Origin: Polaribacter sp. Hel_I_88
GTDB taxonomy: Bacteria; Bacteroidota; Bacteroidia; Flavobacteriales; Flavobacteriaceae
Reading direction: 5' to 3'
Assembly: GCF_000687935.1 (NCBI RefSeq)
Contig: NZ_JHZZ01000001.1
Span: 2,986,001 to 3,050,000, forward strand
DNA length: 64,000 bases
A model generated the notes under the pieces. That model saw only the letters and a program-made list of their open reading frames with translations. It did not search any database and was not told the origin of the DNA. The position numbers and the translations under genes were made by a program. Below, one piece after another: positions 1-64,000 of this stretch. How positions within the stretch are numbered: the stretch's first letter is position 1; every line of letters begins with the position of its first letter.

Positions 1-64
1 CAATGAAAGAAACTGTTCGCTAAATTCTAAAATTTTTGTCAAATTACTAAAATTGACGTTTAAT

Positions 65-595
65 TTAAATGAATATTGCTTTTAATTGAGATAAGCCATT
101 TCTTTTTCTAGTTTTTATTGTGCCTAAAGGAATATTGTATTCTTCTGAAATTTCTTTTTGAGTAAAACCTTCAAAATACAAAAGGTTTAAAATATTTCTA
201 AGTTTAGGTTCTAAATTAGCCACAATTTTATTAAGACCAATAGTATTTGTTGTGGAATCTGAATCTGTATGAGACATAAAATTATTAGCAAATTTCTCTG
301 AACTTATGTTTTTCAATGATTTTTTGGAAACTTTAGATCTTGTATAATCAATAGCAGAATTCCTAGCAATATTTAAAATCCATGTAAAAAATCGACCTTT
401 TTTAGACGAGTAATTTGCAGCATTGTTCCATATTTTTAAAAAAACGTCTTGTGTTAGTTCGCTTGCAACATCTTTATTTTTAACAATTTTTAAAATAATT
501 CCATACACACTATCAGCATATATAGTATGTAACTCTTCGAAAGCCGTTTCATTTTTATTTTGAAATCTTTTTATTAGTGCATCTAAGTCTGTCAT
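65..595 (-). CDS. ECF-type RNA polymerase sigma factor
   Basis: A 176-aa sigma-70 family protein of the extracytoplasmic function group. Region 2 is visible around residues 25-85 (ELTQDVFLKIW, then FFTWILNIARNSAIDYTR). Region 4 forms the C-terminal helix-turn-helix around residues 125-172 (FTQKEISEEYNIPLGTIKTR). Its role would be to direct RNA polymerase to an alternative promoter set. The start is an ATG with a Bacteroidota -7 box 23 bp upstream. No anti-sigma or FecR-like gene lies upstream in the window, and the downstream side is cut by the window edge, so its partner cannot be seen. The family call is firm; the stimulus is unknown. Confidence 0.92.
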   Translation of the reverse strand: MTDLDALIKRFQNKNETAFEELHTIYADSVYGIILKIVKNKDVASELTQDVFLKIWNNAANYSSKKGRFFTWILNIARNSAIDYTRSKVSKKSLKNISSEKFANNFMSHTDSDSTTNTIGLNKIVANLEPKLRNILNLLYFEGFTQKEISEEYNIPLGTIKTRKRNGLSQLKAIFI

Positions 596-617
596 AAAAT
601 CATTTTAATTTGTTTAA

Positions 618-625
618 CAAAGATA
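618..625 (-). promoter_or_regulatory. -7 promoter box of the sigma factor gene
   Basis: On the minus strand this reads TATCTTTG, a match to the Bacteroidota -7 consensus TAnnTTTG, 22 bases upstream of the ATG at 595. I see no good -33 TTTG at the expected distance, so it may be a weak or regulated promoter. Confidence 0.5.
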
Positions 626-1005
626 CTTTGATGTTAGACGAAAAAATGAGCTCAATGCAATTAGATTTTAACCTTAATAAGAATTTGTTTCATCCTTACA
701 AAAACTATTATTCTAAATAGACCATCTTCTATGTAAGAAAAATTCAATGATTGAAAATAGAATAATTGGTGTTTATAATTTTGATAAAAATAAGATGAAG
801 AAGTTTTAGATAAAGGTTTAGTTTGTGATATAAAAAGTTGATATTGTATTTGTTATATTCGAATTAAGAAAAGTTTAAAGGAACTTTTAAAGTTGTAAAT
901 TGTGTGGATTTGACTCAAATTTAATATAAAGAGTATGTTTTAAAAACAATGATTATGTAAAAATAATGTATGTAAACTGGTAAACTTAGCTGATGGTAGT
1001 AAATT
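626..1005. other. intergenic region, no gene recognised
   Basis: AT-rich spacer between the GH16-like gene and the sigma factor gene. Only very short reading frames occur, none with coding character. A sequence AAACTGGTAAAC near 975 loosely resembles the operator-like repeats over the PL6 promoter, but it is not placed in front of a gene. Confidence 0.5.
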
Positions 1006-2058
1006 TTATTTTTTAATCAATTTTTGAATGGTTGAAGCCCCATTTTTAAAATGTGTTTTTATAAAATAGATGCCATTAGAAAATTGAGAAATGTGTATCT
1101 GATTTTGAAATCCGTTTATTTTTAGTATTGACGAACCAATAGTATTTATAATTTCGATATTAGCTATTTTATTAGGTTCATCCGTTTTAACATGAATGAG
1201 CTCGTTAGCGGGATTTGGATATATTGTTAATTGAGGAATGGTAGCATCGTTAGTAGAATTATTTGATAAAGTAACAGATTTTGCTTTTATGCTTTCAATT
1301 TTAAAATAATCGATTACTAAAGTATGGGTACCAGTCCAATTAAAGTTTCCTGCCCAAGGTAAATTCCTAAAACCAATAATCACTTCTGACCATCCTTTAG
1401 CAATATTTGTATCAAAAGAATCTTGTAATACACCATCTATAAAAAAATCTACACTATCTGATCTCCATTCTATGGTGTAGGTATGAAACTCATCATCCAT
1501 TAAAGAGATTTTTTGATTATCTACATTTACTACTGCTTTTGCAGAACCTGTATGTGGAAGAGCCGTATTTTCATCTGCATCTCTCCAACTATTAAACCGT
1601 GCATCTGTCCAACCATTTGGAGTTGTTATATCATGAGGAGCTGCATCTCTATCCTGAGCTACTACTTCAATATCTACTTCATTAAAAATTGAGCCTGTTT
1701 GAGTATAAGTGAATAAAAAAGCGACTAAACCACCAGCTACAACAGCTCCTTTCATTCTAACTTCTAAGCGATGATTTTCTCCAACACCTCCAAAAATTAA
1801 TGTTTGATATGGATGTATTAAATCAGTATCATTGGTAATGTCAGCATCTACTTTTAGATACGCAAAACCATCTCCAGGAATAAATTTTTCCCAAGTGTCT
1901 TGTGTTGGATCAATTTCATTATAAAAGGCCCAATAGCTATCTACTGGAAGTCCTGAAGGATAACCAGCTGTATTGAAGTCTTCAAAATAACTTGTTTGAC
2001 TATTAATATCGTTAATTTGAAAAACTAAAAGTATGAAAACGAGAAGTTTATATTTCAC
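1006..2058 (-). CDS. secreted GH16-like glycoside hydrolase with T9SS sorting domain
   Basis: A 350-aa protein with a signal peptide at residues 1-20 (LLVFILLVF core). The jelly-roll domain covers about residues 24-257. It contains the GH16 catalytic signature EVDIE at 127-131 and the typical later strand FHTYTIEW (191-198) followed by FFIDG. Residues 275-350 are a T9SS type A sorting domain (IYPNPANELIHV ... GIYFIKT ... KLIKK). It should be exported across the outer membrane and hydrolyse a beta-glycan; the substrate cannot be read from the sequence. EVDIE, without the extra residue found in many laminarinases and agarases, is the lichenase-like form. The start codon is GTG, directly before the signal peptide. 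It is followed on the chromosome by a PL6 lyase, which suggests marine algal polysaccharide use. Confidence 0.85.
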   Translation of the reverse strand: MKYKLLVFILLVFQINDINSQTSYFEDFNTAGYPSGLPVDSYWAFYNEIDPTQDTWEKFIPGDGFAYLKVDADITNDTDLIHPYQTLIFGGVGENHRLEVRMKGAVVAGGLVAFLFTYTQTGSIFNEVDIEVVAQDRDAAPHDITTPNGWTDARFNSWRDADENTALPHTGSAKAVVNVDNQKISLMDDEFHTYTIEWRSDSVDFFIDGVLQDSFDTNIAKGWSEVIIGFRNLPWAGNFNWTGTHTLVIDYFKIESIKAKSVTLSNNSTNDATIPQLTIYPNPANELIHVKTDEPNKIANIEIINTIGSSILKINGFQNQIHISQFSNGIYFIKTHFKNGASTIQKLIKK

Positions 2059-2337
2059 TAAAAATACTTTTAGTAAATATAAGACAAATTTTTTAAACGT
2101 ATTTTTTATGAAATTATGGTACTTCTAGCTATAAGTTTCTGAAATTATTTAAAACTAATATTCACTAATAGAAGAAACTTAAATGACCTAAACAATTGGT
2201 TGCATTTACTTTTAAAATAGAAAATATATCAGGAATATTTGAAGTTTAAAAATGCGCAGATTTGACTATTATAAAGTAAATACTTAAAATGCAACTTTAG
2301 AAGATATCTTAAAAATGAAATTTTACAAGTAATGATT
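2059..2337. other. intergenic region upstream of the GH16-like gene
   Basis: AT-rich spacer. A short inverted repeat (ACTAAAA around a 3-base loop, about 2058-2077) lies directly in front of the GTG start of the GH16-like gene and could affect its translation. No gene or clear -7 box was recognised. Confidence 0.4.
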
Positions 2338-2380
2338 AATGGCAAATTAGCAAATCAAATTGAAAAGCTAATTTGCCATT
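2338..2380 (-). terminator. hairpin after the PL6 lyase gene
   Basis: A perfect 14-bp stem (AATGGCAAATTAGC paired with GCTAATTTGCCATT) with a 15-base loop begins 9 bases past the lyase stop codon. It lacks a long U tract on the minus strand, so it is either a weak intrinsic terminator or an RNA 3'-end stabiliser. Confidence 0.6.
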
Positions 2381-2388
2381 TGTTTATT

Positions 2389-5058
2389 TTATAGTTTAAT
2401 TATTTTTTTAATGATTGTTTTTCCATTGTCTAATTCTGCTTTTAAGAAATAGATTCCTTTAGACAATTTAGAAATATCAATATTTTCTTTATAGTCCCTA
2501 ACTTCTATGACTGATGCTGATACTGCATTATATATTTTAATCGATTTAATTTTTAAATCTTCATAATTTTTTAACTTTAGAATAGTATGAGAAGGAACTG
2601 GATAAATGGTGAAATTTTCAAGATCGAAATTTGTAGTTGATAAAGCTGCTGCTTCTCCAAAGAACTCTATTTCTGTAATATTAGACCATTGACTTTTTCT
2701 GGAATTTCCATCAACATTAAAGCGTCCAAAAGAAAGTAATTTTACATAACGCGCATTTGCTGTTATTTGATATTGATCAAAACCTTCTCTAGTTCCTGTA
2801 GTGGTTGTAATTTGTAAATCGCCAGAAGTTGGTAGAATTTTGGTAAAATCTGTTGTTTCAGTTCCTGTTGTAGAAACCCAAATTTGAAATCCATAAGGAT
2901 CAGCTTTATCGTCTGTAGCAATTTGAATTAAATCTAATTGATACTCTTTGCTTAAGTCGAAAATGATAAATTCGCCATCGCTTTTATAATCTCCAGCTAA
3001 AACATCTTGATCATCTGCTGTCCATTGCGTATTAAGATCTTTATCTAACGTGTTTACTGCAAAATTGGTTCTGCCACCTTCTGTTTGTTCTTTAGAAAAT
3101 GAATGAATTGAAACAGGACCACCACCTGCAACATTATTTATAAGTGGGTATAAATCTGTTAAATCTGCACCTTCTTGCGTAATATTTAAAGTTCTTTCAA
3201 TGGCGTCACTTCCTGTTGTTTGTGTAAATGTTACTGAACCTGTTCTGCTAGTAGTTTGTTCGTTTTTAGTAACAGATAATGATATTGTTGCATTTCCATT
3301 ACCAGCATTTATATCAATACTTATCCAATTATCATTTACAACAGCTTGCCAACCCACATTTGCTGTTACAAAAATATCGTTGCTAGAAGCACTTGCTGCA
3401 AGTGAAGATAAACTGCTAACTGTTAATGATTCTGTTACTGCAATAGTACAATTTCCATTATTTATACTTGCTCCAGCACTATCTAAAAAACAAGCTCCAA
3501 TTCCATAACCAACCATAGCATCTGTAATAGGTGAGTTATTGCCTAAGTTAGCACCTTTATTTGCAGAACCTGTTCCTGTGAATGTAAAAATTTCTCCATT
3601 TGGAGTTGCTGTAATTCCTGTTTCTTCAGAGAAGCCAGCATTTGTTTTGCCCAAGGTAGTTCCAGTAAATACGTTTCCACTATACGTTAAAGCAGTTCCA
3701 AGATTTGCGTACGAAGTTTCTGTATCTCCAGAAATAACTGATGTTATATTTGGATTGTTTTCTGCAAAATAAATTAAATTGTTAGAAACTGTTCCTGTAG
3801 GATCTGTAGAGCCTTTATCTGTATTATAAAATAATGGAGCATTTGTATTTACAATGGAATTGTTAGATACTATGATGTTTTCGGATTTTTGATATCCGTT
3901 AGAAACATTGGTAGAATTACAATCTACAGCTGCATTGTCAGAACCACCAATAAAGGTGATGCCATTATTCCATTTGGCTTGATCAAAGACAGTAATACAA
4001 TCTTGAATATAATTATTGGTGATGGTATGATTGCTATCTGTAATTCTAATGCCTCCTGTTCCATCTACATTTTCTCCTAAAAAGTAATTTCCATCTACTA
4101 ATGCGTTTGATCCATGTCGTAAAACCAAAGAACCTCTAGACTGCCTAAAAGTGTTGTTTGTGTAGGTGTTGTTTTTACTTTTATTGGTGATAATTTCATT
4201 TTCTCCATCTGCTTTTACAAAGTAATTGTTATGAACAAGTGCTCCACTATTTACGTTTTGATATTCACTTGTTCCAATTCTAATGGTTTCACTATCTCCA
4301 GCATTACTTTTAGTAGCATCCATTTTTTCGAAATTGTAGAAATAATTATTACTGATTGTATGACCAACTAAATTACAGCTTGTATTAATTTCTGGTTCGC
4401 CATCTGCAACTTCAGGAAATGCATTGTAAGCGTATTCTGCCAAGATTAAGGCACCAGCACTTTTTTTATTCATAAAAGTACAGTTAAGTACGGAATTGTA
4501 AGTTCCGTATAAAACGATCCATCTATGTTTTGTAATTGAATTATCTATAATGTCTTCAGCTAAATCACTTGGTTCGATTTGTAAGCCATCAATAACACAA
4601 TTTTGAATTGTACTATGATGTGCATAGTTATTTCCATTTCTAAATTCAATAAAGTTACTAGCTCCATAACCACCTTTCCAATGAAAGCCATCTACCACCA
4701 AATATTCTCCAGTTGCTGTTGTTACACTATTTTCTGATTCGCCACCAATTGTTAAACGAGCTCCACCAGTAAAAACGACACCTCCAGGAGTTTCTGCTCT
4801 AAAAGTTACAGGTTTTTCGGCAGTTCCAGATCCCAGAAACCTCATTCGTTCGTCAGTTGAATACGTTCCGTTTTTTAGTATAATTAAATCTCCTGGTTGA
4901 TAAATTACATTTCTTAAATCCTCAGGGTCATCAATCGTATAGGTTTTGTCTTGGGATAACATTTTGTAATTACTAGATAAAACAAGTAATAAAATGCATG
5001 ATTTTAAAATAAAATCCTTCAAAAAAGAAAACGTTTTTTTTGTAATTTTAAGTTTCAT
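2389..5058 (-). CDS. PL6 family alginate lyase-like protein, BACON + F5/8C + T9SS
   Basis: An 889-aa multidomain secreted protein. After an N-terminal signal region (residues 10-36), a parallel beta-helix of the chondroitinase B / PL6 family spans about 38-530. The PL6 core motifs are clear: GENEIITNKSKNNTY with the presumed catalytic Lys293, and SLVLRHGSN with Arg314, followed by GGIRITDSNHTITNNY. A BACON-like domain (about 545-630), a discoidin F5/8C carbohydrate-binding-like domain (about 650-800) and a T9SS type A sorting domain (about 815-889) follow. The expected reaction is beta-elimination of uronate-containing polysaccharide, most often alginate in this family. Its promoter carries tandem operator-like repeats, consistent with substrate-controlled expression. 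Fine specificity (polyM, polyMG) cannot be judged. Confidence 0.9.
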   Translation of the reverse strand: MKLKITKKTFSFLKDFILKSCILLLVLSSNYKMLSQDKTYTIDDPEDLRNVIYQPGDLIILKNGTYSTDERMRFLGSGTAEKPVTFRAETPGGVVFTGGARLTIGGESENSVTTATGEYLVVDGFHWKGGYGASNFIEFRNGNNYAHHSTIQNCVIDGLQIEPSDLAEDIIDNSITKHRWIVLYGTYNSVLNCTFMNKKSAGALILAEYAYNAFPEVADGEPEINTSCNLVGHTISNNYFYNFEKMDATKSNAGDSETIRIGTSEYQNVNSGALVHNNYFVKADGENEIITNKSKNNTYTNNTFRQSRGSLVLRHGSNALVDGNYFLGENVDGTGGIRITDSNHTITNNYIQDCITVFDQAKWNNGITFIGGSDNAAVDCNSTNVSNGYQKSENIIVSNNSIVNTNAPLFYNTDKGSTDPTGTVSNNLIYFAENNPNITSVISGDTETSYANLGTALTYSGNVFTGTTLGKTNAGFSEETGITATPNGEIFTFTGTGSANKGANLGNNSPITDAMVGYGIGACFLDSAGASINNGNCTIAVTESLTVSSLSSLAASASSNDIFVTANVGWQAVVNDNWISIDINAGNGNATISLSVTKNEQTTSRTGSVTFTQTTGSDAIERTLNITQEGADLTDLYPLINNVAGGGPVSIHSFSKEQTEGGRTNFAVNTLDKDLNTQWTADDQDVLAGDYKSDGEFIIFDLSKEYQLDLIQIATDDKADPYGFQIWVSTTGTETTDFTKILPTSGDLQITTTTGTREGFDQYQITANARYVKLLSFGRFNVDGNSRKSQWSNITEIEFFGEAAALSTTNFDLENFTIYPVPSHTILKLKNYEDLKIKSIKIYNAVSASVIEVRDYKENIDISKLSKGIYFLKAELDNGKTIIKKIIKL

Positions 5059-5083
5059 AGTTGTTTAATTTATAGATTTATAA

Positions 5084-5138
5084 TTGGTTACCCAAACTGG
5101 TTAACCAAATGTAGTATTTTTTTTTAGATAAAAACAAA
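5084..5138 (-). promoter_or_regulatory. PL6 promoter with tandem operator-like 13-mers
   Basis: On the minus strand the -7 box TACATTTG (5106-5113, TAnnTTTG) has a TTTG 21 bases further upstream (5135-5138). Overlapping its end are two adjacent 13-mers, TTTGGTTAACCAG (5097-5109) and TTTGGGTAACCAA (5084-5096), identical at 11 of 13 positions. The first contains the perfect dyad TGGTTAACCA. They cover the expected transcription start, as expected for repressor operators. The regulator is not encoded in this window. Confidence 0.65.
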
Positions 5139-5496
5139 TCTTTTTTAGTATAGTGTCAGGTATTTGTGTTTTAATTTTTGATGAATTTTTAAACATGAAA
5201 TATTCGTTATTATATTAGTTAAAAAGAAGATGAAAACTAACTGACATATTTACAGATTAATAACTTTTTTTTAATTAGCTGGTTTTTCAATTATTTTTAT
5301 AAAATGCCAGCTATTGTTGCTATGAGTAGTTTCTATCAGTATTTGTGTTTATTGATATTTTTAGAGAATAAATTTAGCTTTCTCATAAATGCTGTTTGGC
5401 TTGGTTTTAGCGGTCTTAATAATTATAATTTTAAACAGAAGTAGTTATTGCATAAAAATTATGTAAATATCATTTCTAAAAAAAGTAAATATTAGT
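5139..5496. other. intergenic region between the PL6 gene and the FKBP gene
   Basis: AT-rich spacer between divergent genes. A 46-codon frame at 5304-5444 shows no recognisable family or coding character. No repeat or RNA gene was recognised. Confidence 0.4.
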
Positions 5497-5925
5497 ATGA
5501 GTCAAGTAAAAGAGAACAACACAGTAAAAGTAAATTACACAGGAAAATTAGCTGATGGACAAGTTTTTGATAGTTCTGAAGGTAAAGAGCCTTTAGAAAT
5601 TACTTTAGGGCAAGGAAAGTTAATTCCTGGTTTTGAAAAAGGTTTAATTGATATGAAATTGAACGAGAAAAAAACTATTACTATTGCTAAAGATGATGCT
5701 TATGGAGATGTAAACGATGCCTTAATTCAAGAAGTAAATAAAGCACAATTACCACAAGATATGGCACCAGAAGTAGGGATGGGTTTAGTATCTAAAACTC
5801 CAGATGGACAAGAAATTAATTTATTGGTTGTAGAAGTAAAAGACGAAACAATTGTGGTGGATGGGAATCATCCATTAGCAGGTAAAGACCTTGTTTTTGA
5901 TTTAGAAGTTTTAGAAATTAAATAG
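5497..5925 (+). CDS. FKBP-type peptidyl-prolyl isomerase, SlyD-like
   Basis: A 142-aa cytoplasmic isomerase and chaperone of the SlyD/FkpB type. The FKBP fold is split: VKVNYTGKLADGQVFDSS and LGQGKLIPGFEKGLIDM at residues 10-60, then an insert-in-flap chaperone domain (about 65-125, with AKDDAYGDVND at its entry), then the closing FKBP strands with VFDLEVLEIK. It lacks the metal-binding His-rich tail of Escherichia coli SlyD, as is common in this phylum. It stands alone, followed by a strong terminator. Confidence 0.93.
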   Translation: MSQVKENNTVKVNYTGKLADGQVFDSSEGKEPLEITLGQGKLIPGFEKGLIDMKLNEKKTITIAKDDAYGDVNDALIQEVNKAQLPQDMAPEVGMGLVSKTPDGQEINLLVVEVKDETIVVDGNHPLAGKDLVFDLEVLEIK

Positions 5926-5948
5926 AATTTTAATTTTTTTATACATAG

Positions 5949-5985
5949 CCTGACAGTTTTACTCAAAATTGTCAGGTTTTTTTTT
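5949..5985 (+). terminator. intrinsic terminator after the FKBP gene
   Basis: A 12-bp stem (CCTGACAGTTTT / AAAATTGTCAGG, one G-U pair) with loop ACTC is followed by nine T residues, 23 bases after the stop codon. Confidence 0.9.
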
Positions 5986-6059
5986 GTATCTTTTTAAAAG
6001 AAATGAACTGTATTTCATAAAGCAATGTTAAAAACTAACCTTTAAACTCTTTGAATTGC

Positions 6060-6067
6060 TATATTTG
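6060..6067 (+). promoter_or_regulatory. -7 promoter box of the M14 peptidase gene
   Basis: TATATTTG matches TAnnTTTG and lies 27 bases before the ATG at 6095. A start at the in-frame TTG at 6056 would place the promoter inside the coding region, so this box supports the 6095 start. Confidence 0.5.
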
Positions 6068-6094
6068 AGAATTAAACAAAAACCAAACTTTATA

Positions 6095-8584
6095 ATGAAA
6101 AAATTACTGTTACTTTTCTTATTTATATCTGTTTCAATTACTGCTCAAAAAACAGATTTATCTTATTATTTGCCAGCAAACACAAATTACAACCAAAACA
6201 TACCAACTCCAGCATCTGTAATTGGACATGAAGTAGGTGAGTGGCATGTTACACACGATAAATTAGTGGAATACATGAAAGCTTTAGCAGCTTCATCAGA
6301 TAGAATATCCATAGAAAATAGAGGCAAAACCTATGAAGGTAGACCTTTGTTATTATTGACGATTACTTCTCCAGAAAATCATAAAAATTTAGAGACTATT
6401 CGTGAAAAACATATCGAAGCTACCAATAGCAATTCAGTTGATGTTTCTAAAAACCCAATAGTTGTGTACCAAGGATTTTCAATTCATGGTAATGAGCCAA
6501 GTGGATCTAATGCAGCTTTGGCAGTTGCTTATTATTTAGCTGCAGCAGATAATATAGATGATTTGCTAAACAATACTGTAATCCTTTTTGATCCTTCTTT
6601 TAATCCTGATGGTTTACAGCGTTTTGCGTATTGGGCAAATACAAACAGAAGTAAAAATATCAATCCAGATCCTAATGATAGAGAATATTCAGAGATTTGG
6701 CCAAGAGGAAGAACCAATCATTATCAATTTGATATGAATAGAGATTGGTTGCCTGTGCAATTGCCAGAAAGTACTGCAAGAATTGCGAGTTTTCATAAAT
6801 GGTTGCCAAATATTTTAACTGATCATCATGAAATGGGAAGCAATTCTAGCTTCTTTTTTCAACCAGGAATTCCTAGTAGAACAAATCCTGCTACACCACA
6901 AATGAACCAAGATTTAACCAAAGAAATTGCAACCTATCATGCAAAAGCGTTAGATAAAATTGGCTCTCTATATTATTCAGAAGAAAGTTTTGATGACTTT
7001 TATTATGGAAAAGGCTCTACATTTCCAGACATTAATGGAAGTATTGGTATTTTGTTTGAACAAGCAAGTTCTAGAGGACATGCACAAGAAACTGAAAACG
7101 GAATTTTAACATTTCCATTTACGATTAGAAATCAATTTACAGCAGCCTTATCTACTTTAGAAGCTGCTAAAAATATGAGAGTAAAAATCTTACAATATCA
7201 GCAAGATTTTTATCAAGAATCTAGAAATTCAGGAACCAACAAAGCTATTGTTTTTGGTGATGAAAAAGATGCTGCTAAAAGCTTTCATTTGGCAGAAGTA
7301 ATGAAAAAGCAACACATTAAAATTCATGAAGTAAAAGAAGATTTTACTGAAAACGGAAAAACCTTTAAAAAAGGCTATAGTTATATAGTTCCTATGAATC
7401 AGAAAAACCAACGTTTGGTAAAAGCGATGTTTCAAGTAAAAACTAAATTTCAAGATAGTTTGTTTTACGATGTTTCTGCATGGACTTTTAATCATTCATT
7501 TGGTGTAGATTTTGCTGAAAATGTTTCCATTTCTAAAGCAGGAAATGAAATCACAGATTTAAAAATGAATGCAGGTAACGTCTCTTTTAAAAGTGATTAT
7601 GGGTATTTAATGCCTTGGAATGAATTTTATGCTCCCAAAGCTTTAAATGCTATTTTACAAAAAGGATTGCGTGCAAAAGTATCAATGAAAAACTTTAAAA
7701 ATGGAGGAAATGCTTATGAGTATGGAACCATTTTTATTCCTGTGCAAAACCAAGAATTAAATGCAGCTGAAATGTATCAATTCTTAAATAAAGTTGCAGA
7801 TGAAAGTCATGTTAAAATTGCAGGTGTTACAACAGGTTTAAATGACGGAATTGATTTAGGTTCCAATAATTTTGAAGCAATTACAAAACCAAAAGTAGCC
7901 ATGATTGTTGGTGATGGAGTTGCAGGAAACGATTCAGGAGAAATTTGGCATTTGTTTGACCAACGTTTTGACATGCATTTAACACGTTTAGATACGCGCG
8001 ATTTTAATAGAATGGACATTGCAAAATATACGCATATTGTAATTCCAAGTAGTGGATTAGAGAAAGCAGCTGTAGAAAAATTAAAAACGTGGGTTCAAAA
8101 TGGTGGAATTATTGTAGGGTATAAAAATACAGCTAGATGGTTGGCAAGCAACAAAATGATCAATTTAAATTTTGAGAGTCAAAAAAGAGATTCCGTTAAA
8201 AATGTTTCTTTTGAAAACCGTTCTTTACAATCTGGAGCGCAAGTTATTGGAGGCGCAATTTTTGAAGCAAATTTAGACAGATCTCATCCAGTAAACTTCG
8301 GTTATAAGAATGATAAATTAGCTTTATTTAGAAATTCAACTATGTTTATTACTGCTGATAAAAACAGTTATAACAACCCAATTCAATATACTTCAAATCC
8401 ATTATTAAGTGGTTACATATCAAAAGAAAATGCAAAAGTAATACCAAATACAGTTCCTTTTAAAGCGCAGCGTTTTGGAAGAGGTAGAGTGATTGTTTTT
8501 ACAGACAATACAAATTTTAGAGCTTTTTGGTTCGGAACGAATAAGTTGTTAATGAATACTATTTTCTTTGGAGACAAGATGTAG
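6095..8584 (+). CDS. secreted M14 family zinc carboxypeptidase
   Basis: An 829-aa protein starting at the ATG of MKKLLLLFLFISVSITAQ, a clean signal peptide. The M14 domain occupies the first half. The zinc ligand motif HGNE is at residues 131-134, a further His lies in LTDHHEMGSNSSFFF, and the likely catalytic Glu is in GILFEQASSRG. The second half contains a beta-rich segment and a glutamine-amidotransferase-like segment (VAMIVGDGVAGNDSGEIWHLFDQ, later VVIPSSGLEKA and GRGRVIVFTDNTNFRAFW), as in large Bacteroidota M14 peptidases. It probably removes C-terminal residues from peptides in the periplasm or outside the cell; it lacks a T9SS tail. An in-frame TTG 39 bases upstream is rejected because it would precede the -7 box. 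Confidence 0.88.
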   Translation: MKKLLLLFLFISVSITAQKTDLSYYLPANTNYNQNIPTPASVIGHEVGEWHVTHDKLVEYMKALAASSDRISIENRGKTYEGRPLLLLTITSPENHKNLETIREKHIEATNSNSVDVSKNPIVVYQGFSIHGNEPSGSNAALAVAYYLAAADNIDDLLNNTVILFDPSFNPDGLQRFAYWANTNRSKNINPDPNDREYSEIWPRGRTNHYQFDMNRDWLPVQLPESTARIASFHKWLPNILTDHHEMGSNSSFFFQPGIPSRTNPATPQMNQDLTKEIATYHAKALDKIGSLYYSEESFDDFYYGKGSTFPDINGSIGILFEQASSRGHAQETENGILTFPFTIRNQFTAALSTLEAAKNMRVKILQYQQDFYQESRNSGTNKAIVFGDEKDAAKSFHLAEVMKKQHIKIHEVKEDFTENGKTFKKGYSYIVPMNQKNQRLVKAMFQVKTKFQDSLFYDVSAWTFNHSFGVDFAENVSISKAGNEITDLKMNAGNVSFKSDYGYLMPWNEFYAPKALNAILQKGLRAKVSMKNFKNGGNAYEYGTIFIPVQNQELNAAEMYQFLNKVADESHVKIAGVTTGLNDGIDLGSNNFEAITKPKVAMIVGDGVAGNDSGEIWHLFDQRFDMHLTRLDTRDFNRMDIAKYTHIVIPSSGLEKAAVEKLKTWVQNGGIIVGYKNTARWLASNKMINLNFESQKRDSVKNVSFENRSLQSGAQVIGGAIFEANLDRSHPVNFGYKNDKLALFRNSTMFITADKNSYNNPIQYTSNPLLSGYISKENAKVIPNTVPFKAQRFGRGRVIVFTDNTNFRAFWFGTNKLLMNTIFFGDKM

Positions 8585-8588
8585 GAAA

Positions 8589-8630
8589 TTCAGTTAGCAG
8601 TTTATCAGTAAGCAGTTGGCAGTCTGTAAG
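8589..8630. repeat. dispersed CAGTTGGCAGT-type repeat
   Basis: A non-coding run of related CAGT-rich words (CAGTTAGCAG, AGCAGTTGGCAGTCTG). Similar runs occur at 20171-20200, 20241-20270 and 36069-36100, always between genes, so it behaves as a small dispersed repeat family. Confidence 0.5.
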
Positions 8631-8643
8631 TTTTAGCAATTTC

Positions 8644-8676
8644 AGACCTCACAGGTTTTCAAAACCTGTGAGGTCT
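8644..8676. terminator. 16-bp perfect palindrome, terminator-like
   Basis: A perfect 16-bp stem (AGACCTCACAGG ... CCTGTGAGGTCT, with TTTT/AAAA at the tip and a single C in the loop) followed by TTTTA. It lies about 60 bases after the M14 peptidase gene. It may be a terminator, or a palindromic repeat unit recruited as one. Confidence 0.6.
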
Positions 8677-8757
8677 TTTATATTGTTGAATTTGTGGCGT
8701 TTTTGCTGTAACAAAATCAAGAGTAAAACGTCTTATTGATAACTAACCAACATTTAA

Positions 8758-8916
8758 ATGAGCATTTTTAGAGTATTTTTTGCCATCTTTTTTCCACCAC
8801 TTGCTGTGATTGATAAAGGTTGTGGTTCTTTTGTAATTATTTTTTTATTAACACTTTGTGGTTGGATTCCAGGTATTATTGGAGCTTTGGTAATTTTGAA
8901 TAATCCCAAAAATTAA
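8758..8916 (+). CDS. YqaE/Pmp3 family small membrane protein
   Basis: A 52-aa protein beginning MSIFRVFFAIFFPPLAVIDK and ending with NNPKN. It has two hydrophobic helices around a short charged turn, with the family hallmarks FPPLAV in the first helix and LTLCGWIPGIIGAL in the second. Pmp3/YqaE proteolipids sit in the cytoplasmic membrane and are linked to membrane potential and salt or cold stress in other organisms; the mechanism is unknown. It is shorter than most gene-calling limits but has an intact ATG, frame and stop. No operon partner on the same strand. Confidence 0.85.
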   Translation: MSIFRVFFAIFFPPLAVIDKGCGSFVIIFLLTLCGWIPGIIGALVILNNPKN

Positions 8917-8967
8917 TGAAATCGTCTTTGTGAAGTTTACTTTTTTTAAACTTCTAACTTACAGTTT

Positions 8968-9306
8968 CTAACTAACCTGCTCACCATTTTTAATTCCTTT
9001 ACTAGCTTGCAATAAAACAACATCTCCATCAGTATTATAAATACCTAACACCAAACATTCGCTCATAAAATTGGCAATTTGTCTTGGTTTAAAGTTGATA
9101 ATAGCTGCAACTTGTTTTTTATGTAAATCTTCTTTAGAATACAAATCCGTTATTTGAGCACTCGATTTTTTTACACCTAAAACACCAAAATCTATTTTAA
9201 GTTGATAGGCTGGTTTTCTAGCTTTTGGAAAATCGTTTACTTCAATAATAGTTCCAATTTTGATATCAACTTTTAAAAAATCTTCGAAGGTTATTGTTGG
9301 TTTCAT
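8968..9306 (-). CDS. CsaA-like tRNA-binding domain protein
   Basis: A 112-aa protein made of a single OB-fold tRNA-binding domain. It begins with ITFEDFLKVDIKIGTIIEVNDFPKARKPAYQL and continues with the typical GVKKSSAQIT, FKPRQIANFMSECLVLG and DVVLLQASK segments. Such stand-alone domains are annotated CsaA; they are dimeric, bind structured RNA and were proposed to act as export chaperones in Bacillus. It is a single-gene unit. The length and motifs agree with the family. Confidence 0.9.
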   Translation of the reverse strand: MKPTITFEDFLKVDIKIGTIIEVNDFPKARKPAYQLKIDFGVLGVKKSSAQITDLYSKEDLHKKQVAAIINFKPRQIANFMSECLVLGIYNTDGDVVLLQASKGIKNGEQVS

Positions 9307-9355
9307 TGCTATTGATTTTTAAGGTGTGATTTAGGTTTCATAAAAAGAATATAAA

Positions 9356-9384
9356 GACTTCGACAAGCTCAGCCTGACATTCGA
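9356..9384. repeat. dispersed CTTCGACAAGCTCAG repeat, copy 1
   Basis: GACTTCGACAAGCTCAG followed by CCTGACATTCGA. Near-identical copies occur at 20894-20915, 20961-20982 (inverted) and 44477-44505, all in spacers. I recall this word as a common dispersed element in flavobacterial genomes. Confidence 0.65.
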
Positions 9385-9432
9385 TATTTAAACTGTTATT
9401 ATTTATGTAATAAATTACGTTTCTTATTATCA

Positions 9433-9464
9433 ACAATTACACAATTACACAATTACACAATTAC
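9433..9464. repeat. tandem repeat, ACAATTAC x 4
   Basis: Four perfect head-to-tail copies of the 8-mer ACAATTAC, ending just past the stop codon of the Mpo1-like gene. No function is evident. Confidence 0.85.
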
Positions 9465-9465
9465 A

Positions 9466-9930
9466 CTATTTCCTCTTCCCAACTTTCTGAATTACCCAAA
9501 GTGGACCAATCAATAAAAACTCTAAATCTTTTAAGAACGATGGTTTTGCACCTTCTACTTTATGACCATAAAACTGACCAATCCACCCCAACACAAAAAT
9601 GGTAATGGAAACATAGAGTAAATTAAAATTGTTACCAATCCAAAAATTAAGAATGATACAAAGTAGCATCACAAAAAGCATTTCTACAAAATACCAGAAA
9701 CCTAATTTTAAATAAAAGAAGGAAATAAGTAAACCAACAACTGCAGCCCAATTTTCTAACAACGGATTGTACAAACCAAAAGTATCTCTTAAAAAAGAAG
9801 TTGGAATGCACATCAACAAGCCAATAACACTAAAAAAAATAAGCGGAACACAAATATAATGGATGGCTTGGTTGGTTTCATTTTGATGACTTAAAGCATA
9901 CTCATCAAAATATTCTTGTGCGTTTTTCAT
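9466..9930 (-). CDS. Mpo1-like (DUF962) integral membrane protein
   Basis: A 154-aa protein with about four transmembrane segments. It opens with the family N-terminus MKNAQEYFDEYALSHQNETNQ and IHYICVPLIFFSVIGLL, and contains GWIGQFYGHKVEGAKPSFLKD, the conserved DUF962 region with its His. The yeast relative Mpo1 is a dioxygenase that alpha-oxidises phytosphingosine-derived fatty acids. Whether the bacterial version does the same is unknown, although Bacteroidota do make sphingolipids. The family call is firm; the function is inferred only by analogy. Confidence 0.85.
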   Translation of the reverse strand: MKNAQEYFDEYALSHQNETNQAIHYICVPLIFFSVIGLLMCIPTSFLRDTFGLYNPLLENWAAVVGLLISFFYLKLGFWYFVEMLFVMLLCIILNFWIGNNFNLLYVSITIFVLGWIGQFYGHKVEGAKPSFLKDLEFLLIGPLWVIQKVGKRK

Positions 9931-9993
9931 GTTCTTTAAATTGAGATTTAAAGATAGTAATTTATAAAAAGAAATATAAAATTTAAAACTAAT

Positions 9994-10674
9994 TTATTCA
10001 GTTGTTAATTTTTGGTAAGCGTTTTTTGCATTTCTATTTTCAGGATTTATAGCTAATGCTTTTTTATAATACATTACAGCATTTGTAGTATCTTTTTTGG
10101 CTAAATAAGCATCAGCCATGGAGTCGTACACATTTGAACTTTTTGGATATAAAGCTATATTTATTTTAAAAATTTCTATGGCTTTTTCTTCTTCTTTATT
10201 TTTTAAATAAGTATACCCTAATCTATTTAAACTGTACTCTCTAATATTGGCATTCAAAGAATCTTTTTGTTGAATATGTAAATAACCAGTCAAGGCTTTT
10301 TCATATTCTTTGGCTTTAAAATATTCATCTGGGGTTTTTTCGCCTTTTTTCATTTTATCAAAATGATACAAAATACCATCATGTTCTGTTTTTGGAGCGA
10401 GTTCAATGTGCATTTTAGGGTTGCTTACAAAAATCATTTTTTCATTGAGTTCTTTCATGTAAAAAGAGCTATCGCTAACTTTTAAGAGTTCAATATCGTC
10501 ATTTCCTCTCCATTTTGCGTGCATTTCAGCGTCATCAAAATAAATTTCTAACACCTCATTTGCGTTAAATAAATAACGCCCAGAAGTTGCATTGATAAAT
10601 TCGTCTGTATTTTTTTGAGAAGTGCAACTGCTTACAATTATCGATAAAATTAAAAGATAGCTTATTTTTTTCAT
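9994..10674 (-). CDS. TPR repeat lipoprotein
   Basis: A 226-aa protein with a lipoprotein signal peptide (LILSIIVSSC, lipidation Cys17). A beta-rich N-terminal half of unknown family (about 25-110) contains a FDDAEMHAKWRG segment. Residues 115-226 hold tetratricopeptide repeats: YEKALTGYLHIQQKDSLNANIREYS, EKAIEIFKINIALYPKSSNVYDS and NAVMYYKKALAINPENRNA. It is probably anchored in the outer or inner membrane facing the periplasm, with the TPR part binding a protein. The partner is not evident. Confidence 0.75.
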   Translation of the reverse strand: MKKISYLLILSIIVSSCTSQKNTDEFINATSGRYLFNANEVLEIYFDDAEMHAKWRGNDDIELLKVSDSSFYMKELNEKMIFVSNPKMHIELAPKTEHDGILYHFDKMKKGEKTPDEYFKAKEYEKALTGYLHIQQKDSLNANIREYSLNRLGYTYLKNKEEEKAIEIFKINIALYPKSSNVYDSMADAYLAKKDTTNAVMYYKKALAINPENRNAKNAYQKLTTE

Positions 10675-10835
10675 GTTTGGTTTATTAAAAGATTCTATAA
10701 TTTAGACGTGAAATTTAGTGGTTTTGTTACAAAAAAATCAAACAAGTTTTAATTACATCAAATTAAGTGAAGAAACAGCAATTGCAAAATCAATATTAAA
10801 TGCAAAAAAAATCCGATTATAAATTAATCTTTTCT

Positions 10836-11891
10836 TTATTTTAATTGAAGAGCATCATTATCAATTTTAATAAATTTTTGGCGAATTTCACCAACCTCTA
10901 AGAAAAATGCTTCAACTTCATCTTCCTCATTAAATAGGAAACGCCCAAAACTAAAACCAGCTATAAAATTTTTTTTCGTATCAAAATACACTTTTGAAGT
11001 TCTAAAAAAAGTAGAATCATTGCTATTTTTAAGTGTATAATTTAAATAGCGTAAATTTTGGTTGTTTTCAATGGTAAATATGTAATTTTTTTGATTTTCT
11101 AAGTTGTAAGAACCTAAATAATGTGCTATTGAATCATTATTTTTAGTGAAAGATTCGTCTGTATCCATTTCTAAATAATCTGATAATTCATCATAAAGAT
11201 GCAAACTTGCATTTCTAAATTCAATCACTTTTCTTAAATGATTATTAATACTGATCAAATCGAAATTTATAACTTTATTATAGTAAAAAGGATCGTTTAA
11301 AAAGTATTCAATAACTTCATCATTAATATCATAAGTATTTGAAAATTTACCATACCACGCTTTTGTTGCAGATAATTCTTCTATAAATTTAAATAAATCT
11401 GAAAGTACTTTTTCATCTAAAATATCTACTTCTTTTTTAACCTTTTTGTAAAGGTTATCTAATTTGAAAATAATAGAATCTTGTGCCTCAGAAAGCTCAC
11501 CTTTGTTATTTAAAAGATTTACAAAAGCATCATTGGCAATGTCTACAGTTTCTACTCTTTGCAAAATAAAAGTTAAGTTAGGTTGTTTTCTATAATCTTC
11601 TTCAGTTACTTTTTTATTAATGATTTTGTAAAAATCAGGATTTATCTCTCTATAAAAATCAATAACCGTATTTGCATTTTTAATATTGACAGCCATTTCT
11701 TTTTGAACCTGTTTTAACAACAATTCAGTTTTGTTAAAAGACTTTGTATTTTCATTCCAATTGTTAATTTGTAAGGCAATTACAATACCAATTACAACCA
11801 AAACAATTTCGCCAATAGCGTACAAAACATATTTGCTAAATTTGTTATCAGTCAAGTTTTTTTTACGGATTTTTCGGAAGAAGTTAATCAT
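10836..11891 (-). CDS. DUF6090-like membrane-anchored protein
   Basis: A 351-aa protein beginning MINFFRKIRKKNLTDNKFSK. A single membrane helix follows (YAIGEIVLVVIGIVIALQINNWNE, residues about 27-50), and then a large helical, highly charged domain. The N-terminal block with KYVLYAIGEI and IALQINNWN is the recognisable signature of a protein group frequent in Flavobacteriia (DUF6090, recalled rather than searched). The biological role is unknown. No signal peptidase site follows the helix, so it is probably an N-terminally anchored membrane protein. It is monocistronic. Confidence 0.7.
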   Translation of the reverse strand: MINFFRKIRKKNLTDNKFSKYVLYAIGEIVLVVIGIVIALQINNWNENTKSFNKTELLLKQVQKEMAVNIKNANTVIDFYREINPDFYKIINKKVTEEDYRKQPNLTFILQRVETVDIANDAFVNLLNNKGELSEAQDSIIFKLDNLYKKVKKEVDILDEKVLSDLFKFIEELSATKAWYGKFSNTYDINDEVIEYFLNDPFYYNKVINFDLISINNHLRKVIEFRNASLHLYDELSDYLEMDTDESFTKNNDSIAHYLGSYNLENQKNYIFTIENNQNLRYLNYTLKNSNDSTFFRTSKVYFDTKKNFIAGFSFGRFLFNEEDEVEAFFLEVGEIRQKFIKIDNDALQLK

Positions 11892-11974
11892 GTACTTTGT
11901 GATTTTTACTTTTGTAAAGTAAACAATAAAAAATTGTTTGTAGAATTAAATTTGTTTTAAACTAATTCATAAAA

Positions 11975-12199
11975 CTACTCCACAATTTCATAATCAATAT
12001 CTAATTTACGCAAAGCTCTTAAACCAGAACCTTTACTTTTATCATTTAGTTCGATGTCTACAACATCACCTTCTAACAAAATTTCGGTGAATTCATTTGC
12101 TAAAGAATCACTAACATTTACAGAAATTTCAGCAATACAATTGGCAATCGCTCTTTTATTGGGTCTTTGAGAAGTGCAGGAAAGTAGGTTTATGTGCAT
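11975..12199 (-). CDS. small conserved-looking hypothetical protein
   Basis: A 74-aa soluble protein with an intact ATG start. The N-terminus MHINLLSCTSQRPNKRAIANCIAEISVNVSD is followed by acidic strands (EILLEGDVVDIEL) and ends LRALRKLDIDYEIVE. The composition is that of a folded alpha/beta mini-domain. No family is recognised. It lies between the DUF6090-like gene and the restriction-modification operon, on the same strand as both, 72 bases downstream of the res gene. Confidence 0.55.
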   Translation of the reverse strand: MHINLLSCTSQRPNKRAIANCIAEISVNVSDSLANEFTEILLEGDVVDIELNDKSKGSGLRALRKLDIDYEIVE

Positions 12200-12271
12200 G
12201 GTTTTGGTTTTGGTTTGTGAGATTTATTAAAATTAATTGCGTTGTCATTTAATTTTAAAGAAAACTTTGGT

Positions 12272-15178
12272 TTACTTTTCAACGATAATCTCTCGTATTA
12301 AATCTTCTATTTTTTTGTTGCTAAATTGTTTTCTAAACTTAATCTTAATTGTATCTCCAAAGAACTTTTCTGCGTGTCTTATTTTCTGTTTTTCTTCATT
12401 TCTCAAACTTTCTTCATTTGTGTTTTTTGTTTCTACAACAAAATATAACTTTTTCGAATTATCTTCATAGTTTAAAACATACGCAAAATCTGGTGAGTAA
12501 CTTTTTCCACCAGCTACTGGAATCTTAATTGAGTTTTTTGGAATTTTAGAGAAAACTACTACTTCCTTCAAATTTTGTTCAATATTCTGTTTTTCTAGTT
12601 CAGAATCGTAAAATAATTCGTCTAATAAATAATTTTCAGCAACTTTATTATCGGAATATAATACACCAACATCAGAAGCAGAAATTTCTTTCTTTACAGT
12701 TCCATCTGGATGTGTAAATTTAGTGGGATGAATTTCATTACTCACTTTTTGATATTCAATGCCAAATTTATCTATGGCATTAAACATTAAATAATTTTCG
12801 AATTTTTGCTTTATAATACGAACTGTAGCAATATTTAAAAATTTGTTGATATCAATATTTGCCTCTATAAATGAATTGTGTAACGTTTTTATGTTGATGT
12901 TTACTGTTTTTGCTAATTCCTTTAAGAAACTACTGTATTTCATTGTAGAAATAGGTGTTATTTCATTTCCATAAATTTCTTGTTCTTCTTTAACTCCTGC
13001 AATTTTATCAGTTATTGTTATCTGTGCTGTTCTTTCTTTGATGCCTTCAATGGTAAAATTACTATTTTGTTCATTTAAAAAATTTACAAACAGCGTTTTG
13101 AACTTGTCTTCTTTTTCGAACTTGTATTCTAAAATTACCTTTTCGTTTAGTTTTTCCCAAAGCTCTTTTAATTCGCTGTATTTTTCTGTTCGTATACTAA
13201 CTTGCTTTTTTACATCTGTAGCTTTTCTAATTTTATTAGAGCCAATACCTTCAAATATTTTTGGATAGTTTTGTTTGATAAAATCAAAACCACCTTCTTT
13301 AAAATCGTTATTTCTTTTAATAAGACCAGCATCATCTAATTTTTCTAATAATTGCTCTTCATCGATATTATATTTTTCTACAATTTGTTGAATCATTTTA
13401 GGATGCAATTTGTCTGGAATATCTTCTATAGAAATTGCTCCTGATTTCTCATTAATTTCATTCACTAATTTATCTACAAAATCACTTTCTGTAAAATCTA
13501 CAAAATAGTTTAGGTAAAACTGTTCGTCTTTTACTCGGTTTCCATATTCATTTACAGGTAGTCTTAAACCTCTACCAACTTCTTGTAATTTAGAAATATC
13601 GCTACCACTACTTCTTAATTTACAAATTTGAAAAACATTAGGATTGTCCCAACCTTCTCTTAAAGTCCATTTACTAAAAATAAAACGTCTTGGATTTTCT
13701 AAAGAAAGCATTGCTTGTTTGTCGTGCAAAATTTCGTTTATTTCTTTTTCAATAGCTTCATCTTTTTCTGAATTATCTTTAGAAAAATAACCTGCATGTG
13801 TAACGCTTATGTCTTCTAATGTTTTTTCGAGATACGCTTTATAAAAGGTATTCTTTTCTGTTTTCAGTAAGGTTTCTACTTCAGCTTTTATTAAATTTTC
13901 TATATTTTTTCTTAAATAACCATCTTCATTTCTGTATTCTTCTATATTATCAATAAAAAAAAGGGTAATTGGTTTTATTTTTACGCTTCTAGTTAATAAT
14001 TCCTTTTCAGTTTTAAAATGACTTTTTATAGCTTTTTTAATCATTATTTCTTGCAGTTTTTCTGCATAAGAATAAGGATTTAATTTATCTCCTTTAGCTA
14101 ATTCTATTCCATTAGATAACACAACTTTGCTTTTGTTTAAGCTTTCTACATACAAATCTTCCATTGCAAAATGTACACGTTGCAAACTTTCTTTTTTAGT
14201 AAGTTTAAAGGTTTTTTTACTTTTATCTTCTAACAATTCAAGAGTAGCCTCTTTGCCATCTGTATTATTTAATTTTACAACAGCGTTTTTACCACTTTCA
14301 AATTCTGTAATATGCCCAATAACACCTTTTACTAAATTTCTGTTGAAAGAATCAACAGCAGTTAATGTATAAATTAAATTTTCATATTCCTTAAAGGTTG
14401 CTCCATAACGCAATACAAATTGTGGTTTCATTTTTTGAATATTCTCCCAAGTTTTGTTCGATTGTGAAAATTTGTGTGGTTCATCAATAATTAAAAAAGG
14501 ACTAACTGCCGAAATTGCTTTAAAAGGAACTGTGTGTTTATCAAATATGCCTTTATCAAAAGATTGCTCCATTGTTGGCGAATTTATCATACCTGCATTG
14601 ATAACAAGAACTTGAATGCTGTTTTTTTCGTAAACACCTGCGTTTACAAAACTATTTACAGCAGGTGGCATAAAAGATTTTTTATTTTTACCCCCTTTTT
14701 TACTTTCTACAATATGTAATTTAATAGTTTTACCATATTGTTCTTTAAAATGTGCTCTTGCACTATCGCTTTTTAAAAAATCTACAGTTCCTGCTTTTAT
14801 TGAAAGTGTAGGTACAATAACAATAAATTTAAAAAGACCGTAATTTTTATTGAGTTCAAAAATAGTTTTAGTATACGTATACGTTTTTCCTGTGCCTGTT
14901 TCCATCATAATATCTATGATGTTGCTTTTAGTCTTTACACTTTCTTCTATATCATTGTTTTTTTGCTTTGCTGCAATGTTTTTTCTGAATTGTCCATAAG
15001 GCAAATAATTATTATCAAATACGTTTCCTTGCCTTGTTATATTATTATATGTAGGGTTTATAAAATGCTGATCAATTTTTGATACTGCGTGTTTTTCTAA
15101 ATCTCTAAAAACAGCAACCGTACTTTCTACTGCTTGGGTTTGATGTTCTAGATTTTTCTCAAAATTAAATCCTTTCAT
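12272..15178 (-). CDS. res: type III restriction endonuclease Res subunit
   Basis: A 968-aa superfamily 2 helicase-nuclease. Walker A is METGTGKT (residues 92-99) and motif II is DEPH (232-235). Motif III is RYGATF. Motifs V and VI are visible in LREGWDNPNVFQ and LQEVGRGLRLP. The C-terminal nuclease has the PD-(D/E)xK pattern: PDFAYV (896-901) and VVETKN (ETK at 916-918). With Mod it would form the ATP-dependent complex that cleaves DNA carrying unmodified sites. It is the last gene of the operon, 2 bases after the RhuM-Doc gene. All helicase and nuclease motifs are intact, so it should be active. Confidence 0.95.
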   Translation of the reverse strand: MKGFNFEKNLEHQTQAVESTVAVFRDLEKHAVSKIDQHFINPTYNNITRQGNVFDNNYLPYGQFRKNIAAKQKNNDIEESVKTKSNIIDIMMETGTGKTYTYTKTIFELNKNYGLFKFIVIVPTLSIKAGTVDFLKSDSARAHFKEQYGKTIKLHIVESKKGGKNKKSFMPPAVNSFVNAGVYEKNSIQVLVINAGMINSPTMEQSFDKGIFDKHTVPFKAISAVSPFLIIDEPHKFSQSNKTWENIQKMKPQFVLRYGATFKEYENLIYTLTAVDSFNRNLVKGVIGHITEFESGKNAVVKLNNTDGKEATLELLEDKSKKTFKLTKKESLQRVHFAMEDLYVESLNKSKVVLSNGIELAKGDKLNPYSYAEKLQEIMIKKAIKSHFKTEKELLTRSVKIKPITLFFIDNIEEYRNEDGYLRKNIENLIKAEVETLLKTEKNTFYKAYLEKTLEDISVTHAGYFSKDNSEKDEAIEKEINEILHDKQAMLSLENPRRFIFSKWTLREGWDNPNVFQICKLRSSGSDISKLQEVGRGLRLPVNEYGNRVKDEQFYLNYFVDFTESDFVDKLVNEINEKSGAISIEDIPDKLHPKMIQQIVEKYNIDEEQLLEKLDDAGLIKRNNDFKEGGFDFIKQNYPKIFEGIGSNKIRKATDVKKQVSIRTEKYSELKELWEKLNEKVILEYKFEKEDKFKTLFVNFLNEQNSNFTIEGIKERTAQITITDKIAGVKEEQEIYGNEITPISTMKYSSFLKELAKTVNINIKTLHNSFIEANIDINKFLNIATVRIIKQKFENYLMFNAIDKFGIEYQKVSNEIHPTKFTHPDGTVKKEISASDVGVLYSDNKVAENYLLDELFYDSELEKQNIEQNLKEVVVFSKIPKNSIKIPVAGGKSYSPDFAYVLNYEDNSKKLYFVVETKNTNEESLRNEEKQKIRHAEKFFGDTIKIKFRKQFSNKKIEDLIREIIVEK

Positions 15179-15180
15179 AA

Positions 15181-16146
15181 CTAATCTTTAAGTAAAAGCA
15201 AAACTAATCCTATCATTTTGTCTTTTTCTTCTGGTAAAGAAGTTGCAATTAATAGGGTAAGTGTTGTTAAGGTTTCTGGTGATATTTTGTGTGTAAAATT
15301 ATAATTAGCTTTGTGTAAAAGCCAAATAAATGCAAATGCTCCACTGCGTTTATTGCCATCGTTAAAAGGATGATTTTTTACTATAAAATAGAGTAAATGT
15401 GCTGCTTTATCTTCAGTAGTTGGGTAGGCATCTTGCCCAAATACAGATTGAAAAACAGTTCCATAAATTCCTTTTAAACTTCCTTGTTTTTTTTCTTGAG
15501 CAAACAAATCTGTTGCTTCTCCTTTTTGTAATAATTCTTTTTTCAAGGTTTTTAAGTCGTCTTCTAGCTCTTTTGCAGAGGTAAATATTTCTACTATTTC
15601 ATTACTTTTTGGGAAGTTATTTTTATCAAAATTTTCTAAATTAAAAAAAGTACTCGAAAAAGATTGTATTAAAGACAGCACATCTTTCGTTTCTAAATTT
15701 TTAGTATTTTGAGTTAAAATTTTTAAATCTTCTAACGTGTGTAAGAATTGCTGTTTGTTTTTTTCTAATATTTTTTGGTTGATTGTGTAGCCTTTGGTAA
15801 TATGTTGTTTTAATGTTTGGGTAGCCCAAATACGAAAATTAGTTCCTTGTTTTGAATTAATACGATAGCCAACAGATATAATTGCGTCTAAATTATAAAA
15901 ATCTACTTGCCTTTTTACCTTTCTTCCAGATTCATCTTGAACTAGTTCCATTTTGGAACTAGTTGCATTTTTTTGTAGCTCTCCTTCTTTATAAATGTTT
16001 TGTAAATGCTTTGAAATTGCCTGCGGATTAACTCCAAAAATTTCACCCATTTGCATTCTTGTTCCCCAGATAGTTTCGTTTTCTGAATCTAACTTTAAAG
16101 CGATAGCTCCATTTTCTGCTTGATATATCTTTAACTCCTTTTCCAT
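15181..16146 (-). CDS. RhuM - Fic/Doc fusion protein
   Basis: A 321-aa two-part protein. Residues 1-125 match the RhuM (virulence protein) family: IWGTRMQMGEIFGVNPQAISKHLQNIYKEGEL, then VDFYNLDAIISVGYRINSK and FRIWATQTLKQHI, an HTH-like DNA- or protein-binding module. After a helical linker, residues 185-321 form a Fic/Doc domain with HPFNDGNKR at 259-267. The sequence GNKR is the Doc-type variant rather than the AMP-transferase GNGR. Phage P1 Doc phosphorylates EF-Tu, so toxin-like kinase activity is possible but unproven. The gene sits between mod and res with gaps of 1-2 bases, so it is co-expressed with the restriction system. Its target is unknown. Confidence 0.85.
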   Translation of the reverse strand: MEKELKIYQAENGAIALKLDSENETIWGTRMQMGEIFGVNPQAISKHLQNIYKEGELQKNATSSKMELVQDESGRKVKRQVDFYNLDAIISVGYRINSKQGTNFRIWATQTLKQHITKGYTINQKILEKNKQQFLHTLEDLKILTQNTKNLETKDVLSLIQSFSSTFFNLENFDKNNFPKSNEIVEIFTSAKELEDDLKTLKKELLQKGEATDLFAQEKKQGSLKGIYGTVFQSVFGQDAYPTTEDKAAHLLYFIVKNHPFNDGNKRSGAFAFIWLLHKANYNFTHKISPETLTTLTLLIATSLPEEKDKMIGLVLLLLKD

Positions 16147-16147
16147 A

Positions 16148-18193
16148 TTAATAACGTGTTATAAAATCGATATCAATACTTTTTTTATTGGCAAAACTTT
16201 TTACGTTTTCGCTAATTTCACGTAAGTTTTTACTTTCAAAATGATACCCAAATGCAATAATGGTGGTTGGGTTAAAATTGGTATCGCTGTCAATTTTTTC
16301 TAACAATGTTTTCAAAGTATCAGTTTTAAAACCTTTATCCATTAAATACAGTTTGTTGCTTACATAATTGGCTGTGTAACCATTTAAATCTACTTCTATA
16401 AAGTTTTCTGTAAGTGGTACTGTATCATTCGTTTTCCAAGTAATTAATAAGGCTTTTATATCTTCTTTGGTTAATTTACTTTCATCAAAAAGTTGCATTT
16501 GTTTTGCATCCAACTCTTCTGCTTCAAAATTATAATCGTCCCAAATTGGCATTGTTTCAAATATTTTGAAACCTACATCTTGCTTCTGAAGTTCTTTTAT
16601 TTGAACTTCAATTTCTTTTATTTTTTCATCTTTTTGATCAATATTTAATTGACCTTCTAAATCTTTTATCTCTTTTTGTTTTTCTAAAATCTTAATTTTT
16701 AAGGTTTCTTCTTTTATTTTTTTTGATGCACGAAGTAAACGTTCTTTAGTGATGTCAAAAATAGTAGGTATTTCTACTTTTAAGTCATTTTTTACAAAAT
16801 CGTAAGCTGTTTTATTGCTTTTTGGGTCGATGATTTCTGGCAATTGTACTAAAATAAATTTACGCTTTCCATTACCTTCTGCATTTAACTGCATTACAGC
16901 ATCGCCTGTGGTTCCTGAACCTGCAAAGAAATCGAGGATTATAGAATTTTCTTTTCCTATTGAAATTTCAATACACTTTTGAAGTAATTCAACAGGTTTA
17001 GGAAAATCGAAGTATTTTCCATTCAATAAGTTTTTTAAATCTACGGATGCTTTTTTATTACCATCAATATCCTTCCATAAATTTGAAGCTTGTTTCAATC
17101 TACCTTCTAAATAAAATTTTAAGTATGGTTTCCAAGTTTCTTTAAGTTCAGTCTTTGATTTAGTTTTTTTCCATTCAATCAAATTATTTAATTTAAATTC
17201 TTCATATTTAGATTTAGAACACCTCCATCTGCTTTCATAACCAGTGGGTCCAATAGGTAATATTTCTTCTCCATCAGGAGAGGCAAGAGAAAAATACATA
17301 CTTGGTCTATCTCCTCTTCTGTCCTCACCACCTGTTTTCCTTAAAGGACGTGTTAAATATTTTCCTTTTGAGTCCTCTTGATTATATATATTCTTATCCT
17401 TCTCATTAAAAGGTAAGCCATAGAATTCCATTTTAGAACTTTTAGAATACACTAAAATATAATCAAACTCGGAAACTAAACCATTAGTGCCTTGACCTGT
17501 TGGTGTACCAGTTAACCTACTAATTTGACCTAAAAAATTCTCTTCACCAAAAATCTCATCCATCAACAAACGCAATTGCGCAACTTCATTATCATCAATA
17601 GAAATAAAAATAACACCATCTTCTTTTAAAAGATGTTTCGCAATATATAAACGAGGATACATAAAGGTTAGCCAAGCAGAATGAGAGTTGCTTTTACTTT
17701 GTGTAAAACTTAAAATTCGTTTGGCACGTTCTTCACTTACTCCAGAAAGTTCCATTAAGGTTGGCACATCAAATTTTCTATCATCTTCATATACAAAACC
17801 ATCACTACCTGTATTATAAGGTGGATCTATGTAAATCATTTTAATTTTCTCATAATAGGCATTGCTTAAATGCTTTAGCACTTCTAAATTATCGCCTTTT
17901 ATGAGTAGGTTTTCAGAGGTTGCGTTTGCTTCTTTTTGGTTAAAAGCTTCATCTTCTTTTAAAAGAGTATTGGTTTCGTCTGTAGCCAATAAACGCGCAT
18001 AACTTTTACCCAGCCAATCCATTCCATAACTTTCTGTAGAAAAGTTTATTTCGTTTGCAGAAAGTTGGGTTTTAAATTTATCAAAATCAAAATCGCCATT
18101 TTTATCAAAACAGTTTGGGAAATTTTGTTTTAGAATTTCTACATCTTTATTTGGTGGTTGTATGTTGCCTGTTACTTTTTGTGTTGTGCTCAT
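16148..18193 (-). CDS. mod: type III site-specific DNA methyltransferase Mod
   Basis: A 681-aa N6-adenine methyltransferase of the beta class: the catalytic motif DPPYNTG (123-129) precedes the AdoMet-binding motif DFFAGSGTTG (421-430). The variable central part (about 225-400) should contain target recognition. A coiled-coil stretch (about 495-545, KIKILEKQKEIKDLEGQL) and a C-terminal dimerisation region follow. It methylates one strand of the recognition site and is needed for specificity of the Res complex. It is preceded 1 base upstream by the XRE regulator gene. No simple-sequence repeat suggesting phase variation was seen in the coding sequence. Confidence 0.95.
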   Translation of the reverse strand: MSTTQKVTGNIQPPNKDVEILKQNFPNCFDKNGDFDFDKFKTQLSANEINFSTESYGMDWLGKSYARLLATDETNTLLKEDEAFNQKEANATSENLLIKGDNLEVLKHLSNAYYEKIKMIYIDPPYNTGSDGFVYEDDRKFDVPTLMELSGVSEERAKRILSFTQSKSNSHSAWLTFMYPRLYIAKHLLKEDGVIFISIDDNEVAQLRLLMDEIFGEENFLGQISRLTGTPTGQGTNGLVSEFDYILVYSKSSKMEFYGLPFNEKDKNIYNQEDSKGKYLTRPLRKTGGEDRRGDRPSMYFSLASPDGEEILPIGPTGYESRWRCSKSKYEEFKLNNLIEWKKTKSKTELKETWKPYLKFYLEGRLKQASNLWKDIDGNKKASVDLKNLLNGKYFDFPKPVELLQKCIEISIGKENSIILDFFAGSGTTGDAVMQLNAEGNGKRKFILVQLPEIIDPKSNKTAYDFVKNDLKVEIPTIFDITKERLLRASKKIKEETLKIKILEKQKEIKDLEGQLNIDQKDEKIKEIEVQIKELQKQDVGFKIFETMPIWDDYNFEAEELDAKQMQLFDESKLTKEDIKALLITWKTNDTVPLTENFIEVDLNGYTANYVSNKLYLMDKGFKTDTLKTLLEKIDSDTNFNPTTIIAFGYHFESKNLREISENVKSFANKKSIDIDFITRY

Positions 18194-18194
18194 T

Positions 18195-18401
18195 TTATTT
18201 CCCAGTATTGTTTTGGCTATCTATTAACAAGTCTTTTGCATTTATTTGGAGTATTTCAGCTATTTTGTACAAGTCTTGTATACTTGGTTGTCTTATGTTT
18301 CTTGCGTATTCATTAATGGTTGGGTAACTTTTGTCCATTTTTTCTGCAAGCCACTTTTGGCTAATTCCTTTTTCTTTTAAAACTTCTTTTATTCGGTTCA
18401 T
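18195..18401 (-). CDS. XRE-family HTH regulator of the RM operon
   Basis: A 68-aa Cro/C1-type helix-turn-helix protein: VLKEKGISQKWLAEKMDKSYPTINEYARN is the DNA-binding unit, followed by IQDLYKIAEILQINAKDLL. It is the first gene of the restriction operon, 1 base from mod, so it is a good candidate for a controller (C) protein that times modification before restriction. It could equally be autoregulatory only. The length is right for an intact single-domain XRE protein. Confidence 0.88.
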   Translation of the reverse strand: MNRIKEVLKEKGISQKWLAEKMDKSYPTINEYARNIRQPSIQDLYKIAEILQINAKDLLIDSQNNTGK

Positions 18402-18728
18402 GTTAAACCTTTTTTATGATTTGGGCAGAAAGATAGTAAAAATGATTGTCTTGTAATTAAAATATTCATTGTATTATCAATAGTAATTATAAAAACAAAC
18501 AGAATTAAAAAAAGTATTTTGTAACTATTTCAAAATCATTCTGATAAAAAAAATAAATTACTTCAATTTTAAGAAGATTAGATACACAAAACAAAAATTT
18601 CCTAAAACAAATAGACATCGTATTTAAAAACCTGTTAAAAGTCTAAAAATCAAATGTCTAAATCGTTCATCAACAGTTGAAAATAATACCAAAACAAAAA
18701 CCATCAACCTAAAAAAGTATAAAAACCC
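18402..18728. other. divergent intergenic region, RM operon / leu operon
   Basis: AT-rich spacer between the divergently transcribed restriction operon and leucine operon. A near-match to the -7 box (TATCTTTC on the minus strand, about 18430) could serve the XRE gene. I see no leader peptide, T-box or obvious attenuator before leuC. Confidence 0.4.
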
Positions 18729-18736
18729 TAATTTTG
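18729..18736 (+). promoter_or_regulatory. -7 promoter box of leuC
   Basis: TAATTTTG matches TAnnTTTG, 36 bases before the ATG at 18773. It supports that start over the in-frame GTG at 18734, which would overlap the box. Confidence 0.45.
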
Positions 18737-18772
18737 GTAGCTGATATTAAAAATCGAAAAAAAGATACAAAA

Positions 18773-20170
18773 ATGGCAAAGACATTATTTGATAAAGTTT
18801 GGGATTCTCATGTAGTTCGTAGTATAAAAGACGGACCAGATGTGTTTTTTATAGACCGTCATTTTATTCATGAAGTTACAAGTCCTGTTGCTTTTTTAGG
18901 ATTGGAAAGCAGAAACAATGCTGTACTATATCCAGAACGCACATTTGCAACAGCAGATCATAATACACCAACCATCAATCAGCATTTGCCTGTAGAAGAT
19001 CCTTTGTCTGCAAATCAGTTAAACGCTTTAGAAAGTAATGCTAAAAAGCACGGAATTTCGCATTGGGGTTTAGGTGATAAAAACAACGGAATTGTACATG
19101 TTGTTGGGCCAGAAAACGGAATTACATTACCTGGAGCAACGATTGTTTGTGGAGATTCTCACACATCTACTCATGGTGCTTTTGGTGCAATTGCATTTGG
19201 TATTGGAACATCTGAAGTAGAAATGGTGTTGTCTACACAATGTATTATGCAGCCAAAACCAAAATCGATGCGAATTAACGTAAACGGAAAATTAGGGTTG
19301 GGCGTTACTCCAAAAGATGTGGCTTTGTATATTATTTCTCAACAAACCACTTCTGGAGCTACAGGTTATTTTGTAGAATATGCAGGCGAAGTTTTTGAAG
19401 ACATGTCTATGGAAGGTAGAATGACAGTTTGTAATTTATCGATAGAAATGGGTGCAAGAGGAGGAATGATTGCTCCAGATGCTAAAACATACGAATATTT
19501 AAAAGGACGTTCTCAAACTCCTAAAGGAGAAGCTTGGGACAAAGCCATGAACTATTGGCAGACTTTATATACAGAAGACGATGCTGTTTTTGATCAGGAA
19601 TTTACCTATCAAGCATCAGACATTGAGCCAATGATTACTTATGGAACCAACCCAGGAATGGGAATGGGTGTTACAAAATCGATTCCGATTGCAGAAAGTT
19701 TAAAAGGAGGAGTGGAAACTTACAAAAAATCTTTAGGATATATGTCTTTTAATGAAGGCGATTCTATGATTGGCAAACCCATTGATTTTGTGTTTTTAGG
19801 TTCTTGTACCAATGGTAGAATTGAAGATTTTAGAGGTTTTTGTTCTATTGTAAAAGGAAGAAAAAAAGCTGATAATGTTACAGCTTGGTTAGTGCCAGGT
19901 TCTCATAAAGTGGTCGATCAAATTAAAGCAGAAGGTTTAGATAAAATTATTTCAGACGCAGGTTTTGTGTTAAGAGAACCAGGTTGCTCTGCTTGTTTGG
20001 CAATGAATGATGATAAAATTCCAGCAGGGAAATTATCGGTTTCAACATCGAACAGAAATTTTGAAGGAAGACAAGGTCCAGGTTCTAGAACGCTTTTAGC
20101 AAGTCCATTAGTGGCAGCAGCCTCTGCAGTTAGTGGAGTGGTTACAGATCCTAGAACGCTTCTTGTATAG
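18773..20170 (+). CDS. leuC: 3-isopropylmalate dehydratase large subunit
   Basis: A 465-aa aconitase-family protein that, with LeuD, isomerises 2-isopropylmalate to 3-isopropylmalate in leucine synthesis. The [4Fe-4S] ligands are recognisable in [14 protein letters not shown] and in [14 protein letters not shown]; the substrate-binding segment [16 protein letters not shown] is intact. The start at [15 protein letters not shown] is chosen because this is the normal LeuC N-terminus and the -7 box lies upstream of it. It is the first gene of leuCD-leuA-leuB. Confidence 0.97.
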
Positions 20171-20270
20171 TTTGCAGTTTACAGTGGCAGTTCACAGTCC
20201 AAAAACTTGTAAAAATAAAATATTTTATAAAAATTAAATAAGTACTGCCAACTGATACTGGCAACTGAAT
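20171..20270. repeat. dispersed CAGT-rich repeats in the leuC-leuD spacer
   Basis: Two runs, 20171-20200 (GCAGTTTACAGTGGCAG) and 20241-20270 (ACTGCCAACTGATACTGGCA), in opposite orientation and of the same family as 8589-8630 and 36069-36100. They can pair imperfectly and form a hairpin within the operon. Confidence 0.5.
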
Positions 20271-20283
20271 ACTAAAAAAAAAA

Positions 20284-20883
20284 ATGGCATACGATAAATT
20301 TACAACGCTAACAAGTACAGCATATCCATTACCAATTGAGAATGTAGATACAGATCAAATAATTCCTGCTCGATTTTTAAAAGCGACAGAACGTGTTGAT
20401 TTTGATACCAACTTTTTTAGAGATTGGAGATACAACCAAGATGGAACACCAAAAGCAGATTTTCCTTTAAACAAAGAAATTTATGCAGGTTCTAAAATTT
20501 TGGTAGGTGGTAGAAACTTCGGTTCAGGTTCTTCAAGAGAACATGCAGCTTGGTCTGTGTATGATTTTGGATTACGTTGTGTAATTTCATCGGCTTTTGC
20601 AGATATTTTTAAGAACAACTGTTTAAATGTTGGGGTTTTGCCTGTACAAGTTTCTGAAGGTTTTGCAGATCAATTATTTGATGCAATTATGGCAGATCCA
20701 AAAACGGAAATCAAGGTTGATTTACCAAACCAAACAGTTACTTTAGTTGCAACTGGTGCTTCAGAATCTTTTGAGATTAATACCTATAAAAAAGACAATA
20801 TGCTAAATGGTTTTGATGATATTGATTATCTAAAAAACATTGAAAACGAAATTGTTGATTTTGCAAAAACAAGACCTTTTTAA
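20284..20883 (+). CDS. leuD: 3-isopropylmalate dehydratase small subunit
   Basis: A 199-aa swivelling domain partner of LeuC. Diagnostic segments are PIENVDTDQIIPARFLK near the N-terminus, the substrate loop GGRNFGSGSSREHAAW and SAFADIFKNNCLNVG. Length and motifs are normal for the family. It follows leuC on the same strand after a repeat-containing spacer of 113 bases, so it is probably part of the same transcript. Confidence 0.97.
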   Translation: MAYDKFTTLTSTAYPLPIENVDTDQIIPARFLKATERVDFDTNFFRDWRYNQDGTPKADFPLNKEIYAGSKILVGGRNFGSGSSREHAAWSVYDFGLRCVISSAFADIFKNNCLNVGVLPVQVSEGFADQLFDAIMADPKTEIKVDLPNQTVTLVATGASESFEINTYKKDNMLNGFDDIDYLKNIENEIVDFAKTRPF

Positions 20884-20893
20884 AACAAAAAGT

Positions 20894-20982
20894 CTTCGAC
20901 AAGCTCAGACTGACATATAGAATTTTAATTTCCTTTTAGGATTAAATTTAAAACTAAGAATGTCACACTGAGCTTGTCGAAG
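20894..20982. repeat. inverted pair of the CTTCGACAAGCTCAG repeat
   Basis: The left arm at 20894-20915 (CTTCGACAAGCTCAG + ACTGACA) and the right arm at 20961-20982 (TGTCACACTGAGCTTGTCGAAG) match at 20 of 22 positions when one is inverted, with a 45-base loop. They lie between leuD and the leuA-like gene. The same word occurs singly at 9356-9384 and 44477-44505. Confidence 0.75.
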
Positions 20983-21019
20983 TAATTTTAAGTAAAAACT
21001 CAATTACTTTTCATAAAGA

Positions 21020-22540
21020 ATGACCAAGAGAAAGATTGAAATAATGGATACCACATTGCGTGATGGAGAACAAACATCAGGTGTGTCTTTTTCGGTTTCA
21101 GAAAAACTAACCATTGCAAAATTACTAGTATTAGAATTAAAAGTAGATCGTTTAGAAATTGCTTCTGCAAGAGTTTCTGAAGGCGAATTGCAAGCTGTTA
21201 AAAAAATTACGGCTTGGGCTTTAGAACATCATAATATCGATAAAATAGAGGTGTTAACCTTTGTTGATGGAGGAAAATCCATTGATTGGATGTTAGATGC
21301 TGGTGCCAAAGTTCAGAACTTACTAACCAAAGGTTCATTAAATCACTTAAAATATCAACTTAAAAAAACACCAGAACAACATTTTTCAGATATCAAAGCA
21401 ACCATAGATTTAGCTGCAAAAAACGATATTAAAACAAACGTATATTTAGAAGATTGGAGCAATGGAATGCGAAATTCTAAAGACTATGTTTTTGAATATT
21501 TAGACTTTTTAGTTACACAAAAAATAGAACGCATTTTATTACCAGATACTTTAGGAATTTTAACTCCCGAAGAAACATTTTTATATATTGATGAAGTTCG
21601 AACAAAATATCCAGAAATTCATATTGATTTTCATGGACATAATGATTACGATTTAGGAGTTGCCAATGTTATGGAAGCTGTAAAAGCTGGTGCAAATGGT
21701 TTGCATTTAACCATCAATGGAATGGGAGAACGTGCAGGAAATGCGCCAATGGCTAGTGTTTTAGCGGTTATTAAAGATTTTTTGGTTGATGTAAAAATTA
21801 CAACAAACGAAAAAGCTTTGCACAAAGTTAGCAAGTTAGTGGAAACTTTTTCAGGATTTAGAATTCCTGTAAATAAACCTGTTGTTGGTGCCAATGTGTT
21901 TACACAAACTGCAGGAATTCATGCAGATGGAGATAACAAACACAATTTATATTTCAACGATTTAATGCCAGAACGTTTTGGTAGAAAACGTAAATATGCT
22001 TTAGGAAAAACATCTGGAAAAGCAAACATTCAAAAGAATTTACAAGATTTGGGCATCAGCTTAAATGATGATGAATTAAAAAAAGTTACCCAAAGAATTA
22101 TAGAATTAGGAGATAAAAAAGAGGTGGTTTCTCAAGATGATTTGCCTTATATTATTTCTGATGTTTTAGATTCTGATACTATTGAAAAACGTGTTGTTGT
22201 AGAAAATTATGTGTTAGGTCATGCAAAAGGCATGAAGCCATCAACAACGTTACAATTAATTGTGGAAGGTGTTTTATATGAAGCGCATGCACAAGGAGAT
22301 GGACAATTTGATGCTTTTATGAATGCATTAAAAAAGTTGTACAAAACACATAGTAAAAAAGAATTACCAGCGTTGATAGATTATGCAGTTCGAATTCCTC
22401 CAGGAAGTCATTCTGATGCTTTGTGTGAGACCATCATCACTTGGAAAAAAGAAAAGAACGAATTTATTACTCGTGGTTTAGATTCAGATCAAACAGTATC
22501 TGCGATTAAAGCTACAGAGAAAATGTTGAATATAATATAG
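21020..22540 (+). CDS. leuA: 2-isopropylmalate synthase / citramalate synthase family enzyme
   Basis: A 506-aa DRE-TIM metallolyase. The N-terminal motif is MDTTLRDGEQTSGVSFS and the metal-binding motif is FHGHNDYDLGVANVMEAV. The catalytic barrel spans about 1-270, a linker with AGIHADG follows, and the C-terminal (about 380-506) is a LeuA-type regulatory domain. It condenses acetyl-CoA with a 2-oxo acid. The position between leuD and leuB favours 2-isopropylmalate synthase, but sequences of this form are close to citramalate and homocitrate synthases, so substrate specificity is not certain. Confidence 0.85.
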   Translation: MTKRKIEIMDTTLRDGEQTSGVSFSVSEKLTIAKLLVLELKVDRLEIASARVSEGELQAVKKITAWALEHHNIDKIEVLTFVDGGKSIDWMLDAGAKVQNLLTKGSLNHLKYQLKKTPEQHFSDIKATIDLAAKNDIKTNVYLEDWSNGMRNSKDYVFEYLDFLVTQKIERILLPDTLGILTPEETFLYIDEVRTKYPEIHIDFHGHNDYDLGVANVMEAVKAGANGLHLTINGMGERAGNAPMASVLAVIKDFLVDVKITTNEKALHKVSKLVETFSGFRIPVNKPVVGANVFTQTAGIHADGDNKHNLYFNDLMPERFGRKRKYALGKTSGKANIQKNLQDLGISLNDDELKKVTQRIIELGDKKEVVSQDDLPYIISDVLDSDTIEKRVVVENYVLGHAKGMKPSTTLQLIVEGVLYEAHAQGDGQFDAFMNALKKLYKTHSKKELPALIDYAVRIPPGSHSDALCETIITWKKEKNEFITRGLDSDQTVSAIKATEKMLNII

Positions 22541-22544
22541 TTGA

Positions 22545-22704
22545 TAGTCTTTAGTCGTTAGTTGGTAGAAGTCATACTATCGTCTAAAGTCTAAAGAATA
22601 CTAACTTAAAAGTTGAATGTAATATAAAAATTAGTCTTTAGACGTTATACTTTAGTTGGTAGAACTCATACTAACGTCTAAAGTCTAGAGACTACAAACT
22701 TAAA
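22545..22704. repeat. duplicated hairpin-forming spacer before leuB
   Basis: Two diverged head-to-tail copies of a roughly 70-base unit, about 22545-22611 and 22632-22704, share CATACTA(T/A)CGTCTAAAGTCTA and AGTTGGTAGAA. The second copy has an 11-bp stem, TTTAGACGTTA (22637-22647) with TAACGTCTAAA (22672-22682). It lies between two genes of one operon. Confidence 0.7.
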
Positions 22705-22706
22705 AT

Positions 22707-23762
22707 ATGAAATTAAATATCGCATTATTAGCAGGAGATGGAATTGGTCCTGAAGTAATAGACCAAGCAGTAAAAGTATCAGATGCTATTGCAAAGAAAT
22801 TCAATCATGAAATTACTTGGAAACCAGCTTTAACTGGAGCAGCAGCCATTGATGCTGTTGGAGAACCTTATCCAGATTCTACACACGAAATTTGTGCGTC
22901 TTCAGATGCAGTTTTATTTGGAGCTATTGGGCATCCAAAGTTTGATAATGATCCATCAGCAAAAGTTCGTCCAGAGCAAGGATTGTTAAAAATGCGTAAA
23001 AAATTAGGGTTGTTTGCCAATGTTCGTCCTACGTTTACATTTCCTTCTTTGTTAGATAAATCGCCTTTAAAAAGAGAACGCATTGAAGGAACTGATTTGG
23101 TTTTTTTACGTGAATTAACAGGAGGAATTTATTTTGGTGAAAAGGGTAGAAGAGATGATGGAGAAACTGCTTTTGACAATTGTGTGTACACAAGAGCTGA
23201 AGTAATTCGTTTGGCAAAAAAAGGTTTTGAATTGGCAATGACGCGTTCTAAAAAATTATGTTGTGTAGATAAAGCTAATGTTTTAGAAACATCAAGATTA
23301 TGGAGAGAAACTGTGCAAGCAATGGAAAAAGACTATCCAGAAGTAGCCGTTTCTTATGAGTTTGTAGATGCAGTAGCTATGCGTTTAGTTCAATGGCCAA
23401 ATAGTTATGATGTTTTAATTACTGAGAATTTATTCGGCGATATTTTAACAGATGAAGCATCTGTGATTTCAGGTTCTATGGGTTTAATGCCAAGTGCTTC
23501 TTTAGGTTCTGATATTGGTTTGTTTGAGCCAATACATGGTTCTTATCCACAAGCAACAGGTTTAAATATTGCAAATCCAATGGCTACAGTTTTATCTGCA
23601 GCAATGATGTTTGAAAACTTTGGTTTGCAAGCAGAAGGAAAAGCTATTAGAGATGCTGTGAACAGTGCTTTAGAAAAAGGAATTGTAACAGAAGATTTAG
23701 CTGATGGTGCAAAAAGTTATGGAACTAAAGAAGTTGGAGATTGGTTAGCAGCCAATATTTAG
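22707..23762 (+). CDS. leuB: 3-isopropylmalate dehydrogenase
   Basis: A 351-aa NAD-dependent beta-decarboxylating dehydrogenase that makes 4-methyl-2-oxopentanoate, the last pathway-specific step before transamination to leucine. Family motifs: LLAGDGIGPEV at the start, FLRELTGGIYFG, the metal-binding Asp pattern NLFGDILTDEASVISGS, and EPIHGSYPQATG near the C-terminus. It is the last gene of the leu cluster and is followed by a strong bidirectional terminator. Confidence 0.97.
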   Translation: MKLNIALLAGDGIGPEVIDQAVKVSDAIAKKFNHEITWKPALTGAAAIDAVGEPYPDSTHEICASSDAVLFGAIGHPKFDNDPSAKVRPEQGLLKMRKKLGLFANVRPTFTFPSLLDKSPLKRERIEGTDLVFLRELTGGIYFGEKGRRDDGETAFDNCVYTRAEVIRLAKKGFELAMTRSKKLCCVDKANVLETSRLWRETVQAMEKDYPEVAVSYEFVDAVAMRLVQWPNSYDVLITENLFGDILTDEASVISGSMGLMPSASLGSDIGLFEPIHGSYPQATGLNIANPMATVLSAAMMFENFGLQAEGKAIRDAVNSALEKGIVTEDLADGAKSYGTKEVGDWLAANI

Positions 23763-23778
23763 TCAAATTATATAAAGT

Positions 23779-23826
23779 AAAAATGCGTTAAATTTATATT
23801 TTAGAATATGAATTTAGCGCATTTTT
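23779..23826. terminator. bidirectional terminator between leuB and the aminotransferase gene
   Basis: Stem AAAAATGCGTTAAATT (23779-23794) with AATTTAGCGCATTTTT (23811-23826), one G-U pair, flanked by A and T runs so that it can work for the convergent genes on both strands. Confidence 0.88.
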
Positions 23827-23840
23827 TTTGAAAAGTAGTT

Positions 23841-25028
23841 TTAAGAAACTTCCTCTATAACTTCTAAAATTAGTTGACAACCTTCTATCAATTCTTCATC
23901 AGAAATGGTTAGTGGAGGTGTAATTCTCATGGCTTTTGGTTCAAATAACAAGAAGAATAAAATTAAGCCTCTGTCTAAACATTTTAGAACAATTTTTGCA
24001 GCTAATTCTGGCGATTCAACAATAGCAGCCAACATTAAACCTTTTCCTCGTATTTCTGTTATGACTGGATGTTGTAAGTGTTTTCTAATGATTTTTTCTT
24101 TGCGCAAACTTTCAGAAAGATACTGTTTGTCTAAAATTTCTGTAACAGTTGCCAAAGCAGCAGCAGCAATTATGGGATGCCCAGCAAAGGTAGAAATATG
24201 ACCAAGTTTAGGATTGTCTTTTAGCAAACTCATATGTTCTGAAGATGCTATAAAAGCGCCAATTGGCATTCCACCACCCAAACCTTTTCCTGTAATTATA
24301 ATATCTGGCACAACATTATAATTTTTAAATCCCCAAAAAGTTCCTGTTCGTCCAATTCCTGTTTGAATTTCATCTAAAATTAACAACGCTCCAACTTCTT
24401 GGCAACGTTTTTTTACTTTGGATAAATACCCATTTTGAGGCTCAATAAAACCTGCTCCACCTTGAATGGTTTCTAAAATTACTGCTGCAGTATTTGTGGT
24501 GATTTGTTGCAAGCAAAATTCACAATTAAAAGCAATAAATTTTGTGCCAGGAATTAAAGGTCTAAAAGCTGCGTTTTGTCTTTCAACACCAGAAACGCTC
24601 ATGGCACCCATTGTATTTCCATGATAGGAATTTTTTGCGGCTATAATTTCTGATCTATTGGTAACTCTTTTTGCTAATTTTAAAGCACCTTCTGTAGCTT
24701 CTGTTCCAGAATTTGTAATATAAACAGCTTGTAAATTTTCAGGTAATGTTGATGCTAGTAGTTTGCATAAATCAACTTGAGGCTGTTGAATAAATTCGCC
24801 ATAAACCATTACATGTGCGTATGTATCAACTTGATTTTTAATAGCTTCAGATACTTTTGGGTGATTGTGTCCTAAACTATTGGCAGAAACGCCTGCAACA
24901 AAATCTAAATATTTTTTTCCAGAAGTATCGTAGATGTAACTTCCTTTTGCGTGAGAAACTTCTAAGGCAAATGGATGAGAAGAAGTTTGTGCTTGATATT
25001 GATAAAAATCGGCTTTTAAATTACTCAT
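23841..25028 (-). CDS. class III aminotransferase, acetylornithine aminotransferase-like
   Basis: A 395-aa PLP enzyme. Visible motifs: LDFVAGVSANSLGHNHPKV, the cofactor-binding ITNSGTEATEGALKLAKR, the metal-free class III pattern LLILDEIQTGIGRTG, and the Schiff-base Lys in DIIITGKGLGGGMPIGA. The C-terminal region ends LTISDEELIEGCQLI. It transfers an amino group from an omega-amino acid (ornithine-like) to 2-oxoglutarate; the exact substrate is not determinable here. It overlaps the end of the LptA-like gene by 8 bases, so translation is probably coupled to it. Confidence 0.9.
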   Translation of the reverse strand: MSNLKADFYQYQAQTSSHPFALEVSHAKGSYIYDTSGKKYLDFVAGVSANSLGHNHPKVSEAIKNQVDTYAHVMVYGEFIQQPQVDLCKLLASTLPENLQAVYITNSGTEATEGALKLAKRVTNRSEIIAAKNSYHGNTMGAMSVSGVERQNAAFRPLIPGTKFIAFNCEFCLQQITTNTAAVILETIQGGAGFIEPQNGYLSKVKKRCQEVGALLILDEIQTGIGRTGTFWGFKNYNVVPDIIITGKGLGGGMPIGAFIASSEHMSLLKDNPKLGHISTFAGHPIIAAAALATVTEILDKQYLSESLRKEKIIRKHLQHPVITEIRGKGLMLAAIVESPELAAKIVLKCLDRGLILFFLLFEPKAMRITPPLTISDEELIEGCQLILEVIEEVS

Positions 25029-26646
25029 TATTTTGCAACGTTGAAACTTTCTTTTTCTCTTGACTAATTACCGCTGATTTTTTTAAAGATTTATTTTTTA
25101 ACGGTGGTTTTTCTCCATCATTTTTATCTTTGATAAAAATATCCTCCATTTTTTTAGGTTGTTCATCTTCTCTCCAAATAAAATCTTTTAGTTTTCTATC
25201 TTCATCAGGATACATAGAAGGAGGATAGGTTTTACCTTCTGAAGCTTTTAAATATTTAATGGATTCAATTTCACCTTTATCAAAAACAAATTCAATATTG
25301 CTAGAGATTTCTTTGGTGATGGTTTCTAAAACACCAGTCTCTTCGTTTCTATTGAAATAAACAGATTCTGCATTTCCTGCTACAAACAATGTTTTGAGCT
25401 TGTTTTCTAAAAATTTTCCATACATATTCCTACCTTTTATTTGGTTGAAATTGTCTTTAGATAATGAATCTTTAGAAATGATAAACGCATTGTTAAAAAC
25501 CTTTAAAGAATCTAGTTTTTCAGTTTCTGTATTAGACTGTAGATAAATACTATCGCCCGTAATTTGATTTTGATCCGACCAAATTACAGGATCTCTGTAC
25601 ATTTTTGTATAACCAGTTGTTTGGTTTGTGTGGATAGAATCGCACTTTCCTTGCAAATCCGATTTAAATATTTTTACATTGTGATAGGTTCTTACAATTC
25701 GTTTTTTTGGTTTCCCAGTAACCAACAAAGTATCACCATGAATAAACATGGAATCTTTATCAATAATTGAAATAGCAACCGCTTTTTTAATGATGTATAA
25801 GGAATCTTTTAATTCATAAAGTTCAGCATAATTTCCTCTAGAAATAAAATTTTGAACAGTATCAATAATTTGAATATTGTTAGTGGCAGATGCAAAACCT
25901 CTTTTTTTATCATAATACAAACTATCACCTTCAATTGTTCTTTCTTCAGAATATATTTTTGCGTTGTCTAAAAAATAGGAAATATCGGTTTTGGTATCAT
26001 AAAACCCTTTTTCGCAATAAATTTTGTTTTTGTTTTGTGTGTTTGTAATTGTTGATGGTCCATACAAATACGTGTGCCCAGTTTCTGTATAATAATTTAA
26101 ATGATTGGACTCTAAATTATGTTCAGGATTTACAACTGTAACTCTTGTAGTGGCAATAAATTTTTTATCCTCTAAATAATAATTTCCGTATTTACTTTTT
26201 AAGGTATTGGTTTCGTCTTTTATAGTAGCATAACTTTGGTAATACAGCTTTTGATTAATTCTGTCAAACTGTAAAGTATCAGTTGTTAACGTCATTGTTG
26301 GATCTTTCAAAACTACGTTTCCCCAAGAAAGTGCTTGTTTAGCATTCGCATCATAGTCTGCATAATCACTTGTTTGGGTAATGGTATCTCCTTGTTTGAT
26401 AAAAACGTTTCCAATTGCTTTAAAAAAGTTTTCTTTTCTGTAATATAAAGCTTGTTGGCAAGTTAAATCAATCCCTTCATGATTCATTTGTACATTTCCA
26501 ATCAGTACAGTTGCTCCAGGATATTTTTCTTCGTCAGCTTCTTGAATTTCAGCTTTGTATTCGATTTTTCTAGTTCCTTTCTCTTCTGTTTGAGAAAAAG
26601 AAAATAATGCAGAAAAAGTTAGCAATAAAAAAAAGATTCTTTTCAA
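25021..26646 (-). CDS. OstA/LptA-like protein
   Basis: A 541-aa periplasmic protein made of repeated beta strands of the OstA/LptA type: VLIGNVQMNHEGIDLTCQQALYY, KAIGNVFIKQGDTITQTSDYADYDANAKQALSWGNVVL, and many later units. LptA-type proteins form the periplasmic bridge for lipopolysaccharide transport. The chosen start is the TTG at 26646, which gives a clean signal peptide, MKRIFFLLLTFSALFSFSQ. It also lies 16 bases after a -7 box; a longer version from a TTG at 26691 would contain that promoter. The C-terminus is rich in Lys (PPLKNKSLKKSAV) and overlaps the aminotransferase gene. Confidence 0.82.
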   Translation of the reverse strand: MKRIFFLLLTFSALFSFSQTEEKGTRKIEYKAEIQEADEEKYPGATVLIGNVQMNHEGIDLTCQQALYYRKENFFKAIGNVFIKQGDTITQTSDYADYDANAKQALSWGNVVLKDPTMTLTTDTLQFDRINQKLYYQSYATIKDETNTLKSKYGNYYLEDKKFIATTRVTVVNPEHNLESNHLNYYTETGHTYLYGPSTITNTQNKNKIYCEKGFYDTKTDISYFLDNAKIYSEERTIEGDSLYYDKKRGFASATNNIQIIDTVQNFISRGNYAELYELKDSLYIIKKAVAISIIDKDSMFIHGDTLLVTGKPKKRIVRTYHNVKIFKSDLQGKCDSIHTNQTTGYTKMYRDPVIWSDQNQITGDSIYLQSNTETEKLDSLKVFNNAFIISKDSLSKDNFNQIKGRNMYGKFLENKLKTLFVAGNAESVYFNRNEETGVLETITKEISSNIEFVFDKGEIESIKYLKASEGKTYPPSMYPDEDRKLKDFIWREDEQPKKMEDIFIKDKNDGEKPPLKNKSLKKSAVISQEKKKVSTLQNNE

Positions 26647-26662
26647 AAGATTTGTTTTGCGA

Positions 26663-26670
26663 CAAAAATA
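26663..26670 (-). promoter_or_regulatory. -7 promoter box of the OstA-like gene
   Basis: On the minus strand this is TATTTTTG, a TAnnTTTG match. It indicates that the OstA-like gene and the aminotransferase can be transcribed separately from the rrf2 operon upstream, and it favours the TTG start at 26646. Confidence 0.5.
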
Positions 26671-26718
26671 ATGAAAAGAATATTGTTGCAACTTAAATAA
26701 AAGTGAAAGTTGATGATA

Positions 26719-27933
26719 TTATTTCTTAATTAAACTCCTTTTTTTTACAATGTTTTGAAAAAGGATTCCAAAAAGACTTATAGGAATAAAGCCACTTACC
26801 AGAACTAATGTGAGATAATAAGTATCGAAAATAGACAATTGTTGCCAATTACAAAAGCCTTTATAAAAGATTAAAATTTCGGATACAATAAAGCCAATAA
26901 GATACATTTTAACCCAAATTTCGGATAGTTTTATCAACTTAAAATAAGCAAGAAACAGCAATAAACTTAAGCTTACTAAGCCTAAAAATACAAGATGTAG
27001 ATAGCCAATTACAAAATCTATTATTTGTGAAATTAAGGTTGAAAAATAAGGAATATCAGATAAAAATTGCAAAATAATTTTGATGATAAAAAGGAGATAT
27101 ACAAATTTTAGCAATTGATATAAAAACGGCGTTAAGTTTGTAGCTATTGTAGATTTTATTCCGATTAAAATACGATGGAGTTTTACCAATGCTATCAGTT
27201 GATATATAACCCCAAAAGTAGCTAAAACAAGAATGTATTTTGGCGGATTCATCCATAGAAATGATAAAAATAATGTTAGAACACAGCTAATAATTAGGTG
27301 TCTATAGAAAGAAGAAATCGCTCTTTTTTGAATACTAATCTTATTCTTTTCAAGAAATATTAAGAAAAATCCTAGTAAACAAAAAATAAACCAACCATTA
27401 TATTGAAAATGCAAATAGAAATAAATAGCATTTTTATACCAATGAGAACTGCTGCCTAAAGTGTTCATGATAATGCCTAAAACCCAAGGACCAATGCTAG
27501 AAAATACCATAAATAATAGCGAAGCATTTATAAATTTATAAGAATAACTGTTTTTTATGCACGTATTATTTTTTCTAAAAAAAAGATAAAACCAGTACGA
27601 ACAAATTAAGAAAAGCGTAGAAAAAATAATTGAAAATAATGCGTAACCAGTTATAGGAAAGCTCACAAGCATTCCTATAATTGTAATTTGTGTACACCAA
27701 AATAATAATGAATACTTTTTTTGAACATCATTTTTAATACATACATAAAAAATTAACGATGTTAAACCCACATACACCCAACCTAAAAGTGCAACATGAG
27801 AATGTGTGTGAACAATATATTTGTAAGTAGCATTTACATTAGCTACTGGAAATAGACGAAGTATAATACCTAAACTACTGGCAATTAAAAAATAGAAAAG
27901 GCTTATTAAAATTTGTTTTTTTACGGAAATCAT
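26719..27933 (-). CDS. multi-spanning membrane protein with His motifs, beside rrf2
   Basis: A 404-aa protein with about ten or more transmembrane helices and little else. Three His-containing helix motifs stand out: VHTHSHVALLGW (His42, 44, 46), YFYLHFQYNGW (His175) and YLHLVFLGL (His313). Such intramembrane His residues are typical of haem or copper ligands in oxidase subunit I-like and NnrS-like proteins, but I cannot assign it to either family. It overlaps the rrf2 gene by 4 bases (ATGA type), so the two are translationally coupled. It lies opposite nirK, so a role in nitrite or NO metabolism is likely by context. Confidence 0.7.
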   Translation of the reverse strand: MISVKKQILISLFYFLIASSLGIILRLFPVANVNATYKYIVHTHSHVALLGWVYVGLTSLIFYVCIKNDVQKKYSLLFWCTQITIIGMLVSFPITGYALFSIIFSTLFLICSYWFYLFFRKNNTCIKNSYSYKFINASLLFMVFSSIGPWVLGIIMNTLGSSSHWYKNAIYFYLHFQYNGWFIFCLLGFFLIFLEKNKISIQKRAISSFYRHLIISCVLTLFLSFLWMNPPKYILVLATFGVIYQLIALVKLHRILIGIKSTIATNLTPFLYQLLKFVYLLFIIKIILQFLSDIPYFSTLISQIIDFVIGYLHLVFLGLVSLSLLLFLAYFKLIKLSEIWVKMYLIGFIVSEILIFYKGFCNWQQLSIFDTYYLTLVLVSGFIPISLFGILFQNIVKKRSLIKK

Positions 27934-28367
27934 TTTATAATTTCATTCAAGTTATTGTTTTTAGCAAATTCAGTTGCCATTTCTAAAACTGTTTTATTTT
28001 TAAGTTTATGTAATAACTTATTTTTAAAAGGCGCATACAAATAATGAACAACACAAGGGTTTTCTTCATTACATTCATTTTGTCCTAGATAACATTGGTC
28101 AAATTTTGCAATATCGTCTATACAATCTATAATTTCAAACACAGTATTTTTTTTGTTTTTTTCTGACAAATAAAAACCTCCATGAGGTCCTTTTACAGAA
28201 CTTATTAATCCTTTTTTTGTGAGTTCTTGCATTGTTTTTGCCAAAAAAGGTGCAGGCAATTCTAACTTTTTAGCAATTTCTTTAGAACCTATTTTATGCT
28301 CTTTAGAGGCATTATTGGTTAGGAATAAAACTGCGGTTATAGCGTATTTACTGGCTTTAGACAACAT
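27930..28367 (-). CDS. Rrf2 family transcriptional regulator, NsrR-like
   Basis: A 145-aa winged-helix regulator. The N-terminus MLSKASKYAITAVLFLTNN and the wing VKGPHGGFYLSEK are typical of Rrf2. The cluster-binding region contains Cys92, Cys99 and Cys105 (QCYLGQNECNEENPC) plus Cys82. This is comparable with the three Fe-S ligand cysteines of NsrR and IscR, with one more residue in the first interval. It probably senses NO or redox state through an iron-sulfur cluster. It is divergent from nirK, with strong palindromes between them, so it is the obvious candidate to control nirK and itself. Confidence 0.9.
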   Translation of the reverse strand: MLSKASKYAITAVLFLTNNASKEHKIGSKEIAKKLELPAPFLAKTMQELTKKGLISSVKGPHGGFYLSEKNKKNTVFEIIDCIDDIAKFDQCYLGQNECNEENPCVVHYLYAPFKNKLLHKLKNKTVLEMATEFAKNNNLNEIIK

Positions 28368-28383
28368 AGAATTGTTTTTGCTA

Positions 28384-28413
28384 ATATAAAAAGATAATAT
28401 TATCTTTTTATAT
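28384..28413. promoter_or_regulatory. 30-bp perfect palindrome, candidate Rrf2 operator 1
   Basis: The left half ATATAAAAAGATAAT (28384-28398) is exactly complemented by the right half (28399-28413). The core AAAAGATA-N4-TATCTTTT (28389-28408) recurs as a near-copy at 28463-28482. It is 17 bases upstream of the rrf2 ATG, a position suited to autoregulation. Confidence 0.72.
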
Positions 28414-28427
28414 GATATTTATCATAT
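28410..28427. promoter_or_regulatory. 18-bp palindrome adjoining operator 1
   Basis: ATATGATA-TT-TATCATAT, a perfect dyad that begins in the last bases of the 30-bp palindrome. It could be the site for a second regulator (the spacing recalls Crp/Fnr-type sites, but the sequence is not their consensus) or an extra Rrf2 site. Confidence 0.5.
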
Positions 28428-28447
28428 TTTAAAAAGTAATGGCATTG

Positions 28448-28455
28448 TATTTTTG
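28448..28455 (+). promoter_or_regulatory. -7 promoter box of nirK
   Basis: TATTTTTG matches TAnnTTTG. No TTTG is found at the -33 position, as expected of a promoter that depends on an activator or is normally repressed. The ATG is 63 bases downstream. Confidence 0.55.
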
Positions 28456-28462
28456 CTGTATT

Positions 28463-28482
28463 AAAAGATAAAAATGTCTTTT
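28463..28482 (+). promoter_or_regulatory. candidate Rrf2 operator 2 at the nirK transcription start
   Basis: AAAAGATA-AAAA-TGTCTTTT has the same 8-4-8 architecture as the core of operator 1, with one mismatch in the dyad. It begins 7 bases after the -7 box, so a bound protein would block initiation. The centres of the two sites are 74 bases apart, close to seven helical turns. Confidence 0.62.
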
Positions 28483-28518
28483 ATTTAAAAATGAACTAAT
28501 ACTTTAAAACGATACACT

Positions 28519-29976
28519 ATGAAATTTTTGAAATTAGTCAGTTTATTATTCATTGTAAGTTTGTTGGTAACAAGCTGTAAAAATGAATCAAAACAAGAAG
28601 TTGCAATTGTGGACAATGCAAATATCTACATTAAGGGAACTATGGACGCAGAACTCACAGCACCACCATTTGTTCCTGCTCCAGTAGGAAATAGACCAGC
28701 AAAAAAGCTATTAGTTAATATGGAGATAATCGAAAAAGAAGGCACAATGACTGATGGTGTACAATATTTATATTGGACATTTGGAGGTTCTGTTCCTGGA
28801 AGTTTTATAAGAACAAGAGTAGGAGATTTAGTGGAATTTACTTTATCTAATCATCCAGATAATAAATTGCCTCATAATATAGATTTACATGCAGTTACAG
28901 GTCCTGGAGGTGGAGCAGAATCTTCTTTTGTAGCTCCAGGTCATGAAAAAACATTTTCTTTTAAAACCTTAAATCCTGGTTTGTATGTATATCATTGTGC
29001 AACTGCACCAGTTGGAATGCATATTGCGAACGGAATGTATGGTTTAATATTGGTAGAACCAGAAGGAGGTTTGCCTCCAGTAGACAAAGAATATTATATT
29101 ATGCAAGGAGATTTTTATACAAAAGGAGCAACTGGTGAAAGAGGATTACAACCTTTTGATATGACAAAAGCCATTAAAGAAGATGCAGATTATGTAGTTT
29201 TTAATGGAGCTGTAAATGCCTTAACAGGAGATAATGCAATTACTGCAAATGTGGGCGAAACTGTTCGTTTGTATGTTGGTAATGGTGGACCAAACTTAAC
29301 ATCGTCTTTTCATGTTATTGGAGAAATATTCGACAATGTGCATGTAGAAGGTGGAGATTTAATCAACAAAAATGTACAGACAACCTCGATTCCTGCTGGT
29401 GGTGCAGCTATTGTAGATTTTAAGGTAGATGTTCCTGGAACGTTCATTTTAGTAGATCACGCTATTTTTAGAGCTTTTAACAAAGGTGCTTTAGGAATGT
29501 TAAAAGTAACTGGAGAAGAAGACAAAAAATTATATTCAGGTGTAAAACAAGAGGGAATTTATCACCCAGAAGGAGGCACAATTCAAACAATGCCTGAAAC
29601 AGAAGAGGCTAAGCAAAAGGAAGTGATTGCAGTAAAAGAGAAATCTTTATTAAAAAAATTAAAAGACGGGAAACAAGTGTATATGAATACCTGTTTTGCA
29701 TGTCATCAAGCAGAAGGTCAAGGAATTCCAAATGCGTTTCCTCCTCTAGCAAAGTCAGATTATTTAAATGCTGATGTAGAAAGGGCTATTGGTGTTGTCT
29801 TGAATGGATTAACGGGTGAAATTACTGTAAATGGTAAAAAGTACAACAGTGTAATGACTAGACAAACATTAACAGATGAAGAGGTAGCAGATGTAATGAC
29901 ATATGTTTATAATTCTTGGGGAAATAATAAAACCAATGTAAGTATAAAAACTGTACAAGAAGTTAAAAATAATTAA
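28519..29976 (+). CDS. nirK: copper nitrite reductase NirK fused to cytochrome c, lipoprotein
   Basis: A 485-aa lipoprotein (LLVTSC, lipidation Cys20). Two cupredoxin domains (about 40-335) carry all copper ligands by comparison with known NirK. Type 1 copper: His119, Cys160, His168 and Met173. Type 2 copper: His124, His159 and His314. Catalytic Asp122 and His265 are also present. After a linker, a class I cytochrome c domain (about 378-475) has CFACH at 392-396 and a likely axial Met446. It reduces nitrite to nitric oxide in the periplasm, with the fused haem domain as electron entry. It is the first gene of a nirK-nirV-sco-globin-cupin-ric operon. Confidence 0.96.
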   Translation: MKFLKLVSLLFIVSLLVTSCKNESKQEVAIVDNANIYIKGTMDAELTAPPFVPAPVGNRPAKKLLVNMEIIEKEGTMTDGVQYLYWTFGGSVPGSFIRTRVGDLVEFTLSNHPDNKLPHNIDLHAVTGPGGGAESSFVAPGHEKTFSFKTLNPGLYVYHCATAPVGMHIANGMYGLILVEPEGGLPPVDKEYYIMQGDFYTKGATGERGLQPFDMTKAIKEDADYVVFNGAVNALTGDNAITANVGETVRLYVGNGGPNLTSSFHVIGEIFDNVHVEGGDLINKNVQTTSIPAGGAAIVDFKVDVPGTFILVDHAIFRAFNKGALGMLKVTGEEDKKLYSGVKQEGIYHPEGGTIQTMPETEEAKQKEVIAVKEKSLLKKLKDGKQVYMNTCFACHQAEGQGIPNAFPPLAKSDYLNADVERAIGVVLNGLTGEITVNGKKYNSVMTRQTLTDEEVADVMTYVYNSWGNNKTNVSIKTVQEVKNN

Positions 29977-29986
29977 AAGTAACCCT

Positions 29987-30751
29987 ATGAAAACCATTTT
30001 AAGACTGACAATTTTTTTATTACTCCTAAATTCAATAGTTACAAATTGTCAGTCAAAAATGGTGACTATAAAAGGAGGAGAATATATTCCTCTTTATGGC
30101 AGAGACTCTATGAAAGTTGTTATTAATGATTTTTTGATGGATGTTTATCCAGTAACTAATAAAGAGTATTTAGAGTATGTGATAAAACATAAAAACTGGC
30201 AAAAATCTAAAGCAATAAAATTATTTGTTGATGCAAGTTATTTAAGAGAATGGAAATCTGATACTACTTTAAATGCAAACCAGAAATTAAATTCACCCAT
30301 TACAAATATATCTTGGTTTGCCGCTAAAAGTTACTGTGAAAATCAAGGAAAAAGATTGCCAACTGTTGATGAATGGGAATATGTAGCCATGGCAAATAAA
30401 ACAAAGCCAGATGCTAGATCCTTAAAAAACTACAATGAATTTATATTAAGTTGGTATGAAAAGCCAAAAACATTTAATCAATCAATTGGTTCAACTTTTA
30501 AAAATTATTGGCAAGTGTACGATTTACATGGGTTGGTTTGGGAGTGGACATCCGATTTTAATTCGGTTTTAATTACTGGAGAATCTAGAAAAGATGTAGA
30601 TAAAGATAGTAATTTATTCTGTGGAAGTGCAGCTGTAAATGCAACAGATTTAATGAACTATGCAGCCTTTATGCGTTATGCCATTAGAGGAAGTTTAAAA
30701 GCAAAATACACCATGAAAAACTTAGGTTTTAGATGTGTAAAAGATAACTAA
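29987..30751 (+). CDS. nirV: NirV-like formylglycine-generating enzyme family lipoprotein
   Basis: A 254-aa protein with a lipoprotein signal (NSIVTNC, Cys21) and an FGE-sulfatase (SUMF1-type) domain. Motifs: VTIKGGEYIPL, MDVYPVTNKEYLEYV, the core ISWFAAKSYCENQGKRLPTVDEWEYVA, LHGLVWEWTSDF and LGFRCVK. NirV proteins are often encoded beside nirK in denitrifiers; their exact role is unproven. It follows nirK after 10 bases, so it is co-transcribed. Confidence 0.88.
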   Translation: MKTILRLTIFLLLLNSIVTNCQSKMVTIKGGEYIPLYGRDSMKVVINDFLMDVYPVTNKEYLEYVIKHKNWQKSKAIKLFVDASYLREWKSDTTLNANQKLNSPITNISWFAAKSYCENQGKRLPTVDEWEYVAMANKTKPDARSLKNYNEFILSWYEKPKTFNQSIGSTFKNYWQVYDLHGLVWEWTSDFNSVLITGESRKDVDKDSNLFCGSAAVNATDLMNYAAFMRYAIRGSLKAKYTMKNLGFRCVKDN

Positions 30752-30762
30752 AAATAACAAAT

Positions 30763-31473
30763 ATGAAATCAATAAAATATATCTTTCTGTTTATAACATT
30801 CACATTGTTTGTTTCTTGTAATGAAAAAAGCAAAGAAGAAACAGCAAAAGTTGAATATCAATGCCCAATGAAGTGTGAAGATGAAAAAGTATACTCAGAA
30901 AAAGGTACTTGCCCAGTTTGTAAAATGGATTTAAGACCACTTTCAAAAGCATCAAAAAAAGTGTTGAGTACTGAGATTTCTGAAGAATCTATCTTTAATT
31001 TAACTTCTAATTGGAATACAGAAGAAGGGAAGACAATCACTCTAAAAGAGTTAAAAGGTAAAACTTTAGTGATGGTGATGGTTTATACTACGTGTAAAGC
31101 TGCTTGCCCTAGATTAACTGGAGATATGAGGAATATTGAGCAAAAAATTCCAGCTGAAAACAAAGAGGATGTTCAGTTTGTTTTTATTAGCATCGATCCA
31201 GAAAATGATACACCAGAAAAACTAAAAAAGTTTGCTATTGATAATTATATAGATGGCGAACAATGGACTTTTTTGCAAGGAACAGAATCCAGTGTGCGTG
31301 AATTTGCAAACGTATTAGCTGTAAAATATAAGCAGATTTCACCCATAGATTTTTCACATTCAAACATCATTAGTGTATTTAATCCTCAAGGAGAATTGGT
31401 GCATCAACAAGAGGGCTTAGGTGTTGATAATAAAGAAACAATAGCAAAAATTCTAGAAACAGTAAATCAATAA
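30763..31473 (+). CDS. SCO1/SenC copper chaperone with N-terminal heavy-metal-binding motif
   Basis: A 236-aa lipoprotein (TLFVSC, Cys19). Residues 30-60 form a heavy-metal-binding segment, YQCPMKCEDEKVYSEKGTCP with VCKMDLRP following. The thioredoxin-like SCO domain follows (about 75-236), with the copper-binding CxxxC in TTCKAACPRL, the downstream ISIDPENDTPEKL and the His in IDFSHSNIISVFN. It probably delivers copper to NirK or to an oxidase. The start is 11 bases after nirV; part of the nirK operon. Confidence 0.92.
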   Translation: MKSIKYIFLFITFTLFVSCNEKSKEETAKVEYQCPMKCEDEKVYSEKGTCPVCKMDLRPLSKASKKVLSTEISEESIFNLTSNWNTEEGKTITLKELKGKTLVMVMVYTTCKAACPRLTGDMRNIEQKIPAENKEDVQFVFISIDPENDTPEKLKKFAIDNYIDGEQWTFLQGTESSVREFANVLAVKYKQISPIDFSHSNIISVFNPQGELVHQQEGLGVDNKETIAKILETVNQ

Positions 31474-31479
31474 AACTAT

Positions 31480-31863
31480 ATGAAAACTATTGAATCTAGA
31501 GACGATATTTCATTTCTCGTGAATGAATTTTATGGTAAAATTAGAAAAGATTCTTTGTTAGGGCCAATTTTTAATAGTCATATTCCTGATGAAAAATGGC
31601 CTGAACATCTTTTAAAGTTAACGGACTTTTGGGAAACAAATCTTTTTGGTATTCCAAAATTTAAAGGGAATCCTACTCAAAAACATATTGTAGTAGACCG
31701 TAATTTAAACCATACAACAAATCAAACACATTTTGGACAGTGGCTTCAACTTTGGTTTGAAACAATAGATAAAAACTTTGAAGGAACTTTAGCTTTAAAA
31801 GCCAAAGAAGCTTCAAGAAGAATGGCACATGGACAATTTATGGCAATGTGGAATCATCGCTAA
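31480..31863 (+). CDS. group III truncated haemoglobin
   Basis: A 127-aa globin with the 2-on-2 fold of the group III type: LVNEFYGKIRKDSLLGPIFNSHI, WPEHLLKLTDFWETNLFG, and HFGQWLQLWFETIDKNFEG with a C-terminal RMAHGQFMAMW. Globins of this group bind O2 and NO; in a nitrite reductase operon it most likely detoxifies or buffers NO. It starts 6 bases after the SCO gene. Confidence 0.92.
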   Translation: MKTIESRDDISFLVNEFYGKIRKDSLLGPIFNSHIPDEKWPEHLLKLTDFWETNLFGIPKFKGNPTQKHIVVDRNLNHTTNQTHFGQWLQLWFETIDKNFEGTLALKAKEASRRMAHGQFMAMWNHR

Positions 31864-31897
31864 AAACAGCAAAAAAATAATTATTAAATATAGCATT

Positions 31898-32239
31898 ATG
31901 AAAACAGCAAATTTATATACCGATTTAGAATTTAATGAAAAAAGACCTTTGATAAAAGTTCTATTTGAAACTCCGTTTACAAAAGAAATTAGAATAGCGA
32001 TGCATAGAGGAACCGAAATGAAAAAGCACAAAACATCGTTTCCTATTGTTGTAGAAATTGTTGATGGTACTATTGATTTTGGCGTTGATAATGAAGTTTT
32101 AAACTTAAATAAAGGAAGCATAATTTCATTGGATAGCAGTGTGCCACATGATTTAAAAGCATTAGAAGATAGTGTTATTAGATTAACATTAACAAAAAAT
32201 GATGAAACGAATAGAGTTGAAAAAGTAGCCGAAAATTAG
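31898..32239 (+). CDS. cupin-domain protein of the nir operon
   Basis: A 113-aa single-domain cupin: MHRGTEMKKHKTSFPIVVEIVDGTIDFGVDNEVLNLNKGSIISLDSSVPHDLKALEDSVIRLTL is described here by its motif positions only in part: the metal-type His motif is reduced to HRGTEMKKHK and the second motif is VPHDLKA. The start at 31898 is chosen over an in-frame ATG at 31829, because the latter would overlap the globin gene and lengthen the normal cupin N-terminus. Similar small cupins are found near hemerythrin-like or ric genes in Bacteroidota. Function unknown; co-transcription suggests NO or nitrite stress. Confidence 0.8.
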   Translation: MKTANLYTDLEFNEKRPLIKVLFETPFTKEIRIAMHRGTEMKKHKTSFPIVVEIVDGTIDFGVDNEVLNLNKGSIISLDSSVPHDLKALEDSVIRLTLTKNDETNRVEKVAEN

Positions 32240-32259
32240 TCTTATTAAAAAAATAAATC

Positions 32260-32982
32260 ATGAACATTACAGAAAATAATACAGTAGCAGAAGTTGTAAC
32301 AAATAATATAAAATCAGCAGACGTATTTAAAAAATATGGCATAGATTTTTGTTGTGGTGGAGGAATTTCAATTAAAAAAGCATGTGAAAAACATGGCGTA
32401 TCTTTTACAAGTTTAGAGCAAGAATTAGCAAAAATTAATAATAATACTTCTAAAGCATATAATTATGATCATTGGAAACTCGATTTTTTAATTGCTCATA
32501 TTGAAAATGTTCATCACACATATGTGGAAGAAAGTACACAAATTCTATTGCAATATGTTGCAAAGGTTGCCAAAGTTCACGGACATCATTACACTGAAGT
32601 TGTAAAAATTAATGAACTCTTTAATGACATTGCTAAAGAATTAGCATCGCATATGAAAAAAGAAGAATTAATTTTATTTCCATTCATCAAAAAATTGGTC
32701 AAAGGTGAAAAAGAAGGAGTAAAAGTAGCTGTGCCTCATTTTGGTTCTGTAAATAACCCTATAAAAATGATGGAAGAAGAGCATGAAAATGCAGGTGATA
32801 TTATGAAAGAAATAAAACAACTTTCTAATAATTATACTCCTCCAAAAGATGCCTGCAATACATTTAAGGCTTTGTATGCAAAATTAGATGAGTTTGAACA
32901 AGACTTGCATCAACATATACATTTAGAAAATAATATTTTGTTTCCAAAAGCAATTCTTTTAGAGCAAAAAAACAATCAATAA
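32260..32982 (+). CDS. ric: iron-sulfur cluster repair di-iron protein Ric/ScdA/YtfE
   Basis: A 240-aa cytoplasmic protein. The N-terminal ScdA-type domain contains the conserved IDFCCGGGISIKKAC (about residues 29-43). A hemerythrin-like domain with many His residues follows (HWKLDFLIAHIENVHH, KVHGHHYTEV, SHMKKEELILFPF, MEEEHENAGDIM, LHQHIHLENNILFPKA), giving the di-iron site. Ric proteins restore Fe-S clusters damaged by NO or oxidants. It is the last gene of the nirK operon, which fits protection from the NO made by NirK. Confidence 0.95.
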   Translation: MNITENNTVAEVVTNNIKSADVFKKYGIDFCCGGGISIKKACEKHGVSFTSLEQELAKINNNTSKAYNYDHWKLDFLIAHIENVHHTYVEESTQILLQYVAKVAKVHGHHYTEVVKINELFNDIAKELASHMKKEELILFPFIKKLVKGEKEGVKVAVPHFGSVNNPIKMMEEEHENAGDIMKEIKQLSNNYTPPKDACNTFKALYAKLDEFEQDLHQHIHLENNILFPKAILLEQKNNQ

Positions 32983-33069
32983 AATAATGAATAGTAGACT
33001 TGAAAAAGTTATTGAAGTTTGCTCCACCTTTTTAGACATAAAAACATAAAAAGTCCCCCAAAGAAAATT

Positions 33070-33116
33070 GCGGAATAACTGAAAAAAAATAATCAGTTAT
33101 TTCGCTTTTAGTTTTT
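33070..33116 (+). terminator. terminator after the nirK-ric operon
   Basis: A 12-bp stem, GCGGAATAACTG with CAGTTATTTCGC (one G-U pair), 12-base A-rich loop, followed by TTTTAGTTTTT. It lies 87 bases past the ric stop codon and separates the operon from the decarboxylase. Confidence 0.8.
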
Positions 33117-33126
33117 ATAGATGTTT

Positions 33127-33134
33127 TAATTTTG
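33127..33134 (+). promoter_or_regulatory. -7 promoter box of the PLP decarboxylase gene
   Basis: TAATTTTG, a TAnnTTTG match 18 bases before the ATG at 33153, just downstream of the nir operon terminator. Confidence 0.45.
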
Positions 33135-33152
33135 AAAGCTTAAATAAAACAA

Positions 33153-34586
33153 ATGAACTCACCTTTTGAAATGACCAAAGAAGAAATGACTTCTTACGGA
33201 TATAAAATTGTAGATCAAATAGTTAATCACTTTACTGAGGTAGAACATAAAAAGCCAGTAAAAAAAGCGTCTCGTAAAGAAATGGATACCATTTTTTTAA
33301 GTGAAGCACCTGATGAAGCAACAGATGCAGATACTGTATTAGATTTTGTAATGAAAAATGTAATGCCAAACAGTATTATTCTTTCGCATCCAAAATCGTT
33401 TTCATTTGTGCCAGGACCAAGTAATTTTATTAGTGCCATGTCAGATTCTCTGGCAACAGGTTTTAATATTTTTTCTGGTGGATGGAATATTGCCCCTGCA
33501 GCAGCTGAGTTAGAAATTGTTACCTTAAATTGGATTTTAAAAATATTTAATTTTCCTGTGGATAAAGGTGGAGGAATTTTTACAAGTGGTGGTTCTATGG
33601 CAAATTTAACTGCATTAACCACTGCAAGAAGAGTAAAATGTGGTGAAGATTTTTCGAAAGCCATAATTTATTTGTCAGATCAAGCACATTCATCAAACAT
33701 TAAGGCTATTCGAGTTTTAGGTTTTAAAAGAGAACAAATAAGAATTATTCCTACAGATATTGAATTTAGAATTAGCATTAACAAATTAAAAAATGAAATT
33801 GCTAGAGATCGTTTAAAAGGCAATGAACCTTTTTGTATAATTGCTACTGCAGGAACCACCAATACAGGAACTGTAGATCCTTTAGATGCTATTGCAGATA
33901 TTTGTGAAAAAGAAAATTTATGGTTTCATATTGATGGTGCTTATGGTGCTGCAGCTATGTTATCAAAAAAAGGAAATCGTGCTTTAAAAGGGATTGAAAG
34001 AGCAGATTCTTTAACAGTAGATCCTCATAAATGGTTTTTTCAACCGTATGAAATTGGCTGTTTAATTGTAAAAGATAAAGAGTGGTTAAGTGGCACTTTT
34101 AGCGAAAAACCAGAATACTTAAGAGATATAGAAGGCAATGAATCTGAAATTAATTTTTACGATTATGGAATTCAATTAACCAGAAGATTTAGAGCTTTAA
34201 AATTTTACATGTCTATAAAAACGTATGGTTTAAATGCGTTTAAAAAAGCAGTAACCTATAATATTGATTTAGCAGAAGAAACTGAAGATATTTTAAGGAA
34301 AAGCAGCAATTGGGAAATTGTATCGCAAGCAACTTTGGCGATTATCAATTTTAGATATAATCCTATTCATTTAGAATTGCCAGAAGACAAATTAGACAAG
34401 TTGAATCAAGAGATTTCTTCCAGAATGACTAATTCTAGAGAAGCTTTATTGGTAACTACCATTTTACAAAATCAAGTGGTTATTAGAATGTGTTTGATAA
34501 ATCCGAATACCACAATTCAACATATAAAAGACACTTTGAACGAATGTGATAATTTTGCAACAGAGATTTTAAAAGAGTGGAAGTAA
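33153..34586 (+). CDS. PLP-dependent group II amino-acid decarboxylase family protein
   Basis: A 477-aa fold-type I PLP enzyme like aromatic-L-amino-acid or glutamate decarboxylases. Motifs: HPKSFSFVPGPSNFISAMSD, GIFTSGGSMANLTAL (cofactor phosphate), FHIDGAYGAAAML, and the Schiff-base Lys in TVDPHKWFFQPYEIGCLIV. The C-terminal domain ends TIQHIKDTLNECD. It should remove the carboxyl group from an amino acid; the substrate (aromatic amino acid, tyrosine or another) is not determinable. It has its own promoter and terminator, so the position after the nir operon may be incidental. Confidence 0.88.
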   Translation: MNSPFEMTKEEMTSYGYKIVDQIVNHFTEVEHKKPVKKASRKEMDTIFLSEAPDEATDADTVLDFVMKNVMPNSIILSHPKSFSFVPGPSNFISAMSDSLATGFNIFSGGWNIAPAAAELEIVTLNWILKIFNFPVDKGGGIFTSGGSMANLTALTTARRVKCGEDFSKAIIYLSDQAHSSNIKAIRVLGFKREQIRIIPTDIEFRISINKLKNEIARDRLKGNEPFCIIATAGTTNTGTVDPLDAIADICEKENLWFHIDGAYGAAAMLSKKGNRALKGIERADSLTVDPHKWFFQPYEIGCLIVKDKEWLSGTFSEKPEYLRDIEGNESEINFYDYGIQLTRRFRALKFYMSIKTYGLNAFKKAVTYNIDLAEETEDILRKSSNWEIVSQATLAIINFRYNPIHLELPEDKLDKLNQEISSRMTNSREALLVTTILQNQVVIRMCLINPNTTIQHIKDTLNECDNFATEILKEWK

Positions 34587-34603
34587 ATCGACTTTTATAA
34601 ATG

Positions 34604-34643
34604 AAAAAAAGCATCTTTTAGAATTTAAAAGATGCTTTTTTTA
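34604..34643. terminator. bidirectional terminator, decarboxylase / purA
   Basis: Perfect stem GCATCTTTTA (34611-34620) with TAAAAGATGC (34626-34635), 5-base loop, preceded by A7 and followed by T7, between convergent genes. Confidence 0.9.
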
Positions 34644-34661
34644 TGAAATTAAATGACTAAT

Positions 34662-35933
34662 TTATCTGTTAATTGTTTGTTTTCTATCTGGTCCAACAGA
34701 AACAATACTTACAGGAACTCCTGTTTCTTTTTCTATAAAGGCAACATAATCTAGCAAGTTTTTAGGTAGTTGATCTGCAGATGTCATTTTTGTTAAATCA
34801 TCTTCCCAACCTTTGAATTCTGTATAATTTACAGAAACGTTTTCTGGCTCTATATTATAAGGTAAATGTGTAATTTCTTCTCCTTTATAAGTATAAGAAG
34901 TACATACTTTTAAAGTTTTAAAACCAGAAAGTACATCACCTTTCATCATCATTAATTGTGTAACACCATTTACATCTACAGCATATTTTAAGGCAACTAA
35001 ATCTAACCAACCACATCTTCTTGGTCTACCCGTTGTTGCACCAAATTCGTGCCCAACACTTGCCATTGTTTCTCCATCTTTATCAAACAATTCTGTAGGA
35101 AAAGGGCCAGAACCAACTCTTGTTGTATAGGCTTTAAAGATTCCAAAAACATCACCAATTCTGTTTGGAGCAACTCCTAAACCTGTACAAGCACCAGCAG
35201 CTGTTGTGTTAGATGAGGTTACAAAAGGATACGTTCCAAAATCAATATCTAGCAAAGAGCCTTGTGCGCCTTCAGCTAAAATTGTTTTTTTATCTTTGAT
35301 TGCTTGATTTAAAAACTCTTCACTATCAATAAATTTTAATGTTTTTAATTTATCAATTCCTTTTCTGAATTCAGCTTCTAATTCTGTTAAATTATATTCA
35401 ACTTGAACATCAAAAAATTCTAACATTTTTAAATGCTTTTCTGTTAAAGCATCGTACTTGTCTTTCCAGTTTTCTAACTCTAAATCACCAACTCGCATTC
35501 CATTTCTACCAGTTTTGTCCATATAAGTAGGGCCAATTCCTTTTAAAGTAGAACCAATTTTTGCTTTTCCTTTTGATGTTTCAGAAGCTGCATCTAATAA
35601 TCTATGAGTAGGTAAAATTAAATGTGCTTTTCTAGAAATTAATAATCTAGATGTATAATCGATGTTATGTTTGTCTAGATTTTCTAATTCTTTTTTAAAG
35701 ATTACAGGATCTATAACTACACCATTTCCAACAACATTTAAAGCTGTTTTATGAAAAATACCTGAAGGAATTGTATGTAAAACATGTTTAAATCCGTCGA
35801 AAATTAAAGTATGTCCTGCATTTGGGCCTCCTTGAAAGCGTGCAATAATATCGTAATTGTTGGTTAAAACATCTACAATTTTACCTTTTCCTTCATCTCC
35901 CCATTGTAATCCTAATAATAAATCTACAGCCAT
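34662..35933 (-). CDS. purA: adenylosuccinate synthetase
   Basis: A 423-aa GTP-dependent enzyme joining IMP and aspartate on the way to AMP. Recognisable: LLLGLQWGDEGKGKIVDVL at the N-terminus (P-loop-like), RFQGGPNAGHTL, IGSTLKGIGPTYMDK, FVTSSNTTAAGACTGLG and TGRPRRCGWLDLVALKYA. Length normal. It has its own start after a repeat-rich spacer downstream of the Fur-family gene, on the same strand. Confidence 0.97.
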   Translation of the reverse strand: MAVDLLLGLQWGDEGKGKIVDVLTNNYDIIARFQGGPNAGHTLIFDGFKHVLHTIPSGIFHKTALNVVGNGVVIDPVIFKKELENLDKHNIDYTSRLLISRKAHLILPTHRLLDAASETSKGKAKIGSTLKGIGPTYMDKTGRNGMRVGDLELENWKDKYDALTEKHLKMLEFFDVQVEYNLTELEAEFRKGIDKLKTLKFIDSEEFLNQAIKDKKTILAEGAQGSLLDIDFGTYPFVTSSNTTAAGACTGLGVAPNRIGDVFGIFKAYTTRVGSGPFPTELFDKDGETMASVGHEFGATTGRPRRCGWLDLVALKYAVDVNGVTQLMMMKGDVLSGFKTLKVCTSYTYKGEEITHLPYNIEPENVSVNYTEFKGWEDDLTKMTSADQLPKNLLDYVAFIEKETGVPVSIVSVGPDRKQTINR

Positions 35934-35940
35934 TTTGTTG

Positions 35941-36100
35941 TGTGTAATTGTTTATTTGTTTAATCGTTTATTTGTTTAAATGTGTATTCGTGTAATCGTT
36001 TATTTGTAATGAATAACAGTAATTTGTTATTTAATTATTTAACTAAATTTTATTTTTAATAAATACTGAGAACTGCTACTGAAAACTGCCAACTGAATTC
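35941..36100. repeat. low-complexity repeats between purA and the Fur-family gene
   Basis: Degenerate tandem copies of a TTTATTTGTTTAATCG-like unit at about 35941-36010, followed by a CAGT-type dispersed repeat at 36069-36100 (ACTGCTACTGAAAACTGCCA). This lies in the expected leader of purA. Confidence 0.5.
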
Positions 36101-36103
36101 TAC

Positions 36104-36553
36104 CTACTCTTTTTTCTTGGTTGTTCCGTAAAAATAAAGTGAATGATTATGGATGTCAATTTCAAAAATATCTTCAATTGTTTTTTTGATGATTTGAATT
36201 CTTGGATCACAAAATTCTTTTACTTCTCCAGTATCTGTAAAAATTACATGATCGTGATTTTTATCGAAATAACTTTTTTCGTAACGAGCCATAGATTGCC
36301 CATCAAATTGATGTTTACGAACCAAATTACAGTCTAACAATAAATCGATGGTATTGTACAAAGTTGCTCTACTAACCCTATAGTTTTTATTTTTCATTTT
36401 AATATAGAGCGATTCTATATCAAAATGCTCTTCAGCATCATAAATTTCTTGGAGTATAGCATAACGTTCAGGTGTTTTTCTGTGTTTATGCTCTTGTAGA
36501 TAAGAGGTAAAAACTTTTTTAACGACTTCTTGGTTTTCAAGAGAATTACTCAT
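36104..36553 (-). CDS. Fur family transcriptional repressor
   Basis: A 149-aa metal-dependent regulator. The winged HTH contains [30 protein letters not shown] and [24 protein letters not shown]. The dimerisation half has the metal-site segment [22 protein letters not shown]. The start MSNSLENQE at 36553 is preferred; an upstream in-frame ATG at 36577 would add a short, non-conserved stretch. Whether it senses iron, zinc or peroxide cannot be said; the CxxC pairs of many Zur/Fur C-termini are absent. Confidence 0.9.
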
Positions 36554-36625
36554 AATTTTAATTTTTACGAAACACAAATTTACTGTAATTTCTTAATAAA
36601 CTTCTACTTTTTTATAAAATGATAT

Positions 36626-38848
36626 TTACATTCTATTAACACGCTCTACAGTTTTTACACCTTCTACTTTTTGAATACGTTTTATAAGCTTTTGTATTTG
36701 AGAACTATTCTTTACACTTAAGGATATTTTACCATCAAAAACACCTTCATCTCCAGAAATATTTATGCTGTGAATAAAAACTCCCATATTGCTAGATATA
36801 ATTCGAGTTACGTTATTTACAATTCCGCTGTTATCTACTCCATTTATATGTAAAATAGCTTTGAAGTCTTGTTTTGTTGAATCTATCCATTTAGCTAACA
36901 TAACTCTGTAAGCATAGTTAGATTGCAGAGAAATTGCATTTGGGCAATTTTTTTTGTGAACCTTTATACCATCATTTATGGTTAAAAAACCAAAAACTTT
37001 ATCACCAGGAATAGGGTTACAGCATTTAGATAACGTATAATCTAACTTTTCTTCATCTTTACCAAAAACTAAAGCATCATATTTGTGAGTAACTTCTTCA
37101 GTATTTTCTTGATTCTCTTTTGCGGATGGACTTCTTCTTAATTTTGTTTTAAAGAAGTTTAAAATACTACTATTTTTTTGTGATACAAACGCTTTTAACT
37201 GTGTATTGTCTATGGCACCATTTCCAAATCTATAAAATAAATCGAAACTCGTTTTTAACTTAAAATAAACGACTAATTCGTTAATTGTTTTTTCGTTAAA
37301 AGGAATTTTTAAATGACGTAATTTTCTTGTTAATATTGCTTTTCCTTCTTCTGCAATTTGTTTTTCTTCATCTTTTAAAGCGGCTCTAATTTTGGTTTTT
37401 GCTCTTGCAGTAATTACAAAATCTAACCATCTTGCGTTTGGTTTGTTGGTAGAGCTTGTAATTACCTCTATTTGATCTCCACTATTTAAAGTGTGACTTA
37501 AAGGAACCAATTTGCCATTTACTTTTGCACCTCTACATTTTAAACCAACATCTGTATGTACAGAAAATGCAAAATCTAAGGCAGACGCATCTTTTGGTAG
37601 CGATTTTAGCTCACCTTTTGGCGTAAAAACGTAAATTTCTTTCGCATATAAATTCAGTTTAAAATCTTCAACAAAATCTACAGCATTAATATTCTGACTT
37701 TCTAATGTTTCTTTTAATTTGTTTAACCAACCTTCTAAACCACTTTCATTTTCTTCACCTTGTTTGTACTTAAAATGTGCAGCATAGCCTTTTTCTGCAA
37801 TTTCGTTCATACGTTCAGATCTAATTTGCACTTCTACCCATTGGGCATCTGGTCCAACAACTGTAATGTGTAAAGCTTCGTAACCAGTAGATTTTGGTTG
37901 TGAGATCCAATCTCGTAAACGAGCTGGGTTGGGTCTAAAATTATCGGTTACAATCGAGTATATTTTCCAAGCATCGTGTTTTTCATCTTCGGAAATTGGG
38001 CTAAATATTATTCGAATGGCATATTTATCAAAAACTTCATCAAAAGTAACATTCTGTTTTAGCATTTTTCTTTTGATAGAAAAAATAGACTTAAACCTTC
38101 CTTTTATTTCATAATTAAAGTTCTCTTTACTTAAACCATTTTTAATGGATTCTGTAAAACGTTCTAAATAATTTTGTTGTTCTTCTTTACTAGCTTTTAC
38201 TTTGGCAACAATGCTATTGTAAACTTCTGGTTCTGTGTATTTTAATCCTAAGTCTTCAAGCTCTGTTTTTATGTTATACAAACCAAGTCTGTGTGCTAAA
38301 GGTGCATAAATATATAAAGTTTCAGAAGCAATTTTTACTTGTTTATCAGCAGGCATTGCATCCATAGTTTGCATATTATGCAGCCTATCCGCAATTTTTA
38401 TCAAAATAACTCGTACATCATCATTTAATGTTAAGAGCATTTTTCTGAAATTTTCAGCTTGAATAGAGGCGTTTTGTTCTTTGTTTAAACGCGAAATTTT
38501 GGTCAATCCGTTTACAATTCTTGCAATAGTTTCTCCAAATAAATGTTCAATATCTTCAACAGTATATTCTGTATCTTCTACAACATCATGCAATAAGGCA
38601 GCAGCAATTGATACTGCTCCCAAACCAATTTCCATAGCAACAATTTTAGCTACTGCAATAGGATGAAAAATATAAGGTTCACCCGTTTTTCTGCGTTGCT
38701 TGGAATGTGCATCAACAGCAATATCAAAAGCCTTTCTAATCAGTTCTTTATCTTCTTTTGATAAAACTTCATAGGTAATTTTTAGTAGGTCTTTGTATCT
38801 ACTTGCAATTTCTTTATTTTCTTCTTCTATGGTTGCTGTATATGCCAT
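36626..38848 (-). CDS. RelA/SpoT family (p)ppGpp synthetase/hydrolase
   Basis: A 740-aa long RSH protein. The hydrolase HD domain is intact (HDVVED at 87-92, also RLHNMQTM). The synthetase domain follows with DKYAIRIIF, WISQPKSTGYEALHITV and VEVQIRS. Next are a TGS domain (VFTPKGELKSLPKDASALDFAFSVH), a zinc-finger-like segment with LSKCCNPIPGD, and a C-terminal ACT domain. It sets the alarmone level that links growth to starvation. Both catalytic halves look functional, so it is bifunctional. Confidence 0.96.
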   Translation of the reverse strand: MAYTATIEEENKEIASRYKDLLKITYEVLSKEDKELIRKAFDIAVDAHSKQRRKTGEPYIFHPIAVAKIVAMEIGLGAVSIAAALLHDVVEDTEYTVEDIEHLFGETIARIVNGLTKISRLNKEQNASIQAENFRKMLLTLNDDVRVILIKIADRLHNMQTMDAMPADKQVKIASETLYIYAPLAHRLGLYNIKTELEDLGLKYTEPEVYNSIVAKVKASKEEQQNYLERFTESIKNGLSKENFNYEIKGRFKSIFSIKRKMLKQNVTFDEVFDKYAIRIIFSPISEDEKHDAWKIYSIVTDNFRPNPARLRDWISQPKSTGYEALHITVVGPDAQWVEVQIRSERMNEIAEKGYAAHFKYKQGEENESGLEGWLNKLKETLESQNINAVDFVEDFKLNLYAKEIYVFTPKGELKSLPKDASALDFAFSVHTDVGLKCRGAKVNGKLVPLSHTLNSGDQIEVITSSTNKPNARWLDFVITARAKTKIRAALKDEEKQIAEEGKAILTRKLRHLKIPFNEKTINELVVYFKLKTSFDLFYRFGNGAIDNTQLKAFVSQKNSSILNFFKTKLRRSPSAKENQENTEEVTHKYDALVFGKDEEKLDYTLSKCCNPIPGDKVFGFLTINDGIKVHKKNCPNAISLQSNYAYRVMLAKWIDSTKQDFKAILHINGVDNSGIVNNVTRIISSNMGVFIHSINISGDEGVFDGKISLSVKNSSQIQKLIKRIQKVEGVKTVERVNRM

Positions 38849-39087
38849 AAACTGCGCTGTTGGGTTCTTGTTAAATGTAAAGTGAAGTTAGTAATTACAA
38901 TTTTAACGAGCAAGAATTACTGTTTTTAATTTTGATAAAAAAGACATAAATTTCACGAATTTTCACGGATTTTTGCAGAAAAAAAGACACGAATTGCCCG
39001 AATTACACAAAACTAAATTTTTATTTGAGTAGAAATCTGTGCCTATTCATAAAATCTGTGTCAAAATATTTTAGATCAATTCGTGTT
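38849..39087. repeat. spacer with dispersed CACGAATT-type repeats
   Basis: Short words such as TTCACGAATTTTCACGGATTT (cut here to its core CACGAATT / CACGGATT), ACACGAATTGCCCGAATTACAC and TCAATTCGTGTTT recur, partly inverted. Similar words (CACGAATTCTCGAATTT, ACGAATTCACG) occur at 42350-42480. No gene is seen. Confidence 0.45.
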
Positions 39088-40323
39088 TTAAGATTTTTCT
39101 AAATTTTCAATTCTTTCCAACAATGTTGGATGAGAATAATGCATAAAAACATACGCAGGATGAGGAGTTAAATTACTCAAACTGTTTTTTGATAATTTTT
39201 TAAGTGATGTAATTAAAGGTCTTGCTTCAAAGGTTTCTTTGGCAAAATTATCTGCTTGATACTCAAATTTACGAGACATATAATTCATGAATAACCCTGT
39301 AATTTCAGAAATTGGCGAATACAAGATTCCGAAGGCAATTAAGCCAATATGGAAGCTTGGAATGGAAACTCCCAAAGCTTCTGATAACAAAGATGAATTT
39401 ATAAATAGGGATAAAATAAACAACGTTAAACCTGTGAGTAGGATAGAGGAAGCTAAATTAAAAATGATATGTTTTCTCTTGTAATGACCAACTTCGTGCG
39501 CTAAAACAGCTACAATTTCATCGGTTTCTAAATCGTTGATTAGTGTATCAAACAATGTAATTCTTTTTTGCGAACCAAAACCAGAAAAATACGCATTTGC
39601 TTTTGTAGAACGTTTTGAACCATCAATCACAAAAATATTATTCAATGTAAAACCCACTTTTTGAGCGTAATTTTCGATAGCAGTTTTTAATTCGCCATTT
39701 ACTAAAGGAGTCTGTTTGTTGAATAATGGCACAATTAGTTTTGCATAGAACATATTCATAATCAACGAAAAAACAGCAACTACAATCCAAGCATAGATCC
39801 AAAAATCTTTTCCTGCAAATTGATAAAACCAGATGATTAATGCTAAAATTCCTCCACCTAAAAGAATGCTCATCAACCAACCTTTTATTTTATCGAACCA
39901 AAAAAGCTTTTTTGTAGTTTTATTAAATCCGAACTTTTCTTCAATAACAAACGTTTTGTAATATGAAAAAGGTGTTGTTAAAATATCTGAACCTAACATA
40001 ATAACTCCGAAGAAAATCAACGCCACTAAAATAGGATTGTCTGTAAAACTTCTTGCAAAATCGTCTACATATTTAAAACCATCAGCAAAGAAAAAAACTA
40101 ATGTTAACAAAACTGAAAATGTAGAAGTTAAGTTCGAAAATTTATTATTTGTTTTTTTGTAAGCCTGCGATTTCTTGTATTCAACTTCATCATAAACATC
40201 GGCTAATTTTGCTGGAATTTTATCATCAAAATGCTTTGCATTTAAAGTGTCTAAAACTTTATCAATAATAAAACTGATAATGATGATTGAAATTAAAATA
40301 ATAAAAAGTGTGGTTGGTTGCAT
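39088..40323 (-). CDS. M48 family metalloprotease (Ste24/CAAX type)
   Basis: A 411-aa polytopic membrane protease. It has the zinc motif HEVGH in IVAVLAHEVGHYKRKH and the third-ligand Glu region in SRKFEYQADNFAKETF. Several transmembrane helices surround a large cavity region as in Ste24: the N-terminal helix LFIILISIIIISFIID, and helices at FSVLLTLVFFFADGF and LAILIF-like segments. It cleaves membrane-associated or misfolded peptides. It is a single-gene unit, on the same strand as its neighbours. Confidence 0.93.
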   Translation of the reverse strand: MQPTTLFIILISIIIISFIIDKVLDTLNAKHFDDKIPAKLADVYDEVEYKKSQAYKKTNNKFSNLTSTFSVLLTLVFFFADGFKYVDDFARSFTDNPILVALIFFGVIMLGSDILTTPFSYYKTFVIEEKFGFNKTTKKLFWFDKIKGWLMSILLGGGILALIIWFYQFAGKDFWIYAWIVVAVFSLIMNMFYAKLIVPLFNKQTPLVNGELKTAIENYAQKVGFTLNNIFVIDGSKRSTKANAYFSGFGSQKRITLFDTLINDLETDEIVAVLAHEVGHYKRKHIIFNLASSILLTGLTLFILSLFINSSLLSEALGVSIPSFHIGLIAFGILYSPISEITGLFMNYMSRKFEYQADNFAKETFEARPLITSLKKLSKNSLSNLTPHPAYVFMHYSHPTLLERIENLEKS

Positions 40324-40353
40324 TTTTAGAGAGATTATTTATATTCGATTTTT

Positions 40354-41412
40354 TTAATATTTGGCTGTTAGTTTTTTTGTTATTATTTTGAGCTCAGAAG
40401 AAGTAAATATCGGCTCAAAATAATTTATATAATCGTTTAACTCTCCTAATAATTTTACTTTAACAAACTTAAATTTAATAGAAGGCTTTTCATTAATCAT
40501 AACAATTACGTTTCTTATTGGGATTCTTTTTTCTCCCCAATGATGATTTTTTAGAGTTATATTTTCTGAAATATAAATAAAGAGCGCAAAGTTAAACCTT
40601 TCAATTTGTTCTACAGGAGATTTTAAATTAGTTGAATTTATTGAAAAGTTATTCCAGTTTTTTGTTTCTATTATGAAAATTCCTGCTTTTGAAATTAAAA
40701 GATGGTCAATTTGAATGGAATGAATTCTTTCATTCTTTTTTTTATAATAAATAGGTTTAGGAAACTTTAAATTGAAATCATTAATTAAAACAAAATCATC
40801 TGATAATTTTGCAATCTCTTTTGTAACTAAATTTTCTCCAATTGCACCTGAGATTAGATTTTTTAAATTTTTTACAATAGTTCGAGTATTTTCTAATTTT
40901 TCAATTTTAGGTTTTGCTATTCTTTCTATTAATCCTTTTCTATTTTTTTTATATTCATTTATAAAAAGTTCATCATTTGTTATTTTTTTTGAAATTTTTA
41001 TTATTGAATTTTTTATAAGTTCAGACTTATTATTGATAAAATAGTTCAAACGATTTTTAATAAAATAAACCTTTAAACTTGAAGTAAAAGCAATAATGAA
41101 ATTTTGATTTTTATCTTTTTCAATTAAATTGATTTTTTGCTGTAAAAAAATAATCTGATTATTTATCTTTTCAGTCTCAATTTTAATTTGTTCATTCTTT
41201 TCATATATTTTACTTTTTAAATTAATGGAAGTTTCTATAAAATCTACTTTTAATTTTTTGCTGACGTTATTAAATATTTCAAGTTTTTCGGAATTATAAT
41301 TTAATAAAAATTCGTTAATCTCTTTAACAGATTTAAATCTAGAAATCTTTCGACGTTTCAATTCAAATTTTAAGGATTTTAGCGATTCTATTGTTCCAAT
41401 TATTATTGCCAT
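40354..41412 (-). CDS. NERD (nuclease-related) domain protein
   Basis: A 352-aa protein with a long, Lys-rich helical and coiled-coil N-terminal part (about 10-185). A NERD domain follows at about 190-310: GAIGENLVTKEIAKL, then IDHLLISKAGIFIIETKNWN, which contains the D...ExK nuclease-like residues. NERD proteins are thought to act on nucleic acid, but their role is unclear. The base composition is even more AT-rich than its neighbours, judging by the Lys/Asn/Ile content, so it may have been acquired. It may belong to a defence or repair function; no partner gene is visible. Confidence 0.8.
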   Translation of the reverse strand: MAIIIGTIESLKSLKFELKRRKISRFKSVKEINEFLLNYNSEKLEIFNNVSKKLKVDFIETSINLKSKIYEKNEQIKIETEKINNQIIFLQQKINLIEKDKNQNFIIAFTSSLKVYFIKNRLNYFINNKSELIKNSIIKISKKITNDELFINEYKKNRKGLIERIAKPKIEKLENTRTIVKNLKNLISGAIGENLVTKEIAKLSDDFVLINDFNLKFPKPIYYKKKNERIHSIQIDHLLISKAGIFIIETKNWNNFSINSTNLKSPVEQIERFNFALFIYISENITLKNHHWGEKRIPIRNVIVMINEKPSIKFKFVKVKLLGELNDYINYFEPIFTSSELKIITKKLTAKY

Positions 41413-41575
41413 TAATTAAAATTCAGATAATTTAAATAAACTTTTAAATATTTAAAAACATATATAAATTTCGTTTTGTTTTATAAAGTTAATTCAAGGT
41501 AGATTTTTACATCATTATTTAAAGTAAATTGATATAGAAACTAATTTATAAAGTCTTTAGCAAGATTTTAAAAGA

Positions 41576-42322
41576 TTACGACTTCTTCATTTTATGCGCA
41601 TACATTGCTGCACCAATAATGCCAGCATTGTTTTTAAACTCAGCAACTTTTACTTTTACATCAGCATTTAAAAATTCCTTAAAACCATCGAATCTTTTGC
41701 TAATGCCACCACCTATAATAATTAAACTTGGGGAGAATACAATTTTGGTGTAATTTAATAATTCATCAAATCGTAAAGCCCATTTTTTTAACGTTAATCC
41801 TTCTTTTTTTCTCACAGAATCTGCTGTATAATATTCAATAATTTTTCCATCTGAATGCAGCATTTTGCCCAATTCCAAATTAGGGATTAATTGTCCATTA
41901 AAAAACAAACCAGAGCCAATACCTGTACCAATGGTAATTACAATAACAACACCTTTTTCTTTTTTACCAGCACCTAAACTAACTTCTGCCAAACCAGCTA
42001 AATCAGCATCATTACTCACATAAAAAGGAAGTTTACATTCCTTTCTAAAAAGTTTATCAACTTTAACATTTAACCATTTTTCACTTAAATTTCCAGTATG
42101 AATACATTTGCCATCTACAAGTGTTGTTGGAAAACTACAACCCACAGCTTTCTTCCAATCGAAATGTTTCACCATTTCCTTCACCACTTTTGCTACAGCT
42201 TCTGGGGTAGCTGGTTTTGGAGTAGGAATTCTGTGTCTTTCAGATAATAATTCACCCGTTTTTGTATCTACAATTGCAGCTTTAATACCTGTACCACCAA
42301 TATCTATTCCTAATATTTTCAT
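41576..42322 (-). CDS. ppgK: polyphosphate glucokinase-like ROK family kinase
   Basis: A 248-aa sugar kinase. The N-terminal phosphate-binding segment is [17 protein letters not shown], the catalytic Asp lies in [12 protein letters not shown], and the second nucleotide loop is [13 protein letters not shown]. The sequence [15 protein letters not shown] and the absence of the zinc-binding ROK cysteine motif fit the polyphosphate/ATP glucokinase branch. It phosphorylates glucose, probably with polyphosphate as donor. It is a single-gene unit. Confidence 0.85.
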
Positions 42323-42339
42323 TTTTATTGTGCTATAAA

Positions 42340-42611
42340 TTATATTTTCTGCTACGAATTCACGATTTTTTTATCTAAAAATAAATTTTTTATTGATTTC
42401 AAATTTAGTTAAAATTAAGTGATTTCGAATTTTTCACTTTAGTTTCTTATACTTATCAGCCACGAATTCTCGAATTTTATTTAAATACATTTATTAACCT
42501 TCGTATTTCACAAAGCAGACTTTTAGTCTGCAAAAATTTGATGAACTTTACGTCGATATTGGCTTTTTTTTAATAAGCTAAAAAAAAGAATCCAATTTTA
42601 ATTTGTGGCAA
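42340..42611. repeat. spacer with CACGAATT-type repeats and a small hairpin
   Basis: Contains ACGAATTCACGATTTT and CACGAATTCTCGAATTTT, of the same word family as 38940-39075. A perfect 7-bp hairpin, GCAGACT-TTT-AGTCTGC (42515-42531), follows. No gene is seen. Confidence 0.45.
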
Positions 42612-43409
42612 TTATTTTTTAAAATTTCGTTGTCTTTTTGCTTCAAAAATTACGATAGCAGCAGCTACAGAAACATTCATAGAATCTATTTTGCCTTGCA
42701 TAGGTATGTTGATGTTTTGCGTTGCTTTTTCTCGCCAAATTTCAGACAAACCTGTGGCTTCTGTTCCAACTACGATTGCAGTTGGTTTTTTATAATTTTC
42801 TTGATGATATTCGTTAGAATTCTGCAAAGTAGTTGCAAAAATATCGATATTATTTTCTTGTAAAAAAGCTATAATTTCTGCTGATGAACCAACCCCAATT
42901 TGATTGGTAAAAATACAGCCAACACTAGAACGTATGATGTTTGAATTATACAAATCGCTTTTAGGGTCTGCAATAAAAACAGCATCAATATTGGCAGCAT
43001 CTGCAGTTCTTAACAAAGCACCAATATTACCAGGTTTTTCAATGCCTTCAGCAACTAAAATTAGCGGATTTTCGTCTTTAAAAACAATATTTTTTAAGGA
43101 GAAATCTTTCCCTTTTACAACTCCAATAATACCTTCTGTAGAGGCTCTATAAGCTAATTTTTGATACACTTCTTTAGAAATTATAGTTCTATTGATGTTT
43201 TGATTAAAGAGGTGTAAAACTTCATCTTCAGAAATAAAACTTTCTAAAAATAGTACATCTTCAAATTCGTAATTAGCAGCGATTGCTAAAGAAATTTCTC
43301 TTTTGCCTTCTACTAAAAATAGACCTTGTTTTTTGCGTTCACGAGATTTTTCTTGAATCTTCAGTAAATTTTTGATGTAAGAATTCTGAATGCTTGTAAT
43401 TTCTTTCAT
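42612..43409 (-). CDS. SpoU/TrmH family RNA 2'-O-methyltransferase
   Basis: A 265-aa SPOUT methyltransferase. It has the N-terminal substrate-binding part (SYIKNLLKIQEKSRERKKQGLFLVEGKREI) and then the SpoU knot motifs: VAEGIEKPGNIGALLRTADAANIDAV, AIVVGTEATGLSEIW, and INIPMQGKIDSMNVSVAAAI. It methylates the 2'-hydroxyl of a nucleotide in rRNA or tRNA using S-adenosylmethionine; the exact site cannot be inferred. It is monocistronic. A TATCTTTG box (43415-43422, minus strand) precedes the start. Confidence 0.93.
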   Translation of the reverse strand: MKEITSIQNSYIKNLLKIQEKSRERKKQGLFLVEGKREISLAIAANYEFEDVLFLESFISEDEVLHLFNQNINRTIISKEVYQKLAYRASTEGIIGVVKGKDFSLKNIVFKDENPLILVAEGIEKPGNIGALLRTADAANIDAVFIADPKSDLYNSNIIRSSVGCIFTNQIGVGSSAEIIAFLQENNIDIFATTLQNSNEYHQENYKKPTAIVVGTEATGLSEIWREKATQNINIPMQGKIDSMNVSVAAAIVIFEAKRQRNFKK

Positions 43410-43457
43410 TAGTACAAAGATACCTAAATGTATGGATTTTGTGAATTTGATTGTATA

Positions 43458-43498
43458 AAAAAAAACTCTTCAATTAGCATTAATTGAAGAGCTTTTTT
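43458..43498. terminator. terminator between the PPIase and rRNA methyltransferase genes
   Basis: Stem CTCTTCAATTA (43466-43476) with TAATTGAAGAG (43481-43491), flanked by A8 and T6. On the minus strand it would end transcripts before the cyclophilin-FKBP gene. Confidence 0.75.
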
Positions 43499-43517
43499 AT
43501 ATAAATAGGTTTGTAAT

Positions 43518-44450
43518 TTATTTTACATCCATCAATTCAACATCAAAAATAAGTGTTGCATTTGGTGGAATTACTCCTCCAGCTCCAGCTGCACCATATG
43601 CTAAATCAGATGGAATTACAAAACGAGCTTTATCACCCACTTGTAATAATTGAATTCCTTCATCCCAACCAGAAATTACTTGACCAACACCAACATTAAA
43701 ATCGATTGGTTGTTTTCTTTTGTATGATGAATCAAAAACAGTTCCATCTAACAATTGTCCTTTATAATGTACAGAAACTCCAGCACCTTTTGTTGCTTTT
43801 TTTCCATCACCTTTTTGTAAAACTTTATAACGTAAACCACTTGCAGTTTCATCATAACCAGCAGCAACAGAATCCAACAATTCTTTTTGTTTTGCTTTTT
43901 CTTCTGCTTCACGTTTTTCTCTTGAACCTTCAAAAGTTCTAAAAGCTTCTACAGCGTTAAATTCTTCAGCAGCATCACCAACTCTAATAATTTCTAAAGA
44001 CTTTAACTCATCACCTTGAGCAACAGCATCCACAATATCTTGCCCTTCAATTACAGATCCAAAAACGGTATGTTTACCATCTAACCATGGAGTAGGAACG
44101 TGGGTAATATAAAATTGACTTCCGTTTGTTGCTGGTCCAGAATTAGCCATTGCTAATTTTCCTGGAGCATCATGTTTTAAATTTGGATGAAATTCATCAT
44201 CAAATTTATAACCTGGATTTCCTGTTCCTGTTCCAAGTGGACAACCACCTTGAATCATAAAATCTGGAATTACTCTATGAAATTTTAAACCATCATAATA
44301 AGGCGTTCCTTGTTCTTTTACTGCGTTTTCTAAATTACCTTCTGCTAAAGCAACAAAGTTACCAACAGTTCCAGGTGTTTTTTCGTGTTCTAATTGTACT
44401 AAAATATCACCTTTTGTAGTAGTGAATTTTGCGTAAATTCCGTTGTTCAT
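43518..44450 (-). CDS. cyclophilin-FKBP fusion peptidyl-prolyl isomerase
   Basis: A 310-aa protein with two unrelated isomerase domains. Residues 1-165 are a cyclophilin: GDILVQLEHEKTPGTVGNFVALAEG, FHRVIPDFMIQGGCP, GPATNGSQFYITHVPTPWLDGKHTVFG. After a helical linker (about 170-205, REAEEKAKQKELLDSV), residues 210-310 are an FKBP domain: GVSVHYKGQLLDGTVFDSS, GVGQVISGWDEGIQLLQVGDKARFVIPSDLAYG. There is no signal peptide, so it is cytoplasmic. It is probably a folding helper that combines both activities. Confidence 0.93.
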   Translation of the reverse strand: MNNGIYAKFTTTKGDILVQLEHEKTPGTVGNFVALAEGNLENAVKEQGTPYYDGLKFHRVIPDFMIQGGCPLGTGTGNPGYKFDDEFHPNLKHDAPGKLAMANSGPATNGSQFYITHVPTPWLDGKHTVFGSVIEGQDIVDAVAQGDELKSLEIIRVGDAAEEFNAVEAFRTFEGSREKREAEEKAKQKELLDSVAAGYDETASGLRYKVLQKGDGKKATKGAGVSVHYKGQLLDGTVFDSSYKRKQPIDFNVGVGQVISGWDEGIQLLQVGDKARFVIPSDLAYGAAGAGGVIPPNATLIFDVELMDVK

Positions 44451-44476
44451 AATTTTAATTTAATATTTAAAAAATA

Positions 44477-44505
44477 GACTTCGACAAGCTCAGTCTGACA
44501 TTTCG
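44477..44505. repeat. dispersed CTTCGACAAGCTCAG repeat, copy 4
   Basis: GACTTCGACAAGCTCAGTCT followed by GACATTTCGA, the same family as 9356-9384 and 20894-20982. It lies just upstream of the cyclophilin-FKBP gene. Confidence 0.65.
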
Positions 44506-44540
44506 ATTTTTAATTTTTTTTATAATTGAGTTTACTAAAC

Positions 44541-46124
44541 TTATTTCTTTGCATTTAAGATGGATAATCCATAAGACAATCCAATATTGATGTTTGATGA
44601 ATTTACATTTCCATAAGGAGACCACATCTGTCCTCCAGAAGCATGGAAAGTTAAATCATCTGTTACGTGATAATTTAAACCAATTGTTGGTCTTACTAAA
44701 ACACCTTCTCCAGAATCAACTCCACCACCACCAGCAACACCACCTGCAGCTTCTACAAATAATGAAAAATTATCGTTTAAAAACTTATTTGATTTTACAC
44801 CTAACCCAAAAATTCCATGAGCATAACCACCTGCACCACCTAAATAAGCAAATGAAGCTTCACCAGCTACATAAAAACGTTTGTTGATATCATAATTTAT
44901 TTTTACGGCTAATAGTTGTAAGTCATTATCAGGTTTATCAAGAATGGCAACATCAAAATACGTTTGATTTTGAAAACCTATTTGAACACCTTGAGTTTTT
45001 ATTTGTTTGATTTTTTCTGATGAAAAAGGGTCTTTTGTTCCTCCACTTAAACCATAATATTTTAAGCTAAAACCAGCTGTATAGGCTTCAAAAGTTCCAC
45101 CAACTGATCTGTGATACCCTCCATGAAGACTTACACCAATTTTTTCGGTAATTTTAACATCAGCACCTAAACTTGGGTACATTGTTAAACCACCTTCAGG
45201 AAAAATTCTACCTCCAGCTGCACCAAGTCCCATTTTAGCGAAAAAGTTTACATATTCTGTTTCTATAAAGTTTTTACCAATTCCGATAAAAACATCCATA
45301 AAACCAGCTCTTAAACCACCATACATAGCATCTACATGTGCATAAGCAAAAGTGTTTTTTGTTAAATATCGTTGATATTCAAAACCAATAAGGCTTAATG
45401 TTTGTGTAATAGGAGTTGTGTTGTTAAAGTTTCCAATTCCATCATTTCTGGTATCACCAATAGGAAAAAGATAATCGAAAGTTATTTGTTGAACACTTTT
45501 TACTGCTGGTTTTTGCCAAAATTCATCTTCAGAATTATTGTTTACTTCAAATTTTTCTGCTGCATCTTTATAGGAAGCAGCTCTGATGGTCGTTGGTATT
45601 TCTACAAAGAAAGAAATATTATCTCCTTTTTGAACTCCTGTAAAGAAATTTACGTAACCATATTGAATACCAAAAGCAAACTCATCAGTTTTATATTGTA
45701 AACCAGCATTTGGATATATAATTCCACCTCCATTTACCAAACTTCTAAAACCACCTCCACCACCAAAATGGATGTTGGCATCAAAATATAAATTTTTATA
45801 CAGTTGTTTATTGACTCCTAAATTAATACCTAAGGTAAATAAACCTCCTTGATCTCCATAAACAGCACCGTGAAAACCAGCACCTGTATACAACCAATCA
45901 TTTAAGGGAATGTTGTAATTTAAGCCAAATAAACCCATGGTTGGGTCTAGTTGATAGGTACTTCCATCTCCATATGTATAAGTTCTATCTGGTTGATCTA
46001 TTAAAATATAATTTAAGCGGATACTATTTTTTAATTCTTTCCCTTTTAAATTATCTAGATTAAACTCTTGAGAAAAGCTATTGTAGCTTAAAAGAACAAC
46101 TAATAAAAATAGAATTTTCTTCAT
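44541..46124 (-). CDS. predicted outer-membrane beta-barrel protein
   Basis: A 527-aa protein with a signal peptide (MKKILFLLVVLLSYNSFSQ) and a long series of amphipathic strands rich in Gly and aromatic residues: LFTLGINLGVNKQLYKNLYFDANIHFGGGGG, SLGADVKITEKIGVSLHGGYH, LFVEAAGGVAGGGG, and a terminal strand ending SYGLSILNAKK. It looks like a barrel in the outer membrane, function unknown. The start at 46124 is preferred over the in-frame ATG at 46145, because it gives a clean signal peptide and leaves only a 4-base gap to the prfC stop. Co-transcription with prfC is possible. Confidence 0.75.
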   Translation of the reverse strand: MKKILFLLVVLLSYNSFSQEFNLDNLKGKELKNSIRLNYILIDQPDRTYTYGDGSTYQLDPTMGLFGLNYNIPLNDWLYTGAGFHGAVYGDQGGLFTLGINLGVNKQLYKNLYFDANIHFGGGGGFRSLVNGGGIIYPNAGLQYKTDEFAFGIQYGYVNFFTGVQKGDNISFFVEIPTTIRAASYKDAAEKFEVNNNSEDEFWQKPAVKSVQQITFDYLFPIGDTRNDGIGNFNNTTPITQTLSLIGFEYQRYLTKNTFAYAHVDAMYGGLRAGFMDVFIGIGKNFIETEYVNFFAKMGLGAAGGRIFPEGGLTMYPSLGADVKITEKIGVSLHGGYHRSVGGTFEAYTAGFSLKYYGLSGGTKDPFSSEKIKQIKTQGVQIGFQNQTYFDVAILDKPDNDLQLLAVKINYDINKRFYVAGEASFAYLGGAGGYAHGIFGLGVKSNKFLNDNFSLFVEAAGGVAGGGGVDSGEGVLVRPTIGLNYHVTDDLTFHASGGQMWSPYGNVNSSNINIGLSYGLSILNAKK

Positions 46125-46128
46125 CAAA

Positions 46129-47721
46129 TTATTTTTTAAATTCACTTGTAAAATGCAATTTTACAGAAGGATATTTACTCTGTGTCATTTGAATTGTAAA
46201 AGCTGAATCTGCCAAAAACACCAATTGACCTTGTTTATCTTTTGCTAAATAACGTTGTTTTACACGTTTAAACTCTTTGAATTCATCGTTTTTTTTGTCT
46301 TGTGGTTCTACCCAACAAGCTTTGTGAACGCTTAAATTTTCGTAGGTACATTTTGCGCCATATTCGTGCTCTAATCTATATTGAATAACTTCAAATTGTA
46401 AAGCACCAACAGTACCAATTACTCTTCGTCCATTCATTTCTAGAATAAATAATTGAGCAACACCTTCATCCATCAACTGATCTAAACCTTTGTATAGTTG
46501 TTTAGATTTCATTGGGTCTGCATTATTTACATACCTAAAATGTTCTGGAGAAAAACTTGGAATTCCTCTAAAGTTTAAATCTTCACCTTCAGTAAGTGTA
46601 TCTCCAATTTTAAAGTTTCCTGTATCGTGAATTCCTACAATATCGCCAGGAAAAGATTCATCTACAATTTCTTTCTTTTCAGCAAAAAATGCATTCGGAC
46701 TCGAAAACTTAACTTTTTTGCCATTTCTAACATGTAAATATGGCGAATTCCTTTTAAAAGTTCCAGAAACTATTTTTATAAAAGCCAATCTATCTCTGTG
46801 TTTAGGATCCATATTTGCATGGATTTTAAACACAAAACCAGTCATTTTTTTCTCTTTAGAATCTACTAAACGTTCCTCAGCTTTTTTAGGTTGAGGAGAA
46901 GGAGCAATTTCAATAAAAGCTTCTAGCAATTCTTTAACGCCAAAATTATTTAAAGCAGAACCAAAAAAAACGGGTTGTAATTCTCCTTGTAAATATTCGT
47001 CTCTATTAAAATCAGGATAAACCTCACTAATTAATTCAATTTCTTCACGTAAAGTATCTGCTGCTTTTTTACCAACAATTTTATCTAATTCTGGGTTTGA
47101 TAAATCATCAAACTCAATTCCCTCTGAAATTGTGGTTTTATTATCACCAGAAAAAAGGTTTAATTTCTTTTCCCAAATATTGTAAATCCCTTTAAAATCA
47201 TATCCCATTCCAATTGGGAAACTCATTGGTGTAACTCGCAAACCTAATTTTTGCTCAACTTCATCTAACAAATCGAAAGCATCTTTTCCTTCTCTATCCA
47301 ATTTATTGATAAAAACCAACATAGGTATGCTTCTCATTCTACAAACTTCTACTAATTTTTCGGTTTGTGGTTCTACACCTTTTGCAACATCAATTACAAC
47401 AATAACGCTATCTACAGCAGTTAAAGTTCTAAAAGTATCTTCTGCAAAATCTTTGTGACCAGGAGTATCTAAAATGTTTATTTTTTTGTCTTTGTAAATA
47501 AAAGCCAAGACAGATGTTGCTACAGAAATTCCTCTTTGACGCTCAATTTCCATAAAATCGGAAGTTGCGCCTTTTTTAATTTTATTATTTTTTACAGCAC
47601 CTGCTTCTTGAATGGCGCCACCAAATAATAATAATTTTTCAGTAAGTGTAGTTTTACCAGCATCTGGATGCGAAATGATACCAAATGTTCTTCTACGTGC
47701 TATTTCTTTTAAAAAACTCAT
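46129..47721 (-). CDS. prfC: peptide chain release factor 3
   Basis: A 530-aa translational GTPase that recycles RF1/RF2 after termination. G1 is ISHPDAGKTTLTEKLL, G2 lies in QRGISVATSVL, G3 is NILDTPGHKDFAED, and G4 is VFINKLDREGKDAFDLL. The RF3-specific part continues with VKFSSPNAFFAEKKEIVDES, PGDIVGIHDTGNFKIGDTL and FQVIQYRLEHEYG-type segments. Length and domains are normal. A -7 box is upstream at 47739-47746. Confidence 0.97.
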   Translation of the reverse strand: MSFLKEIARRRTFGIISHPDAGKTTLTEKLLLFGGAIQEAGAVKNNKIKKGATSDFMEIERQRGISVATSVLAFIYKDKKINILDTPGHKDFAEDTFRTLTAVDSVIVVIDVAKGVEPQTEKLVEVCRMRSIPMLVFINKLDREGKDAFDLLDEVEQKLGLRVTPMSFPIGMGYDFKGIYNIWEKKLNLFSGDNKTTISEGIEFDDLSNPELDKIVGKKAADTLREEIELISEVYPDFNRDEYLQGELQPVFFGSALNNFGVKELLEAFIEIAPSPQPKKAEERLVDSKEKKMTGFVFKIHANMDPKHRDRLAFIKIVSGTFKRNSPYLHVRNGKKVKFSSPNAFFAEKKEIVDESFPGDIVGIHDTGNFKIGDTLTEGEDLNFRGIPSFSPEHFRYVNNADPMKSKQLYKGLDQLMDEGVAQLFILEMNGRRVIGTVGALQFEVIQYRLEHEYGAKCTYENLSVHKACWVEPQDKKNDEFKEFKRVKQRYLAKDKQGQLVFLADSAFTIQMTQSKYPSVKLHFTSEFKK

Positions 47722-47738
47722 CTACAAAATTTGAGGTG

Positions 47739-47746
47739 CAAAGATA
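47739..47746 (-). promoter_or_regulatory. -7 promoter box of prfC
   Basis: On the minus strand TATCTTTG matches TAnnTTTG, 17 bases before the prfC ATG. No clear -33 element. Confidence 0.45.
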
Positions 47747-47879
47747 GGTTTTATTCTATAAATTTTTAGGTTGATTTCTGTTTGAAAATAAGATGCTTTT
47801 TTTGCTGTTTTTTGATGCTGATCAATATTAAAATTGATTTTTTTTTGCCTTAGATAAAAGCTTAAACTAGAAACCTTTT

Positions 47880-48641
47880 TTATTCTAAAATTTCAACAGT
47901 AATTGGAATTTCGTCAACTGGCCAATCATCTTCACCAACTTGTACTTTAGATATTTTTGTCATGGTATCAAAGCCTTCAAAAACTTCTCCAAAAACGGTA
48001 TGTTGATTATCTAAATGAGGAGCTCCTTTTTTATTTTGAACCACATAAAACTCAAAAGGATTGGATAGTTTATTAGGGTTATTATCCCATTCTCTAGCAG
48101 CAGCCAAAGAACCATATTTGTGAATTCTATGTTTTTTAAATTCAGGTTCTATTAAGTAATTTCCATGTCTTGTTCTCTCTTCTATTGTTAAGTAATTATC
48201 GGAATTTCCTCCTTGAATTACAAAATTTTTGGCAACTCTATAAATAACAGTGGTATTGAAATATTTGTTTTTTGTAAGGTAAATAAAGCTAGCTCTATGA
48301 GCAGGAACATCTTCAAATAAACGAATTTTTATATCGCCAAATTTAGTTTTGATGATTACTTTGGTTTCTGGATTTCGTTTGCCATATTCTAATAAAAATT
48401 CCTCGGTATTTGAACTGTTTAGGCTATTCCATTTTTCAGTTTCTTTTGTTTCTAAAGTGTCCTCCTCAATGATATTTTCAGCTTCTTTTGTTTCTAGAGT
48501 GTCTTCTTCAATGATATTTTCAGTTTTTGAGATTTCTTGTTTAGGTTTTTCCTTTTTTAGGTTATCCTTTTTTTTGGGAGCATCACATTGATAACAGATT
48601 ATACAAAGAATTAAAATAAATAATCGAAATAAAAACTTCAC
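47880..48641 (-). CDS. cyclophilin-type isomerase lipoprotein with tandem repeat linker
   Basis: A 253-aa lipoprotein (IICYQC, Cys19). A charged linker holds two perfect 14-residue copies of ENIIEEDTLETKE(A/T) at residues 41-54 and 55-68. The cyclophilin domain is at about 90-250: IIKTKFGDIKIRLFEDVPAHR, YRVAKNFVIQGGNS, GSLAAAREWDNNPNKLSNPFEFYVVQ and HTVFGEVFEGFDTM. It is an extracytoplasmic folding catalyst tethered to a membrane. The linker repeat is duplicated at DNA level and may vary in copy number. Confidence 0.88.
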   Translation of the reverse strand: MKFLFRLFILILCIICYQCDAPKKKDNLKKEKPKQEISKTENIIEEDTLETKEAENIIEEDTLETKETEKWNSLNSSNTEEFLLEYGKRNPETKVIIKTKFGDIKIRLFEDVPAHRASFIYLTKNKYFNTTVIYRVAKNFVIQGGNSDNYLTIEERTRHGNYLIEPEFKKHRIHKYGSLAAAREWDNNPNKLSNPFEFYVVQNKKGAPHLDNQHTVFGEVFEGFDTMTKISKVQVGEDDWPVDEIPITVEILE

Positions 48642-48761
48642 TTTTAAATGTATTTTATGAAATCCAAAGATAAATGATCAACATAAAAGAATAGATAAAT
48701 CTTATGATTTTATAATAATTTTAAGTTTTTATTGCTATTTGATTCCTCTATATTTGCAAAT

Positions 48762-49280
48762 ATGGAAGAATTAGTTGTTTTAGTTGATGAAAAAAATAAC
48801 CAAATAGGTTTAATGCCTAAAATGGAAGCACACGAAAAAGCTGTTTTACACAGAGCATTTTCCGTATTTGTTTTTAATAAAAAAGGAGAATTAATGGTGC
48901 AACAAAGAGCAGCCTGTAAATATCATTCGCCTTTATTATGGACAAATACTTGTTGTTCTCACCAAAGAGAAGGAGAGAGTAATGTGGAAGCAGGTAGAAG
49001 ACGTTTGCAAGAAGAAATGGGCTTTACAACCGATTTAAAAGAAGTTTTTTCTTTTATTTACAAAGCACCTTTTGATAATGGTTTAACAGAACACGAATTT
49101 GATTTTGTGTTAGTTGGTAATTTTGAAGACAAGCCAAATATTAATAAAGAGGAAGTTGAAGCGTACAAATGGATGTCTTTGCAAGATGTAAAAAAGGATA
49201 TTGAAAACAATCCTGAAATTTACACTGAGTGGTTTAAAATAATTTTTGATAAATCTTTTGATAAATTAATAAATGCCTAA
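48762..49280 (+). CDS. idi: isopentenyl-diphosphate delta-isomerase, type 1
   Basis: A 172-aa Nudix-fold enzyme that interconverts isopentenyl and dimethylallyl diphosphate. Motifs: the metal-binding LHRAFSVFVFNKKGELMVQQRA, the active-site Cys segment LLWTNTCCSHQREGE, and the Nudix-like EAGRRRLQEEMGF with EHEFDFVLVGNF. The start at MEELVVLVDEKN is the usual family start; an in-frame ATG at 48732 would add a non-conserved stretch. It overlaps queD by 8 bases. Confidence 0.95.
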   Translation: MEELVVLVDEKNNQIGLMPKMEAHEKAVLHRAFSVFVFNKKGELMVQQRAACKYHSPLLWTNTCCSHQREGESNVEAGRRRLQEEMGFTTDLKEVFSFIYKAPFDNGLTEHEFDFVLVGNFEDKPNINKEEVEAYKWMSLQDVKKDIENNPEIYTEWFKIIFDKSFDKLINA

Positions 49281-49689
49281 AGTTACAGTACATAGAAAAG
49301 CACATTTTAATGCAGCTCATAGGTTGTATAGAAAAGATTGGTCTGAAGAAAAAAACTTTGAAGTTTTTAGCAAATGTAGCAATCCTAATTTTCATGGTCA
49401 TAATTACGAATTGATTGTTTCTTTAACTGGAGAAATTGATAAAGAAACTGGTTATGTATATGACTTAGGTATTTTAAGTTCGTTAATTAAAGCTGAAATT
49501 GAAAACAGTTTTGATCATAAAAATTTAAATATTGATGTGGAAGAATTTAAAAATTTGAATCCTACAGCAGAAAATATAGCCGTTGTTATTTACGATAAAT
49601 TAAGAAAACATATTCCAACTCATTTGGATTTAAAAGTAACTCTTTATGAAACTCCAAGAAATTTTGTGAGTTATGCTGGCGATTTGTAA
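49273..49689 (+). CDS. queD: 6-carboxy-5,6,7,8-tetrahydropterin synthase / 6-pyruvoyl tetrahydropterin synthase family
   Basis: A 138-aa PTPS-fold protein. The zinc ligands are in HFNAAHRLY and NFHGHNYELIVSL; the catalytic region is VYDLGILSSLIKAEIENSFDHKNLN, and the substrate Glu lies in LYETPRNFVSYAG. It acts either in queuosine synthesis (QueD) or in pterin metabolism. Overlap with idi by 8 bases suggests co-translation, though the pathways are not related. Confidence 0.92.
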   Translation: MPKVTVHRKAHFNAAHRLYRKDWSEEKNFEVFSKCSNPNFHGHNYELIVSLTGEIDKETGYVYDLGILSSLIKAEIENSFDHKNLNIDVEEFKNLNPTAENIAVVIYDKLRKHIPTHLDLKVTLYETPRNFVSYAGDL

Positions 49690-49737
49690 ATTTTATTTGA
49701 GCTATTCAGCTAATATAAAATGATACTTTATCATACT

Positions 49738-50652
49738 TTAATTCTGTCTGTAAGAATAGTAGCTAACAGATTTTTCTAAAAAACTAAAAGTATGATAACT
49801 AAAACCATCAAGATTTAAATTTTTCTTAAAGTTGGTACTGTGATCATTCATAACATCAAAAAATAGGCTTTCACTTTTTTCTAAATCATTAAATTTAAAA
49901 AAGTAACCCATTTTATCCATTCTTGTAGAAAATACGATGGATGTTTTTATTTTACTGTTATTCTTTAAAACGTGCTCTAAATTTTTCTTAGCGAATTTAA
50001 AACTTGTTTGTGGATTCCTGCCATAAGCTTGCACAATTAGCCTATCAGAATATTTAGCAATTAGTTTAATTTCTTCCTGAGAATAATAACCAACATATGC
50101 ATCTATTTTTATAGAATGACTATTATTTTTAGACAGTTCTTTGAGTTCTTTTAAATTTTCAATAAAAAAATTAAAAGAACCTTCTCTATTGCAAGGAGAA
50201 GAGTTTGCCTTTAAATAATTTTCGCAATAATAACCATTATCTCCAGATGCTTTGTTGGACCAATATTCATATTCTAAATTATAAATATCAAACTTTTCAT
50301 CAGGTTTGTTTCTAGAGTTATTATAAAGGTTTATTGTATTTGTAAAAAAAGAAGCAGATTCTCCAGAAGCACCAATATTTTTAATTTTAAATTCGGTCTT
50401 GGCTTTTAATATAAATTCGGCTAAAACATTATTTTTTCTTGGGTCAGATAAAGACCAAATTTTATCAACTTTATTTAAATCATATAAGATTAAAGTTTTA
50501 AAATCGTTTCTCATAGCAAAAAGAAGCAATTTATCTTCTTTATTTGGGCTGCCAATAATGTTGCTAAAATTATCTACGTATAAAGTTCTATCATTGCTAA
50601 AAATGTTGGAAATTATAAATAAAAAAAATACGAAAAGAATGGTTTTTCTCAA
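49738..50652 (-). CDS. secreted protein of unknown function
   Basis: A 304-aa protein with a signal peptide directly after a TTG start (MRKTILFVFFLFIISNIFS). The mature part has alternating strand and helix segments and the phrases KTLILYDLNKV, IKIDAYVGYYSQEEIKLIAKYSDRLIVQAYG and SIVFSTRMDKMGYFF. These give an impression of a TIM-barrel-like glycosidase or phosphodiesterase fold, but no catalytic signature is recognisable, so no function is assigned. It has no linked genes. Confidence 0.6.
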   Translation of the reverse strand: MRKTILFVFFLFIISNIFSNDRTLYVDNFSNIIGSPNKEDKLLLFAMRNDFKTLILYDLNKVDKIWSLSDPRKNNVLAEFILKAKTEFKIKNIGASGESASFFTNTINLYNNSRNKPDEKFDIYNLEYEYWSNKASGDNGYYCENYLKANSSPCNREGSFNFFIENLKELKELSKNNSHSIKIDAYVGYYSQEEIKLIAKYSDRLIVQAYGRNPQTSFKFAKKNLEHVLKNNSKIKTSIVFSTRMDKMGYFFKFNDLEKSESLFFDVMNDHSTNFKKNLNLDGFSYHTFSFLEKSVSYYSYRQN

Positions 50653-51020
50653 TTGTTAATAGGATTATCTGCACATATTACAACACATGTAAAATGTAAT
50701 TATTCAAGAATAAATTGCATTTTTCATGCCAAAAAAATTAAATTTAACAAATTGAGGAATTCAAGAATAAAAATACTAAAACTTTTAGAGTTTTAGCCTA
50801 TTTCAAACTTAAATTTGCATAAAAATTATATAATTTTATTCATTAAAATATTTTTACCTTTTTCTTTCAGATTCACTTATATCTTTTCCTGACTATTTTT
50901 CTGTACCAAGTAATTTTTTTTAAAAATAGGCTTAATTTTGGGTGATCATTTTATTAAAAAAAAGTAATTTTATATTTTTATTGCGCTGATTTTAAGAAGA
51001 ATAGATTCTTTTTAGCCAAT
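50653..51020. other. intergenic region, no gene recognised
   Basis: AT-rich spacer upstream of the TTG-started secreted protein gene. No -7 box was found with confidence, and no repeat or RNA structure was recognised apart from the terminator that follows. Confidence 0.4.
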
Positions 51021-51054
51021 AAAAAAGTTCAAGATATATTCTTGAACTTTTTTT
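51021..51054 (-). terminator. terminator of the small membrane protein gene
   Basis: Perfect stem AAAAAAGTTCAAGA (51021-51034) with TCTTGAACTTTTTT (51040-51053) and a 5-base loop, downstream of the gene on the minus strand; A/T flanks let it work in both directions. Confidence 0.85.
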
Positions 51055-51080
51055 AAATATTTTTATTTTTATTGTAAAAT

Positions 51081-51314
<234 letters not shown>

Positions 51315-51322
51315 TTAAATAT

Positions 51323-51330
51323 TATCTTTG
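51323..51330 (+). promoter_or_regulatory. -7 promoter box of kdsB
   Basis: TATCTTTG matches TAnnTTTG, 19 bases before the ATG at 51350. Confidence 0.5.
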
Positions 51331-51349
51331 ATACCTAAAATTTTATATA

Positions 51350-52084
51350 ATGAAAGTAATTGCAATGATTCCAGCAAGATATAGTGCTTCACGTTTTCCT
51401 GGTAAATTGATGAAAGATTTGGGTGGCAAACCAGTAATTGTAAGAACTTACGAAGCTACCTTAAAAACTAATTTATTTGATGATGTTTATGTAGTTACAG
51501 ATTCTGATATTATTTTTGAAACCATACAAAAAGCAGGTGGAAACGTAATAATGAGTATAAAAGAACACGAATGTGGTTCTGATAGAATTGCAGAAGCTGT
51601 GCAAAATATTGATGCAGATATTGTAATTAATGTGCAAGGAGATGAACCTTTTATAGATACCGTTTCTTTAACAAAATTAGTAGCAGTTTTTAAAGCTGAT
51701 GAAAAAAAAGAAATTGATTTAGCTTCCTTAAAAGTTCAAATTACGAACCAAGAAGATATCGAGAATCCTAATAATGTAAAAGTAATTACAGATGTAAATA
51801 ATTTAGCAATTTACTTTTCTAGAAGCGTAATTCCTTATCATAGAGATAAAGAAATTGCCGTAAAATATTATAAACATAAAGGTGTTTATGCCTTTAGAAA
51901 ACAAGCGTTGTTAGATTTTTATACAACACCAATTACACCCTTGGAAGCTGCCGAAAAAATTGAAGCAATTCGTTATCAAGAAATTGGCAAAAAAATAAAA
52001 ATGGTAGAAACAGATGTGGAAGCTGTTGGAATTGATACACCAAAAGATTTAGAAAAAGCAATTCAATATTTAAAAAATGTATAA
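51350..52084 (+). CDS. kdsB: 3-deoxy-manno-octulosonate cytidylyltransferase
   Basis: A 244-aa nucleotidyltransferase that activates Kdo with CTP for lipopolysaccharide core synthesis. Motifs: [60 protein letters not shown] and [13 protein letters not shown]. Length normal. It overlaps the HAD hydrolase gene by 8 bases, forming a two-gene operon. Confidence 0.97.
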
Positions 52085-52769
52085 AAATATAAAAGTAATT
52101 GCGTTTGATGCTGATGATACTTTATGGGTAAACGAAACCTATTTTAGAGAAGCAGAAAATGAATTTGCAGAACTATTATCAAAATACGAAACCAAAAATA
52201 AAATAGATCAAGAACTTTTTAAAACCGAAATAAAAAATTTAACGCATTATGGCTATGGAGTAAAAGGTTTTATCTTGTCGATGATTGAGTGTGCTTTGGA
52301 ACTATCTAATTTCCAAATTCAGCAAAAAACAATTGAAGCTATTTTAAACATTGGTAAAAATATGCTTGATAAACCCATAGAATTATTGGTGGGCATTGAG
52401 GATGTTTTAGATAATCTACAAGGTAAATACAAATTAATTGTTGCTACAAAAGGAGATTTGTTAGATCAGGAACGCAAATTAGAAAAATCGAACTTGCTCA
52501 AATACTTTCATCATATAGAAGTTATGAGTGATAAAAAAGAGAAAGATTATCTTAAATTGATACAGCATTTAGATATTGATCCTTCACAATTTTTAATGAT
52601 TGGGAATTCTTTAAAATCGGATGTTTTACCATTGATAAAAATAGGAGCAGCTGCAATTCATGTTCCATTCCATACAACTTGGGTACATGAAGAAGTTTCT
52701 GAACAAGAATCAGGAAAAGCAACTTATAAAACAGTTTCAAATATCAAAGATGTTTTAACGCTCTTTTAA
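52077..52769 (+). CDS. HAD family hydrolase
   Basis: A 230-aa haloacid dehalogenase-like protein. Motif I is [11 protein letters not shown], with the nucleophile and acid Asp pair; motif II is IVATKGDLL; motifs III and IV are seen in the Lys of [11 protein letters not shown] and [16 protein letters not shown]. Such proteins are phosphatases of small metabolites or nucleotides. The overlap with kdsB suggests a role near Kdo or sugar-phosphate metabolism, but the substrate is unknown. Confidence 0.88.
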
Positions 52770-52779
52770 ATAAATACCC

Positions 52780-52787
52780 TAACTTTG
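52780..52787 (+). promoter_or_regulatory. -7 promoter box of the 86-aa gene
   Basis: TAACTTTG, a TAnnTTTG match 23 bases before the ATG at 52811. Confidence 0.45.
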
Positions 52788-52810
52788 CAGCACTTAAAGA
52801 ATAAGAAATT

Positions 52811-53071
52811 ATGGCAAATATTAAGAATTTAAAAAAAGATATTAATTACGTTTTAGGTGATGTTATTGAATATACTTTAGATGTATCAACCTTAAAAAAC
52901 GAGCAAAAAAAAGGAGACCAAATTGTAGATGAAGCTATTGAAACTTTTGATGGTTTAATTGCAAAAGTAAACGCAAAAAATGTTGAAAACAAAAAGGCGC
53001 ATTACAAAGCAATTAATCAAGAGTTAGAAACGAAAGCTAAAGCTTTGGTTGAAAAAGTAAACAGCTTATAA
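52811..53071 (+). CDS. small helical hypothetical protein
   Basis: An 86-aa, all-helical, Lys-rich soluble protein: MANIKNLKKDINYVLGDVIEYTL, then DQIVDEAIETFDGLIAKVN and LETKAKALVEKVNSL. There is no known motif. An intact frame, its own -7 box and its own terminator support a real gene. I recall similar proteins in other flavobacteria, but no function. Confidence 0.7.
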   Translation: MANIKNLKKDINYVLGDVIEYTLDVSTLKNEQKKGDQIVDEAIETFDGLIAKVNAKNVENKKAHYKAINQELETKAKALVEKVNSL

Positions 53072-53100
53072 ATTTAACAATTTGTAAACAAAAATTTAAG

Positions 53101-53131
53101 ACCAACATTTAAGATATATGTTGGTTTTTTT
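53101..53131 (+). terminator. terminator after the 86-aa gene
   Basis: Perfect stem ACCAACAT (53101-53108) with ATGTTGGT (53118-53125), followed by TTTTTT. Confidence 0.85.
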
Positions 53132-53197
53132 ATTATATTTGGTAAAGTAATAAAAAACAGGAAATTACGTTTAGATAGTAACATTAAATTTTTAAAA

Positions 53198-53395
53198 ATG
53201 GCTAGAGCAATGTTTGAGTACACCAAGATAATTTTGAAAAAAGTAAGTTTTAATTCAGAATTGTTTTGTAGAGAATTAGAGAAATCTTTACAAAGATTAT
53301 TGCCTTTTGAAATTCAAGAATTAACAATTTGGCTAAAACAATTTACAGCAAATAAACCAGAGCTATTTGTCTGTTTAAATCTCATAAAATCATAA
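53198..53395 (+). CDS. small hypothetical protein, 65 aa
   Basis: A 65-aa, mostly helical, basic protein: MARAMFEYTKIILKKVSFNSELF, CRELEKSLQRLLPFEIQELTIWL and a tail ending LNLIKS. The intact ATG frame and the bidirectional terminator directly after it support it as a gene. No motif or family recognised. Confidence 0.65.
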   Translation: MARAMFEYTKIILKKVSFNSELFCRELEKSLQRLLPFEIQELTIWLKQFTANKPELFVCLNLIKS

Positions 53396-53428
53396 AAAAA
53401 AGGAGCTAAAATAGCTCCTTTTTTTTAT
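53396..53428. terminator. bidirectional terminator after the 65-aa gene
   Basis: AGGAGCTA (53401-53408) with TAGCTCCT (53412-53419), 3-base loop, flanked by A7 and T8. It also ends the convergent sigma factor operon. Confidence 0.9.
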
Positions 53429-53432
53429 GATT

Positions 53433-53894
53433 TTAATCTTTTGAATCTGATCGTTTTTTTCGATACTTTTTCATTAATTTTCTAGCAAAATCCATTTCAG
53501 AAATTTGTAGCTTTATTATTTTTTTAGCTGATAAAATTCCTTCCATTTTAATAATAAAGTTTTTTTGAGATTCATACAATTGCTTGTCTGTAAGAAGTTT
53601 TAAAGCTATCAATTTTTTTGCATCGGCTTCATTTAAACTGTCAATTTCTTCAGTACTTTTAATGGATTGTCTTAGAACTGATTTGTAATTAATTCGTAAA
53701 TCATTTTGTTCTTTATCAAACTTATTATAAATAGGCCAAAATTTTTGAGCTTCTTCAGTTGTTAAACTCAATTGTTCTGTTAAGTAAGCAACCTTTAAAG
53801 CCTTTATTTTTTCTCTACTTTCCTCTCTAGTTTGGGCATTTATAGCCAGTACGTAAAAAAGAGAAATGCTTATAAAAAGGATTATTTTTTTCAT
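53433..53894 (-). CDS. periplasmic helical protein of the sigma factor operon
   Basis: A 153-aa protein with a signal peptide (KKIILFISISLFYVLAINAQ) and a helical, strongly charged mature part: REESREKIKALKVAYLTEQLSLTTEEAQKFWPIYNKFDKEQ is its N-terminal core, cited here only by its LTTEEAQKFWPIYN motif. That motif is typical of Spy/CpxP-like or ECF-sigma-linked periplasmic sensors in Bacteroidota. It is the last gene of a sigma / anti-sigma / sensor operon, 11 bases after the anti-sigma gene. It probably senses envelope state. Confidence 0.8.
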   Translation of the reverse strand: MKKIILFISISLFYVLAINAQTREESREKIKALKVAYLTEQLSLTTEEAQKFWPIYNKFDKEQNDLRINYKSVLRQSIKSTEEIDSLNEADAKKLIALKLLTDKQLYESQKNFIIKMEGILSAKKIIKLQISEMDFARKLMKKYRKKRSDSKD

Positions 53895-53905
53895 GATATA
53901 TACTT

Positions 53906-54445
53906 TTAATTCAATTCATTTAATAAAGATGTATTGTCTATTGAGTTTATATAGTCCTCAATGCTTTCATCTTTAATTTCAGTAAATAAAAATTCGTTTT
54001 CTTCTAAAATATCATCTTCGTAAACTGTCGAAATATCAGTAGAATGAATTGTGTTTGTATCTAGCCAATATTCAATATCACTATTAGAAAGTGAATCTAA
54101 TGTTAGTTCATCAATGGTGTTAAAAACAAAAGCATTTAAACCAATAAATAAGATGATAGATGCAGCTGCTGCAATTGGAATCAATTTAAAAATACGTTCT
54201 TTAAAAGAAATAACTTTTGTTTCTTTTTCTTCGGATGAAATTCTTTGTAAAATGTTATTTTCTAAATCATCAAAATAATTTTCTGGTACTTTAAATGCAC
54301 TTTTGTTGCCAAAATTTTCTTCAGCAAGTTTTGTTAGAATGCTATCTTCTAAAGTATCAAAATAATTGGTTGGTGCAGAAAAACCAGTTTTTTTGCCAAC
54401 TTTATTGTTGATGTATTCAACGCTATTTTTTAGTTCATTTTCCAT
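53906..54445 (-). CDS. putative anti-sigma factor, single-pass membrane protein
   Basis: A 179-aa protein with a cytoplasmic N-terminal part, one transmembrane helix (about 89-108, LIPIAAAASIILFIGLNAFVF) and an acidic periplasmic tail (LEENEFLFTEIKDESIEDY). The cytoplasmic part has two copies of the motif F-x-[AV]-P-x-N-Y-F-D-x-L-E-x-x-I-L: residues 22-40 (FSAPTNYFDTLEDSIL) and 51-66 (FKVPENYFDDLENNIL). Its place between a sigma factor and a periplasmic protein indicates that it holds the sigma factor at the membrane. No zinc anti-sigma motif is present. Confidence 0.75.
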   Translation of the reverse strand: MENELKNSVEYINNKVGKKTGFSAPTNYFDTLEDSILTKLAEENFGNKSAFKVPENYFDDLENNILQRISSEEKETKVISFKERIFKLIPIAAAASIILFIGLNAFVFNTIDELTLDSLSNSDIEYWLDTNTIHSTDISTVYEDDILEENEFLFTEIKDESIEDYINSIDNTSLLNELN

Positions 54446-54476
54446 TGTTATTTAGACCTTTAAAATGCAAAAAGGT

Positions 54477-55025
54477 TTAATCTGTTTTTGTTTTTATATA
54501 TTTTTCTATTTTCTTAACTGCATGAAAATAAGACGCTTTTAATGCACCAACAGAGGTTTCTAAAATTTCTGATATTTGCCCATATTTTAATTCCTCAAAA
54601 TATTTCATATTAAAAACAAGCTGTTGTTTTACAGGTAAAGTAGCAATTGCTTTTTGTAAAATAAGTTGAATTTCATCACCAGAAAAATGCACATCACTTT
54701 CTAAAGTACTTGCCAATTGTTCATGATAATCAGAAATATCTACATTTCTTTCTTTGGCTCTCTTATTAATAAAAGTAATAGATTCGTTAGTGGCAATTCT
54801 ATACATCCAAGAATACAATTTACTTTCTCTATTAAATTTATTGATATTTCTAAAAATTTTAACGAAAGTATTTTGTAATACATCATCTGCATCATCATGT
54901 ACCAATACAATTTTACGAATATGCCAATACAAACGTTGTTTGTATTGCGTTATTAAAACACCAAAAGCTTTGTCTCTGGTTTTAGGATTCTGTAGTTGTT
55001 CTACTAATGTAATTTCGTCTATCAA
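54477..55025 (-). CDS. ECF sigma factor (operon with anti-sigma)
   Basis: A 182-aa sigma factor. Region 2: DADDVLQNTFVKIFRNINKFN and SWMYRIATNESITF; region 4: LPVKQQLVFNMKYFEELKYGQISEILETSVGALKASYFHAVKKIEKY. It is the first gene of the sigma / anti-sigma / periplasmic protein operon. The sigma-70 signature is clear; the stimulus is unknown but should come through the membrane anti-sigma factor. Confidence 0.93.
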   Translation of the reverse strand: MIDEITLVEQLQNPKTRDKAFGVLITQYKQRLYWHIRKIVLVHDDADDVLQNTFVKIFRNINKFNRESKLYSWMYRIATNESITFINKRAKERNVDISDYHEQLASTLESDVHFSGDEIQLILQKAIATLPVKQQLVFNMKYFEELKYGQISEILETSVGALKASYFHAVKKIEKYIKTKTD

Positions 55026-55078
55026 AAACCATTTTTATAATTAGACAGAAAAATAGAAAAAAGGTTTAATTAAGAGAT

Positions 55079-56527
55079 TTAATTTTTGCCTCTAGTTCTA
55101 GAGTAACCAAATAAACGTTTTTGTTTAATGGTTTCTGCAATACCTTCTGGTAACATTTCTTCCCAACCTTTTTCACCATCCATAATCATTTTTAAAACGG
55201 TTCTAGAAAAAATATCCAAACTATTTTTATCAAAATCTTTAATATCTACAAGTCTACCATTATTATTAAAAAACTTATACAATTCCTTAACTCTTGGGTG
55301 TACTTTTAAGTTGGTGCTGTTTATGTATTCATCAGCTTCTTGATCATGATAAGGATACATATAAACTTTTAAATCTCTGTGGAATAATTTACCAAAGGCT
55401 TCTAAAATACCACCACTTAAATCTCGATAGTATTTTTCTTCAAAAATTTGAATTAAATTGTAAACGCCCATAGCCAAAGCCATTCTTTCTTTGGTGAATT
55501 CGCTAAAATACTCTACCAATTTATAATATTGTTGAAAGCTGGTAATCATTACATTTTGTCCTAAAGAACATAGTAATTCTGCTCTGTCTAAAAAGTCTCT
55601 TTCATTAATTTTACCCTCTGCAGTTAAATTACTTAACGTAATTTCAAAAATAACTTGTGTTTTTTCCTCCTTTACTTTTGTTTCGTTTAAAAACATTTTT
55701 TTGGATTGTTCAAACATATCCATGTTTACTTTTGTAACAGGCCTAAAACTGCCACGTAAAGCTAAAATGTTTTTTTTGTAAAGTACTTGAGCAGGTAATA
55801 AGTTGTTTCCATCAGGTCCAAACATAACTGCGTTTGTCATGCCGTTTTTAAGGAGTTGTAAACTCATCAATCTGTTATCAACATACATAAAACGTGGCCC
55901 AGAGAAATTAATCATATCAATTTCTAGCTGATGATTTCCTAAGTTATCGTAAAAAGATTTTACCAATTCTTTAGGGTTATCATTTAAATAAAAAGCACCA
56001 TAAATTAAGTTTACACCCAAAATACCAAGCGTTTCCTGTTGCAAACGAGCATCTGTTTCTTTAAAACGTAAGTGCAAAACAATTTCATTATAACCTTCTA
56101 AAGGATCTAATTGAAAACGAATTCCAACCCAACCATGGCCTTTAAATTTTCTTGCAAAATCGATTGTTGTAACTGTATTTGCGTAACTAAAAAATAATTT
56201 ATCAGGATGTTTTTGTCTGCTTAACCTGTCTTCAATCAAGTCAATTTCATGACGTAACATGGTTTGCAAACGAGGTTGAGTTACATAACGTTTGTCTTCT
56301 TCCATTCCATAAATGGCGTCAGAGAAATCTTTATCATAAGCACTCATTGCTTTTGCAATAGTTCCAGAAGCAGCTCCAGATCTAAAGAAATTACGCGCAG
56401 TTTCTTGTCCTGCTCCAATTTCTGCAAAAGTTCCGTAAATATCTGTGTTTAAATTTATTCTTAATGCTTTACTTTTAGTAGTGGGTACACTACTAATTTC
56501 TTGATCTCCTCTTAAAGAAATTGCCAT
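55079..56527 (-). CDS. conserved flavobacterial protein of unknown function, 482 aa
   Basis: A 482-aa soluble protein without signal peptide, beginning MAISLRGDQEISSVPTTKSK. Notable segments are NLNTDIYGTFAEIGAGQETARNFF, HEIDLIEDRLSRQKHPDKLFFSYANTVTTIDFARK, GWVGIRFQLDPL and FSGPRFMYVDNRLMSLQLLKNGMTNAVMF. I recall the same N-terminus in other Bacteroidota proteins, with unhelpful names; there is no recognisable enzyme motif. It is transcribed toward the sigma factor gene after a gap of 53 bases, so a link is possible. Confidence 0.8.
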   Translation of the reverse strand: MAISLRGDQEISSVPTTKSKALRINLNTDIYGTFAEIGAGQETARNFFRSGAASGTIAKAMSAYDKDFSDAIYGMEEDKRYVTQPRLQTMLRHEIDLIEDRLSRQKHPDKLFFSYANTVTTIDFARKFKGHGWVGIRFQLDPLEGYNEIVLHLRFKETDARLQQETLGILGVNLIYGAFYLNDNPKELVKSFYDNLGNHQLEIDMINFSGPRFMYVDNRLMSLQLLKNGMTNAVMFGPDGNNLLPAQVLYKKNILALRGSFRPVTKVNMDMFEQSKKMFLNETKVKEEKTQVIFEITLSNLTAEGKINERDFLDRAELLCSLGQNVMITSFQQYYKLVEYFSEFTKERMALAMGVYNLIQIFEEKYYRDLSGGILEAFGKLFHRDLKVYMYPYHDQEADEYINSTNLKVHPRVKELYKFFNNNGRLVDIKDFDKNSLDIFSRTVLKMIMDGEKGWEEMLPEGIAETIKQKRLFGYSRTRGKN

Positions 56528-56604
56528 GTATGGATTTTTAATTTCGTAAACAAATGTACTAAATTAGAACGCTACCAGTCAATTTTTATCTTATTTTTGT
56601 TGCA

Positions 56605-57387
56605 ATGAATACTGATAAAAAACTGTTAACGATTACTTTTTTAGGAACAGGAACCTCACAAGGCATTCCAATGATTGCTAGTAAAGATCCTGTTTGTTTG
56701 TCAAAAGACATAAAAGACAAACGTTTAAGATCTTCTATTTTAATTTCTTGGGACGATGTAACATACACCATAGATTGTGGCCCAGATTTTAGACAGCAAA
56801 TGTTACGTGAAAATGTAGCGCTAATAAATGGCGTTTTTTTTACGCACGAACATTCAGATCACACAGCTGGGATTGACGATTTAAGACCTTATTGCTACAA
56901 AATAGGAGAGATGCCTATTTATCTAAATCAAAGAACTTTAGTTAGTTTGGAAAAACGATTTGAATATATTTTTTGCAAAGAAAATAGATATTCAGGAGCG
57001 CCAAGTGTGTGCCCAAATATTGTAGATGAAAACGCTTTTTACGTGGATGATTTAAAGGTAACTCCTATAGAAGTTATGCACGGAAATTTGCCAGTTACAG
57101 GCTATAGATTTCAAGATTTTGCGTATTTAACAGATGTTAAAAGTATTGAGAGTTCAGAAAAAGACAAGCTTAAAAATTTAGATGTTTTGGTTGTAAATGC
57201 TTTAAGAATTGAAGAACATCCCACGCATTTTAATTTACAAGAAGCCTTAAATTTTATAGAAGAATTGCAGCCTAAAAAAGCATATTTTACGCATATAAGC
57301 CATAAATTAGGTTTTCATGAACAGGTTACTAAAAATTTACCAAAAAATGTTTTTTTAGCTTTTGATGGTTTAAAAATTATTGTATAG
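56605..57387 (+). CDS. MBL-fold metallohydrolase, PhnP-like
   Basis: A 260-aa metallo-beta-lactamase-fold protein. It begins with ITFLGTGTSQGIP. The metal-binding motif HEHSDHTAGIDDLRP (HxHxDH) is present, with further His ligands in EVMHGNLPVTGYRF and AYFTHISHKLGFHE. It is likely a phosphodiesterase or cyclic phosphate hydrolase of the PhnP group; the substrate is unknown. It is upstream of the GTPase cluster on the same strand but separated by a promoter, so probably a separate unit. Confidence 0.88.
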   Translation: MNTDKKLLTITFLGTGTSQGIPMIASKDPVCLSKDIKDKRLRSSILISWDDVTYTIDCGPDFRQQMLRENVALINGVFFTHEHSDHTAGIDDLRPYCYKIGEMPIYLNQRTLVSLEKRFEYIFCKENRYSGAPSVCPNIVDENAFYVDDLKVTPIEVMHGNLPVTGYRFQDFAYLTDVKSIESSEKDKLKNLDVLVVNALRIEEHPTHFNLQEALNFIEELQPKKAYFTHISHKLGFHEQVTKNLPKNVFLAFDGLKIIV

Positions 57388-57411
57388 ATTTTTATAATTT
57401 GATATTTAGTG

Positions 57412-57419
57412 TATATTTG
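57412..57419 (+). promoter_or_regulatory. -7 promoter box of the GTPase-kinase cluster
   Basis: TATATTTG matches TAnnTTTG, 77 bases before the first ATG at 57497, in the only sizeable gap upstream of the four tightly packed genes. Confidence 0.5.
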
Positions 57420-57496
57420 TCTACAAAGCTATTATTTACAGCTATTTAGTGAAACCTAAAAAGTGTAAATAGCACTACCAATCTAACAAATATAAA

Positions 57497-57850
57497 ATGA
57501 CAAAAAATTCCGAAGAAAATAATGAACCAGCTTCTAACCAGCAAGTTGATTCTAGAATTGCAGCAGTAAGAGACCTGATATTTGGAGAAAATATCCAAAA
57601 ATACGATTCTGAAATTGCAGATGTTTACGATAAAATAAACATACTTCAAGAAAAAAATGCCAAAGCATTAGCTGATGCAGTAGCCAATATCGAAAATAAA
57701 CTAGCTGATTTAGAAAGTTTAGTAGATCATAGGTTTCAAGATATGACCGATGATTTAGATAAAAAATTGGCAGATTTAGATGATGAAAAAGCTGACAGAA
57801 GAAAATTAGGAAAAGCTTTAGAGAAAATTGCACAGATGTTGCAAGAATAA
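57497..57850 (+). CDS. coiled-coil protein, first gene of the small-GTPase cluster
   Basis: A 117-aa soluble protein. A conserved-looking head, DSRIAAVRDLIFGENIQKYDSEI (cited by its core RDLIFGENIQKY, about residues 25-36), is followed by a long heptad pattern (residues 40-110: DKINILQEKNAKALADAV, ENKLADLESLVDHRF, DKKLADLDDEKAD). It ends one base before the next gene. No catalytic motif. It is probably a structural or adaptor partner of the following roadblock-like protein and GTPase; I recall similar heads in cyanobacterial and other phyla's clusters, but this was not searched. Confidence 0.75.
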   Translation: MTKNSEENNEPASNQQVDSRIAAVRDLIFGENIQKYDSEIADVYDKINILQEKNAKALADAVANIENKLADLESLVDHRFQDMTDDLDKKLADLDDEKADRRKLGKALEKIAQMLQE

Positions 57851-58666
57851 ATGGAAAACCTACCTGTAGATCATAAAAAAGAAAATCGATTTGAACTACT
57901 AAAAGAACTTTTATTAACAGAAGACAGAAAAGAATTTGAATCTTTAAGAAATGAATTTTTAAAGAAAGAGGATTTTAAAAATGAGGTTAAACCTGTTATA
58001 GATAACAAAATTGACGATTTAAAAGATAATTTTTCTGATTATTTTGGCGATCAAGTTACGCAAGCTATAAAAGTTCAAATTAGAGAATCTCAAGACGAAG
58101 TCGTAGAAGCTCTTTACCCAATTATGGGTAAATTGATTCAGAAATTTATTGTCGCAGAAATTACAAAACTTTCAGATACCATTAATAAAACTATCAACGA
58201 TAAATTCTCATTAAAACATATTTTAAAAAGATTATTTAAAGGAAAAAAAACAGATGCAGAAGATGTTTTACAAACCGTTTTTGCAGCAACCATAGAAGAA
58301 GTTTTTGTGATTGAAGAAAACTCAGGTTTGTTAATTGGTAGTTATTCAAGAGGTAATATTGCAGATAAAGACATGATTTCTGGAATGTTAACCGCAATTA
58401 AATCTTTTGCTGAAGATGCCTTTTCTAAGCAAGGTCAAGATTTAGAAGATATTAAATTTGAAACTTTTCAGTTATCCATGTATAACTTTAAATCGATATA
58501 TATTGCCACTGCAACTTCTGGCGTTATTACTTCTGAATTCAAAGAAGAATTGTCAGACAACTTAAACACTTTAGCAGAAAAAATTTTACGAGATAGAACT
58601 TATTTATCAGATGAAATAAGGCTAAATGCTTTAATCGAAAACATTTTAATAAAAGCCCCAGCATAA
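57851..58666 (+). CDS. roadblock/longin-like signalling protein
   Basis: A 271-aa soluble protein. The first part (about 1-150) is helical with acidic and Lys-rich stretches, including an EALYPIMGKLIQKFIVAEITKL region. The last part (about 165-265) has the feel of a roadblock/longin fold: VFVIEENSGLLIGSYS, IADKDMISGMLTAIKSFAEDAF, then paired strands FQLSMYNFKSIYIATATSGVI. Larger relatives in other phyla that I recall carry a C-terminal OmpA domain, absent here. It follows the coiled-coil gene with no gap and precedes the GTPase by 13 bases; roadblock proteins commonly act as regulators of Ras-like GTPases. Confidence 0.72.
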   Translation: MENLPVDHKKENRFELLKELLLTEDRKEFESLRNEFLKKEDFKNEVKPVIDNKIDDLKDNFSDYFGDQVTQAIKVQIRESQDEVVEALYPIMGKLIQKFIVAEITKLSDTINKTINDKFSLKHILKRLFKGKKTDAEDVLQTVFAATIEEVFVIEENSGLLIGSYSRGNIADKDMISGMLTAIKSFAEDAFSKQGQDLEDIKFETFQLSMYNFKSIYIATATSGVITSEFKEELSDNLNTLAEKILRDRTYLSDEIRLNALIENILIKAPA

Positions 58667-58679
58667 AACTCTTTTCAAT

Positions 58680-59165
58680 ATGATTGCAAAAAAAGTACTT
58701 CTTGTTGGTAATTTTGGTGTTGGTAAAACATCTTTAATAAGGCAATTTGTTTTAAACGAATTTTCTGAAGATTATATTAGTACCATTGGAGTTCGAGTAA
58801 GTACAAAAATTGTAAGTTTAAATGGTGAGCAAATTAAACTGTTAATTTGGGATGTTGCTGGTACAAAAGATGATGAAAAAGTACCAAAAGCTTATTTTTT
58901 AGGAGCCAGTGCTGCTATGTATGTGTTCGATTTAAATAGAGAGGAAACCTATTTAAATTTAAAAAATCAATTGGAAGTCGTTAAACAATTATCGGGTTTA
59001 AAAGAAATTTTAGTAGTTGGTAATAAAAAAGATTTGTTAACAGCTAACGAAATAGATCAAGTTAAAAAAATAATTGAAATTCCTGTAGATTTAATTACCA
59101 GTGCAAAAGAAAACGAAAATGTAGAAGATGCTTTTACAATTCTTGCCAAACAATCTCTAAAATAA
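58680..59165 (+). CDS. Rab/Ras-like small GTPase
   Basis: A 161-aa GTPase domain only. G1 GNFGVGKT (10-17), a switch-I Thr in EDYISTIGV, G3 WDVAG (57-61), G4 NKKD (115-118) and G5 TSAKEN are all present. The residue after DVAG is Thr62 where Ras has Gln61, so intrinsic GTP hydrolysis may be slow and dependent on a partner. There is no C-terminal Cys for lipid attachment. It is similar to the prokaryotic Ras-like groups of unknown function. It lies between the roadblock-like protein and a histidine kinase, each 13 or 5 bases away, so it is part of one transcript. Confidence 0.92.
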   Translation: MIAKKVLLVGNFGVGKTSLIRQFVLNEFSEDYISTIGVRVSTKIVSLNGEQIKLLIWDVAGTKDDEKVPKAYFLGASAAMYVFDLNREETYLNLKNQLEVVKQLSGLKEILVVGNKKDLLTANEIDQVKKIIEIPVDLITSAKENENVEDAFTILAKQSLK

Positions 59166-59170
59166 AACTT

Positions 59171-60691
59171 TTGACGCCAGCTAAAATTGAAAATGTTTTT
59201 TTAGAAGTAATTACCAACCAACAAGGTATTATTAAAAACATACTTGCTGGTAAATTTGCTATTGAAGAGTTTGTTGTTGATACTTCAATTTTTGAAACTT
59301 GCCCATTTTTATTCGGAACTTTAGAGTTGCTTCCAGAAAAAGAGTCTTTTTTGATGGAAGGAATGGTGATCACTTCAAAAAATAAAGAATACAATACAGA
59401 TGTAGAATTGTTTAAAGATGGTGAAGAAATTACAATTTTACTACATAATAGAACAAGTGTTTATAAAGTTATTACTGAGTTAAATCAAAATAGGAATGAT
59501 TTATTTTTTATGAAAAGAGAAATTTCAGAGAAAAATAAAGAGTTGGCTATTTTAAGAAAAGCATCAGACAAAGCAAACGAAGAAAAGTCACGTTTTTTGG
59601 CAATTATGAGTCATGAAGTTCGGAATCCTTTAAACACCATTTTAGGATATACCAACATGATTGCTGAAGAAAATTTGAGCGATAAAGTTAGAGAATATGT
59701 GAGCTATTTAGCGTTTTCTGGTAAAAACTTAAAAGTTATTGTAGATGATATTTTAGATTTATCCAGAATTGAAGCTGGTAAATTAGAGTTGGCTTTAGAG
59801 GAAATTAACGTGAATAAAATTGTACAAAGTAATTTTATCAATTTTAAAAATCAGCATACAAACGATTTTGTTGCTTTAGAAATTTCTACTTCAACTAAAA
59901 TTCCAGCAACTTTAATAGGAGATGGAGTTAGAGTGAATCAAATTTTGGCGAATTTGATGAATAATGCACTTAAATTTACCAAAGAAGGTAAAGTTTCTGT
60001 TCAAACAGAAATTATATCAGAAAATGAAAAATCAGCTGAAATTAGATTCAAAATTACAGACACAGGCAGAGGAATGACTGATGAACAAACTGCAAAGATT
60101 TTTGAGGAATATAGGCAAACAGAATTAGATGATAACCGAGTTTTTGGGGGTGCAGGTTTAGGGTTATCAATTGTAAAACGTTTGGTGGGTGCTATGAATG
60201 GCTCTATAACTGTAGCAAGTAAATTGAATGTGGGCACAACTTTTTATGTGGAAATTCCGTTTAAAAAGGTTCTAAATACAGTTAAGAAGCCAATTACTGA
60301 AGTTGAAAAATCAACCAAAAAAAGTTTACAAGGAAAACGAATTTTATTGGCAGATGATGATTTGTTGAATCAAAAAATAACTTCACATATTTTAAATAAA
60401 GAAGAAGTAATTATAACTGTTGCAAAAAATGGCTTAGAAGCCTTAGAAATATTAAACGTACAAGATTTTGATCTTGCTATTTTAGATATTAACATGCCAG
60501 AAATAACAGGAGATACTTTAATTCAACAAAAAGCAACTTTTAAGAAAAACAATCAAATCCCGTTTTTAGCTTTAACAGGAAATGCCACACAAGAACACAA
60601 AGAAAATTATTTAAAAATTGGTTTTACAGATGTTATTTTTAAACCTTATAAGTTTGATGAATTGATTGGGAAAATTGAAGGGTGTTTGTAG
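59171..60691 (+). CDS. hybrid sensor histidine kinase / response regulator
   Basis: A 506-aa soluble two-component protein. N-terminal residues 1-120 form a PAS-like sensor without transmembrane segments. A coiled coil leads to a HisKA domain with phosphoacceptor His148 in MSHEVRNPLNTIL, then a HATPase domain (NQILANLMNNALKF, DTGRGMT, GGAGLGLSIVKR), and a receiver domain (about 382-506) with phosphoacceptor Asp439 in LAILDINMPEITG and Lys in VIFKPYKF. The start is a TTG, 5 bases after the GTPase stop. As the last gene of the cluster it is the likely output or input partner of the GTPase. Confidence 0.93.
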   Translation: MTPAKIENVFLEVITNQQGIIKNILAGKFAIEEFVVDTSIFETCPFLFGTLELLPEKESFLMEGMVITSKNKEYNTDVELFKDGEEITILLHNRTSVYKVITELNQNRNDLFFMKREISEKNKELAILRKASDKANEEKSRFLAIMSHEVRNPLNTILGYTNMIAEENLSDKVREYVSYLAFSGKNLKVIVDDILDLSRIEAGKLELALEEINVNKIVQSNFINFKNQHTNDFVALEISTSTKIPATLIGDGVRVNQILANLMNNALKFTKEGKVSVQTEIISENEKSAEIRFKITDTGRGMTDEQTAKIFEEYRQTELDDNRVFGGAGLGLSIVKRLVGAMNGSITVASKLNVGTTFYVEIPFKKVLNTVKKPITEVEKSTKKSLQGKRILLADDDLLNQKITSHILNKEEVIITVAKNGLEALEILNVQDFDLAILDINMPEITGDTLIQQKATFKKNNQIPFLALTGNATQEHKENYLKIGFTDVIFKPYKFDELIGKIEGCL

Positions 60692-60699
60692 GTGGTTTT

Positions 60700-60836
60700 G
60701 CTAACGTTTGTGTATAAGAAAAGTTATGTATTTTAAGTAATAAAGTTACTAAATAAAACACGGACCAAGAAAATCCTTGAGGATTTTCGTAAGTAAGCTT
60801 TTACCAGTATTTTTTTTATACTTTTTTGCAACTGGC
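60700..60836. repeat. imperfect inverted-repeat element beside the TA module
   Basis: Outer arms GTATAAGAAAAG (60712-60723) and, inverted, TTTTTTTTATAC (60810-60821) enclose a perfect 8-bp hairpin GAAAATCC-TTGA-GGATTTTC (60769-60788). The element begins GCTAACGTTTG and ends just before the toxin gene. The form recalls flavobacterial dispersed elements. Confidence 0.5.
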
Positions 60837-60841
60837 TTTAG

Positions 60842-61159
60842 TTATTTCGTTCGTTTTATTTTTAATGGATATTGTCGAGTATCAAAAACATCAGCGATTT
60901 TAATAAGTCCATTTTCAATATCTACTGAATAGATTATGTTATAGTTTGTATAAATTATATATCTGTACTCAGTTTTTCGTTCTTTAAGTAATTGCTCTTC
61001 TTGACCAATAAAAGATAAGTTTATTAATTTTTTTGGTTCATTAATGATTCCTTTAGTGATTTTTTTTGCTAATCTCTCGTTAACTTCTTTTTTATAATAT
61101 TCGTAAATTTTGTCAAGTTCAGTTTCTGCAAATTCAGACCAAATAATTTCAAATGTCAT
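60842..61159 (-). CDS. RelE/ParE-type toxin
   Basis: A 105-aa protein of the RelE/ParE fold: MTFEIIWSEFAETELDKIYEYYKKEVNERLAKKI at the N-terminus is described by its core SEFAETELDKIYEYY, then YRYIIYTNYNIIYSVD and IKIADVFDTRQYPLKI. It is encoded after its antitoxin with a 1-base overlap (shared ATG/TAA junction). It probably cleaves mRNA at the ribosome or inhibits gyrase; which one cannot be told from this sequence. Confidence 0.85.
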   Translation of the reverse strand: MTFEIIWSEFAETELDKIYEYYKKEVNERLAKKITKGIINEPKKLINLSFIGQEEQLLKERKTEYRYIIYTNYNIIYSVDIENGLIKIADVFDTRQYPLKIKRTK

Positions 61160-61389
61160 TATTCGTATTTCGCTAAAAGTTCAGAACTGCTTTTAAATCG
61201 ATTATTTTTAAAGTCAGATTCTGATTTGTCAATTCGTTCATTAAATTCAGCTATAGTCATTGGTTCAAGTATTTTCTCGGAAGTCTTTTTTTCTTTCCTT
61301 AATATTTTTTCAAGACGAGAAACGATATCTTCACTTTGAAGATTTAAAAATTCTTGTACAAATTCTATTTTTCGGGTTTCTAAACTCAT
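61159..61389 (-). CDS. antitoxin of the RelE/ParE-type module
   Basis: A 76-aa charged helical protein, TRKIEFVQEFLNLQSEDIVSRLEKILRKEKK at its core, with a disordered C-terminal part (MTIAEFNERIDKSESDFKNNRFKSSSELLAKYE, by its motif MTIAEFNERI) that would wrap the toxin. The position in front of the RelE/ParE gene with a 1-base overlap is the usual antitoxin-toxin order. Confidence 0.8.
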   Translation of the reverse strand: MSLETRKIEFVQEFLNLQSEDIVSRLEKILRKEKKTSEKILEPMTIAEFNERIDKSESDFKNNRFKSSSELLAKYE

Positions 61390-61570
61390 TTTAATTTGCT
61401 TTTACCAAAGATACTAAAATTTCAATTTATTATCTATTTTTCTTTAATTGATGGATTTTTATTTGCTTGTTGTTAACTTGGTTAAATATTACGAGTATTA
61501 ATTCGTTATATGTAAAGTTAACGAAGTTAAGAGATTAAAAAATAAAAAATCAACAGGAAAAATCCCCTTC

Positions 61571-62209
61571 CTACAACCTCTCTTCAATCCACTTTTTAAA
61601 ACTATAAAAGTTTTGTGGAGCAACTCCATGCCCAACATTGTATTCGGAATATACATTTTGTAAACCTATATTGTCTAAAAAAGGTTTGCTTTTTCTTGCC
61701 CAATCTACAGGTAAAACTTGGTCTACAGAGCCATGAGAACAATAATAATCAGTTTTGATGTCTTTAGAGATCGTTTTCGGAATCATTTCATCATTTATAT
61801 AGCCACTCAAAGCAATTACATGCTGTACTTTGTTTGGATACATAAAACTCAAAGAATAACTTAAAATAGCACCTTGACTAAATCCTAATAAAAAGGTTTT
61901 GTCAGGATTTGTGTTGTATTTTTCTTTAATTTCATCAATAAAATCAGCAATTTTTGTTAAAGATTCCCTAGCTTGTTTTAAATCGGAAAATTTACCTTTT
62001 ACAGCATCAAAATTAATAGCATACCAAGCATAGCCTCCATAACCCATTTCGTAAGGTGCTTGTGCACTTATAATTAATAATTCTTCAGGCAATTCTTCAG
62101 CAAAAGAAAATAAATCTTCTTTATTGCTTCCATAACCATGTAATAAAATTAATAAAGGTGGGTTTTTAGTTTCTTTCGTTGGTTTTCTGATACTATATTC
62201 TAAACTCAT
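61571..62209 (-). CDS. phospholipase/carboxylesterase family alpha/beta-hydrolase
   Basis: A 212-aa serine hydrolase. The oxyanion motif LLILLHGYGSN, the nucleophile Ser111 in LLGFSQGAILSYSL, an acid Asp in HGSVDQVLPVDWA and the His in YNVGHGVAPQNFY form the catalytic triad. The family hydrolyses short acyl esters or lysophospholipids. There is no signal peptide, so it is cytoplasmic. Neighbouring genes give no further hint of the substrate. Confidence 0.92.
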   Translation of the reverse strand: MSLEYSIRKPTKETKNPPLLILLHGYGSNKEDLFSFAEELPEELLIISAQAPYEMGYGGYAWYAINFDAVKGKFSDLKQARESLTKIADFIDEIKEKYNTNPDKTFLLGFSQGAILSYSLSFMYPNKVQHVIALSGYINDEMIPKTISKDIKTDYYCSHGSVDQVLPVDWARKSKPFLDNIGLQNVYSEYNVGHGVAPQNFYSFKKWIEERL

Positions 62210-62341
62210 ATTTTTTTTGTGATGTTCAATTTTGAAGTAATGATTGCATTATAAATTCAAAATAGACGTGTTATTAAATCCAACTTTTCGATAGGATTTT
62301 GTATTCGTAATTTATTAAAATTGCATTTTAGGAATATTGTT

Positions 62342-62686
62342 TTAAAACCCAATAAACCATTTTTGAAAATATTCTCCAATATAGGGTATCAATTTTTCTT
62401 CCCCTTTAAAGGAACCAAATAAAGAAATTATCCAACCTATAAAAAGGAAAACTCCAACAATCCAACTAGCAGTAGCTCCTAAAGATTTATAAATTAAAAC
62501 ACCATTTAAAAGTTGAACTAAATTTAAACCAATCATTTGTCGTATGTAAAAACTTGTAAAAGTGTTTTTTTCGTTTAAATTCAATGCAAAAGCAATGATG
62601 ATACCAATAATCCAAAAGTGACTAATAATGGCAGGAATTTTTCCATTGCTAATGGTTTTTTCGGTATTTATGTTTATTCTATCCAT
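62342..62686 (-). CDS. small membrane protein, DUF4870/Tic20-like
   Basis: A 114-aa protein with three or four hydrophobic helices: AIISHFWIIGIIIAFALNLN, FYIRQMIGLNLVQLLNGVLIY and WIVGVFLFIGWIISLFGSF, ending with EKLIPYIGEYFQKWFIGF. The arrangement resembles DUF4870 (chloroplast import component-like) small membrane proteins. It begins 1 base after the dihydroorotase-like gene stop and is thus in an operon with it. Function unknown. Confidence 0.7.
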   Translation of the reverse strand: MDRININTEKTISNGKIPAIISHFWIIGIIIAFALNLNEKNTFTSFYIRQMIGLNLVQLLNGVLIYKSLGATASWIVGVFLFIGWIISLFGSFKGEEKLIPYIGEYFQKWFIGF

Positions 62687-62687
62687 T

Positions 62688-63950
62688 TTACTTTAAAATT
62701 AATTGATTGTTTGCGAAAATTCCATAAACATTACCTTTTAATTTTTTGCTGATAAAAGGGCTGTTTTTAGACGTTGATAGAATATCGTTTTTCGTAAAAG
62801 TTATTTCAGTATTTGGATTGAATAAAGTAATATCAGCAATATTTCCTTTTTTAATAGCGTGATTTTCAACTCCAAAAATTTCTCTAGGTTTAGTGGTAAT
62901 ACAATTGATAAAATCATCCAATTCTAAAACTGAATTCATAGCTCCAAAAGCACTTTCTAAACCAATAACACCATCTTTAGCTTCGCTAAATTCTACTTTT
63001 TTATGTTCAATATCAATAGGATTATGATCGGAAGTAATAACATCAATCACACCAGATTTTACTGCTTTTTGCAACGCTTTTATATCGTCTTTAGTTCTTA
63101 AAGGCGGATTCGTTTTAAAATTACTATCAAAACCATGCAGTTCATTGTCGGTTAAAACCAAATGATGAGCAGCAACACTGCAAGTAACTTTCAAGCCTTT
63201 TTTCTTGGCATCTTTTATTAATTCAACCGATTTTGCTGATGAAATTGTTGGAATGTGCAATTTGCCTCCTGTATATTCTAGCAAAAATAAATCTCTTGCA
63301 ATTTGAATGTGTTCAGCCAAAGCAGGAATTCCTTTCAAGCCCAATTTAGTGCTATTAATACCTTCGTTAGCAATGCCTTCTCCAGCAATTTTGTTGTTTT
63401 TTGGGAAACTCAACACTAAACCATTAAAATTTTGAGCGTACAAAAGTGCAACTTTCATTAAGTTGTCATTCTCAATAGGTTTGTTGTAATCGCCAAAGGC
63501 GACTGCTCCAGATTGTTGCATGTCATACAATTCAGCCATGTCAACACCTTCGCTGTTTTTTGTTAAAGCAGCAATTGGGTACAATTTTACAGCAGCATTT
63601 TGAGCTTTGTTAATTAAAAACTCAACATCCGATTTCGAATCGATAACAGGATTTGTGTTTGCATTTACAGCGATAGCCGTAAAACCACTTTTTGCAGCCA
63701 CTTGCAAACCGTTTTTAATGGTTTCTCTTTCTTCAAAACCAGGCTCTCCCAAAGAAACACTGGTATCAAACCATCCACAAGAAACGTGTAAATTTTCTAC
63801 GTTTACAAGGGTGTAATTCTCTTTTTGTGCAATGGAATCTGCAATTTTTTCAATGTTTCCATCACTAATTAAAATGTCTTTTTTTTGTTGATGATAAGGA
63901 CTTGTGGCATCTATAATGGTTGCGTTTTTAAGAAGCGTACTCATACTCAT
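62688..63950 (-). CDS. dihydroorotase-family protein lacking metal ligands
   Basis: A 420-aa amidohydrolase-fold protein. The normal dihydroorotase motif DxHxHLREPG is here DTSVSLGEPG (residues 62-71): both metal-ligand His are Ser64 and Ser66, and the substrate Arg is Gly68. The His of the usual SHCED motif is also missing (LVLSFPKNN). The later ligand segments are kept: VAAHHLVLTDNEL, GKLHIPTISSAKS and VITSDHNPIDIEH. It is therefore probably a non-catalytic partner, like the inactive PyrC' of the aspartate transcarbamoylase complexes of pseudomonads, rather than the working pyrimidine enzyme. A -7 box lies upstream at 63986. Confidence 0.85.
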   Translation of the reverse strand: MSMSTLLKNATIIDATSPYHQQKKDILISDGNIEKIADSIAQKENYTLVNVENLHVSCGWFDTSVSLGEPGFEERETIKNGLQVAAKSGFTAIAVNANTNPVIDSKSDVEFLINKAQNAAVKLYPIAALTKNSEGVDMAELYDMQQSGAVAFGDYNKPIENDNLMKVALLYAQNFNGLVLSFPKNNKIAGEGIANEGINSTKLGLKGIPALAEHIQIARDLFLLEYTGGKLHIPTISSAKSVELIKDAKKKGLKVTCSVAAHHLVLTDNELHGFDSNFKTNPPLRTKDDIKALQKAVKSGVIDVITSDHNPIDIEHKKVEFSEAKDGVIGLESAFGAMNSVLELDDFINCITTKPREIFGVENHAIKKGNIADITLFNPNTEITFTKNDILSTSKNSPFISKKLKGNVYGIFANNQLILK

Positions 63951-63985
63951 GGTTTATAGAATTTTAAAATCAAAATTTCTAATAA

Positions 63986-63993
63986 CAAAGATA
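63986..63993 (-). promoter_or_regulatory. -7 promoter box of the dihydroorotase-like gene
   Basis: On the minus strand TATCTTTG matches TAnnTTTG, 35 bases before the ATG at 63950. The -33 region is outside the window. Confidence 0.5.
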
Positions 63994-64000
63994 CAATTGC

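Follow-up and report, generated by a model that had tools for sequence, protein, structure and literature searches.

A probable Group 1 Rup GTPase locus of Polaribacter encodes a predicted longin/roadblock-class protein and a hybrid histidine kinase with a modeled PAS domain

The closest described counterpart of the locus analyzed here is the gene neighborhood of the Group 1 Rup GTPases, reported by Wuichet and Søgaard-Andersen in 2014 with Bacteroidetes among its holders (PMC4316618). In the Rup sections of that paper, the neighborhood comprises a Rab/Ras-like GTPase without the catalytic Gln, a coiled-coil cytoplasmic protein, a conserved second protein of a then-uncharacterized domain, frequently carrying a TM helix and OmpA, and an output kinase with an invariant Gln in its N-terminal region; outputs also include DGC/PDE. 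According to the same sections, no Rup protein had been experimentally characterized as of 2014, and another source (PMC4915359) places Rup GTPases nearest, among prokaryotic groups, to eukaryotic Rab/Ras/Rho/Ran. A second counterpart, as the source excerpts consulted describe it, is the actinobacterial conservon (CvnA-D), an operon that likewise combines a histidine kinase, a small GTPase, a roadblock/longin-class protein and a further protein. In MglA-MglB, too, a small GTPase has a partner that belongs structurally to the roadblock/longin class.

The window, the whole 64,000-nucleotide stretch of DNA analyzed, comes from a complete, Polaribacter-type genome and contains four genes (Table 1) whose composition is not new: the set matches the Group 1 Rup neighborhood as those sections present it. 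The first-pass annotation was aware of no published system made up of just these parts, a statement that the 2014 paper shows to be wrong, with the conservon as an analogue. The GTPase is a single-domain protein that keeps the G3 Asp, lacks the G3 Gln and has a coiled-coil neighbor, and the conserved domain of the second protein and the output module with an N-terminal Gln are recovered via relatives. Unlike the frequent arrangement reported in 2014, the second protein of the window ends after its predicted longin-class domain, and the TM and OmpA elements are present in its distant relatives. New here are the longin-class fold and the PAS domain with its Q106 exit helix, both as modeled, the kinase-less PAS pairs and the varied outputs; relative to the Rup sections of PMC4316618, the longin and PAS folds and the sigma54 outputs are additions.

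Unlike the conservon, the locus has neither an MglA-family GTPase nor an MglB-type roadblock protein (PF03259). The G3 Asp (D58) is kept in 86 of 86 GTPase sequences, which is not MglA-like, and the roadblock profile Robl_LC7 (PF03259), found in 3 of 14 control genomes, has no match at E 0.001 in the genome. The kinase also differs from that of the conservon in being hybrid and without an obvious membrane segment. The same distinction in GTPase family separates the locus from MglA-MglB, as does the long helical N-terminus of the partner protein, which the roadblock profile misses. TRAPP, Mon1-Ccz1 and Fuzzy-Inturned share with the modeled locus a Rab-like GTPase and a longin-resembling partner domain; unlike it, they are multi-subunit or multi-longin, act on membranes and include no kinase in the module.

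Table 1. Features of the four-gene locus, numbered from the first nucleotide of the window
Feature	Description	Position	Strand	Basis
TATATTTG	Possible -7 box	57412..57419	+	Motif not above chance
cc	117-aa coiled-coil-type cytoplasmic protein, first in cluster	57497..57850	+	ORF call
rb	271-aa protein, second gene	57851..58666	+	ORF call, AF2 model
Rup	161-aa single-domain Ras-superfamily GTPase, Rab-like	58680..59165	+	ORF call, Pfam Ras E 2e-33
HK	506-aa hybrid histidine kinase, TTG start	59171..60691	+	ORF call, Pfam

Re-examination reproduced the order, coordinates and spacing of the four ORFs as first annotated, with gaps of 0, 13 and 5 bases. It also bore out the annotated absence of transmembrane segments: no obvious one occurs in cc, rb, Rup or HK, none of which contains a 19-residue window with a mean hydropathy above the threshold of 1.35. 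The -7 box claimed upstream is present as an octamer; however, the window contains 131 copies of TANNTTTG, where 129 would be expected by chance, so that the box alone is no evidence of a promoter. The coiled coil of cc was judged from its sequence and from weak matches to coiled-coil families, and no Pfam family matches it above cut-off.

Sequence comparison identifies Rup as Rab-like with a non-canonical active site. Pfam scores are 115.7 bits for Ras against 49.1 for Arf, and 57 of the best 60 PDB matches (of 895) are named Rab, Sec4 or Ypt1. T62 replaces the equivalent of Ras Gln61, a Gln at G3 occurring in only 3 of 86 sequences, and F12 places a Phe at the position of Ras Gly12. Because of these two substitutions, GTP hydrolysis by Rup should be non-canonical.

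Genomic comparison shows joint inheritance of the four proteins. Among 97 genomes, the GTPase is present in 27 (E 4e-30 or better), the 271-aa protein in all of these and one more, and the HK PAS domain in exactly the same 27. GTPase matches at E 0.001 occur in 41 of the 97; in the 14 genomes left uncounted, no match is better than E 1.5e-7, and all lie in open frames of at least 430 residues. All 24 further genomes of the genus that have a strong GTPase match show the same four-gene order (short loci), and the cluster is therefore beyond chance. Long loci were taken from 78 of 99 other strong-match genomes (12/12 outside the order, 2/2 in family f13, 20/24 same-genus, 44/61 same-family). A reverse search started with the 271-aa protein and used the 80 top-scoring of at least 549 related stretches; these yielded 79 loci, L210 being without a complete ORF call; in this set, which partly overlaps the GTPase-based one, the GTPase adjoins in 78 of 79 loci and cc in 75 of 79. 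In 81 loci, a purpose-built cc profile matches in 75, and same-strand neighbors within 1.5 kb are cc in 67, rb in 72 and the N-terminal domain of HK (hkN) in 69, a limit that overlooks divergently oriented pairs as well as cc genes lying past a long rb.

The check proposed with the first-pass annotation, a search for orthologous GTPases without these neighbors in most genomes, was thus run and leaves its conserved gene unit standing. The system is patchy within the genus (25 of 58 same-genus genomes, some incomplete), as could be expected if the four genes were merely co-transcribed and had separate functions. That reading is nevertheless highly improbable in view of the near all-or-none co-occurrence of the genes, the conservation of the module in further families and classes of the phylum, and the joint duplication of GTPase and PAS protein described below.

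The earlier description of the second protein as roadblock/longin-like holds for its predicted fold and finds no Pfam Robl_LC7 counterpart in the genome. In the single AF2 model of rb, of modest overall confidence (mean pLDDT 68.2, pTM 0.48), the N-terminal part (residues ∼9-118) is helical at low confidence, and the C-terminal domain (∼147-266) is predicted to adopt a longin/roadblock-class fold, with ten-residue pLDDT means of 66-92 over residues 141-270. A published criterion defines longins by the order strand-strand-helix-three strands-helix-helix, with the last helix as a C-terminal extra (PMC10933270, as given in the excerpt consulted). The modeled elements (E147-155, E161-166, H173-190, E200-203, E206-213, E216-223, H228-247, H255-266) follow this order, extra helix included; a low-confidence helix (H135-143) precedes the domain, which may therefore still be a roadblock. 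VIA-align places longins on top, the best match being TRAPP chain 2j3t_D (Z 13.3 over 117 residues) and most others falling at Z 10.6-12.4, and gives roadblocks (MglB, Ragulator, archaeal) Z 10.6-11.3 over 101-105 residues, most rows being tied within 1 Z. Foldseek instead fills rows 1-8 with Ragulator roadblock chains (E 4e-5 to 2e-4) and ranks TRAPP, CPLANE, adaptor and Mon1-Ccz1 chains below them. Because of the best VIA row and the coverage of the C-terminal helix, a longin is the more likely assignment, favored by modeled topology and by one of the two structure comparisons.

Against Pfam, domain-only rb members give a weak sequence signal for longins: at E 0.1 or better, 15 of 105 match the FUZ/MON1/HPS1 longin family and 7 the INTU/CCZ1/HPS4 family. 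More members match Fuz_longin_1 and Intu_longin_1 than any other family (best E 0.0015). Whole members match Fuz_longin_1 in 1 of 76 cases at E 0.01. In genome-wide searches of 25 genomes, all matches are below cut-off: PF19031 gives 6 in 6 genomes, three of them inside the 271-aa gene (G164, G382, G258), and PF19036 gives 6 in 5 genomes, all outside that gene. Each profile also gives sub-cut-off matches in 2 of 14 control genomes, and the prefilter of this search may lose weak matches, so that absence is little informative. Against PDB sequences, the whole-protein profile returned a TRAPP BET5 chain (E 0.4) behind a viral glycoprotein (E 0.016), and the domain-only profile lost that chain, returning no longin and one unrelated match. 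Identification of the longin domain by sequence alone was rejected. One profile unites rb with nine relatives of ∼600 aa, which carry a hydrophobic segment in 9 of 9 cases and an OmpA domain in 2 of 2 scanned; rb itself has neither by Pfam and hydropathy. Longin/roadblock domains in bacteria generally have already been tabled (PMC4917890, in the part consulted), and a literature search, with subscription papers mostly outside its scope, returned among the matches listed no longin fold assigned to a Rup-linked protein.

HK is organized as a PAS-fold region (residues 10-93), an exit helix (95-123), HisKA, HATPase_c and a receiver, the last three matched by Pfam (HisKA, HATPase_c, Response_reg). 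The N-terminus is read as PAS from its AF2 model (residues 1-125, pLDDT 90), whose structure matches are PAS, since a sequence search with this domain gave zero PAS matches. The modeled exit helix carries a near-invariant glutamine, Q106, present in 77 of 79 N-terminal domains, both exceptions being short kinase-less remnants, and in 143 of 143 full-length kinases (a count that includes copies shared between overlapping locus sets); we infer that it is the invariant Gln of the logo in PMC4316618. The 2014 authors speculated that the invariant Gln has a GAP role (PMC4316618). On such a reading, the GTPase could read the longin protein as its effector or scaffold adaptor, the latter being neither GEF nor GAP, and Q106 of the PAS/exit helix would supply the GAP function. 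The Gln61 equivalent is missing in 83 of 86 GTPases and the partner Gln is near-invariant, and many longins among the VIA matches of rb are adaptors or SNAREs, not GEFs, all of which would suit such an arrangement; yet an exit helix after a PAS core, as modeled here, is often a dimer interface and would make an unusual catalytic site, and we consider this arrangement quite improbable.

At 9 loci (8 distinct sequence sets) with duplicated GTPases, a ∼200-aa PAS protein lacking both the catalytic His and the ATPase domain comes after the first GTPase copy. These first copies form one clade (8/8, support 0.999), as do the kinase-less PAS proteins (8/8, support 0.84). Since each duplicated GTPase has its own kinase-less PAS protein, the two look like a working pair. 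In distant relatives, the output is a kinase, a kinase with an NtrC-type regulator, or a PAS-sigma54 activator. Variable outputs beside a constant GTPase suggest that the GTPase acts upstream of the output, a direction deduced from gene content alone.

The reverse direction, with the kinase upstream and the GTPase as output, would be conservon-like, and part types and operon logic are indeed common to the two systems as far as the conservon excerpts describe them. It would account for a four-gene unit without a separate response regulator gene and for full-length kinases in which His148 (141/143) and Asn265 (143/143) are nearly invariant and the receiver Asp is aligned in only 104 of 143 (overlapping-set copies included; misalignment possible), as if receiver output were less important. 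We regard it as unlikely: PAS-sigma54 activators adjoin the same GTPase family in distant relatives, the PAS proteins of duplicated units are kinase-less, a part that can be exchanged more probably lies downstream, and the window HK has its own receiver. Similarly doubtful is its detailed form, in which the PAS domain would sense a ligand and the kinase state would pass to the longin protein or the GTPase, as proposed for actinobacterial conservons. The lower conservation of the receiver Asp also indicates that phosphorelay output may not be general.

The reading we prefer, to which we assign a probability of roughly 60%, is that the flavobacterial Group 1 Rup system is a cytoplasmic GTPase switch controlling the hybrid histidine kinase. 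Together with the coiled-coil protein, a probable dimer of the longin protein would serve the GTPase as its exchange (or GAP) platform. Once GTP-bound, Rup would bind the dimeric kinase at the PAS/exit-helix region and switch kinase autophosphorylation, so that the signal would run from coiled coil and longin through GTPase and kinase to the phosphorelay. In distant relatives, whose longin proteins carry the hydrophobic segment and OmpA domain, the envelope is the probable source of input. Mean-field DCA over 119 paired loci (effective sequence number 77-92) gave scattered inter-protein scores with no switch-region cluster, which were treated as noise.

More tentatively, the locus could hold a bacterial Rab and longin exchange module that shares ancestry with eukaryotic Rab and TRAPP/Mon1-type regulators, a rather doubtful proposition whose probability was lowered because Foldseek disagrees on the longin. 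It is just as speculative that such a module has been wired in Bacteroidota to two-component signaling instead of vesicle traffic. If true, a simple, culturable bacterium would offer a counterpart of the eukaryotic Rab-longin pair for study. Were rb a Rab-type regulator of the longin class, marine bacteria from genera that include cultured strains could be used to test how Rab control arose, and a further mode of coupling small GTPases to phosphorelays, besides the conservons, would be open to dissection. The literature search, again with subscription papers mostly outside, found no experimental study of how the four-gene system works; the kinase-less PAS copies offer a minimal GTPase partner for pull-downs.

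The cc and longin genes are also kept in one genome with no detectable GTPase (G087), and in five genomes, two same-family and three distant, the pair lies on a different contig from the GTPase. The pair may thus have a role of its own.

The four genes listed in the table below lie on one strand with intergenic gaps of 0, 13 and 5 bases, a spacing that the first-pass annotation had proposed and that ORF calls across the window bear out. Pfam likewise supports its identification of the third gene as a Ras-family GTPase and the fourth as a hybrid histidine kinase, and a hydropathy scan agrees with its soluble assignment, finding no obvious membrane segment in any of the four proteins. The candidate promoter motif (-7 box) it had marked upstream is present, but does not by itself point to a promoter, its frequency being that of chance. 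The genome (4.0 Mb, one contig) has Polaribacter as its closest named relatives and is accordingly assigned to that genus. Pfam Ras has a single strong match in it, the cluster GTPase; the other four reach E ~1e-6 and worse and fall in frames of at least 304 residues.

Coordinates of the cluster and flanking features in the window
Feature	Position	Strand	Length (codons)	Remark
482-aa protein	55079-56527	-	482	upstream of cluster, kept in 20/20 same-genus loci searched
Metallo-beta-lactamase-fold protein	56605-57387	+		upstream of cluster, kept in 20/20 same-genus loci searched
Coiled-coil-type protein	57497-57850	+	117	first cluster gene
271-aa protein	57851-58666	+	271	second cluster gene
Rup GTPase	58680-59165	+	161	third cluster gene
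Hybrid histidine kinase	59171-60691	+	506	fourth cluster gene
105-aa ORF	60842-61159	-	105	just 3' of kinase; RelE/ParE-type toxin look by eye

The earlier statement that no described system of exactly this composition was known is contradicted by a 2014 survey of prokaryotic Ras-type GTPases, which reports such a neighborhood as Group 1 Rup, includes Bacteroidetes among its holders, and proposes it as a signaling system analogous to the actinobacterial conservon (PMC4316618). The window cluster agrees with Group 1 Rup in every feature open to testing, a likeness of gene and protein features rather than of tree placement. Identity with the conservon itself was rejected: the GTPase is of a different family, and whereas the conservon has an MglB-type roadblock partner, the window genome yields no such match.

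Linkage analysis reveals strong co-inheritance. Of 97 genomes, counting the window's own, 27 carry the GTPase at E 4e-30 or better, namely 25 of 58 same-genus genomes and two of another family; 14 further genomes with only weak GTPase matches (1.5e-7 or worse, frames of at least 430 residues) were left out. The kinase N-terminal domain occurs in exactly these 27, in one copy each at the cluster locus, and the 271-aa protein in the same 27 plus one more (G087). Gene order, which the first-pass annotation had proposed to score across Bacteroidota, is kept in all 24 other same-genus loci. In broader samples, the GTPase is present in 62/299 genomes of the family (E 1e-12) and 14/395 of the phylum. 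When 81 longer loci, the window's among them, were searched with own-built profiles, all 81 gave the GTPase, 76 the 271-aa protein, 75 the coiled-coil protein and 69 the kinase domain; the neighbors are thus retained in most loci, and the orphan GTPases that would have spoken against a linked pathway are not the prevailing pattern. In nine of the 81 loci, no same-strand 271-aa gene lies within 1.5 kb: four have it nearby on the opposite strand (L116, L120, L124, L125), and five (two same-family genomes and three from one distant genus) have it on a different contig, adjoining its coiled-coil gene, with no GTPase found there. Conversely, searching from the 271-aa protein, the GTPase adjoins in 78 of 79 named loci with this gene called, the coiled-coil gene in 75 and the kinase domain in 73, some loci stopping at a contig edge. 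G087 encodes the coiled-coil and 271-aa genes side by side, and its genome yields no Rup GTPase; this may be a GTPase-free version. Because this pair is found apart from the GTPase there and on the separate contigs, the coiled-coil and 271-aa proteins look like one sub-unit, and the GTPase and its output another. The G087 pair (L244:5290-7102) comprises a longin-like gene and one for a 329-aa coiled-coil protein.

Part of the cluster is duplicated in some loci. Nine loci, which reduce to eight different sequence sets because L130 and L205 are, judged by length, one contig, share the layout coiled-coil protein, 271-aa protein, GTPase 1, ∼200-aa PAS protein, GTPase 2 and full kinase; one of the eight sets carries an extra PAS remnant. 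The ∼200-aa protein keeps the conserved residues, lacks the catalytic His and is too short to fit an ATPase domain. The GTPase 1 copies form a single clade (8/8, support 0.999), as do the ∼200-aa PAS proteins (8/8, support 0.84). Since copy 1 carries a kinase-less PAS protein and both clades are single, the duplicating unit, as judged from sequence, is the GTPase plus PAS, with kinase activity not included. Ten single-GTPase loci group with the GTPase 2 copies (clade of 19 tips, support 0.69), consistent with loss of copy 1, after which a long gap and PAS remnants are expected: the gap between the 271-aa gene and the GTPase is at least 90 bases in 10/10, and a PAS remnant lies inside it in three. 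Long gaps also occur outside this clade in a few loci (L220, L221, L222). A literature search not aimed at the point found no kinase-less PAS partner of duplicated GTPases among the papers listed.

The model of kinase residues 1-125 (pLDDT 90) shows a PAS domain running into a long exit helix, in agreement with PAS structure matches. The most conserved residues of this region include D77, Y98, Q106 and N109, the last two on the exit helix; a search likewise not directed at the point found no paper, among those listed, that puts the invariant glutamine behind a PAS fold. Of 143 aligned kinases, all show the ATPase Asn, 141 the phospho-accepting His and 104 the receiver Asp, this last count possibly lowered by misalignment. 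Distant outputs are plain kinases, kinases adjoining NtrC-type sigma54 regulators, or PAS-sigma54 activators. By eye, Q-x-x-[R/N] stands at the matching place in 10 of 11 distant output proteins, the stretch viewed for the eleventh stopping before the site; profile comparison of the kinase N-terminal domain was not significant with five distant kinases and gave weak scores with two other distant outputs. In five loci (L081, L098, L207, L220, L221), the kinase gene is followed directly by another of hybrid-kinase size that carries this PAS domain too.

The GTPase has 895 PDB sequence matches, and 57 of the 60 listed are named Rab, Sec4 or Ypt1. The G3 Asp is present in 86/86 relatives but the G3 Gln in only 3/86, and the Ras Gly12 position is Phe in 80/86. 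Loss of this Gln and change at Gly12 each hinder ordinary hydrolysis by Ras rules; therefore, the sequence would lead one to expect either that the GTP state is long-lived or that a non-canonical GAP acts. Linkage, conservation, predicted folds and the GTPase-PAS duplication favor a model in which the coiled-coil and longin-like proteins would act as regulator and the GTPase as switch, the active GTPase docking on the PAS/exit helix so that kinase output would lie downstream. Gene content, conservation and predicted folds are observed, and every contact and activity is inferred from them.

The first-pass annotation had labeled the 271-aa protein roadblock/longin-like. Its AF2 model, built from 76 sequences, has a mean pLDDT of 68.2 and pTM of 0.48, with low-confidence long helices in the N-terminal part and a better predicted C-terminal domain (ten-residue pLDDT means 66-92; strand, strand, helix, three strands, helix, helix). 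The best VIA-align match is the TRAPP chain 2j3t_D (Z 13.3, rmsd 2.5, 117 residues), which we take from its numbering to be probably Trs23. Behind it, longins such as the adaptor sigma subunits reach Z 12.4 and CPLANE/Fuzzy chains 11.9, and Mon1-Ccz1 stands at 10.9. Roadblocks, MglB and Ragulator among them, score Z 10.6-11.3 over 101-105 residues, whereas Foldseek reverses the ranking, placing Ragulator roadblocks at the top. A 2024 study sets longin apart from roadblock by an extra helix at the C-terminus instead of the N-terminus (PMC10933270); the model has the C-terminal helix, plus a poorly predicted one ahead of the domain. Among 105 domain members, the most-matched Pfam families are the FUZ/MON1/HPS1 (15) and INTU/CCZ1/HPS4 (7) longins, with weak scores (best E 0.0015), and genome-wide weak matches fall in the 271-aa gene in 3/6 cases for PF19031 and 0/6 for PF19036. 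The predicted class thus stands, but within it a longin is more likely than a roadblock, and an MglB-type roadblock match is absent. A targeted literature search found no longin assignment of a Rup-linked protein among the matches listed. Eukaryotic longins were argued in 2012 to derive from prokaryotic roadblock domains, an argument on which a bacterial longin beside a Rab-like GTPase would bear (PMC3521125). In relatives from distant Bacteroidota, a hydrophobic segment comes after this domain in 9/9 and an OmpA domain in 2/2 scanned. One longin-like protein (L117:3072-4976) has a BON as well as an OmpA domain, and its gene adjoins those of a GTPase and a PAS-sigma54 activator.

Outside the cluster, the upstream 482-aa protein has no Pfam match at E 1, and a search at E 1e-10 through the loci of 21 relatives finds nothing that matches the downstream 105-aa ORF. 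The esterase-like gene next after this ORF is kept in 12 of those 21 loci, all same-genus.
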